A stretch of 64,000 nucleotides of DNA, taken from positions 248,001 through 312,000 of the forward strand of contig NZ_JAHCLT010000001.1 in the NCBI RefSeq assembly GCF_020005165.1. The letters run 5' to 3'. The DNA is from Kangiella taiwanensis (GTDB lineage Bacteria > Pseudomonadota > Gammaproteobacteria > Enterobacterales > Kangiellaceae). Under the pieces are notes generated by a model. The model saw only the letters and a program-made list of their open reading frames with translations, was not told where the DNA came from and ran no database searches. Each line of letters begins with the position of its first letter. Within the stretch, counting starts at the first letter, position 1. The position numbers were made by a program, and so were the translations under genes. This document shows, in pieces, positions 1 to 64,000 of this stretch.

Positions 1-737
1 AGGTCACGCACAAAGTCGGCAACCTTTTGTGTCGCCGTCATGATTTCCGTTTTCTTTTTTTCTCTTTCTTCGCCTTCTAGACCCTCTAGGTCCTTATCAT
101 CAGGTACTTGTACCGTGATGTTAACTGCCGTGACACTACTCTGAGGATTAATCATCCGATTCACGACTTGTGGCTCGTTGAGCACAATCTGTTCCAGCCG
201 TTCGAGTTGATCTTGCGACATCCCATCAATCATTTCGGGCGTTACCGACTCGTGCTCGCAAGTGCTATCGAAATCTGCTGATTTGGCTGGCACACAGAGT
301 AATGCCCCGACCAACATGTAGTCTTCATCCTCAGGCGTTACCCAAGTATGTTGATAATTAGTCACCGAATCGACACGTGTCGAATACGGTGTATGCCACG
401 CCTTTTCGGTCAGCCACTGGATGGTCTTCAGTGTTTCTTTGCTAAACACCCCACCCTCTTTTGGCGTTAATACGATCATGGCGTTATCGGCCTTATCGTA
501 AGTATCTTGAATATGGTCAAATGCCACTAGTTGAGGGTTATCTTCGGCGAAAAACACCCGATAATCAGGCTTTATCTCTAAAAACTTAGCTCCGTACATT
601 GCTCCAAAAAGGAGCAATAAAGACGCTATTAATACGAACCAGGGGTGATTAACTACAAAACGCCCAAACTTTACGGTACGTGTTTGTTGGTTGCTGTGCT
701 TTGAGATATTTTGTTCTTGATTGGTAGTTTTCGACAT
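1..737 (-). CDS. RND/MMPL-family exporter, 5' part only
   Basis: About 245 codons are visible and the gene runs off the left edge, so this is the N-terminal part. The ATG is the complement of 735-737. A short polar N-terminus is followed by one hydrophobic segment at about residues 28-50, then a long soluble loop that begins with a stretch resembling DYRVFFAEDNPQL, typical of the predicted RND-superfamily exporters of COG1033. These inner-membrane proteins have two six-helix halves, each with a large periplasmic loop, and usually export hydrophobic compounds using the proton gradient. Only helix 1 and most of loop 1 are present here. It is divergent from the DUF3703 gene and unrelated in position to the other exporter of this superfamily at 19857. 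Substrate unknown. Confidence 0.8.
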   Translation of the reverse strand, partial: MSKTTNQEQNISKHSNQQTRTVKFGRFVVNHPWFVLIASLLLLFGAMYGAKFLEIKPDYRVFFAEDNPQLVAFDHIQDTYDKADNAMIVLTPKEGGVFSKETLKTIQWLTEKAWHTPYSTRVDSVTNYQHTWVTPEDEDYMLVGALLCVPAKSADFDSTCEHESVTPEMIDGMSQDQLERLEQIVLNEPQVVNRMINPQSSVTAVNITVQVPDDKDLEGLEGEEREKKKTEIMTATQKVADFVRD

Positions 738-887
738 GAGATTCCCTCTCGCTTGCCATCAAAAGCCTAATTTGCGCCCGTGACAGGAGGTAAGAGCAGT
801 CAGTAAGTAGTGTTGCTATTTAATAACAAACCAACTAGTCTGTCAAACTACTGATGGACAAAATACTGGCTTAACCCTGGGACACTA

Positions 888-1226
888 ATGATCATGGAAA
901 CACTTGCTGAAAAGTTCCAATCTGAACTGACAAAAGGTAGGCAACTCTTTGAAAATAAAGACTATAATCGTGCTTTTCACCATTTTGAACGCGCCCATAT
1001 ATTAGGTCAGCCAAGTTATATCAGGCACGTCAGAAGCCATTATTGGATGCTACGTGTCGGACTAAAAATAATCGACTTTCGTGAAGTTGTAGGACAAATT
1101 ATTCGGATTCTGGGGTCAGCAGGCTCACTTTTCGGCAAATACCCGGTTGGCAATACTGGCGGCGCGAACGTTTCACCCTTTAAACCCATGCCGATTCCCG
1201 ATGACCTAAAGCCCTATTTGGAGTAG
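888..1226 (+). CDS. DUF3703 family protein
   Basis: A 112-residue soluble protein. The signature of DUF3703 is clear: an FEHFERAHxLGQ-like stretch (here HHFERAHILGQ), a conserved H..HY/WWML, and a C-terminal PVGNTGGANVS followed by PMPIPDDL. The role of the family is not established; members are often found near metal-resistance genes, which is not the case here. Two in-frame ATGs lie 6 bp apart (888 and 894) and no strong ribosome binding site decides between them. It stands alone between a divergent exporter and the DUF1415 gene 89 bp downstream, so it could be co-transcribed with the latter. Confidence 0.85.
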   Translation: MIMETLAEKFQSELTKGRQLFENKDYNRAFHHFERAHILGQPSYIRHVRSHYWMLRVGLKIIDFREVVGQIIRILGSAGSLFGKYPVGNTGGANVSPFKPMPIPDDLKPYLE

Positions 1227-1315
1227 CGCCTTTTTTTGAAAGCCTAAACTACTGAGCAAGACTCAAGAACTCGCAGTTTGCTATAATCCCTACATCCAAA
1301 CAGCATAAGAACACC

Positions 1316-1885
1316 ATGACAGACCTACCCGTTGAAAATATTATCGCCAGCACTCGTTATTGGCTTTCTCAGACCGTTATTGGTTATAACTTCTGCCCTT
1401 TTGCCCGACGCGAATTTGTTCGAAATACCATTAACTACACAGTATCGTCGTCGAATAGTATCGAACCTGTGCTTTATGAGCTGGTCGATGAGCTCACAAC
1501 CTTAGAGCAAAACCCCAACATCGAAACCATACTCATCATACTGCCACAAGGTTTCAATTCCTTTGATGATTACTTAGATTTAGTCGATTACAGTAACCAA
1601 CTACTTGAACGGCTCGAATACACTGGCGTCTATCAAATCGCTACTTTCCATCCTGATTACTGTTTTGACGGCCTTGAAACCGATGATCCGGCTAACTATA
1701 CCAATCGTTCACCCTATCCTATGCTCCATATTCTTCGCGAAGCCAGCCTCGACCGTGCCTTGGACAATTACGATGACCCCGAATCTATTCCAGAAAATAA
1801 CATCAAGCTGGCCAGAGAAAAGGGGGGCGCTACCTTCAAAGATATTTTAAAACGGTCACTTAAGACAAAGCCTGAGTCACTTTAG
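1316..1885 (+). CDS. DUF1415 family protein
   Basis: A 189-residue cytoplasmic protein. Family recognition rests on the N-terminal STRYWLSQTVIGYNFCPFA block, on an FHPDYCFDG motif near residue 110, and on the RSPYPMLHILRE segment, all typical of DUF1415. No enzymatic role is established for this family; the conserved Cys, His and Asp residues suggest, but do not prove, a catalytic or metal site. Its last 26 bases overlap the 3' end of the convergent uracil-DNA glycosylase-like gene, so the two stop regions are encoded on opposite strands of the same DNA. Confidence 0.85.
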   Translation: MTDLPVENIIASTRYWLSQTVIGYNFCPFARREFVRNTINYTVSSSNSIEPVLYELVDELTTLEQNPNIETILIILPQGFNSFDDYLDLVDYSNQLLERLEYTGVYQIATFHPDYCFDGLETDDPANYTNRSPYPMLHILREASLDRALDNYDDPESIPENNIKLAREKGGATFKDILKRSLKTKPESL

Positions 1886-2480
1886 CCCGCAACTCGGGCA
1901 ATACCTCTTTTTCAAACCACGGATTCTTCTTTAACCAAATATTATTGCGCGGGCTAGGATGCGGAAGAGGGAAGTAAGTTAATGACTTTTCGATACCATT
2001 ACTCTCTTTTTCACTACTTTTAATATCTATTTGCTGGTATTTATTCCAATTTTTCACAACTGGAGTTATTGCTTGTGATTTCTTAATACCTAAATGCCAA
2101 TGCAACGCATATTGTCCGATCACCACCACCAGCTCTAGCTTTGATAACTTACTCAAGAGTTCATGTTGCCAGGTTTCTGCACAAATTGGGCGAGGAGGGA
2201 GATCGCCTGACTTACCTTTTCCTGGATAACAAAAGCCCATCGGCAATATGGCGAACTGACTATCATCGTAAAATACGTCTTCGCTAACACCAAGCCACTC
2301 ACGGAGCCTTACACCGCTAGCATCGTCGAAAGGGCGACCGCGTTGGTGAGTGATTTGCCCCGGTGCTTGGCCAGCAATCAAAATTTTTGCATCAGGACTG
2401 AACTGGAAGATCGGTTTAGGCCCAAGGGGTAAGTCCTCACAGATAGTACAAGCCCTAACTTTATCCTTTATACCCTTCAT
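1860..2480 (-). CDS. Uracil-DNA glycosylase superfamily protein
   Basis: A 206-residue protein of the uracil-DNA glycosylase fold. A CTIC pair lies near the N-terminus, the GQAPG motif (GEAPG in family 4) near residue 37, a GRPFDDASG loop follows, and an HPSPRN motif sits near the C-terminus where the UDG leucine-loop histidine belongs. This group (COG1573-like) is thought to act on DNA or related nucleic acid, but the small bacterial branch is not well characterised. It starts 1 bp after the pseudouridine synthase stop, so the two form an operon. The 3' end overlaps the convergent DUF1415 gene by 26 bp. Confidence 0.8.
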   Translation of the reverse strand: MKGIKDKVRACTICEDLPLGPKPIFQFSPDAKILIAGQAPGQITHQRGRPFDDASGVRLREWLGVSEDVFYDDSQFAILPMGFCYPGKGKSGDLPPRPICAETWQHELLSKLSKLELVVVIGQYALHWHLGIKKSQAITPVVKNWNKYQQIDIKSSEKESNGIEKSLTYFPLPHPSPRNNIWLKKNPWFEKEVLPELRAKVTQALS

Positions 2481-2481
2481 A

Positions 2482-3312
2482 CTACACCAGGCTATAAGAC
2501 CTCATTTCACCGAAAATAGGGCATCTAAACGACAATTTAACCGCTTTTAGCTGCAGATCGGCATCATTTTCTTCTGCTTCCCCGTGCAGTCGATCACCAA
2601 TAATAGGGCAACCCAAGCTGGCCAGGTGCCTTCTAATTTGGTGCTTGCGTCCCGTTTCAATTCGAACTTCTACTAAACTATTCACGCCCTCATGCGACAA
2701 TTCGCGGGCATGACTGACAGCGGGCTTACCGTCTATGGGTTTGCTGACAGTGACTTCCTGCTGTGGTAACTTACCAACAATACTCGCTTGATAGATCTTT
2801 TCGACTTCTCGCTTGGCAAACATCTGGGATAAGGCGGCAGCCGCTTTTTTATTGTGCGCAAGCACCATCAAACCCGATGCAGCACGATCCAGCCGGTGTA
2901 CGACATAGGTTTGACGGTTAAAGTCAAAGTATTGCTCAACCAACCGCCCCATCGAACAGTGATCACCCCACTTAGAACCTTGCGCCCAAACGCCATAAGG
3001 CTTATTCCACACCGAATAGTCACCTTCATCGGCAACCAGCTCTGGCATCTGGACCGTTTCGGCTAGTACTCCTTGGTTATAGTATAGGAACAGCTGATCG
3101 CCTTCTTTTATTTTGCTGTTTTTGCGACGGATAGGGCGTGCTGATCCTGTTTTATCTTTATTCTTCGATAGCCACACAGCACCTTTGGTCATGGCATCTT
3201 TTATTTTCTGCTTTGACAAACCGCTCTCAGAAGCTAATAATTCAAGCGGATTTTGTTCAGATGATGTGACTGGAACCTGCAGTTCAATTATTGATGATTC
3301 GGTTTCTATCAT
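2482..3312 (-). CDS. RluA-family RNA pseudouridine synthase
   Basis: A 276-residue enzyme that isomerises uridine to pseudouridine in rRNA or tRNA. The catalytic motif HRLDRAASG is present near residue 140 (the Asp is the nucleophile), followed by the family blocks KIYQA and GRKHQIRRHLASLGCPIIGDRLHG. The N-terminal third looks like a short S4-type RNA-binding domain (SKQKIKDAMTKGAVWL). Which RluA paralogue this is, and so which uridine it modifies, cannot be told from sequence alone. The start codon is only 21 bp from the divergent rsmJ start. It is the first gene of a two-gene operon with the UDG-like gene. Confidence 0.9.
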   Translation of the reverse strand: MIETESSIIELQVPVTSSEQNPLELLASESGLSKQKIKDAMTKGAVWLSKNKDKTGSARPIRRKNSKIKEGDQLFLYYNQGVLAETVQMPELVADEGDYSVWNKPYGVWAQGSKWGDHCSMGRLVEQYFDFNRQTYVVHRLDRAASGLMVLAHNKKAAAALSQMFAKREVEKIYQASIVGKLPQQEVTVSKPIDGKPAVSHARELSHEGVNSLVEVRIETGRKHQIRRHLASLGCPIIGDRLHGEAEENDADLQLKAVKLSFRCPIFGEMRSYSLV

Positions 3313-3333
3313 ATTGAATATATTAACTTTTTA

Positions 3334-4137
3334 ATGTTTATTGGTAGGCCATTAGTGACCGCAAACGTTGCTTTCTTTTCCAGACCAAGCGCACCCGAAG
3401 CTCCTAGTTTACTCAGGGAGCTACCCTCTGTCACTGATGAAAGCCTGCTAACTGATTACGACGGTTATTTTCATTATCAAGAGTCCGACTCTACCTTATT
3501 ACTTACCTTTAGTGCTGTGCTCGATAATCATGTAGCTAGTCTCAACCTTGATTTAACCTCTGGTAAAATCGCCTATCGGCGTCAGCATGGAGGAGGGCGC
3601 AAGCAACACATCGCTAAAGCCTGTGGCCTAAAGCATAACTGGAACCCTTCAATTCTTGATGCTACCGCCGGCTTAGGACGCGATGCCGCTGAGCTACGCA
3701 GTCTAGGTTGCTCGTTACGCATGATCGAGCGTTCGCCCTATGTCGCCAGCTTACTAGAGGATGCGATTCAGCGTGCACGCCTCTCTCACGCGGAGCTATT
3801 CCAAACAGATTTTTCATTGCATCAAGGCCAGTCCGCGCAAATGATCCAGCGTCTGAGCCAGCAACAGCAACCTGACATTATCTACCTTGACCCCATGTTC
3901 CCACCAAAATCGAAGTCAGCGGCGGTGAAAAAAGACATGCGCTTAGTCAAACTCTTAGTGGGAAACGATCCAGATGCAGACGAACTCTTGCCAGCGGCTT
4001 TAGAACACGCAAAATACCGTGTCGTGGTTAAACGCCCTAGCTATGCGCCGCACCTTAACAATAAGAAACCCTCGATGAGCATTGAAAGCAAAGGCAATCG
4101 TTTTGACGTTTATGTGTTATCATCGCCAGAACTCTAA
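3334..4137 (+). CDS. rsmJ: 16S rRNA (guanine1516-N2)-methyltransferase RsmJ
   Basis: A 267-residue SAM-dependent methyltransferase that methylates G1516 of 16S rRNA. Recognition: the RQHGGGRKQ block, [18 protein letters not shown] (SAM-binding motif I), YLDPMFPPK (catalytic NPPY-like motif IV), [13 protein letters not shown] and VVKRPSYAP, all in the order of RsmJ. The start is uncertain: the ATG at 3334 has no ribosome binding site, whereas an in-frame GTG at 3355 is preceded at good distance by GGTAGG and would give a protein 7 residues shorter. Codons before 3355 may therefore be untranslated leader. Divergent from the pseudouridine synthase gene. Confidence 0.93.
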
Positions 4138-4157
4138 ACTTTAATCCTTTCACAACA

Positions 4158-4442
4158 ATGAAAACTGCCGCAGCCCTACACATATTGGTTAAGACGGAAT
4201 CCGAAGCGAACGCTTTAAAAGCAAAAATAGAGAAGGGTGCTAATTTTTCGGATCTAGCAAAAAAGCACTCTATGTGCCCCTCCAAAAAGCAAGGGGGTGA
4301 TCTCGGTGAGTTCAAAAAAGGCGCTATGGTGAAACCTTTTGACCAAGCAGTTTTTAGCAAAGGCAGCGATGATAAATCGGTCATTGGCCCGGTTAAAACC
4401 CGATTTGGTTATCACTTGATTCGGGTTTTATACACCAGTTAA
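4158..4442 (+). CDS. ppiC: Parvulin-type peptidyl-prolyl isomerase PpiC
   Basis: A 94-residue stand-alone parvulin domain that catalyses cis-trans isomerisation of peptidyl-prolyl bonds in the cytoplasm. No signal peptide. Seen: AALHILV at the N-terminus, [13 protein letters not shown], the GGDLGEF turn, a Phe in the [10 protein letters not shown] block, and the C-terminal FGYHLIRV. Length and motifs match PpiC (E. coli 93 residues). It sits 20 bp after rsmJ, so it may be read through from it, and 10 bp from the convergent rsmD stop. Confidence 0.95.
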
Positions 4443-4452
4443 CTCTCAACAG

Positions 4453-5058
4453 TTAAAGTATTCGGTATAATCGATATTGCAGTTGCCCTGCTTTTTTATC
4501 TTTGAGTAGATCCCAGCCCTCAGGTATGTCTAGTTCTAAACCTTGCTCTATTTCTAGGTAAACTAATGTGCCTGAGCCTAGCAAGTTAGTATGTGCCAAC
4601 TTACCTAGAACCTCTTGTGCCATGCCCCTGTGGAAAGGTGGGTCGAGAAAAATGATGTCATAAGGCTGAGCGTCTTTGTCAATAAACTGTTTTGCGTCTT
4701 GATGGATAACGTCACCGTCATCAGCTTCCAACACGCCTAAATTGGTTTCCAACTGTCGCACTGCTTTTTTATTAAGCTCCACAAAATCGACATGTGTCGC
4801 TCCACGCGATAACGCTTCGATCCCGATAGCACCTGAGCCGGCAAATAAATCTAAGCAACGCGCTCCACGCACCTCACTTTGTAACCAGTTAAACAAAGTT
4901 TCACGGATACGATCCAAACTGGGCCGCAAGCCTTCAACCTCAATAAATTTCAGCTTTCGACCTTTCCACTGACCGCCAATAATTCGAAACTGACCGCTCT
5001 TGTTTGGTTTTTTTGTGCTACGACGTTCATCGCTAAAAAATTTATCACGATTAGCCAT
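4453..5058 (-). CDS. rsmD: 16S rRNA (guanine966-N2)-methyltransferase RsmD
   Basis: A 201-residue SAM-dependent rRNA methyltransferase. Seen in order: a basic N-terminal extension of about 20 residues, RIIGGQWKGRKL, RPSLDRIRETLFNWL, the SAM-binding LDLFAGSGAIGIEALSRGA, and the catalytic LDPPF motif. It modifies G966 in the small subunit. It is divergent from ftsY, an arrangement also found in E. coli, with 102 bp between them in which promoters for both must lie. Confidence 0.95.
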   Translation of the reverse strand: MANRDKFFSDERRSTKKPNKSGQFRIIGGQWKGRKLKFIEVEGLRPSLDRIRETLFNWLQSEVRGARCLDLFAGSGAIGIEALSRGATHVDFVELNKKAVRQLETNLGVLEADDGDVIHQDAKQFIDKDAQPYDIIFLDPPFHRGMAQEVLGKLAHTNLLGSGTLVYLEIEQGLELDIPEGWDLLKDKKAGQLQYRLYRIL

Positions 5059-5160
5059 AAGTTCCTCTACCGCTAGGTAAAAAGCTGACGCTTGCTTGTC
5101 TAAAATGATAGGATAGCGCTTTTATTGTGTTGAATAAATAGATAAGGTTCTGATCCGCTC

Positions 5161-6525
5161 ATGAGCGATAACAAATCTAAAAAACGTGGCCTCTTTGGCT
5201 GGTTTGGTAAGAAAGAAGACGAACTTAGCAAAGAATCTAACAGTCACTTCTCACCTGAAGAATTAGAGGAAAAGCTGGAGCAGGCTGAAGAAGCCCTTGA
5301 GCATGCTATCGAACAGGACTTGGAAGGACAGCTCGACACTGAGCAAACTGATTCTGAGAAAAGCGATGCTCAAAAGGCGACGGAAAGTGATTCCATTGAA
5401 CAGGAATCTCCTCAAGTAAAAGATCAGCCCGTAACAACCGAATCTATCCACGATAACCCGACTCCAGATCTGACAGATCGTGATAATCAATCGGATGAAC
5501 CCGTCGATATCACTGAAGAGATAGACTCTATCCCAGAGCCAGCCCGCCCCGTTACTGCCGAAGAGACTCAAGAGAAACCGAGTAAAAAAGGTTTTTTCTC
5601 GCGGCTGAAAAGCGGTCTCAGCAAAACTCGCACCCAGCTCACCAGCGGAATTGCTGATCTGGTTCTTGGTAGCAAGCAAATTGATGACGACCTTCTTGAA
5701 GACATCGAAACGCAGTTGTTAATGGCGGATGTTGGCGTCGAAGCAACTCGCCGTATTATTGACGATTTAACGGAAAAGTCTGAGCGTAAAGAACTTAAAG
5801 ACGCTCAAGCCTTAATGGACAGATTGCGTCTACTGCTTTCAGATATTCTTGAGCCTTGTAGTGCTCCGTTGGAGTTAACTCACAAACCGCACGTTATTTT
5901 AATGGTCGGCGTAAATGGCGTTGGTAAAACCACGACCATTGGCAAGCTCGCTAAGAAATTCCAACAAGAAGGCAAATCTGTGATGCTGGCCGCAGGCGAT
6001 ACCTTCCGTGCAGCAGCGGTTGAGCAGCTGCAAGTCTGGGGTGAACGCAATAATATTCATGTCACGGCCCAACATACTGGCGCCGACAGCGCTTCCGTAA
6101 TCTTTGATGCATTACAATCTGCACAACGTCGCCAGATTGACGTATTGATCGCCGATACCGCAGGACGTTTACATACTAAGTCCAACTTGATGGACGAGTT
6201 AGCGAAAGTGAAGCGTGTCATGCAAAAGCTTGACCCAGGCGCGCCACATGAAGTGATGTTGGTGGTCGATGCTGGGACAGGTCAAAATGCACTGAATCAA
6301 GCAGAACATTTCCACAAATCGATTAATTTGACTGGTGTCACGATCACAAAACTGGATGGAACCGCAAAAGGTGGTATTATCTTTGCATTGGCGGATAAGT
6401 TACAGATTCCTATCCGCTTTATTGGCGTCGGCGAGGGCATCGACGACTTGCGTGAGTTTAATGCAGGCGACTTTATTGAGGCCTTGTTTACATCAGAGAA
6501 CAATAGTGAGTCGTCGCCAGAGTAA
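5161..6525 (+). CDS. ftsY: Signal recognition particle receptor FtsY
   Basis: A 454-residue GTPase, the membrane receptor of the signal recognition particle that delivers nascent inner-membrane proteins to SecYEG. Residues 1 to about 145 form the acidic, Glu/Asp/Ser-rich A domain with an amphipathic basic start (KKRGLFGWFGKK) thought to contact lipid. The N domain follows, then the G domain with GVNGVGKTTTIGKLA (G1), DTFRAAAVEQL, DTAGRLHTK (G3) and TKLDGTAKGG (G4). First gene of ftsY-ftsE-ftsX; the next start is 28 bp downstream. Confidence 0.97.
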   Translation: MSDNKSKKRGLFGWFGKKEDELSKESNSHFSPEELEEKLEQAEEALEHAIEQDLEGQLDTEQTDSEKSDAQKATESDSIEQESPQVKDQPVTTESIHDNPTPDLTDRDNQSDEPVDITEEIDSIPEPARPVTAEETQEKPSKKGFFSRLKSGLSKTRTQLTSGIADLVLGSKQIDDDLLEDIETQLLMADVGVEATRRIIDDLTEKSERKELKDAQALMDRLRLLLSDILEPCSAPLELTHKPHVILMVGVNGVGKTTTIGKLAKKFQQEGKSVMLAAGDTFRAAAVEQLQVWGERNNIHVTAQHTGADSASVIFDALQSAQRRQIDVLIADTAGRLHTKSNLMDELAKVKRVMQKLDPGAPHEVMLVVDAGTGQNALNQAEHFHKSINLTGVTITKLDGTAKGGIIFALADKLQIPIRFIGVGEGIDDLREFNAGDFIEALFTSENNSESSPE

Positions 6526-6553
6526 TCCATCAATAGGAATGTAATAACTATAA

Positions 6554-7234
6554 ATGATTGAATTCCATCAGGTTTTTAAGCGTTACGAAGGTGGTCACGA
6601 GGCCCTAAAAGGCGTTAGCTTTGGCTTGCCTCGTGGCGAAATGGCTTTTTTAACCGGCCACAGTGGTGCGGGAAAAAGTACACTTTTAAAGTTAATTGCA
6701 CTGATGGAACGCCCAACACGTGGGCAAATCATTCTTGATGATATCAATATTTCTAACGTCAAAGATCGCCAAATTCCCTATCATCGTCGTAAGATTGGCA
6801 TGATTTTTCAAGATCATCGTCTGCTGTTCGACAGAACCGTTTACGATAATGTTGCTCTGCCATTAATCATAGCTGGTGTCTCCGACCGCGATATTCCAAA
6901 ACGAGTACGCGCAGCTTTAGATAAAGTCGGTTTGCTAAATAAAGAGCGTCAGTTGCCAATTCAATTATCTGGCGGTGAGCAACAACGTGTTGGAATCGCC
7001 CGTGCCGTGGTTAACAAACCTCCACTGCTTCTTGCTGATGAGCCCACCGGTAACTTAGATCCAGAGCTGTCGGAAGATATTATGAACCTCTTTGCACAGT
7101 TCAACCAGGTTGGCGTCAGCGTACTTATAGCTTCGCATGACTTGGGACTGATAGCTCGAATGAAGCATCCTTTAATTACCTTGAAAGAAGGTCGCGCTAT
7201 CCGCAATGAATTAGCCGAGGTGGATTTCGCATGA
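6554..7234 (+). CDS. ftsE: Cell division ATP-binding protein FtsE
   Basis: A 226-residue ABC ATPase that with FtsX forms the divisome-associated complex controlling septal peptidoglycan hydrolases. Seen: Walker A GHSGAGKST, Q-loop in FQDHRLL, signature LSGGEQQRVGIARA, Walker B LLLADEPTGNLD, and the switch His in SHDLGLI. Length is typical. Its last four bases overlap the ftsX start (ATGA), which indicates translational coupling and 1:1 production. Confidence 0.97.
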   Translation: MIEFHQVFKRYEGGHEALKGVSFGLPRGEMAFLTGHSGAGKSTLLKLIALMERPTRGQIILDDINISNVKDRQIPYHRRKIGMIFQDHRLLFDRTVYDNVALPLIIAGVSDRDIPKRVRAALDKVGLLNKERQLPIQLSGGEQQRVGIARAVVNKPPLLLADEPTGNLDPELSEDIMNLFAQFNQVGVSVLIASHDLGLIARMKHPLITLKEGRAIRNELAEVDFA

Positions 7235-8202
7235 GTCCATCACGAAAATCTAGCGCTACCAGCTATAAAATCAGCTTCCGTGACCGTTTTCGAACAGCCC
7301 TAAAGCTCCACAAAGAAAATAGCATCCAAACCCTGCTGGATATCTTGCGCCAGCCTACGAATAGCCTGATGACCATCTTGGTGCTGGCTATTGCTCTTGC
7401 GCTCCCTTCAGCTTTCTATTTATTCATGACCAATGCCAAAGCAGTCTCTCAGTCTTGGGATGGTGGCGTAAAGATGGCGCTTTACTTAGACGATTCAACA
7501 ACCGAGAAGCAAGCGCAAGACCTGTTAACTCAGCTCAATCTACGGCCTGAATTTAAGCAAGTGACTTTTGTCAGTAAAGAAGATGCGTTAACTGAATTTA
7601 AAGACTACTCTGGCTTTGGTGATGCACTGGACTATCTTGACAATAATCCCATGCCTTTCACTATCACGTTAGAGCCTACCAGCTCCTTCAGTGATCCAGA
7701 GCAACTTGAGGCGCTAGCCCAAGAGCTTGCGGGACTTCAACAAGTCGATCAAGCCAAGCTGGATAGTGACTGGATTAAGAAATACAACTCTATTCTCGAT
7801 ATTTCAGAGCAAATCGCTACATTTGTAAGCGCGATGCTCGCGCTTGGCGTTTTATTAATTGTTGGCAATACCATTCGCTTAGCCATTCTCAACCGCCGTG
7901 AAGAAATTCAAGTGATCAAACTGGTCGGTGCTACCGATGCCTTTATTCGACGCCCTTTCTTGTATGCGGGTTTTTGGTACGGGCTCATCGCAGCCCTGTT
8001 AGCGGCATTGATGGTCAATATCGTGTTCGTTTTGCTTAAGCAGTCCACCAGCCAACTCGCCCAACTCTATAGCAGTGAGTTCTCTTTGCTTGGCTTGGCG
8101 CCCAGCTTCACTCTTGGTCTACTGGTCATTGGTGCTTTGCTTGGTTTAACGGGTGCCTGGGTCTCCGTGCGCAAACATCTAAAAGACATTAATCCTCAGT
8201 AG
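7231..8202 (+). CDS. ftsX: Cell division protein FtsX
   Basis: A 323-residue inner-membrane partner of FtsE. A basic cytoplasmic N-terminus is followed by a first membrane helix at about residues 48-70, a periplasmic domain of about 120 residues, and three further helices in the C-terminal half (around residues 195-215, 245-270 and 285-310). The region between helices 2 and 3 holds the conserved RREEIQVIKLVGATDAFIRRPF, the FtsX/MacB-type cytoplasmic loop. The periplasmic loop would contact the amidase activator. Overlaps ftsE by 4 bp. The gene ends 60 bp before a hairpin that may terminate the operon. Confidence 0.95.
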   Translation: MSPSRKSSATSYKISFRDRFRTALKLHKENSIQTLLDILRQPTNSLMTILVLAIALALPSAFYLFMTNAKAVSQSWDGGVKMALYLDDSTTEKQAQDLLTQLNLRPEFKQVTFVSKEDALTEFKDYSGFGDALDYLDNNPMPFTITLEPTSSFSDPEQLEALAQELAGLQQVDQAKLDSDWIKKYNSILDISEQIATFVSAMLALGVLLIVGNTIRLAILNRREEIQVIKLVGATDAFIRRPFLYAGFWYGLIAALLAALMVNIVFVLLKQSTSQLAQLYSSEFSLLGLAPSFTLGLLVIGALLGLTGAWVSVRKHLKDINPQ

Positions 8203-8262
8203 CCCTATCCACTGCTGCAACTATTTACTGGCTAAATAGTCAATATTGATACTATGCATTTG

Positions 8263-8300
8263 ATAGATGGCGCTAACCTTGATAAAAATAGCGCATCTAT
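8263..8300 (+). terminator. Hairpin between ftsX and yceI (candidate terminator or leader structure)
   Basis: Arms at 8263-8275 and 8289-8300 pair over 12 bp with one bulged G and are followed by the T-rich ttatttata. It could end the ftsYEX transcript, or form the 5' leader of the yceI mRNA. A weak promoter-like pair (TTTACT at 8224, GATACT at 8248, 18 bp apart) just upstream would put the hairpin in the leader. Confidence 0.4.
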
Positions 8301-8324
8301 TTATTTATAAGCAAAGGAACCACC

Positions 8325-8903
8325 ATGAAAAAATCCATCGCTACTGCACTAATGACAGCTGCTTTGACTTTCTCTACAGTTTCTTCGGCAAAACCTGTTG
8401 AATATGAGTTTGATACGGTTCATAGCCAGATTATATTCAAAATTAACCACTTAGGGTTTTCGAATTCGTTTGGTAAGTTCCCAACTTTCCGTGGTGAGCT
8501 AACGTTTGACCAAGACGACTGGTCTAACTCATCGACCAAGGTTGAAATCAAAGCAGCCTCTATCGACCTTGAGAACAAAAAGTGGAACGATCACATGAAG
8601 AATGCTGATTTTTTCCACGTCGATAAATATTCAAAGTTGAGCTTCAACAGCACCAAGCTTGAGAAAACAGGTGACAATACGGGTGTTTTGCATGGTGATC
8701 TGACTATTTTGGATAAAACACACCCTGTCAGCTTAGACGTTACTCTAAACAAAGCAGGCATTCATCCAATGTCGGAACAGCAACATGTCGGTTTTTCTGC
8801 TCGTGGCACGATTAAGCGCTCAGAGTGGGGCATGACTTATGGTGTTCCTGCTGTAGCTGACGACGTTCACATCATTATTGAAGTTGAAGCATCTGCTAAG
8901 TAA
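8325..8903 (+). CDS. YceI family periplasmic lipocalin-like protein
   Basis: A 192-residue exported protein with a clear signal peptide (basic MKKS start, hydrophobic core, probable cleavage after SSA near residue 22). The mature part has the YceI pattern: FDTVHSQIIFKINHLGFS at the start, GELTFDQDDW, a KNADFFHVDKY-like block and GDLTILDKTHPVSLDV. Members bind polyisoprenoid or related lipids in a beta-barrel and are often stress- or pH-induced; the ligand here is unknown. A good ribosome binding site (AAAGGA) lies before the ATG. It separates ftsX from rpoH, which are neighbours in E. coli. Confidence 0.92.
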   Translation: MKKSIATALMTAALTFSTVSSAKPVEYEFDTVHSQIIFKINHLGFSNSFGKFPTFRGELTFDQDDWSNSSTKVEIKAASIDLENKKWNDHMKNADFFHVDKYSKLSFNSTKLEKTGDNTGVLHGDLTILDKTHPVSLDVTLNKAGIHPMSEQQHVGFSARGTIKRSEWGMTYGVPAVADDVHIIIEVEASAK

Positions 8904-9027
8904 TTGATTTTTTTATTCATAGCTTGGGTTCTATTGGTGGCTGGCTTGTGCCAGTCACACTTTCGATCAAAACCCCGTGTTTATTGACATTTCTTTACCT
9001 CAATTTTGATCATAAGGCTGAAACTTT

Positions 9028-9036
9028 TGCTATATT
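9028..9036 (+). promoter_or_regulatory. Candidate extended -10 promoter of rpoH
   Basis: TG-C-TATATT matches an extended -10 element. A TTGATC at 9006-9011 could act as a weak -35 with 19 bp spacing. Transcription would start near 9043, inside the first CIRCE operator, which is the expected geometry for repression. Assigned by eye only. Confidence 0.4.
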
Positions 9037-9062
9037 TAGCACTCTTATTGACAAAGTGCTAA
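9036..9062 (+). promoter_or_regulatory. CIRCE operator 1 (HrcA site), one mismatch
   Basis: TTAGCACTC, nine bases, then AAGTGCTAA. The consensus CIRCE is TTAGCACTC-N9-GAGTGCTAA, so the left arm is perfect and the right arm differs at one base; the 9-bp spacing is exact. It lies immediately over the expected transcription start of rpoH, 31 bp before a second, perfect copy. Confidence 0.85.
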
Positions 9063-9066
9063 AAAG

Positions 9067-9093
9067 TTAGCACTCTCGCCAAAAGAGTGCTAA
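9067..9093 (+). promoter_or_regulatory. CIRCE operator 2 (HrcA site), perfect match
   Basis: TTAGCACTC, TCGCCAAAA, GAGTGCTAA: a complete match to the CIRCE consensus with the standard 9-bp spacer. It ends 34 bp before the rpoH start codon. CIRCE is the binding site of the heat-shock repressor HrcA, normally found before groESL and dnaK-type operons. Confidence 0.95.
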
Positions 9094-9127
9094 CATCTTG
9101 GTAATCACTAATTTTAGGAGGGGATGC

Positions 9128-9979
9128 ATGAGCAATATCCCAATGAACATGGCGCTAGCAGTACCGACCGGTAGCATTGACGGATACGTCAGCACGGTCA
9201 ACGCAATACCTGTTCTCTCCGCTGAAGACGAACAGGCACTAGCGCATCGCTTTAAAGACGAGAATGATCTTGACGCTGCACGCCAGTTAGTAATGGCTCA
9301 CTTACGCTTTGTCGTACATATTGCAAAGAGTTACAGTGGCTATGGCTTGCCGCAGGCAGACCTTATTCAGGAAGGTAATATCGGCCTGATGAAGGCTGTA
9401 AAACGCTTCGATCCAACGGTAGGCGTGCGTCTCGTATCGTTTGCGGTACACTGGATTAAAGCGGAAATTCATGAATACGTACTGCGAAACTGGCGCATTG
9501 TTAAAGTAGCGACCACCAAGGCTCAGCGTAAACTGTTCTTTAACCTCCGTTCTAAGAAAAAGTCTTTGAACTGGTTAAATAATGAAGAAGTTAAAGCTGT
9601 AGCAGATGACTTAGGCGTTAAGCCGGAAGAAGTTCGTCGAATGGAAGGGCGCTTAAACGCTCGTGATGCTGCTTTTGACGCACCAGCCCAGGAAGATGAC
9701 GACAGTGCAGCTTATGCTCCTGTTCATTACTTGGAAGCTTCGGATTCCGATCCAGCGGTCAGTGTTGAGCAAGAACAATGGCAAGGCCAGCGTGAAGAAC
9801 GTTTGATGTATGCTTTGAAGACCTTGGATGATCGTAGCCAAGATATTCTGCAGCAACGCTGGTTAAGTGATCAAAAAGCAACGCTACATGAGTTGGCCGA
9901 TAAATATGGTGTTTCTGCAGAGCGCATCCGTCAGCTAGAAAAGAACGCCATGAATAAGATTAAGAACGCGATTAACTAA
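9128..9979 (+). CDS. rpoH: Heat-shock sigma factor RpoH (sigma-32)
   Basis: A 283-residue alternative sigma factor directing RNA polymerase to heat-shock promoters. Seen: region 1.2/2.1 ([15 protein letters not shown]), region 2.2 [19 protein letters not shown], region 2.4 ([15 protein letters not shown]), the RpoH box with QRKLFFNLR, and region 4 ending in the helix-turn-helix [16 protein letters not shown]. The start is the ATG at 9128, set by AGGAGG at 9116-9121; an upstream in-frame TTG at 9098 lies beside the operator and is not a plausible start. Two tandem CIRCE sites precede it, so HrcA repression is likely. A strong terminator follows. Confidence 0.97.
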
Positions 9980-9997
9980 TCGTGTCTCTATATCTGT

Positions 9998-10024
9998 AAA
10001 AGCAGGCTTCGGCCTGCTTTTTTT
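9998..10024 (+). terminator. Intrinsic terminator of rpoH
   Basis: AGCAGGC and GCCTGCT pair around a TTCG tetraloop, flanked by A's on the left and followed by a run of T's. A textbook rho-independent terminator. Confidence 0.93.
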
Positions 10025-10215
10025 GTACCCTACTTTTTTGTCATTTTGTATCCATTTGAACCTATTTTGTCACTCAGACTCTATTGCTGTATAAAAATTT
10101 GACACTTTTTGCCTAAAAAACCGTCTATTTTGCCTCTCAATACTTGATCCAGTTCACATTTCGTAGCAGTATAAAATACACACAATAAATAAACGCTGGA
10201 CTGGGGAGGCGCTTA

Positions 10216-11007
10216 ATGAAATTCACCAAGCTAATATCCGTACTATCTATCTTCCTACTTGCAGCTTGCGGTGGCGAGGATGATTCACAACAACAAAAAG
10301 AAGCAGCGAGCAAACCAAAGCGTGACTGTAATTTAACTATGGGTTGGGAATCTCGTGCCCCATACCAGTTCGAGCGTAATGGTGAGATTACAGGCATCGA
10401 TATACAAATCTTCACACAAGCAGCTGATAAAATTAACTGTGATGTCACCTTTGTTGAAAAATCATGGACTCAGTTACTGACGGATCTAGAAAAAGGTGAA
10501 GTCGACGTGCTTGCAGGCGCAACGATAACGCCAGAAAGAGAAGCTTTTGCCAACTTTTCAACACCTTATCGTGATGAGTCCTTTACGTTATTCATCCGCG
10601 GAAGCAATAGCTATAACGGCAATACACTCAGCGGTTTCTTAAGCCGTAGTCAAAAAGTCGGCATTACGAGTGACTACTTTTACGGAAAAGAAGTTTACGA
10701 GTTGATGAACCACCCACAATACTCAAGCCTTTTTGTCGACTCTAAATCTGGCGAGCAAAGTTTCTTCAATATTCTGTATAGTGAAATTGATGGCGTTTTG
10801 GCAGATCCTGTAGAAGGTCACTACATCATTAAGCGCAAACGCCTAGACGACAAAATTAAAGCATCCAATGTCCACATCCCAAGCGACAGTGTTGCGTACA
10901 TGTTTAGTAAAAAAACCATCCAGGACAAACGACTTACAGAGCTACAAGCTGCCATTAAAGAAATGGTCGCCAACGATAAAATTAAGCAAGTAATCGCTCA
11001 GTTTTAA
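10216..11007 (+). CDS. Amino-acid-type ABC solute-binding lipoprotein
   Basis: A 263-residue protein of the SBP_bac_3 family. A lipoprotein signal with lipobox LAAC at Cys19 is followed by a low-complexity linker of E, D, Q and K. The mature domain starts with a LTMGWESRAPYQF block (first beta strand and ligand loop), then GIDIQIFTQAADKI and GEVDVLAGATITPEREAFANFSTPY, the usual hinge and anion-binding motif; a later GVLADPVEGHYI matches the second lobe. No permease or ATPase gene is nearby, so it may be an orphan binding protein or sensor. Stands alone between two terminators. Confidence 0.88.
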   Translation: MKFTKLISVLSIFLLAACGGEDDSQQQKEAASKPKRDCNLTMGWESRAPYQFERNGEITGIDIQIFTQAADKINCDVTFVEKSWTQLLTDLEKGEVDVLAGATITPEREAFANFSTPYRDESFTLFIRGSNSYNGNTLSGFLSRSQKVGITSDYFYGKEVYELMNHPQYSSLFVDSKSGEQSFFNILYSEIDGVLADPVEGHYIIKRKRLDDKIKASNVHIPSDSVAYMFSKKTIQDKRLTELQAAIKEMVANDKIKQVIAQF

Positions 11008-11032
11008 TTACCAATATCCTTACAACGATTCC

Positions 11033-11056
11033 GCCGAGCCCAGTGCTCGGCTTTTT
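11033..11056 (+). terminator. Intrinsic terminator after the solute-binding lipoprotein
   Basis: GCCGAGC and GCTCGGC pair around a 5-nt loop and are followed by TTTTT. It isolates the lipoprotein gene from the pigment cluster downstream. Confidence 0.88.
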
Positions 11057-11077
11057 ACATCTTAGCCATATCGCCGT

Positions 11078-11106
11078 TTGATGTTGCGGGGTAATTCGGA
11101 TAGACT
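11078..11106 (+). promoter_or_regulatory. Candidate promoter of the aryl polyene cluster
   Basis: TTGATG (11078-11083), 17 bp, TAGACT (11101-11106). Each box matches the sigma-70 consensus at four of six positions. It falls after the preceding terminator and would start transcription about 43 bp before the first cluster gene. Found by eye. Confidence 0.35.
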
Positions 11107-11155
11107 TTCCCGATCTCATAGCGCAGACACATCAAGCAGTACACGGATAGGATCA

Positions 11156-11911
11156 ATGACAATTACTACCAAGCTTACCTTAGGCGTTCTATCATCCTAC
11201 TGCTGGATTGATGAAAACACTTTAAATGGCACTAACTGCTCCGAAAGTCTACTTAAATTTTCCGATCTTGATGCTATTAGCTTACAGCAAATACCGCCTA
11301 TTAAGCGCCGTCGGTTGAATGGTTTGAGTAGGATGGCGATGCATTCTTCTTTAGAGTGTCTTCAGCATGCGAAAATCGAACCAAGCGATGTTTTTACCGT
11401 TTTTGCCTCACAACATGGTGAGTTAAACCGTACCGTCAATATCGTCAACGACTTAGTTCAAAATGAAGATATCTCGCCTAAGGACTTTAGTTTATCGGTC
11501 CATAATGCATCTCTGGGTCTTTTTTCAATTTTTAATAAGAACAAAAATGTTGGTACCAGTATTGCCGCCAACCATAATACTTTTGGCTTTGCATTGCTCG
11601 AAAGTTACAACATTCTCAAAAGCAATCCCGATAAGAAGGTGTTATTAACCTGTTTTGATATGCAGGTAGGTCAACCCTTTGATCGGTTACAACCACGACC
11701 AGAACCAAGCTATAGCCTCGCACTAGTGCTGTCCCTAGAGGCTGAGCAAACGGTTAGCTTTACTTTTGATCGAAATGGCGATACTCAAAAACACGCCATG
11801 TCCGTTCCCCCATTGGCACTGTCTTTTTTTGAATTCATTCAAGGAAATCAGCTCACACTACAGCACCAAACACCTGATACACGTTGGGAATTCAGCAAAA
11901 ATGCTGTATAG
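11156..11911 (+). CDS. apeC: Aryl polyene chain-length factor / beta-ketoacyl synthase N-terminal-like protein ApeC
   Basis: A 251-residue protein of the beta-ketoacyl synthase N-terminal-like family (Ketoacyl-synt_2). At the place where a ketosynthase has its active-site Cys, the sequence reads SVHNASLGLF with no Cys, and the whole C-terminal half of a ketosynthase is absent. In aryl polyene systems studied in Xenorhabdus and E. coli, ApeC is the pseudo-subunit (chain-length factor) that pairs with the ketosynthase ApeO. First gene of the cluster. The ATG at 11156 follows GGATAGGA; the reading frame extends upstream to 11078 but that part overlaps the putative promoter. The stop overlaps apeD by 11 bp. 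Confidence 0.82.
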   Translation: MTITTKLTLGVLSSYCWIDENTLNGTNCSESLLKFSDLDAISLQQIPPIKRRRLNGLSRMAMHSSLECLQHAKIEPSDVFTVFASQHGELNRTVNIVNDLVQNEDISPKDFSLSVHNASLGLFSIFNKNKNVGTSIAANHNTFGFALLESYNILKSNPDKKVLLTCFDMQVGQPFDRLQPRPEPSYSLALVLSLEAEQTVSFTFDRNGDTQKHAMSVPPLALSFFEFIQGNQLTLQHQTPDTRWEFSKNAV

Positions 11912-12695
11912 AATCAATTATATATGGCGCGTTTTCGCCACGGGTTTATCTTTTACTACGTTTGGTATTGGCGGACTGTTATTGTCTCTTTTTGTTTTTC
12001 CAGTTATAGGTCTTTTTAATCGAGATCCGAATGTCCGTAAACGCAAAGCCCGCTACTTAATCCATCGTGCATGGCAATTTTTCCTTAATTTCATGCAAGC
12101 CTTGGGAATTTTCACCTTTGATTTAGAGCAAGCACGACAAGACCTTAAAGGTGTCAAAGGTAAAATTATCATTGCAAATCATCCGACCTTAATTGATGTT
12201 GTGGCGCTCATTTCATTAATTCCACGGGCCGACTGTGTGGTAAAGCAGGGATTATGGAATAATTTCTTCTTAAAACGAGTCGTCCGCGTGGCTGATTTTA
12301 TTAATAACGACCAAGATGTGAATAAGCTCATAGAAAACTGTAAAAAGACCCTCGAAGAAGGTTATAATCTGGTCATATTTCCTGAGGGTACTCGCACTGT
12401 TCCTAATCAGCCGATTAAGCTACAACGTGGCGCGGCAAATATCGCCGTTCGTTGCCATCAAAACTTATTACCGGTGATTATCGACTGCAACCCAACCACC
12501 TTAACAAAACAAGAAAAGTGGTATCAGATCCCCCCGCGTCGTGCGCAATTTTCAATGCGGGTTATCGAGGAGATAAACATTACTCCGTTTTTACTTAAGG
12601 AAAAAAATGAATCAATCGCGGCAAGACGATTAACGGAGCATATTAGAGACATTTTTATTGAGGAAGCTTTAAAGAATGAGACCATTAGAAAATGA
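11901..12695 (+). CDS. apeD: Lysophospholipid acyltransferase-family protein (ApeD-like)
   Basis: A 264-residue membrane-associated acyltransferase of the PlsC type. A hydrophobic segment at about residues 10-38 precedes the catalytic NHPTLIDV (HX4D), and FPEGTRT forms the substrate-binding block. In aryl polyene clusters an acyltransferase at this position is thought to take part in attaching or lipidating the pigment; its exact reaction is not settled. The frame is open upstream inside apeC, but the ATG at 11901, 11 bp before the apeC stop, gives the typical start. It overlaps apeE by 20 bp. Confidence 0.82.
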   Translation: MLYRINYIWRVFATGLSFTTFGIGGLLLSLFVFPVIGLFNRDPNVRKRKARYLIHRAWQFFLNFMQALGIFTFDLEQARQDLKGVKGKIIIANHPTLIDVVALISLIPRADCVVKQGLWNNFFLKRVVRVADFINNDQDVNKLIENCKKTLEEGYNLVIFPEGTRTVPNQPIKLQRGAANIAVRCHQNLLPVIIDCNPTTLTKQEKWYQIPPRRAQFSMRVIEEINITPFLLKEKNESIAARRLTEHIRDIFIEEALKNETIRK

Positions 12696-12942
12696 GATCA
12701 AAGAAGTCATTATTGAATCTCTTGATCTTGAAGATATCAGCATTGATGACATTGAAACAGAAGAGCCTTTATTTGGGGATGGGCTCGGACTCGACTCAAT
12801 TGATGCGTTAGAATTAGGCCTTGCTTTAAAAAAGAAGTTTGATATCAAACTGGACTCTAACTCTGAAGAGTCTAAAAAGCATTTCTATTCTGTCCGTACG
12901 CTCGCAGATTTCATAGAACAACAAAAACAAGGAGCTGCGTAA
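12676..12942 (+). CDS. apeE: Acyl carrier protein ApeE
   Basis: An 88-residue acidic acyl carrier protein. The phosphopantetheine attachment site is Ser41 in GLGLDSIDALEL. It is the first of two consecutive carrier proteins, as in characterised aryl polyene clusters, where they hold the aromatic starter and the growing polyene. It starts within the end of apeD and its stop overlaps the next start in TAATG, so the genes are translationally coupled. A phosphopantetheinyl transferase is needed and is not in this window. Confidence 0.93.
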   Translation: MRPLENEIKEVIIESLDLEDISIDDIETEEPLFGDGLGLDSIDALELGLALKKKFDIKLDSNSEESKKHFYSVRTLADFIEQQKQGAA

Positions 12943-13199
12943 TGGCAATGTTAGAGACAAAAGACCAAATTTATCAGCAGCTTGTTGAAATCTTGGTTGA
13001 TGACTTTGAGGTCGAAGCCGAGGACATTTCCATTGATGCCAACTTATATACCGATCTGGATTTAGACAGTATTGATACTGTTGACCTAGTCATTAAATTA
13101 CAAGAAATCACTGGCAAATCAGTGAACCCTGAGACATTCAAAGCTGTACGTACGATGCAACACGTTGTCGATGCAGTTTACGATCTAGTCCACAACTAA
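12942..13199 (+). CDS. apeF: Acyl carrier protein ApeF
   Basis: An 85-residue acyl carrier protein with Ser43 in DLDLDSIDTVDL as the phosphopantetheine site. It is more similar to typical FabF-type carriers than its neighbour ApeE and lacks the extra loop. The stop-start overlap TAATG couples it to apeE. Two adjacent, non-identical carriers are a hallmark of this pigment pathway. Confidence 0.93.
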   Translation: MAMLETKDQIYQQLVEILVDDFEVEAEDISIDANLYTDLDLDSIDTVDLVIKLQEITGKSVNPETFKAVRTMQHVVDAVYDLVHN

Positions 13200-13208
13200 C
13201 GATTTACA

Positions 13209-13781
13209 ATGTCAATCCTGCTCAAAATCACCATCGCTATGGTGGTCTTACTCTACCCCATAGCGATATATTTTGGACTACAACACCTTGAGCCGAAGCA
13301 TTTAGCCTTAGCCTTAGGTGCCCTAGTTATCCTTAGAGCATTATTGACTAACAATCAGTTGCTAAAAGCGGTTAAAGGGTTATGGGTCGTGATACTCATT
13401 GCCGGACTTGGCGTCTCTAGCCTGAGTTATTTTAATAATACTCAACTCGGACTTAAGCTTTACCCAGTGATTATAACGGCAAGTTTTTTAATCGTTTTTA
13501 GTTACAGCCTGCTCAAGCCGCCATCGGTTATAGAGCGCCTAGCCCGCTTACAAGAGCCAGACCTACCGGAAGAGGGCGTCATTTATACCAAAAAAGTTAC
13601 TCTGGTTTGGTGTGTTTTTTTTGTGTTTAACATCTTGGCATCACTTTACACAGTATTTTATACCAGCACAGAGATATGGACGCTATACAATGGCCTCATA
13701 TCCTATGCACTAATGGGCACCTTATTCCTGTCTGAGCTTTTGTATCGAAAATGGTTAATGACCAAACAGCATGATGAATAA
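13209..13781 (+). CDS. apeG: COG4648-type integral membrane protein (ApeG-like)
   Basis: A 190-residue integral membrane protein with about five or six hydrophobic segments (near residues 5-22, 28-45, 52-68, 77-97, 130-152 and 158-178). It contains no recognised catalytic motif. A membrane protein of this type occupies the same place, between the carrier proteins and the AMP ligase, in other aryl polyene clusters; its role is unknown, perhaps anchoring the synthase at the inner membrane. It overlaps the ligase gene by 11 bp. Confidence 0.75.
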   Translation: MSILLKITIAMVVLLYPIAIYFGLQHLEPKHLALALGALVILRALLTNNQLLKAVKGLWVVILIAGLGVSSLSYFNNTQLGLKLYPVIITASFLIVFSYSLLKPPSVIERLARLQEPDLPEEGVIYTKKVTLVWCVFFVFNILASLYTVFYTSTEIWTLYNGLISYALMGTLFLSELLYRKWLMTKQHDE

Positions 13782-15114
13782 TCCCGCAGAAACCAAGCTA
13801 CATCAACTCTTACTGTCGGATAGTAAGAACCTCGTTGCCGAATGCCGAGACGGACAATACCAACTCCCGCAGTTCCTTTTGCATGTGTCTCAAGCTGTTG
13901 CAAACCTTCAGACTCGCTCTGAACAGTCCTATTTACTTTTTGCACGCAACACCTATGACTTTTCAGTTAATTTTGTAGCATTACTCTTACTCCAAAAAGA
14001 CATCGTATTAACTGCAAACCATAAAGCAGAGTGGCTGGATTCAATTTCGCACGCTTTTCAGGTCATTCTTTCTGATAACTTCATCGATGGTCATATTGCG
14101 TCGGATCACTACCGGCAGAACTCATCGGTTGAAGCCAATTTTTCAGTACCTCCAGTATTCAATAGTCGCATCCAGTTTTATACCTCTGGTTCAAGCAGTG
14201 AGCCCAAAGCTGTAGTAAAAACCCTTGATCAATTATTGCTAGAAACAGCTACTCTAGAACAACTTTTTGGTCAATCCGTTGCTCAGACACAATTTTTTGC
14301 TACCGTTTCACACCACCATATTTATGGCCTGATTTTTCGCTTGTTGTGGCCACTGCTTTACCGCCACCCCTTCTGTGCTGATATGATTTTGTATCCTGAG
14401 GAACTGATCGATCGATACCAGTCACATTCCAATATCTGTTTGATTTCGAGCCCTGCTTTTTTATCTCGACATGACAAAAGCTTAACTAATATTGAGCTCA
14501 AGCAATGCTTTAGTTCTGGCAGTTTATTGTCAAATCTTTCAGCCAAGCAAACAGCACAACAATTCGGTATATATCCAACTGAGGTTTTTGGGAGCACCGA
14601 AACGGGGGGAATTGGCTATAGAACACAGGAAAAGGGTAATACTCGTTGGTCTCTATTCCCAGGGGTGACTATTGAAACCGACACCACCAATCGAGGCATA
14701 CTTTATTCTCCTTATTTAAACCAGCCTCAGCCTCTCGACGACTTGATTGAGTTAGACGGTGATCGTCATTTTCACCTTCTTGGTCGCGCTGATCGCGTCG
14801 TAAAAATTGAAGAAAAACGACTGTCTCTCGATGCGCTAGAAACAACACTTAAAACATCATCGCTGGTGAATGAAGCGAAAGTAGTTGTTATCCAAGACAA
14901 GCGAACATTTATTGGCGCGGTCATCGAGCTAAGCGCCGAAGGTCAAGAGTTTATGCTTTCTCACTCAAAGCATAAACTCAATGAAGAATTAAAATCCAAG
15001 CTTATTAACACCTTTGAAGCAGTTGCTATCCCAAGAAAATGGCGCTATTTTGAGCGCTTACCTTATAACTCAGAGGGCAAGTTGCCATTGAGCTCACTGA
15101 CGGCGTTGTTTTAG
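13771..15114 (+). CDS. apeH: AMP-dependent aryl acid ligase ApeH
   Basis: A 447-residue ANL-superfamily adenylating enzyme, shorter than ordinary acyl-CoA synthetases (500 or more). Seen: the P-loop FYTSGSSSEPKAVVKT near residue 135, FGSTETGGIGYR (the A5 motif), and the hinge region LLGRADRVVKIEEKRLSLDALE; the C-terminal Lys in SEGKLP is the adenylation lysine. In this pathway ApeH activates an aryl acid (4-hydroxybenzoate or a cinnamate-type acid) and loads it on a carrier protein. With an ammonia lyase in this operon a hydroxycinnamate starter is plausible. Confidence 0.88.
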   Translation: MMNNPAETKLHQLLLSDSKNLVAECRDGQYQLPQFLLHVSQAVANLQTRSEQSYLLFARNTYDFSVNFVALLLLQKDIVLTANHKAEWLDSISHAFQVILSDNFIDGHIASDHYRQNSSVEANFSVPPVFNSRIQFYTSGSSSEPKAVVKTLDQLLLETATLEQLFGQSVAQTQFFATVSHHHIYGLIFRLLWPLLYRHPFCADMILYPEELIDRYQSHSNICLISSPAFLSRHDKSLTNIELKQCFSSGSLLSNLSAKQTAQQFGIYPTEVFGSTETGGIGYRTQEKGNTRWSLFPGVTIETDTTNRGILYSPYLNQPQPLDDLIELDGDRHFHLLGRADRVVKIEEKRLSLDALETTLKTSSLVNEAKVVVIQDKRTFIGAVIELSAEGQEFMLSHSKHKLNEELKSKLINTFEAVAIPRKWRYFERLPYNSEGKLPLSSLTALF

Positions 15115-15123
15115 AAAACTGAT

Positions 15124-15498
15124 ATGAATTACCCCAAAGTATTACATCAAGAAGGCGACCAAAGCACATTACAGCTTAGCCTCGATATCCAACCCAACTT
15201 AGATGCCTTCGCAGGACATTTTGAGGAGTTTCCTATCGTGCCAGGGGTCGTTCAAATTCAATGGGCATTACATTTCTTTAAGAGCCTGATGGCGGTGTCG
15301 CCATCGTTACAACAAGCTACTGTTACTAAGATGTCAGCGCTGAAATTTCAGCATGTCATTACCCCTAACGTCGAAGTTAGCCTAAGGTTAAACTTTGATA
15401 ACGAGAAATCCTGCCTGACATTTAAGATGGATAACCCAGAACACAACTTTTCATCGGGTAAACTGTTCCTTACTCAAGACATGAGTAGCCATGCCTGA
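15124..15498 (+). CDS. apeI: Hot-dog dehydratase ApeI
   Basis: A 124-residue hot-dog-fold protein of the FabA/FabZ-like type. The pattern GHFEEFPIVPGVVQIQWA carries the active-site His and the Pro-Gly turn of thioester dehydratases. In aryl polyene synthesis ApeI forms a dehydratase heterodimer with ApeP and removes water from 3-hydroxyacyl intermediates, creating the conjugated double bonds. It lies 9 bp after apeH and overlaps the glycosyltransferase gene by 8 bp. Confidence 0.87.
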   Translation: MNYPKVLHQEGDQSTLQLSLDIQPNLDAFAGHFEEFPIVPGVVQIQWALHFFKSLMAVSPSLQQATVTKMSALKFQHVITPNVEVSLRLNFDNEKSCLTFKMDNPEHNFSSGKLFLTQDMSSHA

Positions 15499-16261
15499 TA
15501 TTAATACTCACAGTTACTGCGTCATCATCCCGAACTACAATCATACTCAGCATATTGAGCAGGTTTTGACCGAGATTATTCGTCAGCAATTACCTGTCAT
15601 CATGGTTAACGACGGTAGCGACGCCACAACTACCGAGTTTTTAAAGAAACTTCCTTCTCGCTTCCCGTCTCTCGAACTTATTCATTTGGAGCAAAATCAA
15701 GGGAAGGGTGGGGCTGTTATACAAGGTCTCATTTGTGCACATGAGCGTGGTTATAGCCATGCCATCCAAGTTGATGCTGATGGTCAACATAGCATTTCAG
15801 ATATCAAGCAGTTCATTACTTTGAGTCAGTCTGCACCGCAAGCTGTCATTTGTGGTATTCCTGATTATGATAAAACCGTGCCACTCGGACGTTTGATTCC
15901 TCGCTACATTACGCATTTTTGGGTTTGGGTCGAAACCTTGTCGTTCAGAATTAAAGACTCAATGTGTGGCTTCAGGTTGTATCCGTTATCCAGCACCTAT
16001 GATCTTATTAACAACAATCGAATCGGCAAAAGAATGGATTTCGACACTGACATTTTGGTCAGACTGGACTGGAAAGGGGTACCCATTATCAATTTGCCTA
16101 CCCGTGTCACTTATCCCGAAGACGGCTCATCCCACTTTCAAATGTTTAAAGACAACTGGCTTATCACTAAAATGCACACACGGCTAGTTTTCGGCATGCT
16201 ACTCAGAGCGCCTAAACTCATAGCTCGCCACTTTAAGCCCGCGAATCGGACGATGCCATGA
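15491..16261 (+). CDS. Family 2 glycosyltransferase (first half of ApeJ function)
   Basis: A 256-residue GT-A glycosyltransferase. Seen: CVIIPNYNHTQHIEQVL at the N-terminus, NDGSD, GKGGAVIQGL, and the metal-binding DADGQH; the acceptor loop carries DSMCGFRLYP and RMDFDTDILVR. In aryl polyene clusters glycosyl- and acyltransferase parts are commonly one fused protein (ApeJ); here they are two genes overlapping in ATGA. The likely role is joining the polyene to a sugar/lipid carrier at the inner membrane, by inference from the fused homologue. Confidence 0.82.
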   Translation: MPDINTHSYCVIIPNYNHTQHIEQVLTEIIRQQLPVIMVNDGSDATTTEFLKKLPSRFPSLELIHLEQNQGKGGAVIQGLICAHERGYSHAIQVDADGQHSISDIKQFITLSQSAPQAVICGIPDYDKTVPLGRLIPRYITHFWVWVETLSFRIKDSMCGFRLYPLSSTYDLINNNRIGKRMDFDTDILVRLDWKGVPIINLPTRVTYPEDGSSHFQMFKDNWLITKMHTRLVFGMLLRAPKLIARHFKPANRTMP

Positions 16262-17229
16262 CAGATAAACACTGGTCATCGACGCAAGAACGAGGCACCA
16301 CCTTTGGTATTCAGCTATTGGTGTGGTTGTACCGTATTTTTGGTCAGTGGCTATTTCGGTTAATTTTATTACCGGTCATCGCTTACTTTACGCTTACCGG
16401 TAACAAAGCACGCCAAGCGTCCTATCAATACCTTCGGCAAGTTAACGCTCACACCCAAAATCCATCCAAGATCCGCTGGTATCATGTTTACCAACATTTT
16501 TATCAATTCGGGCTCGCTGCCGTTGATAAAATCCGCGCATGGCTCGGTGACGTGACGCTAGATGACGTCACATTCCATAACACGGAAGTATTCCAACAGT
16601 TAAGGCAGCAGCATCCACATCAAGGCGCTGTCTTTATAGGATCTCATTTGGGTAACTTAGAACTCTGCCGAGCTATAGGTGAGAATGATTCTGACATAAA
16701 AATCAATGCCTTAGTCTTTACCAAGCATGCATTAAAGTTTCAGGCAGCGCTGGAAAAGTTTAACCCCAACGCGCAGTTAAACCTGATTCAAGTTGACTCT
16801 CTTGGCGCTGAAACAGCTATTTTACTCAAAGATAAGGTCGATCAAGGCGAGGTAGTCATTATTGTTGGCGACCGCACCTCGGTGACACAATACGGTCGTG
16901 TTAATTACGCAGACTTTTTAGGCAAGCCAGCTCCATTTTCACAGGGCCCTTTTATCCTAGCCAATATTCTGGACTGCCCAACCTACCTCATTTTTTGCCT
17001 CAAACAGAAAGGGCGTTACCATATTTATCTTGAGCATTTTGCGGACAGCTTGAAGTTGAGTAGAACTGATAAGAAGCAGCAGTTACAATCAATTATCCAG
17101 CGATACGCCAAGCGACTTGAGCATTACTGCCTTATTGCTCCGCTTCAATGGTTTAACTTTTTTAATTTTTGGCAGAAAGACGACAAAGCGCATATTTCGC
17201 GGTCAAACATAAACAACAACGAGAAGTAA
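16258..17229 (+). CDS. LpxL/HtrB-type acyltransferase (second half of ApeJ function)
   Basis: A 323-residue protein of the lipid A acyltransferase family. A membrane-anchoring helix lies near residues 20-45, and GSHLGNLELCR contains the HX4E catalytic motif. The later GDRTSV block is a family landmark. It starts in a 4-bp overlap with the glycosyltransferase gene. Together the two match the length and order of fused ApeJ proteins, so this may transfer the aryl polyenoyl chain to a lipid or sugar acceptor. Confidence 0.82.
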   Translation: MTDKHWSSTQERGTTFGIQLLVWLYRIFGQWLFRLILLPVIAYFTLTGNKARQASYQYLRQVNAHTQNPSKIRWYHVYQHFYQFGLAAVDKIRAWLGDVTLDDVTFHNTEVFQQLRQQHPHQGAVFIGSHLGNLELCRAIGENDSDIKINALVFTKHALKFQAALEKFNPNAQLNLIQVDSLGAETAILLKDKVDQGEVVIIVGDRTSVTQYGRVNYADFLGKPAPFSQGPFILANILDCPTYLIFCLKQKGRYHIYLEHFADSLKLSRTDKKQQLQSIIQRYAKRLEHYCLIAPLQWFNFFNFWQKDDKAHISRSNINNNEK

Positions 17230-17233
17230 TTCA

Positions 17234-18781
17234 GTGACAACAGTGAACTCCGATATTATCTTTGGCGACTCTCACATTACCATTGAGCACATCAATGAAC
17301 TGGCCCGTGGGCACGCTAAAGGGAAACTTAATACCAACAAAGACTTTCAGGCTAAAATCCAGAAAGGTGCTGACTTCCTACATAATCTGCTGCAAGAAGA
17401 TGGCGTTATTTATGGAGTGACGACCGGTTACGGCGACTCCGTGACCGAACAAGTACCATTGTCTAATGTTCACGAATTACCGCTCCACCTGACTCGCTTT
17501 CACGGCTGTGGACTCGGCGATACCTTCTCGATTGAGCAAACCCGAGCCATATTAGGCGCTAGAATGACATCGCTCTGCCGTGGCTACTCAGGTGTTACAT
17601 GGCGCTTATTAGAACAACTCGAAACCTTGTTGAAGCACGATATTATGCCAAGGATTCCCCAAGAAGGCTCTGTCGGCGCTAGTGGCGATTTAACCCCACT
17701 ATCGTATGTTGCAGCGGTTTTGGTTGGTGAAAGAGACGTTTATTATCAAGGCCAACTAAGACCAACAAAAGAAGTCTTCAAAGAACTCCATATCGAACCT
17801 ATTCAGCTGCAACCCAAAGAAGGGTTAGCCATCATGAATGGCACCGCCGTTATGACCGCTTTAGCTTGTCTTGCTTACCAGCGTGCTGAGTATTTAATTG
17901 AACTGTGCTCGCGTATTACCTCACTTTGCTCAATCGCCTTACAGGGAAACAGCGCTCACTTTGATAATATCCTATTCGATGCCAAGCCTCATCCAGGTCA
18001 AAATCAAATCGCCGAGTGGATCCGTGATGACTTAAACCATCACAAGCACCCACGCAATTCGAGTCGCTTACAAGATCGTTACTCGATTCGCTGCGCTCCT
18101 CATATTATTGGGGCACTGAAAGACTCCATGCCGTGGATGCGTCAGATGATCGAAACTGAGCTGAATAGCGCAAACGACAATCCGATCATTGATGGCGAGG
18201 GTCAACACGTTTTGCATGGCGGTCATTTCTACGGCGGGCACATCGCCATGGTCATGGATACCCTGAAAACAGGCATTGCCAACCTGTCTGATTTAATGGA
18301 TCGCCAAATGGCATTGCTGATGGACCGTAAGTTCAATAATGGACTTCCTAACAATTTGTCTGCAGCAAAAAATGATCGCAAGGCCATCAATCACGGCTTT
18401 AAAGCCGTTCAAATCGGAATTAGCGCTTGGACCGCAGAAGCGCTTAAGAACACCATGCCAGCAAGTGTTTTTTCACGTTCAACTGAGTGCCACAACCAAG
18501 ACAAAGTCAGCATGGGCACTATCGCAGCCCGTGACTGTTTGCGCGTTCTTCAATTAACTGAACAAATCGCCGCAGCATCTTTAATGGCTTCCTGCCAAGC
18601 TGTACAAATCCGGATTCACAATAAAGAGCTCGATCCGGACTCTTTATCTGAAACAGTTTCGACGACTCTACGCGAAGTGTTCGAGACCTTCTCGTTAGTT
18701 GACGAAGATCGTCCCTTAGAGCACGAGCTACGTCATTTTGTCACATTGATTCAGCAGCAGCACTGGAGCACTTATTCTTAA
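17234..18781 (+). CDS. Aromatic amino acid ammonia lyase (HAL/PAL/TAL family)
   Basis: A 515-residue MIO-dependent ammonia lyase. The prosthetic group forms from Ala149-Ser150-Gly151 in GSVGASGDLTPLSY; the catalytic Tyr60 sits in YGVTTGYG. The substrate-selectivity pair is Phe89-His90 (RFHGCGLG): histidine lyases have Ser-His, bacterial tyrosine lyases His-Leu and phenylalanine lyases Phe-Leu at these places, so the substrate cannot be decided by rule. In the pigment context it should turn tyrosine or phenylalanine into a cinnamate-type starter acid for ApeH. The start is a GTG at 17234; the gene sits between the acyltransferase and apeK, a position empty in the E. coli cluster. Confidence 0.88.
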   Translation: MTTVNSDIIFGDSHITIEHINELARGHAKGKLNTNKDFQAKIQKGADFLHNLLQEDGVIYGVTTGYGDSVTEQVPLSNVHELPLHLTRFHGCGLGDTFSIEQTRAILGARMTSLCRGYSGVTWRLLEQLETLLKHDIMPRIPQEGSVGASGDLTPLSYVAAVLVGERDVYYQGQLRPTKEVFKELHIEPIQLQPKEGLAIMNGTAVMTALACLAYQRAEYLIELCSRITSLCSIALQGNSAHFDNILFDAKPHPGQNQIAEWIRDDLNHHKHPRNSSRLQDRYSIRCAPHIIGALKDSMPWMRQMIETELNSANDNPIIDGEGQHVLHGGHFYGGHIAMVMDTLKTGIANLSDLMDRQMALLMDRKFNNGLPNNLSAAKNDRKAINHGFKAVQIGISAWTAEALKNTMPASVFSRSTECHNQDKVSMGTIAARDCLRVLQLTEQIAAASLMASCQAVQIRIHNKELDPDSLSETVSTTLREVFETFSLVDEDRPLEHELRHFVTLIQQQHWSTYS

Positions 18782-18788
18782 GCCGCTT

Positions 18789-19235
18789 ATGAACAATCAA
18801 CAACTCAAAGAATTAAAAATTGCCGCAGAATGCTTCGTTGAAGTACCATTTTTCGATCTCGACCCAATGAATGTTGTGTGGCATGGAAATTATGTTAAGT
18901 ATTTCGAACAAGCTCGCTGCGAACTACTGCGCCATATTAACTATGACTACCCGCAAATGAAGGCCTCGGGTTACTACTGGCCCATTATTGATATGCGGCT
19001 TAAGTACATTAAACCCGCCAGTTTTGGCGATAAACTGGTCTGTATTGCTACTTTCATTGAATGTGAGAATCGCTTAAAAATTGAATATCTGATTCAACAC
19101 GCAGAAAGTGGGGAAAAGCTTTGTAAGGGCTATACCATACAGGTCGCCGTCACCACCGATGACTTTGAAATGCAGCTTGCATCTCCAGAAATTCTCAAAG
19201 AAAACATTCAACGTTACGCGGAGCAACAACAATGA
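18789..19235 (+). CDS. apeK: Hot-dog thioesterase ApeK
   Basis: A 148-residue acyl thioesterase of the 4-hydroxybenzoyl-CoA thioesterase type. The motif FFDLDPMNVVWHGNYVKYFEQAR carries the active-site Asp (in DLDPMNVVWHGNY) and the N-terminal hot-dog helix. It probably hydrolyses the thioester of stalled or finished chains on the carrier protein. It overlaps the next gene by 4 bp (ATGA). Confidence 0.88.
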   Translation: MNNQQLKELKIAAECFVEVPFFDLDPMNVVWHGNYVKYFEQARCELLRHINYDYPQMKASGYYWPIIDMRLKYIKPASFGDKLVCIATFIECENRLKIEYLIQHAESGEKLCKGYTIQVAVTTDDFEMQLASPEILKENIQRYAEQQQ

Positions 19236-19867
19236 TGACAACACTGACACAATACACCGCGTTTCTATTGCTGATAGCCTCTTGTTTTATCCCTTCAACC
19301 GCTAATGCATGCGTTGATACTCCCTGCGAGCTAAACTCTATTGCTAAACAGATCAGCAGCCAGCCTCAACTGAACGAATTTAAGCAATTAAAAACGGTTG
19401 CCGTTTTAACACAGCCTCTTAAATCCTCAGGATATTTGCTGTTAGCCGATAATGACCGTGTCGTTTGGCAAACCCAAAAACCGATTAAAAGCACAACCGT
19501 TATTGGTCCCAATAGCTTTAAGCAATATAACAAGCAAGATGAGGCTATTTCTGCGCCAGCAAATAGTAACAATCAAACTAGCCAATTAATTTCTTCTACA
19601 TTCCTGTCAATTCTGTCTGGCGATTTTGAAGAACTGAACACGAATTTCGACGTTATTGCTATATGCAAATCCTCAGGATGGAGCTTGAATTTGACGTCCA
19701 CCCACTCAGATATTCAACGCGTCATCAAACATATCGAAGTTTCGGGGAATACCAGTATTCAGCGTTTAACATTTACCGAAGCCAATGGTGATATCACTCA
19801 AATTACCTTCGACACTATTGATTCTCAAGAGATTCATGCACAACTAGGACAGTTCCTTGTCGATTAA
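19232..19867 (+). CDS. apeL: LolA-like periplasmic carrier protein (ApeL-like)
   Basis: A 211-residue exported protein with a signal peptide (hydrophobic residues 10-25, probable cleavage after ANA). The mature part resembles outer-membrane lipoprotein carrier LolA: a QPLKSSGYLLLADNDRVVWQTQKP strand pattern and a curved half-barrel. LolA-like proteins in these clusters are expected to carry the hydrophobic product across the periplasm together with the exporter encoded next. Two Cys close to the mature N-terminus (CVDTPC) may form a disulfide. It overlaps the exporter gene by 11 bp. Confidence 0.8.
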   Translation: MMTTLTQYTAFLLLIASCFIPSTANACVDTPCELNSIAKQISSQPQLNEFKQLKTVAVLTQPLKSSGYLLLADNDRVVWQTQKPIKSTTVIGPNSFKQYNKQDEAISAPANSNNQTSQLISSTFLSILSGDFEELNTNFDVIAICKSSGWSLNLTSTHSDIQRVIKHIEVSGNTSIQRLTFTEANGDITQITFDTIDSQEIHAQLGQFLVD

Positions 19868-22220
19868 TTTACGCTTTATTCTTTGGTTATTATTCATCGC
19901 CCTAGTCGGTGGGATTTTCTATTCTCAAATAAACAGTGGCTTAAAGGTTGAAACTAATATCCTTAAGTTGCTACCAGAAACCGAAGTCGACCCTTTTGCT
20001 GAAAAGGCCTTCGCACGTTTTTCTGAGAATAACTTCAAGAACGTTATCTTCGCTACAAAGTCAGAACAGAAATCTGACGCCATTGCTGGCGCTCAGTTCC
20101 TGTCAAGCAAGTTAAAGCTAAGCGCCTCTGTTCATTCTCTGCAAAGCCAGTTGTCAGAAGAAGAACAAGAGGCTGTAGGCAAACTTTACTTCAAGCATCG
20201 CTTTCATCTACTGAGCAATAGCGATCGAGCATTACTACAAAACAAGGGTGCAGAGCCGTTCACAGATTACACCATTCAGATGGCTTACTCGCCACTATCC
20301 AGTCAATTAATACAGTTATTGCCACAAGATCCGCTACTGTTGTCTTATCGTTATTTGCAGCAGATGTCTGACACTAGCTTTGCCAATAAAAGCCCAAACA
20401 ACACCACGGATCATAGCAGTGAATTCATTGACGATATTCTAGTTATCTATTCTGACGGTGCCTATTATTCAATGATTACGGCCACCCTAGCAGCGTCTCC
20501 ATTTGACAGTGATGCGCAGGCAAGTATTAGGCAGATCTTAGAAGGTTTTCAGCTAAACCACCCCAACACAGAGCTGCTTTTCACAGGTGCTATCTTTTAC
20601 GCACAGCATGCCGCAGCTTCGGCCAAATCTGAGATCTCAACGATAGGGTTAGGCTCTTTAATTGGAGTAATTTTACTCCTAATCATTGCTTTCCGTAGCG
20701 TTCTACCGCTAACGCTAACTCTCGTTTCTCTTGGTGTCGGTATTTTAGCTGGCTTCACAGCCGTTAACGCTTTTTTTGGCTCAATACATATTTTAACTTT
20801 AGTTTTTGGTTCCAGCCTAGTCGGTGTCGCTGTAGATTACGCCTTTCATTATTTTGCTTCAGCAAATGAGTCCAAACGCCCTTTACCCATTATTTTCGGT
20901 GCCATTAGCCTAGGGCTAGTATCGAGCGTTATTGGTTACGCAGCATTATTTACTACGCCTTTCCCTGGCTTACAACAAATGGCTTTATTCTGTGCCACAG
21001 GGCTTGTCGGCGCTTACTTAACCGTTATCTTATTGTTTGATCGCGTACCGTCGAAGGTCCAAACACCGCACAAATTGCTACTTGTATTTATCGCGCATAG
21101 CCGCATCAGTCATTCAGCCTCTAAGAAGCCCTTTCTATTGGCGCTACTCGCATTACCACTGATTGCCTTGTGGCTACTAATGAATACCAGTGACGATAAT
21201 GACAACATCCGTCAATTACAATCGGTCCCTCCAGCGTTACACCAACAAGAGAAAACCATTCAAGATCTTGTCTCTGCACCTGCACCGAACCAGTTCTTTG
21301 TGGTCAAAGGGCCGTCGCCGGATCAGGTATTAACAAAGCTTGAGTCGGTCAATGACCAACTTGATGGTTTAATTGCACAGGGGGCCATTGATGATTATCA
21401 TCATGCTGCCCATTTCGTTCCTTCATCAACACAACAGGAAAGCGACTACCGGCTGGTTAGAAGGCATACCAATCCAACAACCTTACAAACACTGCTTGAG
21501 TTAGGTTTAATAACCTCTAAACAGCTAGAAAAGCTTGTACAGTCGATATCTGAATCACAAAGCAATGTTTTAACTTTAAATAATTGGCTAGCCTCACCAT
21601 TAGGCCAGCGCTTCTCGTATCTTTGGCTGGACAAGATTGATGGCGAGTACGCAGCAATCATTACTCTTCATAACATTAATGACATTACTGCGCTTGAATC
21701 CTTGGCTGACAATAACTCAACACTTTATTTCATCAATAAGGTCGAAAAAGTGTCGTCACTATTCAGTCAATATCGTGAGTTATCACTTATCATGCTTGCC
21801 ATTGCGATTGCCCTCATAATGCTGGTTCTGGCCGTAAGGTATAACCTGATTGTTGCTTCCCTCATTGTATTAGGGCCGATTATTGCGGCATCAGTCGCCA
21901 TCACAGCGAATATAGTCATCAATAGTAGTTTTAATTTATTCAGCGCGCTGGCACTGTTCTTAGTCTTTGGTATTGGCATTGACTACGGTTTATTTTATGC
22001 GGAGTCAAAGAAACGCTCTCCCTACATATACCTAGCTATCGGCTTATCCGCTATGACCACATTTTTATCCTTCGGGTTATTGTCACTTAGCGCAACGCCA
22101 GCGATACATGCCTTTGGCTTAACCATGCTCAGTGGCATCTTGACAGTTTTCGTTCTGTCACCAATACTCGGACACCAAATATATCAAGCAAAAGGACTAA
22201 AGCATGACTCATCAACCTGA
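19857..22220 (+). CDS. apeM: MMPL-type RND exporter ApeM
   Basis: A 787-residue inner-membrane exporter. Each half has one membrane helix, a large periplasmic loop and a bundle of five helices (about residues 5-25 with 260-390, and 410-435 with 640-780), the internal duplication of the RND/MMPL superfamily. GVAVDYAFHYFA and GIGIDYGLFYAE are the paired proton-relay motifs with Asp. It starts with TTG at 19857, 11 bp inside the LolA-like gene; there is no in-frame ATG that would keep the first helix. It likely moves the pigment lipid to the periplasmic side. Confidence 0.9.
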   Translation: MSINLRFILWLLFIALVGGIFYSQINSGLKVETNILKLLPETEVDPFAEKAFARFSENNFKNVIFATKSEQKSDAIAGAQFLSSKLKLSASVHSLQSQLSEEEQEAVGKLYFKHRFHLLSNSDRALLQNKGAEPFTDYTIQMAYSPLSSQLIQLLPQDPLLLSYRYLQQMSDTSFANKSPNNTTDHSSEFIDDILVIYSDGAYYSMITATLAASPFDSDAQASIRQILEGFQLNHPNTELLFTGAIFYAQHAAASAKSEISTIGLGSLIGVILLLIIAFRSVLPLTLTLVSLGVGILAGFTAVNAFFGSIHILTLVFGSSLVGVAVDYAFHYFASANESKRPLPIIFGAISLGLVSSVIGYAALFTTPFPGLQQMALFCATGLVGAYLTVILLFDRVPSKVQTPHKLLLVFIAHSRISHSASKKPFLLALLALPLIALWLLMNTSDDNDNIRQLQSVPPALHQQEKTIQDLVSAPAPNQFFVVKGPSPDQVLTKLESVNDQLDGLIAQGAIDDYHHAAHFVPSSTQQESDYRLVRRHTNPTTLQTLLELGLITSKQLEKLVQSISESQSNVLTLNNWLASPLGQRFSYLWLDKIDGEYAAIITLHNINDITALESLADNNSTLYFINKVEKVSSLFSQYRELSLIMLAIAIALIMLVLAVRYNLIVASLIVLGPIIAASVAITANIVINSSFNLFSALALFLVFGIGIDYGLFYAESKKRSPYIYLAIGLSAMTTFLSFGLLSLSATPAIHAFGLTMLSGILTVFVLSPILGHQIYQAKGLKHDSST

Positions 22221-23463
22221 TGATAACCATTACGATGTCGTTATTATAGGGGCTGGGCCTGCGGGTTCTCTCGCTGCCAGTCTATTGACTCAGGCGGATG
22301 TGAATGTGCTTGTCATTGAGAAACAACACTTTCCTCGATTTTCCATTGGCGAAAGCTTGTTACCACAATCAATGGTCTACCTCGAAGAAGCGGGGTTACT
22401 CAGCATAGTAGAGCAAGCGGCCGATAAGTACGGCTTTCAATACAAAAATGGCGCTGTATTTAGTGTGGATAACCGAGAGTCTATTTTTGAATTTGATAAA
22501 AAATTTAGTGATGGCCCTGAGTATACCTATCAAGTAAAGCGGGCAGAGTTCGATCAACTTCTTGCTCAAGAAGCCCAAAATCAAGGTGCTACCTTTACTT
22601 TTGGTGTACAGGTAAACGATGTTACTTTTACCCCAAAACCAAGTTTAACCCTTTGTGATGAAAAGGGTATGACAAGATCCATTACCGCTGAGTTTGTTCT
22701 CGATGCTAGTGGGTTTGCTCGTGTGCTGCCGAGGTTGCTTAATTTAGATACCCCTAGCGATTTCCCTATACGCAGCTCACTGTTTTGCCACATAAAGGAT
22801 GACATTACTGATCCCGATTACGATCGCAACAAAATTTTGGTCGAAACTCACCCTGAGTTTTCGGACGTTTGGTATTGGCTAATCCCTTTTGCCGATGGCA
22901 CTGCATCCGTAGGGTGTGTTGCAGAGCCTCGTTTTTTTGAAGAATTAGAAAAAGCGCACTCATCAAAAGATAGTATGCTTTTCGAGGTCATAGGGCAGTC
23001 AACTCGTCTACAAAAACTCTTGTCCAACGCCACAATGACTCGTCCAGTGCAACAATTGACGGGCTACTCTTCCAATGTCAAAAGTTTGTTTGGCGATCGG
23101 TTTGCGTTACTCGGTAATGCTGGTGAGTTCCTTGATCCCATATTTTCATCAGGAGTCACCATCGCTTTTAAATCTGCAAAGTTAGCCTCCGACTGTGTCA
23201 TAAGACAATTGCAGGGAGAAGATGTGTGTTGGAATTCAGACTTCTCTCAGCCTCTACAGAAAGGGGTTCATTCCTTCAAAGCATTTGTTCAATCTTGGTA
23301 CCAGGGAGAACTGCAAAGCATTCTCCAATTCGAAGATGCTCCTTCGAACATCCGTGAAATGATTTGCTCGGTTCTAGCCGGCTACGCATGGGATTTAGAC
23401 AACCCCTACAATACCGAGACCGATAAACGGCTACAGACTCTAGGTGAACTATGCGCATTTTAG
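22204..23463 (+). CDS. FAD-dependent oxidoreductase, halogenase-like
   Basis: A 419-residue flavoprotein of the tryptophan-halogenase / geranylgeranyl-reductase group. Seen: dinucleotide-binding GAGPAGS at residues 16-22, GESLLPQ (49-55), WYWLIP at 223-228, which matches the WxWxIP halogenase hallmark, and the late GNAGEFLDPIFSSGV. Lys81 in QYKNGAVF lies where halogenases have the catalytic Lys. Such enzymes halogenate phenolic substrates using reduced FAD and halide, but non-halogenating relatives share the motifs. It overlaps apeM by 17 bp and apeN by 13 bp, so it belongs to the operon; no counterpart exists in the E. coli cluster. Confidence 0.85.
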   Translation: MTHQPDDNHYDVVIIGAGPAGSLAASLLTQADVNVLVIEKQHFPRFSIGESLLPQSMVYLEEAGLLSIVEQAADKYGFQYKNGAVFSVDNRESIFEFDKKFSDGPEYTYQVKRAEFDQLLAQEAQNQGATFTFGVQVNDVTFTPKPSLTLCDEKGMTRSITAEFVLDASGFARVLPRLLNLDTPSDFPIRSSLFCHIKDDITDPDYDRNKILVETHPEFSDVWYWLIPFADGTASVGCVAEPRFFEELEKAHSSKDSMLFEVIGQSTRLQKLLSNATMTRPVQQLTGYSSNVKSLFGDRFALLGNAGEFLDPIFSSGVTIAFKSAKLASDCVIRQLQGEDVCWNSDFSQPLQKGVHSFKAFVQSWYQGELQSILQFEDAPSNIREMICSVLAGYAWDLDNPYNTETDKRLQTLGELCAF

Positions 23464-24032
23464 CTTTAGCGATCTCTGTATTTATCCTCTCCGGGTGTTT
23501 GAGCTCTTATCACAGTAAGCACAACTCTGTTTTTATTGCTGAAGGCATGAGCTTTGAATTAATTCCCTCAGTGCCTTTTGATAATGGCTTGGTTCTGACA
23601 CAAAGCGCAACCATTACCTACAATAATGAAAGTCATGACCTCATATTTCAAACTGAGATACTAAAGGATAGACTAACTATGGTTGGCCTTACGCCAACAG
23701 GAACAAGGATTTTTACTATTAGAATGCAGCAGGGCTTTGTCGATGCGAAAGGCTTTTCATCCTTAGTCGAGAACATTAAACCTGAATACATTCTTGCGGA
23801 TCTACAGCTTAGTTTATGGCCGCTAGAAGAACTTAGGGGTGCTATACAGCGAGGCACTGTTTCACAGCCGGACAAATACCTTCGCAAGGTTAACCATCAA
23901 GGTATGACAGTGATTACTATCGTCTATTCAGATCCCGTTGCCTATCAAGGAACTATTGAATTTACTCACAAGGAACGTGGTTATCACCTCGTTCTTTCGC
24001 CACTTTCTGTAGAGTTTATGCCCCATGACTGA
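23451..24032 (+). CDS. apeN: DUF3261 lipoprotein (ApeN-like)
   Basis: A 193-residue lipoprotein. Signal peptide with lipobox LSGC at Cys16. The mature part is beta-rich, with repeated strand-turn patterns (ATITYNNESHDLIFQTEI, TRIFTIRMQQG) in the manner of LolB-like proteins, and it matches the DUF3261 gene found at this place in aryl polyene clusters. LolA-like protein, MMPL exporter and this lipoprotein would form a route to the outer membrane. Overlaps both neighbours by 13 and 8 bp. Confidence 0.8.
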   Translation: MRILALAISVFILSGCLSSYHSKHNSVFIAEGMSFELIPSVPFDNGLVLTQSATITYNNESHDLIFQTEILKDRLTMVGLTPTGTRIFTIRMQQGFVDAKGFSSLVENIKPEYILADLQLSLWPLEELRGAIQRGTVSQPDKYLRKVNHQGMTVITIVYSDPVAYQGTIEFTHKERGYHLVLSPLSVEFMPHD

Positions 24033-25209
24033 TTGCCCGATTTACCTTAATAACATGTCGATGACCAATGCTCTGGGTAAAGAGCATGATGAGGTTCTAC
24101 AGAAGCTTATTTCGGGTGACACATCCGGTATGAAGCCCTATGTGACAGAGCTGAATAATAAAACCTTTATCGCAGGACAAGTTTCTTCGAAGTTGCCGCT
24201 TATCCCCAAACACTTACAACATCACCAGACTCGCAATAATCAGTTGATTCTAAGCTGTTTATTATCCTTAGAATCAGCCCTCGACAGTTTGTTAGAACAC
24301 CACCCAAAACATCGTATTGGAGTGGTCATGGGCACCAGTACATCAGGAATTGCTGAAGGTGAGCAAGCCCTCGCGCAATATCTGGATAACCAAGCTTTCC
24401 CTGACTCTTTTGATTATTCGCAAATTCAAATGTCTTCGCCAGCCGAATTTATTGCTGACTATCTAGGCATCAAAGGACCAGCGTACGCGATTTCTACAGC
24501 CTGCTCCTCCAGCGGAAAAGTTTTTGCCTCCGCGCGAAGCTTAATCGAGAATAATGTCTGCGACGCCGTCATTGTTGGTGGCGCAGACTCTTTGTGTGAC
24601 ATGACTTTAAATGGTTTTAATTCCTTAGAAGCTATTTCTGACGAGCTCTCTAATCCCTTCAGCCCCCATCGCAAAGGTATTAACATTGGTGAGGGCGCTG
24701 CGGTGTTTATCATGAGTCGCCAACCATCGGCGGTACAACTACTTGGCGTCGGTGAGTCCTCTGACGCCCACCATATTTCCGCACCACATCCTGAAGGAGA
24801 TGGCGCCGCCAGGGCCATGAAACAGGCTTTATTAGATGCCAATATTGATAGCCAGCGTGTCGACTATCTTAACCTTCACGGCACGGGTACTGAGCTCAAT
24901 GATGCGATGGAGAGCAAAGCGGTTTCATCCGTTTTAAGCAACGCAACCTATTGCAGCTCCACCAAACCTTTAACTGGCCATACCCTAGGTGCTGCAGGCG
25001 CAACTGAACTAGCGCTGTGTTGGTTATTATTAGAATACCAGTCAAAAAAGCTACCGAAACATGTTTTTGATGGCGTTCTTGATACCGAGCTTCCGGCTTT
25101 ACGTCTCGTCGATGACAATCAGACTATCAACAACGTAACAATCGCCATGAGCAACTCTTTTGCCTTTGGTGGCAATAACGTCAGTGTTATAATCGGCCGT
25201 AGCGAGTAA
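24025..25209 (+). CDS. apeO: Beta-ketoacyl-ACP synthase ApeO
   Basis: A 394-residue ketosynthase with a complete catalytic triad: Cys160 in ISTACSSSG, His285 in NLHGTGTELND and His319 in KPLTGHTLGAAGA. In studied aryl polyene systems ApeO pairs with the chain-length factor ApeC to elongate the polyene with malonyl units. It is the first of the four synthase-core genes at the end of the cluster (apeO-P-Q-R) and overlaps apeN by 8 bp. Confidence 0.92.
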   Translation: MTDCPIYLNNMSMTNALGKEHDEVLQKLISGDTSGMKPYVTELNNKTFIAGQVSSKLPLIPKHLQHHQTRNNQLILSCLLSLESALDSLLEHHPKHRIGVVMGTSTSGIAEGEQALAQYLDNQAFPDSFDYSQIQMSSPAEFIADYLGIKGPAYAISTACSSSGKVFASARSLIENNVCDAVIVGGADSLCDMTLNGFNSLEAISDELSNPFSPHRKGINIGEGAAVFIMSRQPSAVQLLGVGESSDAHHISAPHPEGDGAARAMKQALLDANIDSQRVDYLNLHGTGTELNDAMESKAVSSVLSNATYCSSTKPLTGHTLGAAGATELALCWLLLEYQSKKLPKHVFDGVLDTELPALRLVDDNQTINNVTIAMSNSFAFGGNNVSVIIGRSE

Positions 25210-25215
25210 CATGTT

Positions 25216-25695
25216 ATGCCAGAATTAAACTCAACTAGAAAAAAATCGATACTGTCAGTCCCTGTTTCGGAATTGGTACCTCACTCCGATCCGATGGTGC
25301 TTATTGACCAAGTTATTGACTTTGAAGCCGATAAATTAAGTGCTCAATTCACCATTCAGCCCAACAGTCGTTTCTATGATGACAGTATTGAAGGCGTTGA
25401 TAATGTTGTAGCCATAGAATACATGGCACAATCTATTGCCGCCTTAGCCGGTGTCAGATCACGCCTCAAACAAGAGGCCGTTAAACTCGGCTTTTTACTC
25501 GGCACTCGAAAAATGGAACTCCACCGAGCGTGCTTCTCACTAGGTGAGACCTATCAGGTTGAGGTTGAAGAACTTTACATGGATGACTCAGGACTGGGCT
25601 CGTTCCACTGCTCCATTAGCTGTGAAGGGCACCTCGTTGCTGAAGCTAAACTGAGTGTGTTCGAAACCAATGACCAAAACCAATTACTTAATTAA
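25216..25695 (+). CDS. apeP: Hot-dog 3-hydroxyacyl-ACP dehydratase ApeP
   Basis: A 159-residue hot-dog protein of the FabA/FabZ-like group. PHSDPMVLIDQVIDF resembles the FabZ start, and VAIEYMAQSIAALAGVRSR the central helix. It forms the dehydratase heterodimer with ApeI in characterised systems. It follows apeO by 6 bp and precedes the ketoreductase by 8 bp. Confidence 0.87.
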   Translation: MPELNSTRKKSILSVPVSELVPHSDPMVLIDQVIDFEADKLSAQFTIQPNSRFYDDSIEGVDNVVAIEYMAQSIAALAGVRSRLKQEAVKLGFLLGTRKMELHRACFSLGETYQVEVEELYMDDSGLGSFHCSISCEGHLVAEAKLSVFETNDQNQLLN

Positions 25696-25703
25696 TTAGC
25701 ATT

Positions 25704-26429
25704 ATGAATAGACGCGTTTTAATCACAGGCTCAAGTCGCGGTATAGGCAAAAGTATTGCCTTACAATTAGCTAAAGATGGCTTTGACATAACAGTACATT
25801 GTCGCTCAGGTGTTGAGCAAGCAGAACAAACAGTTGCAGAGATTCAAGCAACCGGAGGTTCAGCTCGATGGATACAATTTGATATTGCCGATCGCCAACA
25901 AACCCGCCAAGTCTTAGAGCAAGATATTGAAAACCACGGCGCCTTCTACGGTGTCGTTTGTAATGCCGGTATTACTCGAGACGGCGCTTTCCCAGCGCTC
26001 ACTGATAGTGACTGGGATGATGTTATTCACACCAATCTTGACGGCTTCTACAATGTCGTTCAGCCACTTGTGATGCCGATGGTACGCAACAAAAAAGGTG
26101 GACGTATCGTCGCCATGTCATCGGTATCAGGCGTTCTCGGCAATCGTGGCCAAGTCAATTACAGCGCGTCAAAAGCGGGCTTAATCGGTGCGACTAAAGC
26201 TTTAGCAGTAGAGTTAGCTCGCCGTAAAATCACCGTTAACTGCGTCGCTCCAGGGTTAATTGAAACGGACATGGTGGATGAAGAGATTACGCAAGAAGCA
26301 ATGAAAGTTATACCTGCACGTCGTATGGGGCGTCCCGAAGAAATTGCGGGCCTGGTTGGCTATCTTTTCTCCGATAATGCGGCCTATTTAACACGACAGG
26401 TTATCTCGGTAAATGGGGGAATGGCGTAA
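25704..26429 (+). CDS. apeQ: 3-ketoacyl-ACP reductase ApeQ (FabG-like)
   Basis: A 241-residue short-chain dehydrogenase. Cofactor motif TGSSRGIGKSIA, then CNAGITRDG, the catalytic Ser-Tyr-Lys in SSVSGVLGNRGQVNYSASK, and the APGLIETDMV turn. It reduces the 3-keto group after each elongation round, using NADPH (the R in the TGSSRG loop is compatible). Stop and next start overlap in TAATG. Confidence 0.92.
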   Translation: MNRRVLITGSSRGIGKSIALQLAKDGFDITVHCRSGVEQAEQTVAEIQATGGSARWIQFDIADRQQTRQVLEQDIENHGAFYGVVCNAGITRDGAFPALTDSDWDDVIHTNLDGFYNVVQPLVMPMVRNKKGGRIVAMSSVSGVLGNRGQVNYSASKAGLIGATKALAVELARRKITVNCVAPGLIETDMVDEEITQEAMKVIPARRMGRPEEIAGLVGYLFSDNAAYLTRQVISVNGGMA

Positions 26430-27646
26430 TGAATCGTGTCGTCGTTACAGGAATGTCTGGTATCACAGCCTTTGGTGACGACTGGCAAGATATCTCAACC
26501 CAGCTTCGCTCTGGCAACAATGCCGTTCGCTTTATGCCTGAATGGGATCAGTGTGAAGGACTTCGCACCAGTTTAGCGGCACCTGTTGATTACAGTTTCC
26601 CGAAGCTACCGCGCAAGAAAATCCGCAGCATGGGCCGAGTGTCATTACTGGCTACTTGTGCCACTCAAACCGCTTTACAGCAAGCAGGTTTGCTAGAGCA
26701 CTCCGCATTAACTAATGGCGACACTGGCATAGCCTACGGCTCTTCTTCGGGTAGCACCCGTACGATTCCTGTGTTTGGCGACTTGATCAAGGGCGGCCCC
26801 ATGACTGGGTTTACCTCGACGTCTTATGTTGAAATGATGAGCCATACGGCCCCAGTTAACATGGGTGTGTTTTTCGGCACTAAAGGGCGAATCATTCCCA
26901 CCAGCAGCGCCTGCACTTCAGGCAGTCAAGGCATTGGCTATGCGTATGAAGCGGTGAAGTACGGTCAGCAAAAGGTCATGATTGCTGGTGGCGCTGAAGA
27001 GCTTTGTATTACACAAGGCGCGGTGTTTGATTCTTTATTCGCGACCTCTGTACGGAATGACTCTCCAGAAACCACACCACGTCCTTTTGATAAAGACCGA
27101 GATGGCTTGGTTATTGGCGAAGGTGCTGGAACCTTGATCTTAGAAGAGTACGAACATGCCAAAGCGCGTGGCGCCACGATTTTAGCGGAAGTGGTTGGTT
27201 TTGGCTGTAACTCTGATGGTGCGCATGTAACCCAGCCGCAACGCGAAACCATGTCGGTCGCAATGCAGCTGGCTTTAAAAGATGCCAATCTAACCCCTAA
27301 CGATATCGGTTATGTAAGCGCGCACGGCACAGCGACCGACCGCGGCGATGTCGCGGAAAGTCACGCCACACGTGATGTCTTTCAGCGCAACATTCCTATT
27401 AGCTCGCTAAAAAGCTATTTTGGTCATACCTTAGGCGCCTGCGGGGCAATAGAGGCTTGGCTTTCTATCGAAATGATGCGTAATAATTGGTATGCGCCTA
27501 CCGCAAATCTTCAGAATATTGATCCAGAATGCGCCGAACTCGACTACATCACCGAAACAAATCGAGAAATGGACTACCAATACATTATGAGCAACAACTT
27601 TGCTTTTGGTGGGATTAATACGTCCATTATTTTCAAACGGGTGTGA
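26429..27646 (+). CDS. apeR: Beta-ketoacyl-ACP synthase ApeR (FabF/FabB-like)
   Basis: A 405-residue ketosynthase with Cys162 (SSACTSGS), His299 (VSAHGTATDRGD) and His333 (KSYFGHTLGACGA), all intact. In aryl polyene pathways ApeR acts as a homodimer, separate from ApeO/ApeC, and is thought to make the first elongation on the aromatic starter. It is the last gene of the cluster; a convergent flavin reductase gene follows after 29 bp, with no clear terminator hairpin between. Confidence 0.92.
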   Translation: MNRVVVTGMSGITAFGDDWQDISTQLRSGNNAVRFMPEWDQCEGLRTSLAAPVDYSFPKLPRKKIRSMGRVSLLATCATQTALQQAGLLEHSALTNGDTGIAYGSSSGSTRTIPVFGDLIKGGPMTGFTSTSYVEMMSHTAPVNMGVFFGTKGRIIPTSSACTSGSQGIGYAYEAVKYGQQKVMIAGGAEELCITQGAVFDSLFATSVRNDSPETTPRPFDKDRDGLVIGEGAGTLILEEYEHAKARGATILAEVVGFGCNSDGAHVTQPQRETMSVAMQLALKDANLTPNDIGYVSAHGTATDRGDVAESHATRDVFQRNIPISSLKSYFGHTLGACGAIEAWLSIEMMRNNWYAPTANLQNIDPECAELDYITETNREMDYQYIMSNNFAFGGINTSIIFKRV

Positions 27647-27675
27647 CACTTACTTCAGAGCAATAGTTCAGGAGA

Positions 27676-28413
27676 CTAGTCCAGCACACCCATTTGACGT
27701 TTGATATCTAATATATCCGAGTGAATCGACTCTTTCGCAACCCCACGATCGAGCAGATCTTGATAGACCGATATCACCATCGGCTCCGAACCACCAATGT
27801 AAATATCCATGTCAGTAATGTCATCATAATCCAGCATAAAAGCATGGTGAACAAAGCCTTTTCGACCTTGCCATTCCTCATCAAGCCCTGACAGTACAGG
27901 AACATAGGTAAAGTTCGTATGTTTTTCTGCCCACTCTAGTGGCTCGCGATGGAGGTACAAGTCCGGTGATGTCTGCGCACCCCAATAGAGAATAAGCTCC
28001 CGGTCTTTTCCTTCTCTCAGCGCCGTTTTAATAATCGAATGGAAGGGCGCAAAGCCTGTGCCACCGGCGATAAACACTGCTGGGCGCTCGCTATCCGTTA
28101 ATAAGCATGCGCCTTGTGCCATTTGAACGCGGACTTTGTTGCGGTGTTTTAGCTGACTCACGATCTTATCGGCTTCATCGTGCCCCGGTAATCTTCGAAT
28201 GTGCAATTCCAGTACATCCTGTAACGGAGAGCTTGCTATTGAGAATGGTCTTAACGACCCATCTTCAAGCTCTAACATTAGGTATTGCCCAGCTTGATAA
28301 GCTGGTAACTCTCCCTCAGTCGGCTCTAGCTCTACCCAGTACACATCGCGTCCCATGCGACGCACTAATGAAACTTGGCACTCTACGAATTGCGCTTCGC
28401 TCTGTTCGGTCAT
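27676..28413 (-). CDS. fre: NAD(P)H-flavin reductase Fre
   Basis: A 245-residue ferredoxin-reductase-fold flavin reductase. RPFSIASSPLQD is the flavin-binding RxxS motif, FIAGGTGFAPFHSII binds the nicotinamide nucleotide, and a GGSEP-type loop lies near the C-terminus. It lies 10 bp after ubiD in the same orientation, the arrangement seen in E. coli. It supplies reduced FMN, which UbiX uses to build the prenylated flavin needed by UbiD. The nearby halogenase-like flavoenzyme would also need reduced flavin, though on the opposite strand. Confidence 0.9.
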   Translation of the reverse strand: MTEQSEAQFVECQVSLVRRMGRDVYWVELEPTEGELPAYQAGQYLMLELEDGSLRPFSIASSPLQDVLELHIRRLPGHDEADKIVSQLKHRNKVRVQMAQGACLLTDSERPAVFIAGGTGFAPFHSIIKTALREGKDRELILYWGAQTSPDLYLHREPLEWAEKHTNFTYVPVLSGLDEEWQGRKGFVHHAFMLDYDDITDMDIYIGGSEPMVISVYQDLLDRGVAKESIHSDILDIKRQMGVLD

Positions 28414-28423
28414 ACAACCTCAA

Positions 28424-29908
28424 TTATTCTTCGTTATCTTTTGGTTCGAGTCCAAGCTCGTCCCACATTGAATCCACTTTATCTTTAACCGCTTGATCCA
28501 TCACAATCGGCTCGCCCCATTCACGCTCCGTTTCACCCGGCCACTTATTGGTCGCATCAATCCCCAATTTCGAGCCAAGTCCAGACACTGGTGATGCAAA
28601 ATCAAGGTAATCAATCGGCGTGTTATCAACTAAAGTACAATCACGCGTCGGGTCAACTCGCGTCGTAATCGCCCAGATCACATCTTTCCAATCACGAGTA
28701 TTAATATCATCATCAACCACAATCACAAACTTGGTGTACATGAATTGACGCAAGAAAGACCACACGCCCATCATCACCCGCTTGGCATGACCGGGATATT
28801 GTTTCTTCATCGACACTACTGCCAAACGGTATGAGCAACCTTCTGGCGGCAGATAAAAGTCTGTAATTTCTGGGAATTGCTTTTGTAGAATTGGCACAAA
28901 CACTTCGTTGAGTGCTTCGCCCAAAATCGCAGGCTCATCTGGCGGACGGCCAGTGTAAGTTGAATGATAAATCGGGTTGGCGCGCTGAGTGATACGCTCT
29001 ACGGTGAACACCGGAAAACTATCCACTTCATTGTAATAACCAGTATGGTCGCCATAAGGTCCTTCGTCAGCCATCTCGCCGGGCTCAATATAACCTTCAA
29101 GTACAAACTCCGCAGAAGAGGGCACTTGCAAATCATTACCCATCGACTTAACCACTTCTGTTTTCTGACCACGCAATAGGCCGGCAAAACCATACTCGCT
29201 CAAGGTATCGGGTACAGGCGTTACCGCACCCAGAATGGTCGCTGGATCAGCACCAAATGCAACCGATACCGGAAAACGCTCCCCTGGATGCTTTTCACAC
29301 CAATCTTTAAAATCTAGTGCACCACCCCGATGTGCTAGCCAGCGCATAATCAACTTATTCTTACCAATCACTTGTTGGCGATAGATTCCCAAATTCTGAC
29401 GCTTCTTATTTGGCCCTTTGGTAACCGTTAAGCCCCACGTCATCAGTGGCGCAGCATCGCCGGGCCAACAGGTTTGCACCGGAATGCTTGTCAAATCAAC
29501 CGCATTGCCTTCAATCACAATGTCTTGGCACGGTGCTTTCTTGACTTCCTTCGGCGCCATGTTCATCACTTTCTTAAATACTGGCAACTGCTGCCATGCA
29601 TCACGAAAGCCCGCCGGCGGCGTTGGCTCTTTTAAGAAAGCCAACAATTCGCCCAACTCACGCAAACCCGTTAAATCTTCTTTACCCATCGCTAACGCCA
29701 CACGTCGCGTGGTGCCGAATAAGTTGCCTAGCACCGGCACAGAGTGACCTTTCACGTTTTCAAACAGAATCGCTGGCCCGCCAGCACGCAAGGTCCGATC
29801 GCAAATCTCCGTCATCTCAAGATTCGGATCAACCTCCATCGACACGCGTTTAAGCTCGCCCATTGATTCGAGTTTTTCGATAAAGTCACGTAGATCTTTG
29901 TATTGCAT
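28424..29908 (-). CDS. ubiD: 4-hydroxy-3-polyprenylbenzoate decarboxylase UbiD
   Basis: A 494-residue prenylated-FMN-dependent decarboxylase of ubiquinone synthesis, removing the carboxyl group of the polyprenyl-hydroxybenzoate. Seen: an N-terminal [24 protein letters not shown], the [23 protein letters not shown] block with Arg residues of the flavin site, and the [15 protein letters not shown] and [22 protein letters not shown] blocks of the UbiD core. Length matches E. coli (497). First of a two-gene operon with fre. Confidence 0.96.
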
Positions 29909-30227
29909 GGGATTGGGGGTTGTTTGGTATTGGGGGTATTTTAGCAGATTATGAGTAAAACCCTACCAATTGGGTGTTTTACTGTTCATTTTCTTTGCTT
30001 GTCCAAAGAAAACGAACCAAAAGAAAAGACACCCCAGTCGCTTGGCCTACGGCTACCTTCGCTTTTTAAGAATGATTGGCGCATTTTGGAACTCGCTACG
30101 CTCAAACATCAAAATGCTTTATTCCAATAATTCTTAAAAACCTTCAGCAAGCTCAAAAGGGGAATCAAAGAGCACTAGCCTTTAAGCTACATACTATAAA
30201 GTATTGTCTGTACTTTGTATTATCCAG
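29909..30227. other. Gene-free stretch between ubiD and the small membrane protein
   Basis: No gene can be supported. The middle (29989-30140) is filled by two inverted repeats described separately; outside these I see only the AT-rich leader of ubiD and a T-rich, featureless end near 30200. The ubiD promoter should lie in 29909-29990 on the minus strand, but I cannot point to it. Confidence 0.6.
29989..30140. repeat. Intergenic inverted-repeat element
   Basis: Two hairpins in tandem. The first pairs TTTTCTTTG (29989-29997) with CAAAGAAAA (30004-30012) across a 6-base loop. The second pairs 30063-30088 with 30110-30140 over about 25 bp with a small mismatch region (arms share TTTTTAAGAAT, ATTGG and GCATTTTG). 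Between them lies a GC-richer CCCCAGTCGCTTGGCCTACGG stretch. I recognise the style as a dispersed intergenic repeat of proteobacteria, but the copy number elsewhere cannot be seen here. Confidence 0.65.
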
Positions 30228-30806
30228 CTAACTTTTACGGGGAAACTCGTCGTCCTCAATCTTTTGCTCATTTTCAAGAGAGTTTCTATCCAAAACCTTA
30301 TAAGTTATCCAGCCCCCAAGCGCACCGGCTAAACTGTACAGTGCATAGCCATACTCTGAAAATGGTAGCCAGTTTTCTGTTAAATGCAGCGTTAGCCAGA
30401 ATGCGAGGCCAAAGATACAACCTGTGAAAGCGAGTGTATAGCGGTTTACTATCTTAAGTAAAATCAAGACAGTCATTAATAGTAAGTAAGGTGGAGCTAA
30501 GAGTGGGGTGTAAAAAATACTAAAAAGTGAATAGCCGAGAGTTGCTGAAAGTACTTGCGACCATTTTCCTTGGGTTAAGAATTCTATTAAAGCGCCTACA
30601 AAACCAATAAATGCTGCAGAAAATATCAAACTGAAGAAGAAGGCAGCTATTAGATGAACCTTACGAAACTTAAGGTTCTTATTAATTTTTTCCTTAAAAC
30701 TAATATTTGTGCTCCTTCTATTAAAAATACTCCTAGAAAAGTAGATTTTTAGGATTTTGTGAGGCAGTGTCCTAAAAATTAAGACTCTTGATAAAAGAAC
30801 ACTCAA
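30228..30806 (-). CDS. Small multi-pass membrane protein of unknown function
   Basis: Up to 192 residues with about four membrane segments in the C-terminal two thirds (near residues 52-72, 86-106, 112-128 and 132-150), ending in a charged tail. I do not recognise the family. The start is doubtful: the open frame begins at a TTG at 30806, but that part contains the hairpin repeat at 30745-30779 and is rich in basic and uncharged residues. A strong AAGGAG (complement of 30712-30717) sits 7 bases before an in-frame ATT at 30704, which could be a rare start giving a protein of about 158 residues. Confidence 0.55.
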   Translation of the reverse strand: MSVLLSRVLIFRTLPHKILKIYFSRSIFNRRSTNISFKEKINKNLKFRKVHLIAAFFFSLIFSAAFIGFVGALIEFLTQGKWSQVLSATLGYSLFSIFYTPLLAPPYLLLMTVLILLKIVNRYTLAFTGCIFGLAFWLTLHLTENWLPFSEYGYALYSLAGALGGWITYKVLDRNSLENEQKIEDDEFPRKS

Positions 30807-31001
30807 CTAAAAATACAGATTTTTCTTTCTAGGCGAGGCGTAGAAAGAAAAAGATAATTTTTACTTTTAAAATATCACTAGAAAACTGGATTTTTAGTTG
30901 TTTTGCGAGGCAGTCTCTCGCACAGCGAGGGCGCGTATAATAATACGTAACCGAGCGAGCAAGAGACTAACAAAGCAAAAACCTAAAAAGACGTTTTCTA
31001 G
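30745..31001. repeat. Three related hairpins sharing a GAGGC core, downstream of rho
   Basis: Three successive inverted repeats: (a) ATTTTTAGGA 30745-30754 with TCCTAAAAAT 30770-30779; (b) TTTTTCTTTCTA 30820-30831 with TAGAAAGAAAAA 30841-30852; (c) a long element whose arms are CTAGAAAAC 30878-30886 / GTTTTCTAG 30993-31001, TTTTTAG / CTAAAAA, TTTTGC / GCAAAA and AGTCTCT / AGAGACT, with an inner CGTAT-AATA-ATACG. Each carries GAGGC in or beside its loop. Element (c) ends 2 bases from the rho stop codon and could act as the 3' end of the rho mRNA. The set looks like decayed copies of one intergenic repeat. Confidence 0.65.
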
Positions 31002-31002
31002 G

Positions 31003-32259
31003 TTATTTTTTCATGGAGGTGAAGAACTCATCGTTAGTCTTCGTCATCGCCATCTTATCGATCAAGAATTCGATCGCGTCTAACTCGTCCATTGGGTGTA
31101 GGATTTTGCGTAAAATCCACATCTTTTGGAGTTCTTCTTGGCTCGTCAGTAGGTCTTCTTTACGTGAGCCTGAGCGGTTGAAGTCAATCGCTGGGAAGAC
31201 ACGTTTTTCTGAGATCTTGCGAGATAGGTGCAGTTCCATGTTACCTGTACCTTTAAATTCTTCGTAGATGACTTCGTCCATCTTTGAGCCAGTGTCGACT
31301 AGCGCAGTAGCGATAATGGTTAAGCTGCCGCCTTCTTCGATGTTTCGCGCTGCACCAAAGAAGCGCTTTGGGCGTTGTAGTGCGTTGGCGTCGACACCAC
31401 CGGTCAGAACTTTACCTGACGATGGCACGACGGTGTTGTAAGCACGGGCTAGACGCGTAATCGAGTCAAGTAGGATAACCACGTCTTTTTTGTGCTCTAC
31501 CAAACGCTTGGCTTTTTCGATCACCATTTCGGCGACTTGGACGTGACGTGCTGCTGGCTCGTCAAACGTTGAGGCAACCACTTCACCTTTTACTGAGCGC
31601 TGCATTTCGGTCACTTCCTCTGGACGTTCGTCAATAAGAAGTACGATTAGCATGCATTCTGGGTGATTGTAGGTAATTGATTGTGCGATATTCTGTAGCA
31701 TCATCGTTTTACCGGCCTTCGGCGGCGATACGATAAGTGCACGCTGACCTTTACCTACAGGAGCAGCAAGGTCAATGACACGCGCGGTAATATCTTCTGT
31801 AGAGCCGTTACCGCGCTCCATGCGCATACGGTCATCAGGGTGAAGCGGTGTTAAGTTTTCGAATAGAAGCTTACGGCGAGAGTTTTCTGGGCTGTCGTAG
31901 TTAATTTCTGCGACTTTTAGTAAGGCAAAATAGCGTTCCTGATCTTTAGGTGGGCGTATTTTGCCGAAAATGGTGTCACCCGTTCGTAAGTTAAAGCGTC
32001 TGATCTGGCTTGGCGAGACGTAAATATCGTCTGGTCCTGCTAGGTAAGAGCCTTCCGCTGAGCGTAAGAAACCAAAACCGTCCGGTAAAATCTCTAAAAC
32101 TCCACCACCAAAGATGTCTTCGCCACTTTTAGCGTGATTCTTTAGTAGTCCAAAGATGATGTCCTGTTTGCGCATACGCGCCATGTGCTCAAGACCGACG
32201 GCTTTAGCCATCTCAGACAGTTCTTGAGCGGATTTCTGCTTTAATTCTGTAAGATTCAT
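31003..32259 (-). CDS. rho: Transcription termination factor Rho
   Basis: A 418-residue hexameric RNA helicase that ends transcription. An N-terminal helical domain ([18 protein letters not shown]) is followed by the RNA-binding cold-shock fold with GFGFLRS and [16 protein letters not shown], then the RecA-type ATPase with Walker [11 protein letters not shown] near residue 180, Walker [17 protein letters not shown], and the Q-loop [11 protein letters not shown]. Length matches E. coli Rho (419). A leader of about 190 bp separates it from the trxA terminator; E. coli rho is autoregulated in its leader, so the same may occur here. Confidence 0.98.
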
Positions 32260-32450
32260 AATGTTGAATGATTGTCTTTTGACGCATTGATAGACAATGC
32301 TTAGTGTTCCTGTGAAATTAGTGTTTTGGAATAGAAACGGAGTTTGCCCGAGGGCTTTTATTTGGACGCTGTGTTCAGCAAGGTTAAATGTAGCACTAGA
32401 TGTAGGTGCTGTCTAGCGTGAGGAGTGTTTAATTTTGCAACAATCGATCA

Positions 32451-32475
32451 AAAAAGAGGCCGAAGCCTCTTTTTT
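32451..32475 (-). terminator. Intrinsic terminator of trxA
   Basis: Read on the minus strand: AGAGGC, TTCG loop, GCCTCT, then a run of T's; A/T tracts on both sides make it work in either direction. It separates trxA from rho, so rho must have its own promoter. Confidence 0.9.
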
Positions 32476-32507
32476 TGTATCAATGGTTGTCTCAACAGCT
32501 ATCTCGC

Positions 32508-32834
32508 TTAGATGTTACTGTCGATAAACGCCATCAACTGCGACTTTGATACCGCGCCCACTTTTGTTGCTTCAACATTACCGTCTTTAAACAACATCAA
32601 AGTTGGGATACCACGAATACCGTATTTAGGCGGTGTTTCGTTGTTTTCATCGATATTTAGCTTAGCAACTTTGACTTTACCGTCGTATGACTCGGCAATT
32701 TCGTCTAAAATTGGCGCGATCATCTTACAAGGACCACACCACTCAGCCCAGTAGTCCACTAATACGGGGCTATCTGAGTTCAACACTTCTTCTTCAAAAG
32801 TCGCGTCGCTAAGGTATACAATTTTGTCACTCAT
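32508..32834 (-). CDS. trxA: Thioredoxin TrxA
   Basis: A 108-residue cytoplasmic thiol-disulfide reductase. The active site WCGPC lies in [14 protein letters not shown]; the cis-Pro is in [11 protein letters not shown], and the [10 protein letters not shown] strand is present. It reduces ribonucleotide reductase and many other proteins. Divergent from rhlB with 114 bp between, the order also found in E. coli. Confidence 0.97.
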
Positions 32835-32906
32835 TCGGTTTTCTCCTACTAATTCGCTTGCGCTTGGTAGCTATCAGACGCACAATGGCCCTATTTGATA
32901 CAATGA

Positions 32907-32922
32907 CTTGCAATTTTGCAAG
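32907..32922. promoter_or_regulatory. Perfect palindrome in the trxA-rhlB intergenic region
   Basis: CTTGCAA-TT-TTGCAAG, a perfect 7-bp inverted repeat with a 2-bp centre, 27 bp before the rhlB start and 73 bp from the trxA start. It could be an operator, or its TTGCAA halves could serve as -35 elements for either gene. A TATAAT at 32941-32946 lies too near the rhlB ATG to serve a normal leader. Confidence 0.4.
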
Positions 32923-32948
32923 CATCCAATGGTAAAAAGTTATAATAG

Positions 32949-34190
32949 ATGGACAAATCACATTTATCCGACACTCGCTTCAGCGATTTAGGTCTGCACC
33001 CGAAGTTACTTTCGGCAATCAATGACCTCGGTTTTCAGTACTGTACGCCAATTCAGGCTAAAACATTACCTTTATTACTTAAAGGACAAAATGTTGCTGG
33101 CCAAGCACAAACAGGTACTGGAAAAACCATCGCATTTCTGCTTGGGGTCATGAACGATATGCTCACCCTGCCAGAAATCGACGGTCGCCGTCCTAACGAG
33201 CCTCGCTCTATTATCATGGCACCAACTCGTGAGTTGGCGGTTCAAATTGCTAAAGACGCCTTGAAGCTTGCCAAACACGCAAAATTCAAGATTCGAGTGG
33301 TATATGGGGGCGAAGACTACGAAAAACAACGTAATCAGCTCGAAAAGGGCGTTGATATCCTTATTGGCACCACTGGACGCTTGATTGATTATCTAAAGCA
33401 GGGCGCCTACGGTCTTGAAGCCATCGATAGTGTGGTCCTCGACGAAGCAGATCGCATGTTCGATTTGGGTTTTATTAAAGATATTCGTTATTTATTCCGC
33501 AGAATGCCTGCCGCAGAAGATCGTATGAACATGCTCTTTTCAGCCACTTTGTCGCATCGCGTCCAAGAGTTGGCTTATGAGCATATGCATAACCCACAGC
33601 ACGTCCAAGTGGCGGCTGAGCAAGTCACGGCGAAGAAAATTCGTGAGGCTTTATTCTATCCTAGCCGTGATGAAGCATTGCCACTTTTAGTTGGCCTGAT
33701 GCAACGCCTTGAGCCACCACGCACCATCGTCTTTACTAACACTAAACGTGCAGCAGAGCACGTTTGGGCATGTTTGCGCGGTAACGATATTCAGGCAGGC
33801 TTGCTGACAGGTGATGTTCATCAGAAAAAGCGCCTGAAACTGCTTGATGACCTTAAAAACAATGCAGTTAATGTTTTAGTGTGCACCGACGTCGCAGCGC
33901 GAGGCCTGCATATTGATGATGTGACTCACGTATTTAACTACCACTTACCAGACGATGCCGAGGATTACGTCCATCGTATTGGCCGGACTGCACGTGCTGG
34001 AGCTGAAGGCGACGCGGTGAGCTTTGCCGGTGAAGACTTTGCGATGAACCTTACGGCTATCGAAGAATATGTTGGTCACGAGTTACCTAAGCTCGAGATT
34101 AAGCCCGAATATTTAGCCGAACTTAAGCCGTCAATTCCCTTAAAACAAAAAAGGCGCCACCCGACCCAACGTCGACAGTCCAAAAGTTAA
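32949..34190 (+). CDS. rhlB: DEAD-box RNA helicase RhlB
   Basis: A 413-residue ATP-dependent RNA helicase, in E. coli a partner of RNase E in the RNA degradosome. Seen: the Q motif near FQYCTPIQ, Walker [47 protein letters not shown], and [10 protein letters not shown], then a basic C-terminal tail ([12 protein letters not shown]). The start at 32949 matches the E. coli N-terminus in length; no Shine-Dalgarno sequence is visible before it. A terminator follows directly. Confidence 0.96.
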
Positions 34191-34194
34191 AATC

Positions 34195-34219
34195 AAAGGC
34201 CACTCAGTTGGCCTTTTTT
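34195..34219 (+). terminator. Intrinsic terminator of rhlB
   Basis: AAAGGCCA pairs with TGGCCTTT across a 6-base loop, followed by TTTT. It lies 5 bp after the rhlB stop. Confidence 0.92.
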
Positions 34220-34397
34220 ATTATTTAATATTTTTTCCCTGCGGTGTTATCGTATAAAATTTGAGTATTTTCGAGAACTGGTTCTCACTAATACCGCCCA
34301 AGCCCCCATTGATATATTTTGTTACATTCTACAGCTTCATTTTCACCCTCATTGTTTGCTACTTTCAACACTCACTTATATAAGAAAGGACTAAATA

Positions 34398-34676
34398 ATG
34401 TTGAAACCACTGGTAATATTAGGCTTAGCATTTTCATTTGTAGGTTGCGCAACGAACTCTTCAGCTCCGGCTGCTGGAAACACCGAAGCGAAGCAAGTAG
34501 CAACAGACGACAAAAAGAAAAAAGTTATCTGTAAACGTGCTGCGCGAGTTGGAACGCACTTTAAAACAACTCAATGCTGGACAGCAGAGGAATATGCCCA
34601 AAAGCAAAAAGAAGACAAAGAAGCTATTCGCAACATGCAAAATAGCGGTGGAATGAAGGGGCCTGAAGGTCGCTAA
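34398..34676 (+). CDS. Small cysteine-containing lipoprotein of unknown function
   Basis: A 92-residue lipoprotein: signal peptide with lipobox FVGC at Cys17, a low-complexity Ala/Ser/Thr linker, a basic KKKK stretch, then VICKRAARVGTHFKTTQCWTAEEYAQKQKE with two further Cys residues, a pattern I have seen in small uncharacterised proteobacterial lipoproteins. The C-terminal tail is helical and charged and ends GGMKGPEGR. It has a good ribosome binding site (AAAGGA) and its own terminator, so it is a single-gene unit. Confidence 0.8.
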   Translation: MLKPLVILGLAFSFVGCATNSSAPAAGNTEAKQVATDDKKKKVICKRAARVGTHFKTTQCWTAEEYAQKQKEDKEAIRNMQNSGGMKGPEGR

Positions 34677-34680
34677 AACT

Positions 34681-34716
34681 AAAAGGGTTAATCTCACGAG
34701 ATTAACCCTTTTTTTA
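34681..34716 (+). terminator. Bidirectional intrinsic terminator
   Basis: AAAAGGGTTAATCTC and its complement GAGATTAACCCTTTT form a 15-bp stem with a tiny loop, followed by TTTT; the left A-tract makes it usable for the convergent thioesterase gene as well. Confidence 0.93.
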
Positions 34717-34743
34717 TTCTTTAACCTACCAACATCTTAACCA

Positions 34744-35241
34744 TCACTTCCATTTTTCAACAACATGTTTAATTCGTCCCTCGCGACGGCCAACATGAGA
34801 CTTAATCTGCTCAGCTAACTCAAAGTGTTTACGCTCTTTATCCGTTTCAATCACTAAATCAGGTACAGTAACAGGGTTTCTGTCCTCATCAAACGCCACT
34901 AGCGTGAAGTGAGCCGTTGTACTCAGTATATCGCCTTCATCGCCACCTTTATCCACAAAAACATCCGTCCGGACCATCATTGATGAACTGCCAACCAAAA
35001 CCACTTTTGCAACGGTCTTAATGCGATCACCGACAAAGATAGGGCGCTTGAAAATCACTCTTTCCACTGAAGCAGTCGAAACCGTTTTACCAGAGTAACG
35101 GATAGCCGCTAAAGCCGCAGTTGAGTCCATAATAGCCAGTAGTTCGCCACCAAACATATTGCCATACGGGTTGCTTTGGTTCGGAAATACAAAGTTCCAA
35201 GTTTCCAGGGCTTCAGAGGTTTTTTGCTCACGTTCTGACAT
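34744..35241 (-). CDS. Acyl-CoA thioesterase, YciA/ACOT type
   Basis: A 165-residue hot-dog thioesterase. Seen: FPNQSNPYGNMFGGELLAIMDSTAALAA with the conserved N..GNMFGG and an Asp as catalytic residue, and VERVIFKRPIFVGDRIKTVAKV, as in YciA-like cytosolic acyl-CoA hydrolases. It hydrolyses fatty acyl-CoA; chain preference cannot be read from the sequence. It begins 10 bp after the alpha/beta hydrolase stop, so the two form an operon. Confidence 0.9.
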   Translation of the reverse strand: MSEREQKTSEALETWNFVFPNQSNPYGNMFGGELLAIMDSTAALAAIRYSGKTVSTASVERVIFKRPIFVGDRIKTVAKVVLVGSSSMMVRTDVFVDKGGDEGDILSTTAHFTLVAFDEDRNPVTVPDLVIETDKERKHFELAEQIKSHVGRREGRIKHVVEKWK

Positions 35242-35251
35242 TAAGACGTTC

Positions 35252-36139
35252 CTAATCAGTTAAAAAATTAACTATAGGTTGCCATATTCCGTGTTCAATT
35301 TCTTTCTTTTTCTTAAACAATCCAAAGTGCCCTATACTCTTTAGTTCTAACGATTGTGGTGAGACATCGATCACAGCCTTTTTAGCCTTCATGTAGTGTT
35401 TCAGAAGCCCGTCCCGAGCTTCTTTGGGTGCGTACCAATCATCTGTAATGGTGATACCCATTATGTCAGCTTCTATTTTGGTGTAACCCGATAAATCCAG
35501 GCCATGCTCTGGAGTAAATAAATAATCCTTAGACCGCGCCCACGTTAACCATTGTTTAACGGCATTTTTAGGTACTGGGATCGGCCCAAGAAATCGTGAC
35601 TTGAAGACGTCACCGAATTGTAGGGACATAACTATAGGGAACACCAAATACCAAATGGCTGCTAACGCATATTTCTGTAACCCTGGCCATAAACGCCATG
35701 CGCCAACACCGCTGGCTGCAATCACAATTTTATCCAACTGGTTGCTCGAGGGTGCTAAGCCTATAATTTGTCCACCCGCGCTATGCCCCAAGTAATACAG
35801 TTGCTCAGGCTGATACTGTTTTTGTACAAACTGAATGGCGGCTTCTAGATCTTGTTGGCCCCAGTGTTGCATTAGGATTTCGGAGGTTGGCATATTTCCA
35901 TGCTTGGAGTGGCTAATCCCTCGATAGTCAAAGGTTAAAACCGTGATCCCTTGTTTCGCTAGAAACCCAGCAATATGCTTGTAATATTGATAAGGAACAC
36001 CAAAAGCTGAGCCGATGATTAAGACTCGATCAACTTTAGCTGTGTTTTGTGGATGATGGTTTATTGCTGTATAAATAGCACCGTGTAACTCATAACCATC
36101 GTCTGCCTTAAAACTGGTTTCTGATACTTTAAAACCCAA
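35252..36139 (-). CDS. Alpha/beta hydrolase family protein
   Basis: A 295-residue alpha/beta hydrolase of the DUF-type serine hydrolases. GHSAGGQ around residue 120 is the nucleophile elbow; the acid and His are probably the Asp in ITDDWYAP and the His in SIGHFGLF near the C-terminus. An oxyanion-loop block (IGSAFGVPYQYYKHIA) lies near residue 45. Substrate unknown. The start is a TTG at 36139; there is no in-frame ATG that would keep the first beta strand. First gene of an operon with the thioesterase. Confidence 0.82.
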   Translation of the reverse strand: MGFKVSETSFKADDGYELHGAIYTAINHHPQNTAKVDRVLIIGSAFGVPYQYYKHIAGFLAKQGITVLTFDYRGISHSKHGNMPTSEILMQHWGQQDLEAAIQFVQKQYQPEQLYYLGHSAGGQIIGLAPSSNQLDKIVIAASGVGAWRLWPGLQKYALAAIWYLVFPIVMSLQFGDVFKSRFLGPIPVPKNAVKQWLTWARSKDYLFTPEHGLDLSGYTKIEADIMGITITDDWYAPKEARDGLLKHYMKAKKAVIDVSPQSLELKSIGHFGLFKKKKEIEHGIWQPIVNFLTD

Positions 36140-36190
36140 AAAAGATACCTATAGAACCTTAAGAATGATCTATTGATACCTTATTTAGAC

Positions 36191-36218
36191 ACAAAAGGCC
36201 AGACCTCTGGCCTTTTGT
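36191..36218 (-). terminator. Long perfect hairpin after the giant GlyGly-CTERM gene
   Basis: ACAAAAGGCCAGA (36191-36203) and TCTGGCCTTTTGT (36206-36218) form a perfect 13-bp inverted repeat. It lies 8 bp after the giant gene stop, on the minus strand, with T-rich flanks. It acts as a terminator for that gene and possibly insulates the hydrolase promoter. Confidence 0.8.
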
Positions 36219-36226
36219 GCGTGCCG

Positions 36227-39200
36227 CTACAATATCCTGCGGCGTATTGCCACCAATCCGAGCAACAATAAAAGTATAAAACCAATTTGCCCGCCACCTG
36301 AATCTCTTTTTGGCGTCACCTTGATCCGAACTTCTTGAGAGTTATTGCTTGGGTTCAAGTCTTCTACTACGGAAGACACCTCAGCACGAATCAAGGCCTC
36401 ACCTACATTCATCGCCAGAAGCCTTAACGGAACCATAACACTGTCACCTGGCATTAAGGTACCGATGTCACAACTGAGCGCAGAGTCGGTAATGGTGCAG
36501 TCTTCACTGCCTGAACCGAAACGTATGACGTTAAGACGCGAGTTGATGCTGGCAGTTAGTGTTACTGATTGCGCGGAACTCGGCCCATTGTTGACCACTC
36601 TTAACTGTGCTTCAATCACACCGTCAGTCGTTACTGTTGAGACATTAGCAGAGTAGGTCAGAACTAAATCCGTTTCTGCCACACCGAAGTCACCACCGCC
36701 TTGATTAATGTACAAAGCACTACCTTCACTCAATGATTCAGCAAGTAACAAATTAAACATCCCATAATCCCCAAGCACCCAAGCAGAGCTTGTATAAGCT
36801 TCGTTCTGTAATAATTTATTAGTTACCGCTAGATATCCATCCTCATTCAAATATATCTGGTGGAAGCCAGACGTGTTAGCAACAAAAAGATCTTCATCAC
36901 CATCCCCGTCAATGTCATTAACAATCACTTGGCTACTATCAACCGCGCCGAAAGTTACCATTTCTATAAGCGAATCGCTCCAACCATAAATCTTATTTAC
37001 GGGTACAGACTCAAGGTCATTATTATTTATTGCTCCCGCGGTTACGAATTCTTTAGTACCATCACCGTTAATGTCAACAATTCCCAAATCACTAACTAAA
37101 CCTGTTTCTACCACTCTATAATTACCTTGAGTACCTGTATTATCTAATAATTGATCGTTACGGTAGAAATGACTTGTGCCATCTGACTTTGCAATTAAAG
37201 CGTCAACATTGCCATCCTTATCGACATCAGCAAGAGCTATCCTAAAACTGGTTTCTGTGTTTATTAAAGTATGACTCAGTTGTAGTGCTCCATCTTGATT
37301 CAAGTAAACCTCATCAGCACTGTCTTTATTCAAGACAATCGCATCTACCCAACCATCACCATTAATATCATCAGTTTCTACAGCATGACTACTCGATATC
37401 CCCAGTTGTTGTGTTTCTACAAAAGTACCCATACCGTTACCAGCAAAAACAAGAGTTGGGCTGTTATCATCCGTCGCGACAACCAGATCGATATTACTAT
37501 CAGCATTTATATAGTCTAACCTTGCATCAACTGGAGATTCCGATCCGCTTACATCAAATATTTTTTCAAAGGTATTTGAACCTTGGTTAGCAAAGACAGT
37601 TGCTAGAGCATCTGCTCCACGCAGCAATACAACATCGTCATCTCCGTCGTTATCGATATCACCAACCGTGACAATTTGCGACTTTGCCTCACCAACCGTG
37701 TCCGCTTTTTCTGCCATTAAGCCATTAGTTACTGACAAACCGTAACCTAATTCGTTGTTTGATGTGTCAGCATCATCACTTGATGTTAACTTGGCATAAC
37801 TGTATATATCCCCCAAGCTATGGCTACTTAAGGACACCAAAATATCATCTTGCTGATCAACCGCCACACTAGGAATTGAACAATTCAGAACTAACAAGTT
37901 AACTTGGCATCGACTATCTACACTCATAATCGTGGTATCACCCGTCAATTTAATCAGTAGCTCTACGTTAGAAGCTGTATCTGGCCCACTATTAGTGATC
38001 GTGTAAGTTAAGGTAAACTCTTCACCAAGTTTCGGTGCAACAGAATCTACTTTCTGAGTCATTGACAAGTCGTTACTATGAATCGAGATCACTGTCACTT
38101 CGAATGACTGCTCAGTTGCATCCTCTCCGTCAGACACACTAAGTACGACATCATGCACGCCACGATCCGCTGTCACTGGTGTACCAACTAACTGATCGCC
38201 AATCAGCTGCAACCATGCTGGCAATACTGAAGCTGTCAGTATTAACGGTTGACCTTCTTCATCACTTGCTACTACTTGATAACTATATTGATCTCCTTCT
38301 ACAACACTGGTAATTGGCAATGACTCGAACACAGGCAAGTCATTGACAGGATTAATTGTAAAGTTGATGGTCGCAATATTCGAGTCAGCACCAGCATCAT
38401 CTTTCACCTGGTACTGTGCTTGATCTGCACCATTAAAGTTAGCGTTAGGCGTGTACGTCATTTCACCATTCGCTGTGCTGAAAGTCAGTGTTCCCGAGGA
38501 GGGTTGGCTGACAATATTTATGGTACTGAAGTCAAAACTATTGTCTTCCGTATCATTATCGAATGGGTTAAAGGTTACTGGAGTATCTTCATCCGTTGAC
38601 ACAACGTCATTACTTAATACTGGCGGTTTATCCAGCTCAGTAACCACCAATGTAAATTGCTGCTCTGTTACTCCTGTACCATCATCAGCCTCAATCGTTA
38701 TGTCATAGTTACCTCGATCCCCCACCTGTGGAGTTCCCGTTAGCTGCGTTCCTGAGAGAGTTAGCCATCTGGGTAAACTTACAGCACTGAGCGTTACGCT
38801 ATCTCCTTCAACATCAGATACAGCTATATCATAAGTGTAAGTGTCTTCTTCTAATACTTGCATTATTGGAGTCGAATCAAACACTGGTAAATCATTCACC
38901 GAGTTTATAGTGAAGTTAATGGTCGCAATATTCGAATCTGCACTGGCATCATCTTTCACCTGATACTGTGCTTGATCTGCACCATTAAAGTTAGCGTTAG
39001 GCGTGTATGTCATTTCACCGTTCGCTGTGCTGAAAGTCAGTGTTCCCGAAGACGGCTGGCTGACAATATTTATGGTACTGAAGTCAAAACTATTGTCCTC
39101 CGTATCATTATCGAATGGGTTAAAGGTTACTAGAGTATCTTCATCCGTTGACACAACATCATTACTTAAGACAGGAGGGTTATCCAGTTCTGCAACATCA

Positions 39201-40309
39201 ATGCTGATTGTTTCTGAGTCGGTACTATTATATTGATCTGCCGCAATAATAGTGACTGTGTAAACCGCTCCTCCTTGCGCCTCTGATGGGGTCCAAGAGA
39301 AATCTCCAGTCATCGGACTTATTGCCGCTCCAACTGGCGCTCCAGCACCTAAGCTATAAGTGATAATGGCGGCTGGATCGACATCTGTAGCCTTTGCGGT
39401 GAAGGTTAAAGTGTTTGTTGCTTCAACTGTTTGATTGCCGATTGCTGATAATATAGGAGCATTATTAATGGCTGTTATGCTGTATACAGAAGATACACTG
39501 TTATTAAGCTCGGTCGATCCGCTGGTAAATGTTGCTATCAAGTCTTTATTCCCAGGTGTAGTAAACTGCAACATACAGCTCCCTGCTGACGCACTCGCGG
39601 TACAACTGTCTACCCCGTCAGTAACTTCTACTGTTCCCGAAACAGGAATACCGCCAGCTACTGGATCAACAGTTACAGCATAATTCACTGTGACCGTATC
39701 ACCTGGATAAATACTTGATGGGCTCACCGCAGTAATATTGGTCGTTGTATTTGCTGCACTAGTCAGCACATTGATATTGTTACTAGAGCTCTTATTTTCA
39801 GTATTACCAATATAATCAGCTGTCACATTATAGTTGCCAGTGCTGAACGCCGAATCATAAGTTGCGACACCGCTAGCATCCAGAGCAACCACTGTCGCGC
39901 TACCACCATCTATCCGAAACTCAACATTACCTGTTGGCGTCTCTAAACTACTATCCGTGGTATCAACCGTTGCAGTGAAGGTCACGTTCTCACTGGTTGT
40001 CGGTGTGGTATCGCTGGCAATTAATTGTAACGAAGTATCCGCAGCATCGACTGTGGTTATCGTCACATCAGCTAATGCGACAGTATCAGGATCGTCACTA
40101 GAAACATCAGCAAAGTTATCTCCCGTTACTACGGCTTGAGAGCTCACTTCATTGCCGGGTGTGTCTGAGTTAATCGTCACATCATAACTGATGGTGACCT
40201 TCTTCCCTGCAGGTAGATTGCCTAAGTTTATTTGCGGTGCCGCATGTGCTGACAACGTCATGATCGATATTACACTCAACAATCCTAGGCCAATATTTCT
40301 ACGGCTCAT
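36227..40309 (-). CDS. Giant exported multidomain protein with GlyGly-CTERM sorting tail
   Basis: A 1360-residue secreted protein. Order: signal peptide (cleavage near AHA, residue 25); a DUF11-like domain; Ig-like (Big_3-type) domain around 110-280; a cadherin-like domain (PVGAAISPMTGDFSWTP); two near-identical VCBS/cadherin-like units with STDEDTPVTFNPFDNDTEDN; a DUF11 domain; several FG-GAP/VCBS calcium-type repeats (DIDNDGDDD, DVDKDGNVD, DIDGDGDEDL); a second DUF11 domain; and at the end SGGGQIGFILLLLLGLVAIRRRIL, the GlyGly-CTERM signal processed by rhombosortase. The start is the ATG at 40309, preceded by GAGGAAAG. Likely an adhesin or matrix protein on the surface. Its partner rhombosortase is not in this window. 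Confidence 0.85.
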   Translation of the reverse strand: MSRRNIGLGLLSVISIMTLSAHAAPQINLGNLPAGKKVTISYDVTINSDTPGNEVSSQAVVTGDNFADVSSDDPDTVALADVTITTVDAADTSLQLIASDTTPTTSENVTFTATVDTTDSSLETPTGNVEFRIDGGSATVVALDASGVATYDSAFSTGNYNVTADYIGNTENKSSSNNINVLTSAANTTTNITAVSPSSIYPGDTVTVNYAVTVDPVAGGIPVSGTVEVTDGVDSCTASASAGSCMLQFTTPGNKDLIATFTSGSTELNNSVSSVYSITAINNAPILSAIGNQTVEATNTLTFTAKATDVDPAAIITYSLGAGAPVGAAISPMTGDFSWTPSEAQGGAVYTVTIIAADQYNSTDSETISIDVAELDNPPVLSNDVVSTDEDTLVTFNPFDNDTEDNSFDFSTINIVSQPSSGTLTFSTANGEMTYTPNANFNGADQAQYQVKDDASADSNIATINFTINSVNDLPVFDSTPIMQVLEEDTYTYDIAVSDVEGDSVTLSAVSLPRWLTLSGTQLTGTPQVGDRGNYDITIEADDGTGVTEQQFTLVVTELDKPPVLSNDVVSTDEDTPVTFNPFDNDTEDNSFDFSTINIVSQPSSGTLTFSTANGEMTYTPNANFNGADQAQYQVKDDAGADSNIATINFTINPVNDLPVFESLPITSVVEGDQYSYQVVASDEEGQPLILTASVLPAWLQLIGDQLVGTPVTADRGVHDVVLSVSDGEDATEQSFEVTVISIHSNDLSMTQKVDSVAPKLGEEFTLTYTITNSGPDTASNVELLIKLTGDTTIMSVDSRCQVNLLVLNCSIPSVAVDQQDDILVSLSSHSLGDIYSYAKLTSSDDADTSNNELGYGLSVTNGLMAEKADTVGEAKSQIVTVGDIDNDGDDDVVLLRGADALATVFANQGSNTFEKIFDVSGSESPVDARLDYINADSNIDLVVATDDNSPTLVFAGNGMGTFVETQQLGISSSHAVETDDINGDGWVDAIVLNKDSADEVYLNQDGALQLSHTLINTETSFRIALADVDKDGNVDALIAKSDGTSHFYRNDQLLDNTGTQGNYRVVETGLVSDLGIVDINGDGTKEFVTAGAINNNDLESVPVNKIYGWSDSLIEMVTFGAVDSSQVIVNDIDGDGDEDLFVANTSGFHQIYLNEDGYLAVTNKLLQNEAYTSSAWVLGDYGMFNLLLAESLSEGSALYINQGGGDFGVAETDLVLTYSANVSTVTTDGVIEAQLRVVNNGPSSAQSVTLTASINSRLNVIRFGSGSEDCTITDSALSCDIGTLMPGDSVMVPLRLLAMNVGEALIRAEVSSVVEDLNPSNNSQEVRIKVTPKRDSGGGQIGFILLLLLGLVAIRRRIL
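38345..39190. repeat. Near-identical direct repeat inside the giant gene
   Basis: Two copies of about 290 bp, offset by 552 bp (184 codons), encode the two VCBS/cadherin units; for example the stretch encoding ANFNGADQAQYQVKDDA is almost unchanged in both. The DNA identity is much higher than needed for protein function, so the duplication looks recent or maintained by gene conversion. Such repeats can change copy number. Confidence 0.8.
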
Positions 40310-40405
40310 GATACTTTCCTCATTCTTAAGCAATCGCTTAAATTTTTAATGCAATAAATGTTTTCTTTGTTAACATGACATTCTCATCATCAAGAAGGAA
40401 TGATC

Positions 40406-40702
40406 ATGTCAACAATCAGTCAGGACGCTTTTCGCCAAGCTTTAAACTCAAACTTCACAATCAAACAAGGCGACAACAACACTCAACTTACGCTTATTGA
40501 ATGTAGTGACCAAACATCCAATAACGTTCCCGACTTTGAACGTTTTTCACTCTTGTTCGAGTCGTCTGACTCACTTTTAGAGCAATCAACTTACTCTCTT
40601 TATCACGCTGAACTCGGTTCTAATGAACTATTTTTAGTACCCGTTCATGGCGACGATAATGGCTTCCAATATGAAGCAATCATTAATCGTAAAAAGGATT
40701 AG
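40406..40702 (+). CDS. DUF6916-like small protein
   Basis: A 98-residue acidic protein, no signal peptide. The pattern FxxxLNSNFTIKQGDNNTQLTLIECS, then FSLLFESS and a C-terminal LVPV block match DUF6916, a family often encoded beside tail-collar (microcystin-dependent) proteins, as here. The start is probably the ATG at 40406, since AAGAAGG at 40391-40397 is at the right distance from it and too close to the ATG at 40400. It lies divergent from the giant gene and convergent with the acetyltransferase. Confidence 0.7.
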   Translation: MSTISQDAFRQALNSNFTIKQGDNNTQLTLIECSDQTSNNVPDFERFSLLFESSDSLLEQSTYSLYHAELGSNELFLVPVHGDDNGFQYEAIINRKKD

Positions 40703-40710
40703 CGTCTGTT

Positions 40711-41196
40711 CTAGGCAGCTTGTTTACTAGTGCGCTTCTCCATCAACCAGTAAACACCCTTATCGCCTATTTGCTTAAACCCCAAGCGCTGATACAAGCT
40801 CAGCGCAGGGTTGTTTTTTTCTACGTGTATTCGAACACACAAACTTTTCTCTTCTGCGTTACGTATGATAGTTTTGAGAATGCCGGTCCCCAGTCCACTG
40901 GTTCGAAACTGTGGTAACAAAGCAATATCCACAATTCGGATCTCATCTTCTCGATAATCTAAATACAAACGTCCTGCATCGATATGATTCACCTGGATGA
41001 TCTCAAAAGTCGCGCTTGGAAACTGCTCCTGATAAAAGCGATGCTGTGCTTCAAACTGCATGCTCAGGAACGCTTCAATTTGCTGCTGTGACCAATCCGT
41101 TGCGCTCAGTTCATCAACACGGGTGCTGATATAGACAGACTTCAAAAAGCTCAAGTCACTTTCTTCAACAGCTCTGTAGCTCACAGCAGAATCCAT
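40711..41196 (-). CDS. GNAT family N-acetyltransferase
   Basis: A 161-residue acetyltransferase of the GNAT fold. Seen: the N-terminal YRAVEESDLSFLKSVY, DIALLPQFRTSGLGTGILKTII (acetyl-CoA-binding motif A), and HVEKNNPALSLYQRLGFKQIGD (motif B). The frame is open to 41232 but the ATG at 41196, 1 bp from the stop of the tail-collar gene, is the likely start. It is the last gene of the tail-collar operon, which suggests it modifies one of those proteins or their partner; the substrate is unknown. Confidence 0.88.
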   Translation of the reverse strand: MDSAVSYRAVEESDLSFLKSVYISTRVDELSATDWSQQQIEAFLSMQFEAQHRFYQEQFPSATFEIIQVNHIDAGRLYLDYREDEIRIVDIALLPQFRTSGLGTGILKTIIRNAEEKSLCVRIHVEKNNPALSLYQRLGFKQIGDKGVYWLMEKRTSKQAA

Positions 41197-41197
41197 A

Positions 41198-41728
41198 CTA
41201 GCTCCGGCTTGGATACAGCCCCTGCAAGGCAATGATAAAGTTCATCGCTAAAAAAGGCTGCATATTGTTGTGAGGTTGACTCCCGCCTGATGCCTCAATT
41301 GCTGCATCAGCCAGAGGCTGTAGATTTGAAGGATTCCCATACAACTCTTTCCCACTTTCAAGGGTTCCAGGTACAGAGTCTTTCGGATTATTGGTTCCAT
41401 CAAACTCAGCTTCATCTGCCGAGCCCATCTGCGTATGCGTATGATTTGGAATTTGTGCTTCTGATAAGGTCACGCTTTCGACACCACCGCTTTGGCCCAA
41501 GCGCTTTGCCGTTAAGCCAGGTCCTCTTCCTGGATGCATTGGCGCTCGGCCTTCCATATTTGGTAGTGCCGTCGTAGAGCGTCCATCACCCCCATAAGTG
41601 GTGCCAATCAATGAAAACAACGCCGTGTTTTGTGAGATGGGTAATAGCTGTCCATTACAAAATGCCCAGCCACGTGGAGCAAAATTTCCTGCGAATATTC
41701 TAATTTCAGCAATAAATGGTTCTGACAT
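41198..41728 (-). CDS. Tail-collar (microcystin-dependent protein, MdpB-like) 1
   Basis: A 176-residue protein with a tail-collar domain. The conserved block FAGNFAPRGWAFCNGQLLPISQNTALFSLIGTTYGGDGRSTTALPN opens it, followed by HPGRGPGLTAKRLGQSGG, an NHTHTQ metal-type motif, and the terminal PFLAMNFIIALQGLYPSR. These were first noted as microcystin-dependent proteins in cyanobacteria; the fold comes from phage tail fibres. No signal peptide. Third copy in the operon direction. Confidence 0.9.
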   Translation of the reverse strand: MSEPFIAEIRIFAGNFAPRGWAFCNGQLLPISQNTALFSLIGTTYGGDGRSTTALPNMEGRAPMHPGRGPGLTAKRLGQSGGVESVTLSEAQIPNHTHTQMGSADEAEFDGTNNPKDSVPGTLESGKELYGNPSNLQPLADAAIEASGGSQPHNNMQPFLAMNFIIALQGLYPSRS

Positions 41729-41737
41729 ATCTAATCC

Positions 41738-42259
41738 TTAGTGACGCGATGGGTATATACCAAACAAGGCGACGATAAAATTAACGCACAAATACGGCAT
41801 TTCATTTTGGTGTGATCTAGAGCCACCAACACTTACCACATTTTGTGATGCCATGTTTTCTGGGCTGCCTGCTGGAACATACGCATCGTAGCCCACACTT
41901 TGCGCCAAGGTTTCATTCACACTAGGACCTGTTTCACTTGCAGGTGTATCGACACCATTAAATGTATGGCCGTGTGATGGTAGTTGATTGACGGTGAGTG
42001 TCACTTCTTCAGCTCCGCCTCGAGAGCCTAATCGTCTTGGTGATAATCCGGGGCCCGTTCCAGCATGAATTGGTAAGCGACCACGCATGTCAGGCAAGCC
42101 AAATGTTGTTCGGCCATCACCACCATAAATCGTTCCAAACAATGAAAATAGGGCGTCGTTTTGCGATACCGCCAATAATTGCCCATCGCAGAACGCCCAG
42201 CCTCGAGGAGCAAAGTTACCCGCGAACATTCGAATTTCACCAACAAAAGGTTCCGACAT
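41738..42259 (-). CDS. Tail-collar (MdpB-like) protein 2
   Basis: A 173-residue paralogue of its neighbours, sharing MSEPFVGEIRMFAGNFAPRGWAFCDGQLL, YGGDGRTTFGLPDMRGRLP, an SHGHTFNG motif and the PYLCVNFIVALFGIYPSR end. The variable middle (residues 100-145) differs from copies 1 and 3, as expected for a binding face. 9 bp separate it from each neighbour, and all three are clearly co-transcribed. Confidence 0.9.
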   Translation of the reverse strand: MSEPFVGEIRMFAGNFAPRGWAFCDGQLLAVSQNDALFSLFGTIYGGDGRTTFGLPDMRGRLPIHAGTGPGLSPRRLGSRGGAEEVTLTVNQLPSHGHTFNGVDTPASETGPSVNETLAQSVGYDAYVPAGSPENMASQNVVSVGGSRSHQNEMPYLCVNFIVALFGIYPSRH

Positions 42260-42268
42260 AACTCCTCC

Positions 42269-42775
42269 TTAATTTCGTGACGGGAATAACCCTTGTAACG
42301 CAATACAAAAGTTTAGTGTGGTGTAAGGTTGCATATTCTCATGAGCTTGACCGCCACCTGTATGAGTTAAAAAACTACTCGCCATCGCAACTGCATTAGC
42401 GCTGTCGTAAGCTGAGTAGGTATTTTCCCTTGCCCCGGCCAAGCTCTTACCACCCGGAGAAGTTGCAGTCGCATTATCATGTGAGGCATTAACAACATGT
42501 TTATGCTGCGGCATTTCACTGATGGAGAGTGTATGCGTTTCCTCGCCACCTTTTTGCCCTTCACTGTGGCCGTTACCCACATGAATAGGCGTACGTCCTC
42601 GCATATCAGGTAAAGCAAAGCTTGTTCTTCCGTCACCACCGTAAGTCGTGCCTAGCAACGAATAGAGCGATTGGTTTTGATTGATTGGCATGATTTGTCC
42701 ATCACATAATGCCCAACCTCGCGGGGCAAAATTAAAACCAACCATCCTTACTTCAGCTAAAAAGGGTTCTGACAT
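42269..42775 (-). CDS. Tail-collar (MdpB-like) protein 3
   Basis: A 168-residue paralogue, first of the three in the operon direction. It has FLAEVRMVGFNFAPRGWALCDGQIMP, YGGDGRTSFALPDMRGRTPIHVG, the PQHKHVVN motif and the NFCIALQGLFPSRN end. It lacks one insertion seen in copies 1 and 2. 35 bp separate it from the stop of the beta-helix giant gene, close enough to be read from the same promoter. Confidence 0.9.
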   Translation of the reverse strand: MSEPFLAEVRMVGFNFAPRGWALCDGQIMPINQNQSLYSLLGTTYGGDGRTSFALPDMRGRTPIHVGNGHSEGQKGGEETHTLSISEMPQHKHVVNASHDNATATSPGGKSLAGARENTYSAYDSANAVAMASSFLTHTGGGQAHENMQPYTTLNFCIALQGLFPSRN

Positions 42776-42810
42776 CTAAGTCTCCTCCATCAAAATTCTG
42801 TTATTATTCT

Positions 42811-45800
42811 CTACGGTAGCGGCACGCTGGCACATGTCGCTGAATTAAATGTTGGCGCATCACCCACCACATTCACTGTTGAACCATTGTTATCCGAGGC
42901 AATGGCAGCAACCGATGCTTGAGTCACAGAGCCGCCTGCACCAGTGCTATCAAAGTCTAGCTCTATGGTACCGACTGAATTACCGCTGAGATTGAAGCAA
43001 GCGCTTCTTCCTGTGTCGCGCACATCCTCTACGACAATCGTTTTATTTCCAGCCTGAATACCTGAGAACGTGTTGTTTGATGCCGCCACATTCAAATGGG
43101 ATGCACCGCTAGCTGTATCATCATCAGTAAAGATAAAAATACCGTCGTCACTGTCTGTAATTACGCCGTCATCACCATTAACTGCCGTTATGGTGTTATT
43201 GCGAATGGTGAAGTTTCCAGTTCCTGCAGCATCTCGGAAATCAATTCCCACACCGTCATCATCGAAGCTAATAGTATTGTTATTGACATCGATGGTGATG
43301 TTCATGGTGCTAGTGCCTGAAATGTGACCGTCAAAATCTAAGTCCAGTCCGTCAGCATTATCGGATGAGAATGTATTCCCTGTGATCGAGCCACTCATGG
43401 TTAAGGTTGAACTCGCTCCGGCTAGGCCAATCACCTGCACACCTTCACCTTGCACACCCGTCAGATTATTGTTGTTGACATCAAAGGTCGTGGTCGAGCC
43501 CGCAGATCCAATAATGGCAATACCGCCACCGTTCGGGAAGTTATCAGGCCCGCCACCATTGGTAGAGGTGACTCCTGTCACTATAAGGTTGTTAGTTCCC
43601 GTTCCTTGTGCAAAATAAGCAATCACATCTGATTCAACATTGTTAAAGCTGCCACCCGAAAGCAATACATCGGTATTAATCGAGCCTTCACTTTGCACAC
43701 GGATTGCATCTTCGCCTTGTGTATCATCGTTGTCGTTCACACTGACATTAACCATGTCTAAGTCGAGTGAGCCACCACCTTCATTGACAATATCAATCGC
43801 ACGTTCATGTGTGTTGGTAATGATTACGTTTTCAAATCGTGCAGTGCCGAAGAGGCCATTTTGGCCTAAGGTTTCAGCAACAAAGCCGAAGGTATCATCG
43901 TCAGCAGCGGCTTCCGTGCTCCCTGCATTATCCACCGTAGTATTGCTCACAGTAATACCATTCACGCGCAAGCCTTTAATCGCTTCCCGATTGATGTTAC
44001 TGATTTGCAAACCATTAAACACAGGATCTTTGGTATCAGTTAAACGTATCGCTTCAGTAGTGATATTCGCCAGAGTACCGCCCGAACCGAACGTCGTTGC
44101 AATGCCCGTTACAACTAAGCTACCTACCGTACCGGTATCATCCAATGAGATAGCATTTGCGCCACCGTTTTGAGAAATGCTCTGGAAATTAAGGTCTCCT
44201 GCGCCTATAGTCGTGCTCGCTACGTTAAGCGCACCACCCATACCAGCGTTAATGGTATTACCAGGTCCAGTAACACTGACCGTACCGCCACCACTGATAT
44301 TTACCGCAAGCCCCGCCGTCGCATCAATATCTAGGCCACCGTTAGTCACATTAACCACCGCACCTGAATTGTTTGTAATTTTTAACGCTGTATTGGTAGC
44401 GGTGTTAATTACCTGTGAGCTACCGCTGAGATTAATCGTGCCCCCAGTATTACTGTCGATATTGAGACCTGCGCCTGTTTCGCTAATAGCACTACTGATA
44501 TTCACCGTCCCACCGGTTCTGCCGGTAACTTCCACCGCACGGTTTTGTGAGTTAGTAATTCCGGCCGACATGATGACATCACCTGAACCACCATTAACGT
44601 CAAAGGCATTGGCCACAACTGGCGTCATCGAGCCAATCGATCCGCTAGTGATATTTACCGCATTGGTATTACCTACAATTTCGATACCGTTACCCGTAAT
44701 GCCATCTAAATCTACAGCGGTTACATTGACGTCGCCATTTGGCCCATTCAGGTATAAGCCTCGACCACTCACATTATCCAATGTAACGGAGCCAAAGCTG
44801 GTGTTTGCTGTAGAAGCATTCACTTCAATACCGTCGCCACCACCTGAAGTTCCCGCGACATTAACACCACCAAGCGCAAACATTCCGCCTCCGACATTGG
44901 TTAAGTTGATCGCATCGGCAACGATAATACCGGCACTTGTAGCACTGCTGATATTGACGCCACCAGAACCGATGGTAATCCCATTAAGTTCAATTAACGG
45001 CCCTGTTACTGAATCAATAGTGTTTGATGCGCTTGATAGCGATAAATTACCACCACCACTTGCGACTATGCCTTTACCTGACGTCGTATCAATGTCTAAA
45101 GCACCGCTGAGATCAACAGTCAGCGCAGAGGCATTACCCGTCATGCTTATAGCATCGGCAGCAGCTGTATTAAGGGTAAATGAAGGGGCGAGAGTAATAG
45201 TGCCACCACTATTATTAGTAATCACAATAGCGTTATCGCCGTTCGTTTGACTGACGCTTCCTGCGACAAAGTTTAAACTGGCGCCGCTGTCACGAACCTG
45301 AATGGCTTTTTGTGTAATGTTAGAAAAAGTCGCGTTATCCATGCGGACATTGGCGCTTCCCTGATTGATATCGATACCTTCAGAAGTACCGTCTAAGGTT
45401 ACTGTTCCTTCTAAGTTATAGGTTCCGTCGGCCTGCAGAAACTGAATACCCGTACCGTCTGTTGCGTTTAAATTACCAGTGAAGCTCACGGTTCCAGTAT
45501 CATGGTAATACACCACGAAAGCTCCGCTATTTTCGCTTTGATTAATGTCGCCGCTGTACTGGATATCAGACGAGCCACCCGAAACAAAGAACAAAGCGCC
45601 CGATGCTTTGTCGATCGTCCCTGAACCAAAATCAATATTGCCGGTACCATTACCCGACACCTGAACACCATTACCGCCAATATTGTTAGCCGTTGTTCCC
45701 ACAGTTACGCTATTAAATGTCACACTGCCAGTATTACTGACCACTTCAATGCCATTGCCAGAACTGCTTCCTACATCAACATCACCCAAAGTTACAGAAT

Positions 45801-47592
45801 CAATATTTTCGCGGATATAAACACCGACATCAGTGCCGAAACCGTTAGAGTTTCTAGCAGTCACATTACCCAAAATCAACTGTCCTAGAGTATTATCAGC
45901 ATCAACCTCTAAAGCATTCTCTCCAAAACCGTCAACTGATATGTCACCTAGTACGGTAATATCTGCTGTGCCTCTTGCGATACGAAGTCCATCGCTATTG
46001 GCATTGTTTACGGTAATACCGCCTAGCACCTCAACTGCACCAGCCAAGTTAAACAAATCAACACCTCGCTGACCGGAATTTGTTGAACTTAGGCTATCTA
46101 AAGTCAAAGTACCGACGTTTACCCCTGTTGTGCCACCATTCAAAATCACAGCAGCACCATTAGTGGCATCAATCACATTATTAAAAGTATTAGCATCACT
46201 AAGATTAAGTAGGCCACTATTTGCAATCAGTCCATTCCCGTTTATTGTAGTGATGTCAAAGTCGCCGTTAAAGCTATAACTTGCGGTCGAACCATCCTCA
46301 AGATTCACGGCCGTTCCCACGCCTGAAGTTACGATGACATCTTCAAACTCAAAGGCAGGGGAGCCTGAGTTATTGAATAAATTTATTGCGGAACCACCAT
46401 TATTCGACAAGGCCCCAGTAACACTTAAACCACCACCCGTCTTGTTCTGCACATCAATATTACGGCCACCGTTTATCGTCACATCACCATCCAGTGTTAT
46501 GGTTGCCGTGCCGCCATCGACTGCCACGGCATTAGTGCTTGTCGAGCCCGTAATATTCCCGGTGTAGACAAAGTTCCCCGTGTGGTTATCCAGATCGAAA
46601 GCACCGCCCGTTGCAGACAACGTTATGGTTGAGTTTTGTAACACACCTCCTGAAGCGCCCGATCCAACAATGCTGTAACCTGCGCTCGGTGTGAAATCAA
46701 AACCTTCGATAGTGTTATCAGCAGCCAGAGTCAGGCTCCCGCTAAAGCCCGGTGCTGTTCCGGCTGGAATAATGGTTGCGCTGCCAGCGCTTAATTCAGA
46801 ACCTGCTCCTACCAAACGTTGATTAGCTTCCAGCTCGAGTGCATCAGCATAAGTCCCTTCAAACAGATAAATGACATCACCAGCTTCGTCGCTATCGCCA
46901 ACGCCACCTGCACCATTTATCTCTGCAAAGCTGTTAAACGGCATACTTTGTGATCCATCACCGCCAGCCGCAGCATTCGCATCAACAAACCAGACTTTGC
47001 CAGTCACATTCATCGTTACGGTACCTGAACCCGTCATCGCGTCATCGTCAACTGCGGTATAGTTAAAGGTGTCTGTGCCTGTAAAGTTAAGGGCAGGGGA
47101 GTAGCTAAAACTACCATTAGCATTAATCGTTACTGTGCCACCTTGAGCTGTTGTTACCACCTCTGCGGTCACCGTCATTCCCGCGTTAGTCGGCGCATTA
47201 GCATCCTTTGGATCAAAGTCATTGTTGAGCAGTCCGTCAGCTACGCTCGCAGTGTAAGTCACATTTCCCAAGGTACTGTAGTCATCGTCAACTGCAACAG
47301 GAGTTACCCTAACGGATCCAGCCACCAACGTTGTGTTCGTGTCCAATGTGGCTTCAAACATGACGTTTTGCGCCTCATCGCTACCCGCTGTATTATCCAC
47401 GTCACTCTGGTAAGTAACGGTATCGCCTCGATCCACATTGCCGTCGCTATCATTATCTGTGGTCACCTGATCATCGAGTTCGACTTTAACATCAGGTGCC
47501 GCAGCCATACTGTTGAACGTCATCGCCGAGAGCGTGACAAATACGGCTATTCGGGTTTTAGATACAGTTTTTTTCAACATGAGGTAGTCCAT
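42811..47592 (-). CDS. Giant exported parallel beta-helix protein
   Basis: A 1593-residue secreted protein. Signal peptide ending in MAAA near residue 32, then a DUF11-like strand region (DVKVELDDQVTTDNDSDG), a cadherin/VCBS-like domain (VDDDYSTLGNVTYT...GTDTFNYTAVDDD), and from about residue 200 a very long parallel beta-helix of short repeats (VWFVDANAAAGGDGS start, repeated Gly/Asn/Ser/Thr turns) that runs almost to the end, where a Cys-containing cap ends in CASVPLP. No membrane anchor or sorting tail is visible. ATGs at 47592 and 47580 are both possible. It is 64 bp after the orphan gene and probably in one operon with the tail-collar genes. Confidence 0.8.
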   Translation of the reverse strand: MDYLMLKKTVSKTRIAVFVTLSAMTFNSMAAAPDVKVELDDQVTTDNDSDGNVDRGDTVTYQSDVDNTAGSDEAQNVMFEATLDTNTTLVAGSVRVTPVAVDDDYSTLGNVTYTASVADGLLNNDFDPKDANAPTNAGMTVTAEVVTTAQGGTVTINANGSFSYSPALNFTGTDTFNYTAVDDDAMTGSGTVTMNVTGKVWFVDANAAAGGDGSQSMPFNSFAEINGAGGVGDSDEAGDVIYLFEGTYADALELEANQRLVGAGSELSAGSATIIPAGTAPGFSGSLTLAADNTIEGFDFTPSAGYSIVGSGASGGVLQNSTITLSATGGAFDLDNHTGNFVYTGNITGSTSTNAVAVDGGTATITLDGDVTINGGRNIDVQNKTGGGLSVTGALSNNGGSAINLFNNSGSPAFEFEDVIVTSGVGTAVNLEDGSTASYSFNGDFDITTINGNGLIANSGLLNLSDANTFNNVIDATNGAAVILNGGTTGVNVGTLTLDSLSSTNSGQRGVDLFNLAGAVEVLGGITVNNANSDGLRIARGTADITVLGDISVDGFGENALEVDADNTLGQLILGNVTARNSNGFGTDVGVYIRENIDSVTLGDVDVGSSSGNGIEVVSNTGSVTFNSVTVGTTANNIGGNGVQVSGNGTGNIDFGSGTIDKASGALFFVSGGSSDIQYSGDINQSENSGAFVVYYHDTGTVSFTGNLNATDGTGIQFLQADGTYNLEGTVTLDGTSEGIDINQGSANVRMDNATFSNITQKAIQVRDSGASLNFVAGSVSQTNGDNAIVITNNSGGTITLAPSFTLNTAAADAISMTGNASALTVDLSGALDIDTTSGKGIVASGGGNLSLSSASNTIDSVTGPLIELNGITIGSGGVNISSATSAGIIVADAINLTNVGGGMFALGGVNVAGTSGGGDGIEVNASTANTSFGSVTLDNVSGRGLYLNGPNGDVNVTAVDLDGITGNGIEIVGNTNAVNITSGSIGSMTPVVANAFDVNGGSGDVIMSAGITNSQNRAVEVTGRTGGTVNISSAISETGAGLNIDSNTGGTINLSGSSQVINTATNTALKITNNSGAVVNVTNGGLDIDATAGLAVNISGGGTVSVTGPGNTINAGMGGALNVASTTIGAGDLNFQSISQNGGANAISLDDTGTVGSLVVTGIATTFGSGGTLANITTEAIRLTDTKDPVFNGLQISNINREAIKGLRVNGITVSNTTVDNAGSTEAAADDDTFGFVAETLGQNGLFGTARFENVIITNTHERAIDIVNEGGGSLDLDMVNVSVNDNDDTQGEDAIRVQSEGSINTDVLLSGGSFNNVESDVIAYFAQGTGTNNLIVTGVTSTNGGGPDNFPNGGGIAIIGSAGSTTTFDVNNNNLTGVQGEGVQVIGLAGASSTLTMSGSITGNTFSSDNADGLDLDFDGHISGTSTMNITIDVNNNTISFDDDGVGIDFRDAAGTGNFTIRNNTITAVNGDDGVITDSDDGIFIFTDDDTASGASHLNVAASNNTFSGIQAGNKTIVVEDVRDTGRSACFNLSGNSVGTIELDFDSTGAGGSVTQASVAAIASDNNGSTVNVVGDAPTFNSATCASVPLP

Positions 47593-47656
47593 GTAACGGT
47601 TATAATTAATGACAAGGTTTGAACACTTTCACCAACACAGTCTGGGTTAACGAGTC

Positions 47657-48049
47657 TTATTCGTCAGCGTGGACCGTAACGTCTGCGAGATGAACAATCA
47701 TGCCACCTTTTTCAAATTTCAAATCCAAACAGCCGTGAGCATCCACCACTGCCTCGACGGTCGTCCCGCCTTCATAACGAAAATAAGCGTCTAAGCCACG
47801 ATAGCGAATTAAACCGCCCCAGGTCTGTTGGGTCCACGGTAAATCTGAAGATGTGTATTGAGGAAGTTTCTTTTCGGCGAGGTCGATGAAGTTGATTTCA
47901 CCCATGCCCGGAACAAAAATAATATGGTTGCCCCAATTATCAAAGGTGACGGTTTTACTAGGGCCGATGACACTTTTGGCGTTATTTGCCGCAGGATCAT
48001 CCAGATGGAGAGAATGGAAATAGTTGTTGGTTATTTTCACGTTGTACAT
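47657..48049 (-). CDS. Orphan 130-residue protein before the beta-helix gene
   Basis: I do not recognise this family. It has 130 residues, no signal peptide and no membrane segment. It starts MYNVKITNNYFHSLHLDD, contains GNHIIFVPGMGEINFIDLAEKK and WTQQTWGGLIRYRGLDAYFRYEGG, rich in aromatic residues and beta-strand-like, and ends acidic. Its codon use and context suggest it belongs to the surface-protein block: 64 bp upstream of the giant gene on the same strand. A role as an export chaperone or assembly factor would fit but is not shown. Confidence 0.6.
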   Translation of the reverse strand: MYNVKITNNYFHSLHLDDPAANNAKSVIGPSKTVTFDNWGNHIIFVPGMGEINFIDLAEKKLPQYTSSDLPWTQQTWGGLIRYRGLDAYFRYEGGTTVEAVVDAHGCLDLKFEKGGMIVHLADVTVHADE

Positions 48050-48214
48050 GAATCTGTCCTTATCCTTTTCAATGCTGACTCAATGTCTTTAGGATCCCTA
48101 TTTGTCCTTGATGCCGTTCAAATATATCCCAGTTAATTTACAATACTGTGAACTGCATCACTTAGCAAGCACTAGTTATTCAATAACCAACAACTCCTAC
48201 CACTTAAGGTTAAC

Positions 48215-48931
48215 TTATTGTTGAGAAAAGACTTTTTGTAATAATTCTGTCGTTCTTGCCACAGGATTGTCACGTATCTTCTTTTCTTCTTGCGCTACCA
48301 AGGTAAACAAACCATCCAAGGTTTCCTGCATGACATAATCTTCTATGTTCATGTTGGGCTTATCCGAAAAAGGCAGTTTTTCGTAAGCCCCTAACAGCTG
48401 CTTATAATCATCATAAAAGCCTACTTTCTGCATACTGCTGGTAATAATAGGCTGGAATCGTCGCTCTAAATTACTTTGGGTTTTATCACGAAAATAATCA
48501 GTGGCTGCATTATCACCACCTCGCAATATTCCCCAAGCGTCAGCAATCGACATCGAGCTAATGGCGCCAATAAAGACATCTTTGGCTTCGCCAGAGGCTT
48601 TTTCAGCGGCACGATTCATTTGCTTTTCGAAGTTATTCACGTAGCTACCTAAGCCAACCTTGCGCAGTGTGCTGGCAGCGCTATCCAGTTGTTCAGGCAC
48701 CACAATCTTGATCAGTGGATTATTACTAAAACCTCCCGGCCGATTAGTACTGGTCACACTGTTTTTGGTACCAACCTCCAGCGCTTGCTTTAGCCCTGCA
48801 ACCACGGTTTGTTCCGACAGTTGCTGGTTGCCCCCAAGGCCATCTAATACATGATTAAGATCCGTGGTTTTACAGCTTGTTGCCAATAACAGTGCAACAC
48901 CTGCAGTAAAAGCTACTTTGAATAACTTCAT
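48215..48931 (-). CDS. DUF4197 lipoprotein
   Basis: A 238-residue lipoprotein (lipobox LATSC, Cys20). The mature part matches DUF4197: a GLKQALEVGTKNSV block, PLIKIVVPEQLDSAASTLRKVGLG, a helical GEAKDVFIGAISSMSIADAWGILRGGDNAATDYF, and a C-terminal ETLDGLFTLVAQEEKKIRDNP. Helical and periplasmic; no function is established. A separate unit, 66 bp upstream of nothing recognisable but downstream of the AEC transporter on the same strand. Confidence 0.88.
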   Translation of the reverse strand: MKLFKVAFTAGVALLLATSCKTTDLNHVLDGLGGNQQLSEQTVVAGLKQALEVGTKNSVTSTNRPGGFSNNPLIKIVVPEQLDSAASTLRKVGLGSYVNNFEKQMNRAAEKASGEAKDVFIGAISSMSIADAWGILRGGDNAATDYFRDKTQSNLERRFQPIITSSMQKVGFYDDYKQLLGAYEKLPFSDKPNMNIEDYVMQETLDGLFTLVAQEEKKIRDNPVARTTELLQKVFSQQ

Positions 48932-48997
48932 GATATACCTCTATATATCGACTTTAGGATACCCCGAACTGGGCTATGAACATATCACCCGATCGGG

Positions 48998-49894
48998 CTA
49001 GTTTAGGGTTTGTACTAACCATATCGTAGTCGGAATCGTCACCACCGACAACAACGTACTTAACGCTATGGTGTTATGAGCGATTTTACGATCGGTCTCA
49101 ACCGCCTCAACAAAAGGCATGACGCTAATACCTGTCGGACATGCAGCGAGAATGGTCAGCGACAGCAGGTGGGTAGGGCCAAGCTCCATGACACAGTAGC
49201 CGAAACTGAAGACAGCCGCGGGCAATAAGAGTAATTTAATCGTAGTGACCAACACAGTTTTCTTAATCACCGACCGACTTAAGGTTCCAAGGCTTGCAAG
49301 TGAGCTGCCTAAAATAATCAACGCTAAAGGCAGAGCAGCATCAGACACCATTTCTAAGGGCGTGAACAATTGCTTTGGAATAGGGATCTCGAAAACATTA
49401 AACAGCAAGCCCAAAACCACCCCAAGGATGACCGGGTTACTGAATATACCTAAGGCTGCCTTAAACTTGGACGGCGTGACGTTAACGCGTGTTGAAAATA
49501 GAAAAAAGCTACTGAACAAAATGAGGCTATGGCCTGAAATCACCGCCAGACTGATGACTAAGCCTTTTTGACCCGTGACCGACAATATGACTGGAATGCC
49601 CACAAGGACATTATTGGAGAAGGTCGAGGTGAGGGCGATGCGATGACTTAAGGTTAACGCCAATACAACAAAGATGATTAGTACTGGCGTGAAGTAGGCG
49701 AATAATGTGGTGCCGATGTCTTCTAGACCGGTCTCATAGACATTAACGAATAAAAAGACCGGAACGAACGCTTTGAACACGACCTTGGATAGGTCTTCGA
49801 AGAACTCTGTTCGCACCAACCGCCACTTTATCAGCACCACCCCAATCAGCACCACAAGGGCGACTGGGATGATGGCGTTTAAAATGACGGTCAA
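48998..49894 (-). CDS. AEC family (auxin efflux carrier-like) transporter
   Basis: A 298-residue integral membrane protein with about ten helices in two inverted halves (five each). N-terminal IIPVALVVLIGVVLIKW and the central FSNPVILGVVLGLLFN and LILGSSLASLG motifs are typical of the AEC family, whose bacterial members move organic acids or related anions. Substrate unknown. It starts 8 bp after hemB, so the transporter is in the same operon as the haem genes. Confidence 0.85.
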   Translation of the reverse strand: MTVILNAIIPVALVVLIGVVLIKWRLVRTEFFEDLSKVVFKAFVPVFLFVNVYETGLEDIGTTLFAYFTPVLIIFVVLALTLSHRIALTSTFSNNVLVGIPVILSVTGQKGLVISLAVISGHSLILFSSFFLFSTRVNVTPSKFKAALGIFSNPVILGVVLGLLFNVFEIPIPKQLFTPLEMVSDAALPLALIILGSSLASLGTLSRSVIKKTVLVTTIKLLLLPAAVFSFGYCVMELGPTHLLSLTILAACPTGISVMPFVEAVETDRKIAHNTIALSTLLSVVTIPTTIWLVQTLN

Positions 49895-49902
49895 AGGCTA
49901 CC

Positions 49903-50919
<1,017 letters not shown>

Positions 50920-50924
50920 TTATC

Positions 50925-52480
<1,556 letters not shown>

Positions 52481-52630
52481 ATGATTCGACTCGTTGCTAC
52501 AGCATAAGGTTTATGGCTTTAGGTCGAATTTTAACGGCTTAGCCAGCTCTTGTGTAGGTTTTGACCACAAAATTATCGCTTTTCCTAAAGAATATGCATA
52601 GGATTAACAAAAAAGGAATCATGAATACTT

Positions 52631-52939
52631 ATGCTAGAACTGAGACCCACCTGCGAACACTGCAATAAATTACTTCCGCCAGAATCTACTGAAGCCATGA
52701 TTTGTACTTTTGAGTGCACTTTTTGCCGTGATTGCGTTGATGATATCTTGTTTAATGTCTGCCCAAACTGTGGCGGCGGCTTTACACCAAGACCCATCAG
52801 GCCGCAAATCAATTGGAAAGATGGTAATTGCTTAACCCGGCATCCAGCTAGTATCAAAGTTGTGCATAAACCGGTCGACCCGATAGAGCATCGTACTTTC
52901 GCCAAAGCGATTAAGAAAATATCTCCTGAGTGGCGCTAA
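52631..52939 (+). CDS. DUF1272 zinc-ribbon-like protein
   Basis: A 102-residue protein with a Cys-rich N-terminal half: MLELRPTCEHC, MICTFECTFCRDC, and NVCPNCGGGF. This spacing matches DUF1272 and suggests a zinc-binding ribbon. The C-terminal third is basic and hydrophilic and not part of the family core. Role unknown. Single gene, divergent from tsaC and convergent with the DsbG-like gene. Confidence 0.88.
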   Translation: MLELRPTCEHCNKLLPPESTEAMICTFECTFCRDCVDDILFNVCPNCGGGFTPRPIRPQINWKDGNCLTRHPASIKVVHKPVDPIEHRTFAKAIKKISPEWR

Positions 52940-52955
52940 GACCTTTATAGCTTCA

Positions 52956-52976
52956 AAGCCAGGCTTAGTCTGGCTT
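52956..52976. terminator. Hairpin between DUF1272 and the DsbG-like gene
   Basis: AAGCCAG and CTGGCTT pair over 7 bp across a 7-base loop, overlapping the last codons of the DsbG-like gene. No clear T-run follows, so this is a weak terminator candidate. Confidence 0.35.
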
Positions 52977-53804
52977 CGGACTTCCCATCATATCTTCAAG
53001 CATGTCACCTTGCGGCATACCCTGAACACTTTTAACTTTTCCATCCAGATCTTTATAGAAAGAGGTTGGCGTGGCACCAAAGCCTAAGCGTTGCATCATA
53101 TTGGTGTTTAGCTGAATACGAACCTGACCTTTTTCTACGGCTTTCTTGTCTATTTCCACACCACCTTGCGCAAACTGCTCATGATGCTTTTCCATCATAG
53201 CTTCTGGATCATCGCTTCCCAGAATGGTTGCCCCTTTATCCATACTGCTTTGACGTAAAATAGCCACTAGGATATGGCGAAACTGTACCTCACCGGCCTT
53301 GATCCAAGGATCCGCTGCCTCACGAAACTTATGGCAGTAAGGGCAGTTAGTATCCGTAAAAGTATAAATAACAACTGGCGCCTCATCGCTACCATCGGCA
53401 ACCCAGGCACTGTCTTCCAACTCTTTCCACACTCGGTCCATGCGAGGCCCCTCAACAAGCTGATCCATCACGTCTACCGTCAAGTTGACACCCTCAGCGT
53501 CAATCAAAGTGCCGACAATCGCATGCTCTTTGTCTTTAGTGACATAGATCGCTAATGGTTTTCCGCGCATCATGCCTGCGTAGCCAATCATACCTGCAGG
53601 CGCTTCAAAGGTATCAATAATCTCGACACCTTGATCGATGATGCTTTCTATAGGCGCTGGATACTGTTTCACTCGCTCTAAAGCACCTTGCTCTTGGTTC
53701 TGCTCTGACGTCTCGGTTGTACTCATTGAATCTTTTGATGAGTCATCTGCACAGGCTGTTAGCGATACTGTCGCCGCTAAGAGTAATACTTTTACATACT
53801 TCAT
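52965..53804 (-). CDS. DsbG-like thioredoxin-fold lipoprotein
   Basis: A 279-residue lipoprotein (lipobox LTAC, Cys18) with an acidic linker of about 25 residues and a DsbC/DsbG-type arrangement: an N-terminal dimerisation-like domain (ESIIDQGVEIIDTFEAPAGMIGYAG) and a thioredoxin domain with active-site CPYC at 154-157 in DTNCPYCHKF. It isomerises or reduces disulfides in the periplasm, anchored to the outer membrane. DsbC has CGYC and DsbG CPYC, which supports a DsbG-like assignment. Its start overlaps the TlpA-like gene by 4 bp. Confidence 0.82.
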   Translation of the reverse strand: MKYVKVLLLAATVSLTACADDSSKDSMSTTETSEQNQEQGALERVKQYPAPIESIIDQGVEIIDTFEAPAGMIGYAGMMRGKPLAIYVTKDKEHAIVGTLIDAEGVNLTVDVMDQLVEGPRMDRVWKELEDSAWVADGSDEAPVVIYTFTDTNCPYCHKFREAADPWIKAGEVQFRHILVAILRQSSMDKGATILGSDDPEAMMEKHHEQFAQGGVEIDKKAVEKGQVRIQLNTNMMQRLGFGATPTSFYKDLDGKVKSVQGMPQGDMLEDMMGSPKPD

Positions 53805-54655
53805 TCTTTGCTCACATCTTCATCTTGATCAAAGTGATGATCAGTTTGTTGAGTTATTTTTTCTAGCTTTGAGGCCAATGTTGCACTCGATAATTCACCC
53901 AAATGTGCATCAACGATTTGACCTTTACCATTAATAAACAGTGTCGTTGGCAAGGCTCTGCTACCCGCTAGCTGCCCTAGCATGGCTTTACTATCCACCA
54001 CCATATTCCTTAGCTGTAACGATTCTTTCGCCATAAATTGCTCAATGACCGCGCGGTGCTCTCCCTGATTTACAAACACAATACCCACGTTAGAGTAATC
54101 TTTCTGAGCTTGTTGTAACACGGGCATCTCACGCCGACAAGGAGGACACCAAGTCGCCCATAGATTGATGACTCTCGGCTTTCCCGCTTCGATAGTGTTG
54201 AGCTCAACACTGTCATCGTTCAAGTCTGTCACAACCAAAGTAGGCAGCTTCTGCGAGGTATCTTTAATCATCCAAAGCGCGCCATTCGCTAACCCCCACA
54301 GCAAAGCACCAGCACCAATCCCTGAAACCAAGGCCTTGCGGATTTTTGGTTGTCGCCAATAAGTTATTGCCGTTAGTGCGATCACGGTCATCAGCCCGGC
54401 CCAGCCATTAAATCCAGCATCGCGGATATCGATCATTGACCATAAGTCTGTTCGATACTCATCCCAATACTGAATCACAAATACGACTCTGGCTACTACC
54501 ATGGCGATAATAAATATTGTCGCTATTTTACCATCTGCTGATTGTTTATGTTGCCGTCCTACAATATAACCAACCAACATGGCCAAGCCAAAACTGACTA
54601 ATACTAACAACCTGTCTAGAGGTAAGCTTAAGGAGCCAATCGAAATACTGAACAT
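53801..54655 (-). CDS. TlpA-like thiol reductase fused to an Lgt-like membrane domain
   Basis: A 284-residue protein in two parts. Residues 1-130 hold four membrane helices in a pattern close to the prolipoprotein transferase Lgt fold (with VARVVFVIQYWDEYRTDLWSMIDIRDAGFN, the Lgt-like Arg/Asp block) but without the full catalytic set. Residues 135-260 form a thioredoxin domain with WCPPC at 169-173 and a cis-Pro in RALPTTLF. It would receive electrons in the membrane and pass them to the overlapping DsbG-like lipoprotein. Similar fusions are annotated as TlpA-family disulfide reductases. Confidence 0.82.
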   Translation of the reverse strand: MFSISIGSLSLPLDRLLVLVSFGLAMLVGYIVGRQHKQSADGKIATIFIIAMVVARVVFVIQYWDEYRTDLWSMIDIRDAGFNGWAGLMTVIALTAITYWRQPKIRKALVSGIGAGALLWGLANGALWMIKDTSQKLPTLVVTDLNDDSVELNTIEAGKPRVINLWATWCPPCRREMPVLQQAQKDYSNVGIVFVNQGEHRAVIEQFMAKESLQLRNMVVDSKAMLGQLAGSRALPTTLFINGKGQIVDAHLGELSSATLASKLEKITQQTDHHFDQDEDVSKE

Positions 54656-54705
54656 GGTTTAACGAAACATCGTTATTTAGCAATTACTTATCGAGCGTTG
54701 ATTGT

Positions 54706-54730
54706 ACGTTATTTTGTTATCAAATAACGT
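54706..54730. promoter_or_regulatory. Perfect palindrome upstream of the tlpA-dsbG pair
   Basis: ACGTTATTT and AAATAACGT form a perfect 9-bp inverted repeat across a 7-base centre, about 50 bp before the TlpA-like start. A further half-site CGTTATTT lies at 54671-54678. The arrangement suggests an operator for this operon; the regulator is unknown. Confidence 0.45.
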
Positions 54731-54901
54731 CAGAGGGTTGTAAATCTTGGTAAAGAGGCCGCTCCACATTACAAAACACAGAGAGTGAAACAGTAGGGCA
54801 GCACGGTTTTGCTGCAAATTGATTATTACGACTTATTGCCGCTGTGGCGTGGAACTTCTTCTCTAGTCTACTTAGTAAGCTTAAAGCTTTCCGAAGTTAG
54901 G

Positions 54902-55381
54902 CTAATGAGCGGAAGAACCACTTTCTAAGTTTTCTACCCAAGCGAATTCAGCGTCACGATCTTGCATGTTAAACAACACCATCATCACGACCCAGCGCAG
55001 ACGCTCTAAGGCAACTTCTTCATCTTCTTGCTGACCCAGGGCAGTCATACGATCGATCACCATTTCACGTGCGTGAGCATCTAAAATACCGCTTTGCTCA
55101 AAGTACATTACGGCACCTTGAACTGCTGGCGATAGAACCAGTTGCTCTTCAGGTGAAAACAATCGAATCGATTGAGTTGCTTCCGGCGTCGGTTTAAAGC
55201 TTTCAGAAGTTGCTAACACAAGACCATCTAGCCAGTCGATAGCGCCTTTAATTTCGCCGTCAGTAAAACCAACGTCTTCTAAGGCTTCGACTAGGGTGTC
55301 GTTAGCAAGAATATGATTGCTTTCTTCGTCTTGGAAGTTTTCAAAGATATAAAGTAGTACGTCTAGTACGTCTTCTTTCAT
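54902..55381 (-). CDS. smg: Smg family protein (DUF494)
   Basis: A 159-residue acidic protein. MKEDVLDVLLYIFENF at the start, a helical GFTDGEIKGAIDWLDGL block and a C-terminal WVVMMVLFNMQD match Smg/DUF494, which sits next to dprA in many gammaproteobacteria including E. coli. The role is unknown; the operon context links it to DNA uptake or recombination genes only loosely. It lies 82 bp after dprA. Confidence 0.9.
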   Translation of the reverse strand: MKEDVLDVLLYIFENFQDEESNHILANDTLVEALEDVGFTDGEIKGAIDWLDGLVLATSESFKPTPEATQSIRLFSPEEQLVLSPAVQGAVMYFEQSGILDAHAREMVIDRMTALGQQEDEEVALERLRWVVMMVLFNMQDRDAEFAWVENLESGSSAH

Positions 55382-55463
55382 TGGACTCTCTTAGTTTAGG
55401 CTTTAGATTCGCCGTTAAAGTCTCTATGCCATTTGCTAAGCGTCGCCAAAGGGACTGCATTCT

Positions 55464-56591
55464 TTAGCTTGAGCGACGTTGATATCCGCCAGCTACGCTC
55501 ACAATATGGTTATTTAATTCTAACAGTAATAACATGTGGCTGACTACATCTATTTCAAGCCCACTGCGCTCGATAATTGTGTCCATAGCGGTAGTATCAT
55601 AGTCAATATGTTTGATAAGTTCCTGATATTCTTCATCTAACTCAAACTGGTAAGACTCACTATCTAATGCCTTTTCCGACTCCGATAAATGTTCACTTTG
55701 CCAAGAAGCCAGTGCACCCAACTCCTCAATTATCTCTTCTGCAGTCTCGACTAATTTTACCCCTTGTTTAATCAGCGCATGGCAACCCCGAGCCAATGGA
55801 TTATGTATGGATCCAGGAATGGCAAAAACTTCTCGCCCTTGCTCCATCGCCATTCGAGCAGTAATTAATGAGCCACTTTTAACAGCCGCCTCGACCACCA
55901 AAGTCCCTAGACTCATTCCTGAAATGATGCGGTTCCGAGCAGGAAAGTGGGTCGCTCTAACGCCAGTACCGAGCGCAAACTCAGAAACCAGTGCGCCATG
56001 CTCAACGATCTGCTGTGCCATCGCTTTGTGCCTTGCAGGATAAACACGATCAAGCCCCGTACCAGCAACAGCAATAGTCGGAAGCCCTTTATCCAACACC
56101 GCCTGATGGGCAAAACCATCGACACCTAACGCTATACCACTTGTAATTACCGCGCCCGCCTGACCTAAGGTACGCGAAAACTCGATTGCATTATCTTTTC
56201 CTTGTGGTGTCGGATTGCGGCTACCTACAATTGCTATCTGATGATGCTTTAGAAAATCTTTATTGCCATGGACAAAAAGCAGTTTTGGTGCTGAATCAAT
56301 TTCACGTAATAGGTCTGGGTAGTCATTATTGATAAAGGGAATAAGGTGCTTATCTTCGCTATCAAACCAGGCCAAATCTTGCTCGATCAAGGCGTCATCG
56401 ATTGAATCCAGCTTTTCTTTTAAGCCCTGGCGAAAACCCAAGTGTTGCAGTTGTTTTTCTGACAACTCAAACAGTGTGCAAACCGAAGTATGGTGCTCAA
56501 AAAAGTTCTGGAGCTTTTGAACACTAATATTGACATGAGACAGCGCTAACCAAGCGCGCATCTCTTTTGAAGAGATATCCTTCTGATTCAT
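55464..56591 (-). CDS. dprA: DNA-processing protein DprA
   Basis: A 375-residue DNA-binding protein that loads RecA on incoming single-stranded DNA during transformation. The Rossmann core is clear: AIVGSRNPTPQGK, ITSGIALGVDGFAHQ, GTGLDRVYPARH, FPARNRIISGMS and LITARMAMEQGREVFAIPG. The C-terminal third is a winged-helix extension (HIDYDTTAMDTIIERSG). The frame is open to 56636 but the ATG at 56591, preceded by AAGGA, is the start. Located upstream of smg, as in E. coli. Confidence 0.93.
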   Translation of the reverse strand: MNQKDISSKEMRAWLALSHVNISVQKLQNFFEHHTSVCTLFELSEKQLQHLGFRQGLKEKLDSIDDALIEQDLAWFDSEDKHLIPFINNDYPDLLREIDSAPKLLFVHGNKDFLKHHQIAIVGSRNPTPQGKDNAIEFSRTLGQAGAVITSGIALGVDGFAHQAVLDKGLPTIAVAGTGLDRVYPARHKAMAQQIVEHGALVSEFALGTGVRATHFPARNRIISGMSLGTLVVEAAVKSGSLITARMAMEQGREVFAIPGSIHNPLARGCHALIKQGVKLVETAEEIIEELGALASWQSEHLSESEKALDSESYQFELDEEYQELIKHIDYDTTAMDTIIERSGLEIDVVSHMLLLLELNNHIVSVAGGYQRRSS

Positions 56592-56702
56592 GATTAATCC
56601 TTTAATCGCTGTATTATTTGTAAATTGAGTAACCAATAAAAAACTGGCCTTGCTTTACACAAGACCAGTTTATATCGTTTCGAACTGACGAACACTGATG
56701 GA

Positions 56703-57746
56703 TTAGTAAGGGTTACGCGCAACATCCATTAGGTGAATCGGACGCACAGCATCCATAATTAGCGCCAAACTAACTTTTTCATAAGTGCGGAAAACCATTA
56801 AGGTTCCGGCACGTTCTTCTGGAAGCGTCACATACGGATCGTCTTCACCGCGCTTTTCAGCAATCGTATCTAAGACTTTCTTACCACGCTGATAAACGGT
56901 TAAGACATGTCCTTCCTCTAAACCATCGCGCTCACCTTTATTCAAAGTCACCACGTTGTATTGACCAATCTGCGACACACCGTCATAAACAGAGATTAGC
57001 TGTGCAGCAATATCTTGCTCAGGAGCTCGAGGCGCATATACCGGTGGTAACGGATCTTCGTTGCGAGGAAGAGCGACATCACCTTTTTGTATTTCAAGTT
57101 TCGACTTTTTAACGTCTAACGTTGCAGGGTCACCTTCTTTCGAAATGGTACCGTTTGCCAAGTAACGTGCTTCAACGCCTAAAAGCTCATTTGTTACAGG
57201 ATCTCTATACTCTTTACCTTTACGGTAGATACCGTAAGACGATCCTGTCGCAGCATCCAACCCTCGTAGATATAAACGATCATCGAAACCACCGCTAATA
57301 ACACGCTCATCACCTAAGGCAACAACGTAAGGTGCTGTTTCAAATACCGACGGATCCACCACCATCTCATCAATCAAGAACGGGCGGATTAAGTCGAGTG
57401 GGATGGTCGTAATCGCATCACCTTCTGAAAGCACGCGAGCTTTTGGACGCAACTTAATGGTTCCGTTCGATGCTTTGACTAAATAAGGTTTCCCATCGAT
57501 GTACACTAGCTTTAAGATATCGCCAGGGTAGATCAAGTGTGGGTTTTCAACCTGTGGATTGACGTGCCAAATTTCAGGCCAATTCCAAGGCTTTGTTAAA
57601 AAGCGCCCTGAAATGTCCCACAAGGTATCACCTTTTTGGACAACGTACGTCTCAGGATGATCTGCGCGAAGCTCTGCAGAATGCGCTGCAATACTCCCCA
57701 AAAATAGCGCTGCAGTTGCAGCTGCCGCTAAAACTAATTTTTTCAT
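56703..57746 (-). CDS. LysM domain exported protein
   Basis: A 347-residue exported protein: signal peptide (basic MKK, Ala-rich core, cleavage after AHS near residue 23) and one LysM domain at residues 33-80 (YVVQKGDTLWDISGRFL...IYPGDILKL) that binds peptidoglycan. The remaining 250 residues form the conserved region of LysM proteins found beside dprA in gammaproteobacteria (YVVALGDERVISG, NVVTLNKGERDGLEEGHVLTVY). Role in the cell wall is unknown. A good ribosome binding site (AAAGGA) and a promoter lie upstream. Confidence 0.88.
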   Translation of the reverse strand: MKKLVLAAAATAALFLGSIAAHSAELRADHPETYVVQKGDTLWDISGRFLTKPWNWPEIWHVNPQVENPHLIYPGDILKLVYIDGKPYLVKASNGTIKLRPKARVLSEGDAITTIPLDLIRPFLIDEMVVDPSVFETAPYVVALGDERVISGGFDDRLYLRGLDAATGSSYGIYRKGKEYRDPVTNELLGVEARYLANGTISKEGDPATLDVKKSKLEIQKGDVALPRNEDPLPPVYAPRAPEQDIAAQLISVYDGVSQIGQYNVVTLNKGERDGLEEGHVLTVYQRGKKVLDTIAEKRGEDDPYVTLPEERAGTLMVFRTYEKVSLALIMDAVRPIHLMDVARNPY

Positions 57747-57797
57747 GGCTATCCTTTGTAATTTACTGATAGTCGGATCCTCTTAACCCATAGCCAG

Positions 57798-57826
57798 AAT
57801 ATACCGCGAACCGCAGGCTTTGAAAA
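57798..57826 (-). promoter_or_regulatory. Candidate promoter of the LysM gene
   Basis: On the minus strand TTTTCA (complement of 57821-57826), 17 bp, TATATT (complement of 57798-57803); the -10 matches five of six consensus bases. Transcription would start near 57791, about 45 bp before the gene. Confidence 0.5.
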
Positions 57827-57996
57827 TAGGCCAAAAGGAAACAGCCAAACCCCAAATTTAGAGCTCCAAACTCTATAAGGATCATCATCTTACCAACATT
57901 TCTTAGCAGATTACTACAACTTAATCACAGTCTAATCAATATTTTCACGCTTTTTACGGCCTTTTTTGGCTTAAAAAATGGTCATTCTGGGTCGAA

Positions 57997-58025
57997 TTGA
58001 TTATGATCGCCCCCATACTTGTTAT
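57997..58025 (+). promoter_or_regulatory. Candidate promoter of def-fmt-rsmB
   Basis: TTGATT (57997-58002), 17 bp, TGTTAT (58020-58025), four of six matches in each box. Transcription would begin about 30 bp before def. Assigned by eye. Confidence 0.38.
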
Positions 58026-58061
58026 GTGAACCACCTTAAAATAGGCAGATTGTAAGACTCA

Positions 58062-58565
58062 ATGGCTAAACTAGAGATTTTAGAATTCCCAGATACCCGA
58101 CTTCGCACTAAAGCTGAGCCTGTAACCGACTTTGGCGCAGAATTTCAGCAGCAAGTCGATGATATGTTCGAAACCATGTACGAGGCTCCAGGAATCGGGC
58201 TAGCTGGCGCACAAGTCAATTACCACAAGCGTCTGTTCGTGATCGATGTTTCTGAAGATAAAAGTGAACCTTTAGTGTTCGCCAATCCTGAGTTCGTTGA
58301 AAAGCGTGGTGTTGAAGAAATGGAAGAGGGCTGCCTTTCCTTCCCTGGTGTCTACGCTAAAGTTCAACGCGCTAACGAAGTTGTGGTTAAGGCTCAAGAT
58401 CGTCATGGCGAAGCGTTCGAAATCGATACGGGAGATCTTCTCGCGGTCTGTATCCAACACGAATATGACCATATCGAAGGCAAGTTATTTGTCGATTACC
58501 TATCGCCACTAAAGCGTAACCGTATACGCAAAGCCCTTGAAAAACAGCATCGACAATCAAAGTGA
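58062..58565 (+). CDS. def: Peptide deformylase Def
   Basis: A 167-residue metalloenzyme removing the formyl group from new proteins. The three metal motifs are present: PGIGLAGAQ (motif 1), EEGCLSFPG (motif 2, Cys ligand) and [13 protein letters not shown] (motif 3, HEYDH with both His ligands and the catalytic Glu). Length matches E. coli (169). The fmt start at 58579 lies 13 bp after the stop, so the genes are co-transcribed. Confidence 0.97.
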
Positions 58566-58578
58566 GCAAGCACTTACC

Positions 58579-59544
58579 ATGAGCAAGTCCCTCAACGTTA
58601 TTTTTGCTGGCACGCCAGACTTTGCTGCGTCTAGCTTACAGGCTCTTCTTGATTCACACCACCAGATCGTGGCGGTATACACTCAACCTGATCGTCAGTC
58701 TGGCCGTGGAAAAAAAATCACCATGAGCCCAGTTAAAGAGCTGGCTCTTGAGCACGACATACCTGTCGAGCAGCCAGTAAACTTTAAAGACGAGAACGCA
58801 AAACAGATCCTCAAAGACTACAACGCCGATATCATGGTCGTGGTCGCTTACGGTTTATTATTGCCTCAGGTCGTGCTTGATACGCCAAGACTCGGATGTA
58901 TTAATGTTCATGGGTCGCTACTTCCACGCTGGCGCGGCGCGGCCCCAATTCAACGCGCCATCGAAGCTGGCGATGCCGAAACCGGCATTACTATTATGCA
59001 GATGGAGGCAGGCCTTGATACCGGGCCCATGATAAGCAAAGCCATTACGCCTATCACCAAGCAAGATACTGGCGCGACATTGCATGATAAGCTCGCACTT
59101 CAAGGCGCAGAGTTGTTAATTAGCACTATGAATACCATAGCCAAAGATGGTATCGCAGCAGAACCGCAAGACCATAGTCTAGCCACTTACGCGCACAAAT
59201 TAAGCAAACAAGAAGCCTTCATTGACTGGTCAAAAGATGCGATCGCGATAGAGCGAGCCATTAGAGCCTTCAACAGTTGGCCTGTGGCACAAGCGCAATT
59301 AGGCGACAAGATTATTCGTGTCTGGCAGGCACGGAGCGTGTTACAGCCGTCGAATGACACAGCTGGTACTATTATTAAAGCAGACAAAGAGGGAGTGCTC
59401 GTTAGCTGCGGTCAAAATCAGCTACTCTTGACCGAGTTGCAACTCCCTGGCTCACGTAAAATGTCGGTTAAAGATCTGCTAAATGCCCCTAAAAACCAAG
59501 AACTTTTGGCAAAAGGTTCTCAATTTCACCTAAATCAAGAGTGA
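58579..59544 (+). CDS. fmt: Methionyl-tRNA formyltransferase Fmt
   Basis: A 321-residue enzyme that formylates initiator methionyl-tRNA. Seen: [37 protein letters not shown], and the catalytic [20 protein letters not shown] with NVHGSLLP, then the C-terminal OB-like domain. The frame is open back to 58537 but that part overlaps def; the ATG at 58579 gives the standard N-terminus. The rsmB start is 4 bp after the stop. Confidence 0.96.
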
Positions 59545-59548
59545 TCAC

Positions 59549-60865
59549 TTGAAACCTTTTAACGCCCAACATATTCGTAGCCAAGCGGCAAAAGCGTTGC
59601 ACCATATTGCTTTTGAGGGACAATCTGCTAGTGACACTCTGGCACCAACCCAGTTCGAAAACCCTAACGATACCTCATTATTTAAAGCACTGGTGCTGGG
59701 CAGTTGCCGCTATTTTATTCGCTTGGAAGCCATCGCCAAGCGCTTCTTACGCAAACCCTTCAAGCCTAAAGATAATGATTTATTTTGTCTTGTGGTCATC
59801 GGTCTTTATCAACTGGAATACAGCCGTGTGCCGGATCACGCTGCTATCAGCGAAACGGTTAACGCTTGTCGCGAGCTGAAAAAAGAGTGGGCAACCAAGC
59901 TGGTCAATGGGGTTTTACGTAATTTTAGTCGTCAAAAAGAGACCATAACAAACGAACTGGATCAAAACTGGGACACTAAGTTTGCCACTCCGGACTGGTT
60001 GATTAACCGCTTAAAGCCAAATTACAAAGGCCAAGTAGACAACATTCTTGAAGCCTCTAATCTCCAAGCGCCCATGACGTTGCGCGTTAATTTAAGTAAA
60101 ACTACTCGGGACGACTATGCTGCGTTACTTGATCAGGCTGAGATTTCATTCCGTCTGCATGACTTGGTGCCAACGGCTATTGTTCTCGATAAGCCAGTTA
60201 ATGTCGAACAGCTTCCTGGCTTCGAAGAGGGCTTATGCTCCGTACAAGACGCGGCGGCACAACTAGCAGCCCAGCTGTTAAACCCCAAGTCAGGCTCAAA
60301 AGTCTTGGACGCTTGTGCCGCACCAGGAGGTAAAACTGCTCACTTGTTGGAGCAAAGTCACAACCAACTTGAGCTCGACGCAGTTGACATCGATCCTGAG
60401 CGCTGTTTCCGGATCCAAGAAAATATGGAAAGGCTTGAGCTAAGCGCTGAGATTCATGCTGAAGATGCCCTAAGCTTTATGCAGAAAAAAGCCAACGCAT
60501 ACGACGCCATCTTGCTAGACGTGCCTTGCAGTGCCACCGGCGTTATCCGTCGTCACCCTGATATTAAACTGTTGCGTCGCGACGAAGATATTGATGAGTT
60601 AGCCCAAATTCAACAACAATTATTGGCAGCAGCCTGGGATGCACTAAAGCCTGGTGGAAAGCTACTTTACGCCACTTGTTCGATACTTTTTGAAGAAAAT
60701 AGCAACCAGATACAGAAATTTATCGACAACCAGGACAGTGTCGAAGTGATTCCATTACCCTCAAACCTAATCGCTATCAGTCACTCTGAGTTAGGCTGTC
60801 AAATCTTACCCAGCACCAATAATATGGACGGGTTTTATTATGCGCTGCTACAAAAGCAAAGTTAA
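59549..60865 (+). CDS. rsmB: 16S rRNA (cytosine967-C5)-methyltransferase RsmB
   Basis: A 438-residue enzyme. Residues 1-140 are a NusB-like RNA-binding domain (QAAKALHHIAFEGQ), then a PUA-less linker and the methyltransferase domain with DACAAPGGKTAHLLE (SAM motif I), DVPCSATGVIRRHPDIK (catalytic Cys in motif IV) and LLYATCSILFEEN (the second Cys, motif VI). The start is TTG at 59549; no in-frame ATG lies nearby. Last gene of def-fmt-rsmB. Confidence 0.95.
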   Translation: MKPFNAQHIRSQAAKALHHIAFEGQSASDTLAPTQFENPNDTSLFKALVLGSCRYFIRLEAIAKRFLRKPFKPKDNDLFCLVVIGLYQLEYSRVPDHAAISETVNACRELKKEWATKLVNGVLRNFSRQKETITNELDQNWDTKFATPDWLINRLKPNYKGQVDNILEASNLQAPMTLRVNLSKTTRDDYAALLDQAEISFRLHDLVPTAIVLDKPVNVEQLPGFEEGLCSVQDAAAQLAAQLLNPKSGSKVLDACAAPGGKTAHLLEQSHNQLELDAVDIDPERCFRIQENMERLELSAEIHAEDALSFMQKKANAYDAILLDVPCSATGVIRRHPDIKLLRRDEDIDELAQIQQQLLAAAWDALKPGGKLLYATCSILFEENSNQIQKFIDNQDSVEVIPLPSNLIAISHSELGCQILPSTNNMDGFYYALLQKQS

Positions 60866-61015
60866 CCTAGTTTTCAGGGTATGCTTCGGCAGAGCAAAAA
60901 ATCACATAAATTATTGATATATAATCCCAAGTTCAGTAAAAAACCCTTCCGATCCCATGCAGTTAGCGTTAGCATAAGCAACAGATACTAATAAGAAGGC
61001 TTATTATTTGTCGTT

Positions 61016-62389
61016 ATGAAGATTATTATTCTCGGCGCCGGTCAGGTGGGAACAACCCTCGCGCTCAGCTTAGAGGGCGAAAATAACGACATTACCCTGA
61101 TTGATTCCGATCCTAAACGTTTGCGTTATATTCAAGATCACTTGGATTTACGTACCATTGTCGGTCATGCGGCTTATCCAGATGTGCTTGCCAATGCGGG
61201 TATCGATGACAGTGATATGCTGGTTGCCGTTACCAGCAGCGATGAAGTCAACATGGTCGCCTGTCAGATTGCCCACAGTTTGTATCAAACGCCAACTAAA
61301 ATTGCTCGAATTCGTTCTTCTAACTACCATCAAAAGCACGAAATTTTCACCAACAACCATATTCCTGTCGATGTAGTGATCAGCCCAGAGAAACTGGTCA
61401 CGGAGTATATCGAACGCTTGGTAGATAACCCTGGTGCTTTCCAGGTGCTTGATTTTGCCAACGGCTTACTCCGTTTGGTTGCGGTTAAAGCCTATTATGG
61501 CGGTCCTTTGGTGGGTAACGCTTTATCTGAACTCAAGCACCACCTGCCGAACGTCGATACACGTGTTGCGGCGATCTTCCGTCGCGGTAAGCCAATTGTT
61601 CCAACCGGTCACACCGTCATCGAAGCTGACGACGAAGTATTCTTCCTTGCCGCTAAAAAGCACATCCGCTCAGTGATGAGCGAGCTTCAACGCCTTGAGA
61701 AAAATTATCAACGGGTGATTATTGCGGGCGGCGGTAATATTGGCCAAGGACTAGCAAAGCGTCTTGAGAAAAAGATGCTAGTTAAGATCATTGAACGCGA
61801 TCCAAAGCGCGCTGAAGAACTTGCCAACAACCTTGAAGACACCTTGGTTCTGCAGGGGGATGTATCTGACGAAGACTTGCTCAATGACGAGAATATCAGT
61901 GAGTTTGATTTGTTCATTGCTGTAACCAACGATGATGAAGCCAATATCATGTCGGCGCTTCTTGCAAAAAAGTTAGGCGTTCGCAAAACCATGGTCCTCA
62001 TCAATCGCACAGCATACGTCGATTTGATCCAAGGACATGAAATCGATATCGCGATTTCTCCTCAGCAGGTGACCATTGGCAGTTTGCTGACACACATACG
62101 TCGCGGCCACGTCTCCAGTGTTTACTCCCTACGCCGCGGCGCTGCAGAGGCCATCGAAGCTATTGCCAAGGGTAATGAACAAACCTCATCGGTTGTAGGT
62201 CGTGCCATTAGCGAGTTAGCGTTACCGCCAGGTACTTCTATCGGTGCTATCGTACGAGACGATCAGGTATTAATTGCTCACGACAATGTGATTATTCGTG
62301 AAAACGACCATGTTGTGTTATTCATGGTCGACAAAGACTATATCCAAGACGTCGAACGCCTGTTCCAAGTCAACGTGACCTACTTTTAG
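61016..62389 (+). CDS. trkA: Potassium uptake regulatory protein TrkA
   Basis: A 457-residue peripheral membrane protein that gates the TrkH potassium channel. It has two RCK units, each with an NAD-binding Rossmann fold ([12 protein letters not shown] at the start, [13 protein letters not shown] near residue 235) and a TrkA-C domain. Length and motifs match E. coli (458). A TATAAT at 60920 may be its -10 box, but no -35 is evident. trkH follows after 18 bp. Confidence 0.97.
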
Positions 62390-62407
62390 CGACTTAAAGG
62401 ACATTTA

Positions 62408-63856
62408 ATGCAGTTCGCTACCATTACACGTATTTTAGGCTTACTTATCATGGTATTTAGTTTAACCATGATCCCGCCAAGCGTTGTCGCATTAATCTAT
62501 CAAGATGGTGGCGGTAGCGCTTTTGTATTGACGTTTTTCTTAACCATTATCTTTGGGTTCTCTATTTACTTTCCTAAGCGTCATGCAAAAAGCGAACTCA
62601 AAGTACGTGACGGCTTTTTAGTCGTGGTTCTTTTTTGGACGGTCTTAAGTTTAATGGGTGCCGTTCCGTTTCTGCTTATGGGCAGTATGGATATGTCACT
62701 AGCCGACTCCGTGTTTGAAGCCTTCTCTGGCTTAACGACAACAGGCGCTACCGTGATAAGCGGCCTCGACAGCTTACCTCACTCGATTCTCTATTATCGC
62801 CAGCAATTACAATGGCTTGGCGGAATGGGTATTATCGTTTTAGCAGTCGCAATCTTGCCTATGCTCGGAATCGGTGGTATGCAGCTGTATCGCGCGGAAA
62901 CCCCAGGTCCAATGAAGGACAACAAACTCACGCCACGAATTGCAGGGACGGCTAAAGCTTTATGGTATATCTATCTTGGCTTAACTATCGCTTGCGCCGT
63001 GTCTTATTGGTTGGCAGGAATGACGCCATTTGACGCCTTAGCTCACAGCTTTTCAACTGTAGCCATTGGTGGCTTCTCTCCCCACGACGCCAGTATTGGT
63101 TACTTTGACAGCGCCACGATAGAATTAATTGCCTCGCTATTTATGCTCTTATCCGGCGTTAATTTTTCACTTCATTTTATGGCAGTGAGACGATTGAGCT
63201 TGTCGCCTTACATCAAAGATCCTGAGTTTAGAAGCTATCTTGCCATGCTGGTTGGTATATCCGTTTTGTGCCTTACTGTGTTACTTGCTTATGATCGCTT
63301 TGACTTTTCCGATGGTCTCGTAAAAAGTATCTTCCATACCGTATCGATTGCCACAACCACAGGTTTTGCCAGTTCAGACTTCAGTTCTTGGCCAAGCTTC
63401 CTACCAGTCCTTCTTATCTTAACCAGTTTTGCTGGTGCTTGCGCTGCATCAACAGGCGGCGGTATAAAAATCATTCGAGTACTGCTTCTCTTTAAACAGG
63501 GGTTTCGTGAAATTAAGCGCTTGGTTCACCCAACGGGTGTTTTCCTGATTAAGTTGGGTAAAACGTCAGTCAGCGATAGAGTGGTTCAGGCTGTTTGGGG
63601 GTTCTTCGCTACCTATGTCATGCTATTTTTAATCTTGATGATTTTACTAATGGCAAACGGTATTGACCAAATTACAGCATTCTCAGCCGTCGCAGCCTGC
63701 TTAAATAATTTAGGCCCTGGTCTTGGGGATGTCGCTGTGAACTATAGCGGGCTGAATGATTTTACTAAGTATATTTTAAGCTTTGCTATGTTGCTGGGAC
63801 GTTTGGAAATTTTCACACTGTTAGTTCTATTCACACCGTATTTTTGGCGGAAATAA
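62408..63856 (+). CDS. trkH: Potassium uptake membrane protein TrkH
   Basis: A 482-residue inner-membrane potassium channel subunit with four M1-P-M2 repeats. The selectivity loops are visible as FSGLTTTGATVI, STVAIGGFSP, SIATTTGFASSDF and ACLNNLGPGLG, with conserved Gly residues. It works with TrkA, encoded 18 bp upstream. The stop is 10 bp from the convergent acyltransferase gene. Confidence 0.97.
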   Translation: MQFATITRILGLLIMVFSLTMIPPSVVALIYQDGGGSAFVLTFFLTIIFGFSIYFPKRHAKSELKVRDGFLVVVLFWTVLSLMGAVPFLLMGSMDMSLADSVFEAFSGLTTTGATVISGLDSLPHSILYYRQQLQWLGGMGIIVLAVAILPMLGIGGMQLYRAETPGPMKDNKLTPRIAGTAKALWYIYLGLTIACAVSYWLAGMTPFDALAHSFSTVAIGGFSPHDASIGYFDSATIELIASLFMLLSGVNFSLHFMAVRRLSLSPYIKDPEFRSYLAMLVGISVLCLTVLLAYDRFDFSDGLVKSIFHTVSIATTTGFASSDFSSWPSFLPVLLILTSFAGACAASTGGGIKIIRVLLLFKQGFREIKRLVHPTGVFLIKLGKTSVSDRVVQAVWGFFATYVMLFLILMILLMANGIDQITAFSAVAACLNNLGPGLGDVAVNYSGLNDFTKYILSFAMLLGRLEIFTLLVLFTPYFWRK

Positions 63857-63866
63857 CCTACTGTTA

Positions 63867-64000
63867 TCACTGCTGATACGGGTTGGGTCCGCCACAAGCT
63901 GTGGTTTTAAAGCGCTTATATGACCACTGATATTGCTCTGGGTTCTGCCGAATGACAGCTTCTAAATGACCATTAACGTCTCTCGCGTAACTCACCTCAT
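63867..64000 (-). CDS. LpxL/LpxM-type lipid A acyltransferase, 3' end only
   Basis: 44 codons are visible up to the window edge. The sequence includes NGHLEAVIRQNPEQYQWSYKRFK, the C-terminal signature of Kdo2-lipid A lauroyl/myristoyl transferases (NxxLExxIRxxPEQYxWxHRRFK), and ends in NPYQQ. It would add a fatty acyl chain to lipid A at the inner membrane. The catalytic HX4D lies outside the window. Convergent with trkH. Confidence 0.85.
   Translation of the reverse strand, partial: EVSYARDVNGHLEAVIRQNPEQYQWSYKRFKTTACGGPNPYQQ

Follow-up and report, generated by a model that had tools for sequence, protein, structure and literature searches.

Introduction

HrcA and σ32, the product of rpoH, are commonly presented as two alternative ways of organizing the heat-shock response, and E. 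coli regulates rpoH without hrcA. In HrcA/CIRCE regulons a CIRCE before hrcA or dnaK is common, if not universal. That HrcA may act at rpoH is not new in principle. The delta-proteobacterium Geobacter sulfurreducens, which has both hrcA and rpoH, carries a perfect CIRCE before rpoH, at -51, beside a CIRCE at groESL and one at hrcA-grpE-dnaK-dnaJ, and the available portion of that report makes no mention of a σE promoter at rpoH (PMC545781). In Helicobacter pylori the HrcA operators overlap the core promoters of the groE and dnaK operons and GroE raises HrcA binding, as in a titration model; the HrcA targets described in the excerpt available are these chaperone operons and not rpoH (PMC6032397). 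For E. coli, a review assigns the P3 promoter of rpoH to RpoE (PMC8103513), and the σE motifs are given as GGAACTT with a TCAAA-like -10 (PMC4890791). Among the matches listed from the open literature there was neither a σE/HrcA composite rpoH promoter nor a tandem CIRCE at rpoH; Permina and Gelfand 2003 may already report CIRCE at rpoH in beta or gamma groups.

Here we analyze the rpoH locus of Kangiella taiwanensis in a stretch of 64 kb (hereafter the window). Like G. sulfurreducens, this organism has hrcA and rpoH with CIRCE at both rpoH and groESL, but rpoH is preceded by two sites instead of one and no CIRCE with up to four mismatches is found at the hrcA-grpE locus. The model that we propose resembles H. 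pylori in that an HrcA site would lie over the core promoter and start.

Results

Two CIRCE operators lie upstream of rpoH

The rpoH gene occupies positions 9128-9979 of the forward strand, with an ATG start at 9128, and was identified by a profile search (414 bits to TIGR02392, cut-off 323). The gene order around it is ftsY-ftsE-ftsX-(yceI-like)-rpoH, and a ribosome binding site, AGGAGG, was read from the sequence upstream of it at 9116-9121 on the same strand. The preliminary description had placed two tandem CIRCE before this gene, one perfect and one with a single mismatch, and both were recovered by exact and mismatch searches. CIRCE 1 (9036-9062, forward strand) consists of TTAGCACTC-N9-AAGTGCTAA, one mismatch away from the pattern TTAGCACTC-N9-GAGTGCTAA, which CIRCE 2 (9067-9093, forward strand) matches perfectly. 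The 9-bp centres of both sites and the 31-bp distance between their starts were also as described; the gap of 4 bp (9063-9066) sets this distance, which is about three helical turns. CIRCE 2 is predicted to be transcribed as part of the 5' leader. The exact search found one perfect CIRCE in the window vs none in 100 shuffles, and with up to three mismatches exactly two sites were found, vs 0.01 expected per shuffle. A chance origin of the pair was rejected by these shuffles and by the genome-wide searches. Elsewhere in the window, at 11078-16261, there may be a cluster of the aryl-polyene type: by eye, the run of frames there resembles a ketosynthase, an acyltransferase, two acyl carrier proteins, a ligase, a dehydratase and a glycosyltransferase.

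In all, the genome (2.56 Mb, 6 contigs) contains only three CIRCE with up to three mismatches: the pair in the window and a perfect one about 70 bp before groES. The same pattern read backwards gave one chance match at this tolerance, so a chance CIRCE match is possible at three mismatches; the three genomic sites, with 0, 0 and 1 mismatches, lie below it. No other CIRCE within three mismatches was found in the genome, including before hrcA or dnaK. The preliminary description had proposed to look for hrcA in the same genome and for CIRCE before groES and dnaK; hrcA is there (313 bits, cut-off 197), and a CIRCE was found before groES and not before dnaK. The product of hrcA has sequence similarity to the solved HrcA 1STZ (E 3e-19). 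Judging from translations, hrcA is flanked by a nadK-like gene on one side and a grpE-like gene on the other, and dnaK is found some 3 kb past hrcA. Before dnaK we also noted a tandem pair of similar small secreted-looking cysteine proteins (L194:545-832 and 885-1178).

CIRCE at rpoH accompanies hrcA across the class

We surveyed the class Gammaproteobacteria in the GTDB sense, with Burkholderiales (369 genomes, 269 with hrcA and 346 with rpoH). The region upstream of rpoH was sampled in 69 of these genomes, nearly all one per family, among the matches listed. A CIRCE with up to three mismatches was found at rpoH in 57 of the 69, namely in 54/57 genomes with hrcA vs 3/12 without it. This indicates that genomes which have kept hrcA usually carry an HrcA operator at rpoH. 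At two mismatches or fewer the counts are 49/57 and 2/12 (Fisher p 6.5e-6), and the two exceptions lacking hrcA (L129 and L179) come from incomplete genomes, G138 and G044, which are 73 and 62 percent complete. The third exception, G114 (L152), has a decayed site with three mismatches together with a TGAACTT motif at rpoH, and this site is a possible relic. A separate set of named rpoH loci, taken from one scan, had an upstream CIRCE with up to three mismatches in 36 of 80 cases. In the family of the window at least one such site is present in all 37 genomes with an rpoH match, the comparison of related rpoH upstream regions being one that the preliminary description had suggested.

The presence of hrcA, the CIRCE at groES and the operators kept in 37/37 family genomes together make it likely that rpoH is under HrcA control. 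On this point the preliminary description is supported. An exceptional status of CIRCE at rpoH among gammaproteobacteria is not supported: a site is found in 57/69 class genomes and also in G. sulfurreducens (PMC545781). A restriction of CIRCE at rpoH to the lineage of the window was likewise rejected by the class and named-locus surveys.

Two further observations were made in these surveys. In loci of Lysobacteraceae and Luteimonas (L060, L036 and others) both half-sites are altered symmetrically, wholly or partly to TTAGCAGTC...GACTGCTAA, which might reflect a shift of HrcA specificity in that group. One genome contains a second rpoH-like stretch (G012:C30:5499-6281) with seven in-frame stops and an upstream CIRCE at 6454-6480, perhaps a decaying duplicate.

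The 31-bp tandem pair is specific to the family

A search for two CIRCE whose starts lie exactly 31 bp apart, a pattern that itself fixes the spacing, found the pair in 26 of 40 family genomes, including 20/20 of the genus of the window, and in all 26 it lies upstream of rpoH. In the class it was found in only 1/369 genomes, the window's own, so a tandem pair widespread at this spacing was rejected; the doubling of the operator, the main point of the preliminary description, is unusual. By these genome counts, a pair at exactly 31 bp characterizes the family. Eleven other family genomes have rpoH, and an open scan detected a second site with up to four mismatches at 30 or 33 bp in four of them (L112, L115, L117 and L121) and no second CIRCE that close in the remaining seven. 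All three spacings are near three helical turns; the 30- and 33-bp cases come from the open scan, and the dominance of 31 is affected by the 31-bp search pattern. No second CIRCE at other spacings, with up to four mismatches, was found in the 69 class loci or in the 36 named CIRCE loci.

Among the 20 genus members the mean top-base frequency is 0.97 in the half-sites vs 0.55 in the preceding 40 nt, in rows that were chosen by the pair pattern. The corresponding values are 0.58 for the centre of CIRCE 1, 0.71 for the centre of CIRCE 2, 0.85 for the gap and 0.55-0.59 for the flanks.

A σE-type promoter motif is embedded in the rpoH CIRCE

σE promoters have a spacer of 16 nt. Our rule for a σE-type motif required at least five of the seven letters of GGAACTT, a spacer of 15-17 nt and TCNNA. 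In the window it returned GAAACTT-N16-TCTTA on the forward strand, with a predicted -35 at 9020-9026 (5/7 letters; GAAACTT, not GGAACTT) and a predicted -10 at 9043-9047. The -10 is made of CIRCE 1 letters, TC coming from CACTC and TTA from the centre of the operator.

When the loci were aligned on CIRCE, the GGAACTT motif stood in fixed phase with the operator. GAAC starts exactly 15 nt before CIRCE in 36/57 class loci vs 0.36 loci per other offset, and the -10 begins at the eighth base of CIRCE in 41/57, with seven loci having the motif elsewhere nearby and nine having none. Shuffles of the upstream DNA gave this embedded form in a mean of 1.17 and a maximum of 4 class loci. The named set behaved similarly (embedded in 19/36, elsewhere in 5, none in 12; shuffles 0.48, maximum 4), as did the family set (embedded in 22/37, elsewhere in 9, none in 6; shuffles 0.92, maximum 3). 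The family -35 is mostly GAAACTT, and only 7/37 loci have an exact GAAC at -15. A CIRCE centre with T first and A third, the letters that the -10 requires, was seen on the sense side in 31/57 class loci vs 8/57 on the mirror strand. Several beta-type loci have a CIRCE at rpoH without a σE-type motif, and in six genus members (L100, L103, L105-L108) the motif is displaced upstream by about 23 nt, which indicates that the overlap between CIRCE and the -10 is not obligatory. As a control, the groES CIRCE had GAAC at -15 in 0/20 loci; 5/20 reached four of the six letters of GAACTT, so A/T-rich sequence does give weak matches.

The K. taiwanensis genome contains rpoE (323 bits, cut-off 236), and a 216-aa frame downstream of it resembles, by eye, its anti-sigma factor. 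Taken together, a σE-type promoter overlapping CIRCE 1 is most consistent with the conservation at this locus.

The preliminary description had pointed to another promoter element, the σ70-like extended -10 TGCTATATT. Its letters exist at 9028-9036 on the forward strand, but the nearest -35-like sequence, TTGATC at 9006, is separated from it by a 19-nt spacer, the σ70 scan reported another pair (TTGACA at 8984 to GATCAT at 9013), and TATATT is absent from several genus members (e.g. L092, L094 and L096) where the σE-type pair persists. The extended -10 is therefore a weakly supported candidate and doubtful as the rpoH promoter. A σ32 promoter at rpoH itself was also considered and rejected, its best match (9/13) being equalled by 49 percent of shuffles.

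The motif is also found where the operator is missing. In E. coli K-12 the same rule finds TGAACTT-N16-TCTGA upstream of rpoH, but there is no CIRCE: the equivalent place has 12 mismatches and the best in 245 nt upstream has 8. Within 300 nt, 30/44 named loci without CIRCE have a σE-type motif, as have 6/12 class loci from genomes without hrcA, both counts being without a shuffle control. In Xanthomonas pisi (L047) GGAACTT-N16-TCCAA is kept, and in unchanged phase to it stands an operator that has decayed to 5 mismatches.

The groES CIRCE carries a σ32-type motif instead

The groES CIRCE of K. taiwanensis (L001) is the same operator as those at rpoH and also appears fused to an alternative-sigma promoter, but of another kind: its right half-site gives a σ32-type -35, TTGAG, with CCCCAT 13 nt on. 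Out of 21 groES loci in the family, 20 had a readable gene start (among L001 and L197-L216), and in 20/20 of these the right half-site has TTGA before it, so that the sequence reads (C)TTGAGT, and in 20/20 CCCCAT follows 13 nt on. The same tests at the rpoH CIRCE found TTGA in 3/57 class, 0/37 family and 2/36 named loci, and CCCCAT in 1/57, 0/37 and 1/36, respectively. Since the motif counts differ in this way between the loci, the operator would hold a σ32 -35 at groES and a σE -10 at rpoH, and the HrcA operator thus seems to be fused to the promoter of a different sigma factor at each of its two targets. The CCCC in the centre of the groES CIRCE was rejected as a σ32 -10, GGGG standing there in other genera and the -35 lying in the right half-site instead.

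σ32-type motifs were also scored at the other chaperone genes. That of hrcA was equalled by 4 percent of shuffles, that of grpE by 0/300, and that of dnaK (11/13) by 9 percent. Because the dnaK motif is weak, that RpoH also drives dnaK is an inference of ours.

Discussion

We consider it likely from these sequence comparisons that rpoH in K. taiwanensis has a composite promoter at which HrcA blocks σE-driven transcription until GroEL is titrated. RNA polymerase with σE (RpoE) would start rpoH transcription from GAAACTT-N16-TCTTA. HrcA bound to CIRCE 1 would cover the -10 and the predicted start near 9053, so the repressor and the σE-polymerase would be mutually exclusive. CIRCE 2 lies three turns of the helix away on the same side of the DNA, and a further HrcA dimer bound there might strengthen or sharpen repression, possibly by cooperating with the first. 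As in the titration model reported for other bacteria (PMC6032397), unfolded protein would titrate GroEL, HrcA would lose activity and rpoH transcription would be released, most strongly if envelope stress had also freed σE. σ32 would then drive groESL, whose σ32 promoter also sits in a CIRCE, and the additional GroEL would restore HrcA and end the response. As groESL would be raised both directly, with HrcA off, and through more σ32, the circuit would form a coherent feed-forward loop. HrcA would reach dnaK and hrcA-grpE only through RpoH because no CIRCE is found there.

The same operators could be read differently. HrcA may repress an rpoH gene whose promoter is an ordinary σ70 one; the CIRCE pair, a short way downstream, would then serve as operator or roadblock in the manner of classical groESL. 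The presence of TGCTATATT and of the TTGACA/GATCAT pair would fit such an arrangement, as would the nine class loci with CIRCE at rpoH and no σE-type motif; we nevertheless find it rather unlikely, given that TATATT is not kept in the genus and that the σE-type pair stands in a fixed class-wide phase far above shuffles. A role at the RNA level seems very improbable. Here a stem-loop of CIRCE 2 in the predicted leader RNA (9066-9094, forward strand; 11 pairs) would set the stability or translation of rpoH mRNA, with HrcA secondary or irrelevant, and the leader does fold better than shuffles (z-score -3.2). However, any perfect inverted repeat folds likewise, the CIRCE letters are kept beyond what pairing asks and track hrcA, and transcription from the predicted start would take in only part of CIRCE 1, so that the hairpin is at most a minor alternative.

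Just as little weight falls on the idea that the sites are relics, or are bound with no consequence for rpoH, whose control would then work chiefly through translation and protein stability, as it does in E. coli. That organism manages rpoH without hrcA and has the σE-type motif without CIRCE, but in the genus of the window the half-sites are near invariant while the flanks have diverged, and CIRCE loss tracks hrcA loss, the genome that lacks hrcA and retains a three-mismatch site (G114) showing it in decayed form. Compared with these explanations, we favour repression by HrcA of a σE-type promoter embedded in CIRCE 1.

Among the matches listed from the open literature we found neither the class-wide fusion of a σE promoter with CIRCE at rpoH nor the family-specific phased pair. 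On balance, we lean towards the view that a σE promoter fused to an HrcA operator is the old arrangement by which Gammaproteobacteria (GTDB, with Burkholderiales) controlled rpoH, an arrangement which would read envelope stress and GroEL load at one -10, and that the E. coli σE promoter is its remnant after hrcA loss. HrcA would then govern the whole σ32 regulon indirectly, with a σ32 promoter likewise fused to CIRCE at groESL, and the family of the window would have doubled the operator at a fixed three-turn phase. If rpoH is an HrcA target in most Gammaproteobacteria that bear hrcA, HrcA and σ32 would belong to a single hierarchy, and the circuit of E. coli would be derived and simplified. 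The fused operators allow a prediction of the sigma factor behind each HrcA target, and they also predict that a single base in the variable centre of CIRCE can be under selection because it belongs to a promoter. With its fixed spacing of 31 bp, the pair of this family offers a natural case for asking whether HrcA dimers cooperate, and in these bacteria two damage sensors would meet at one rpoH switch.
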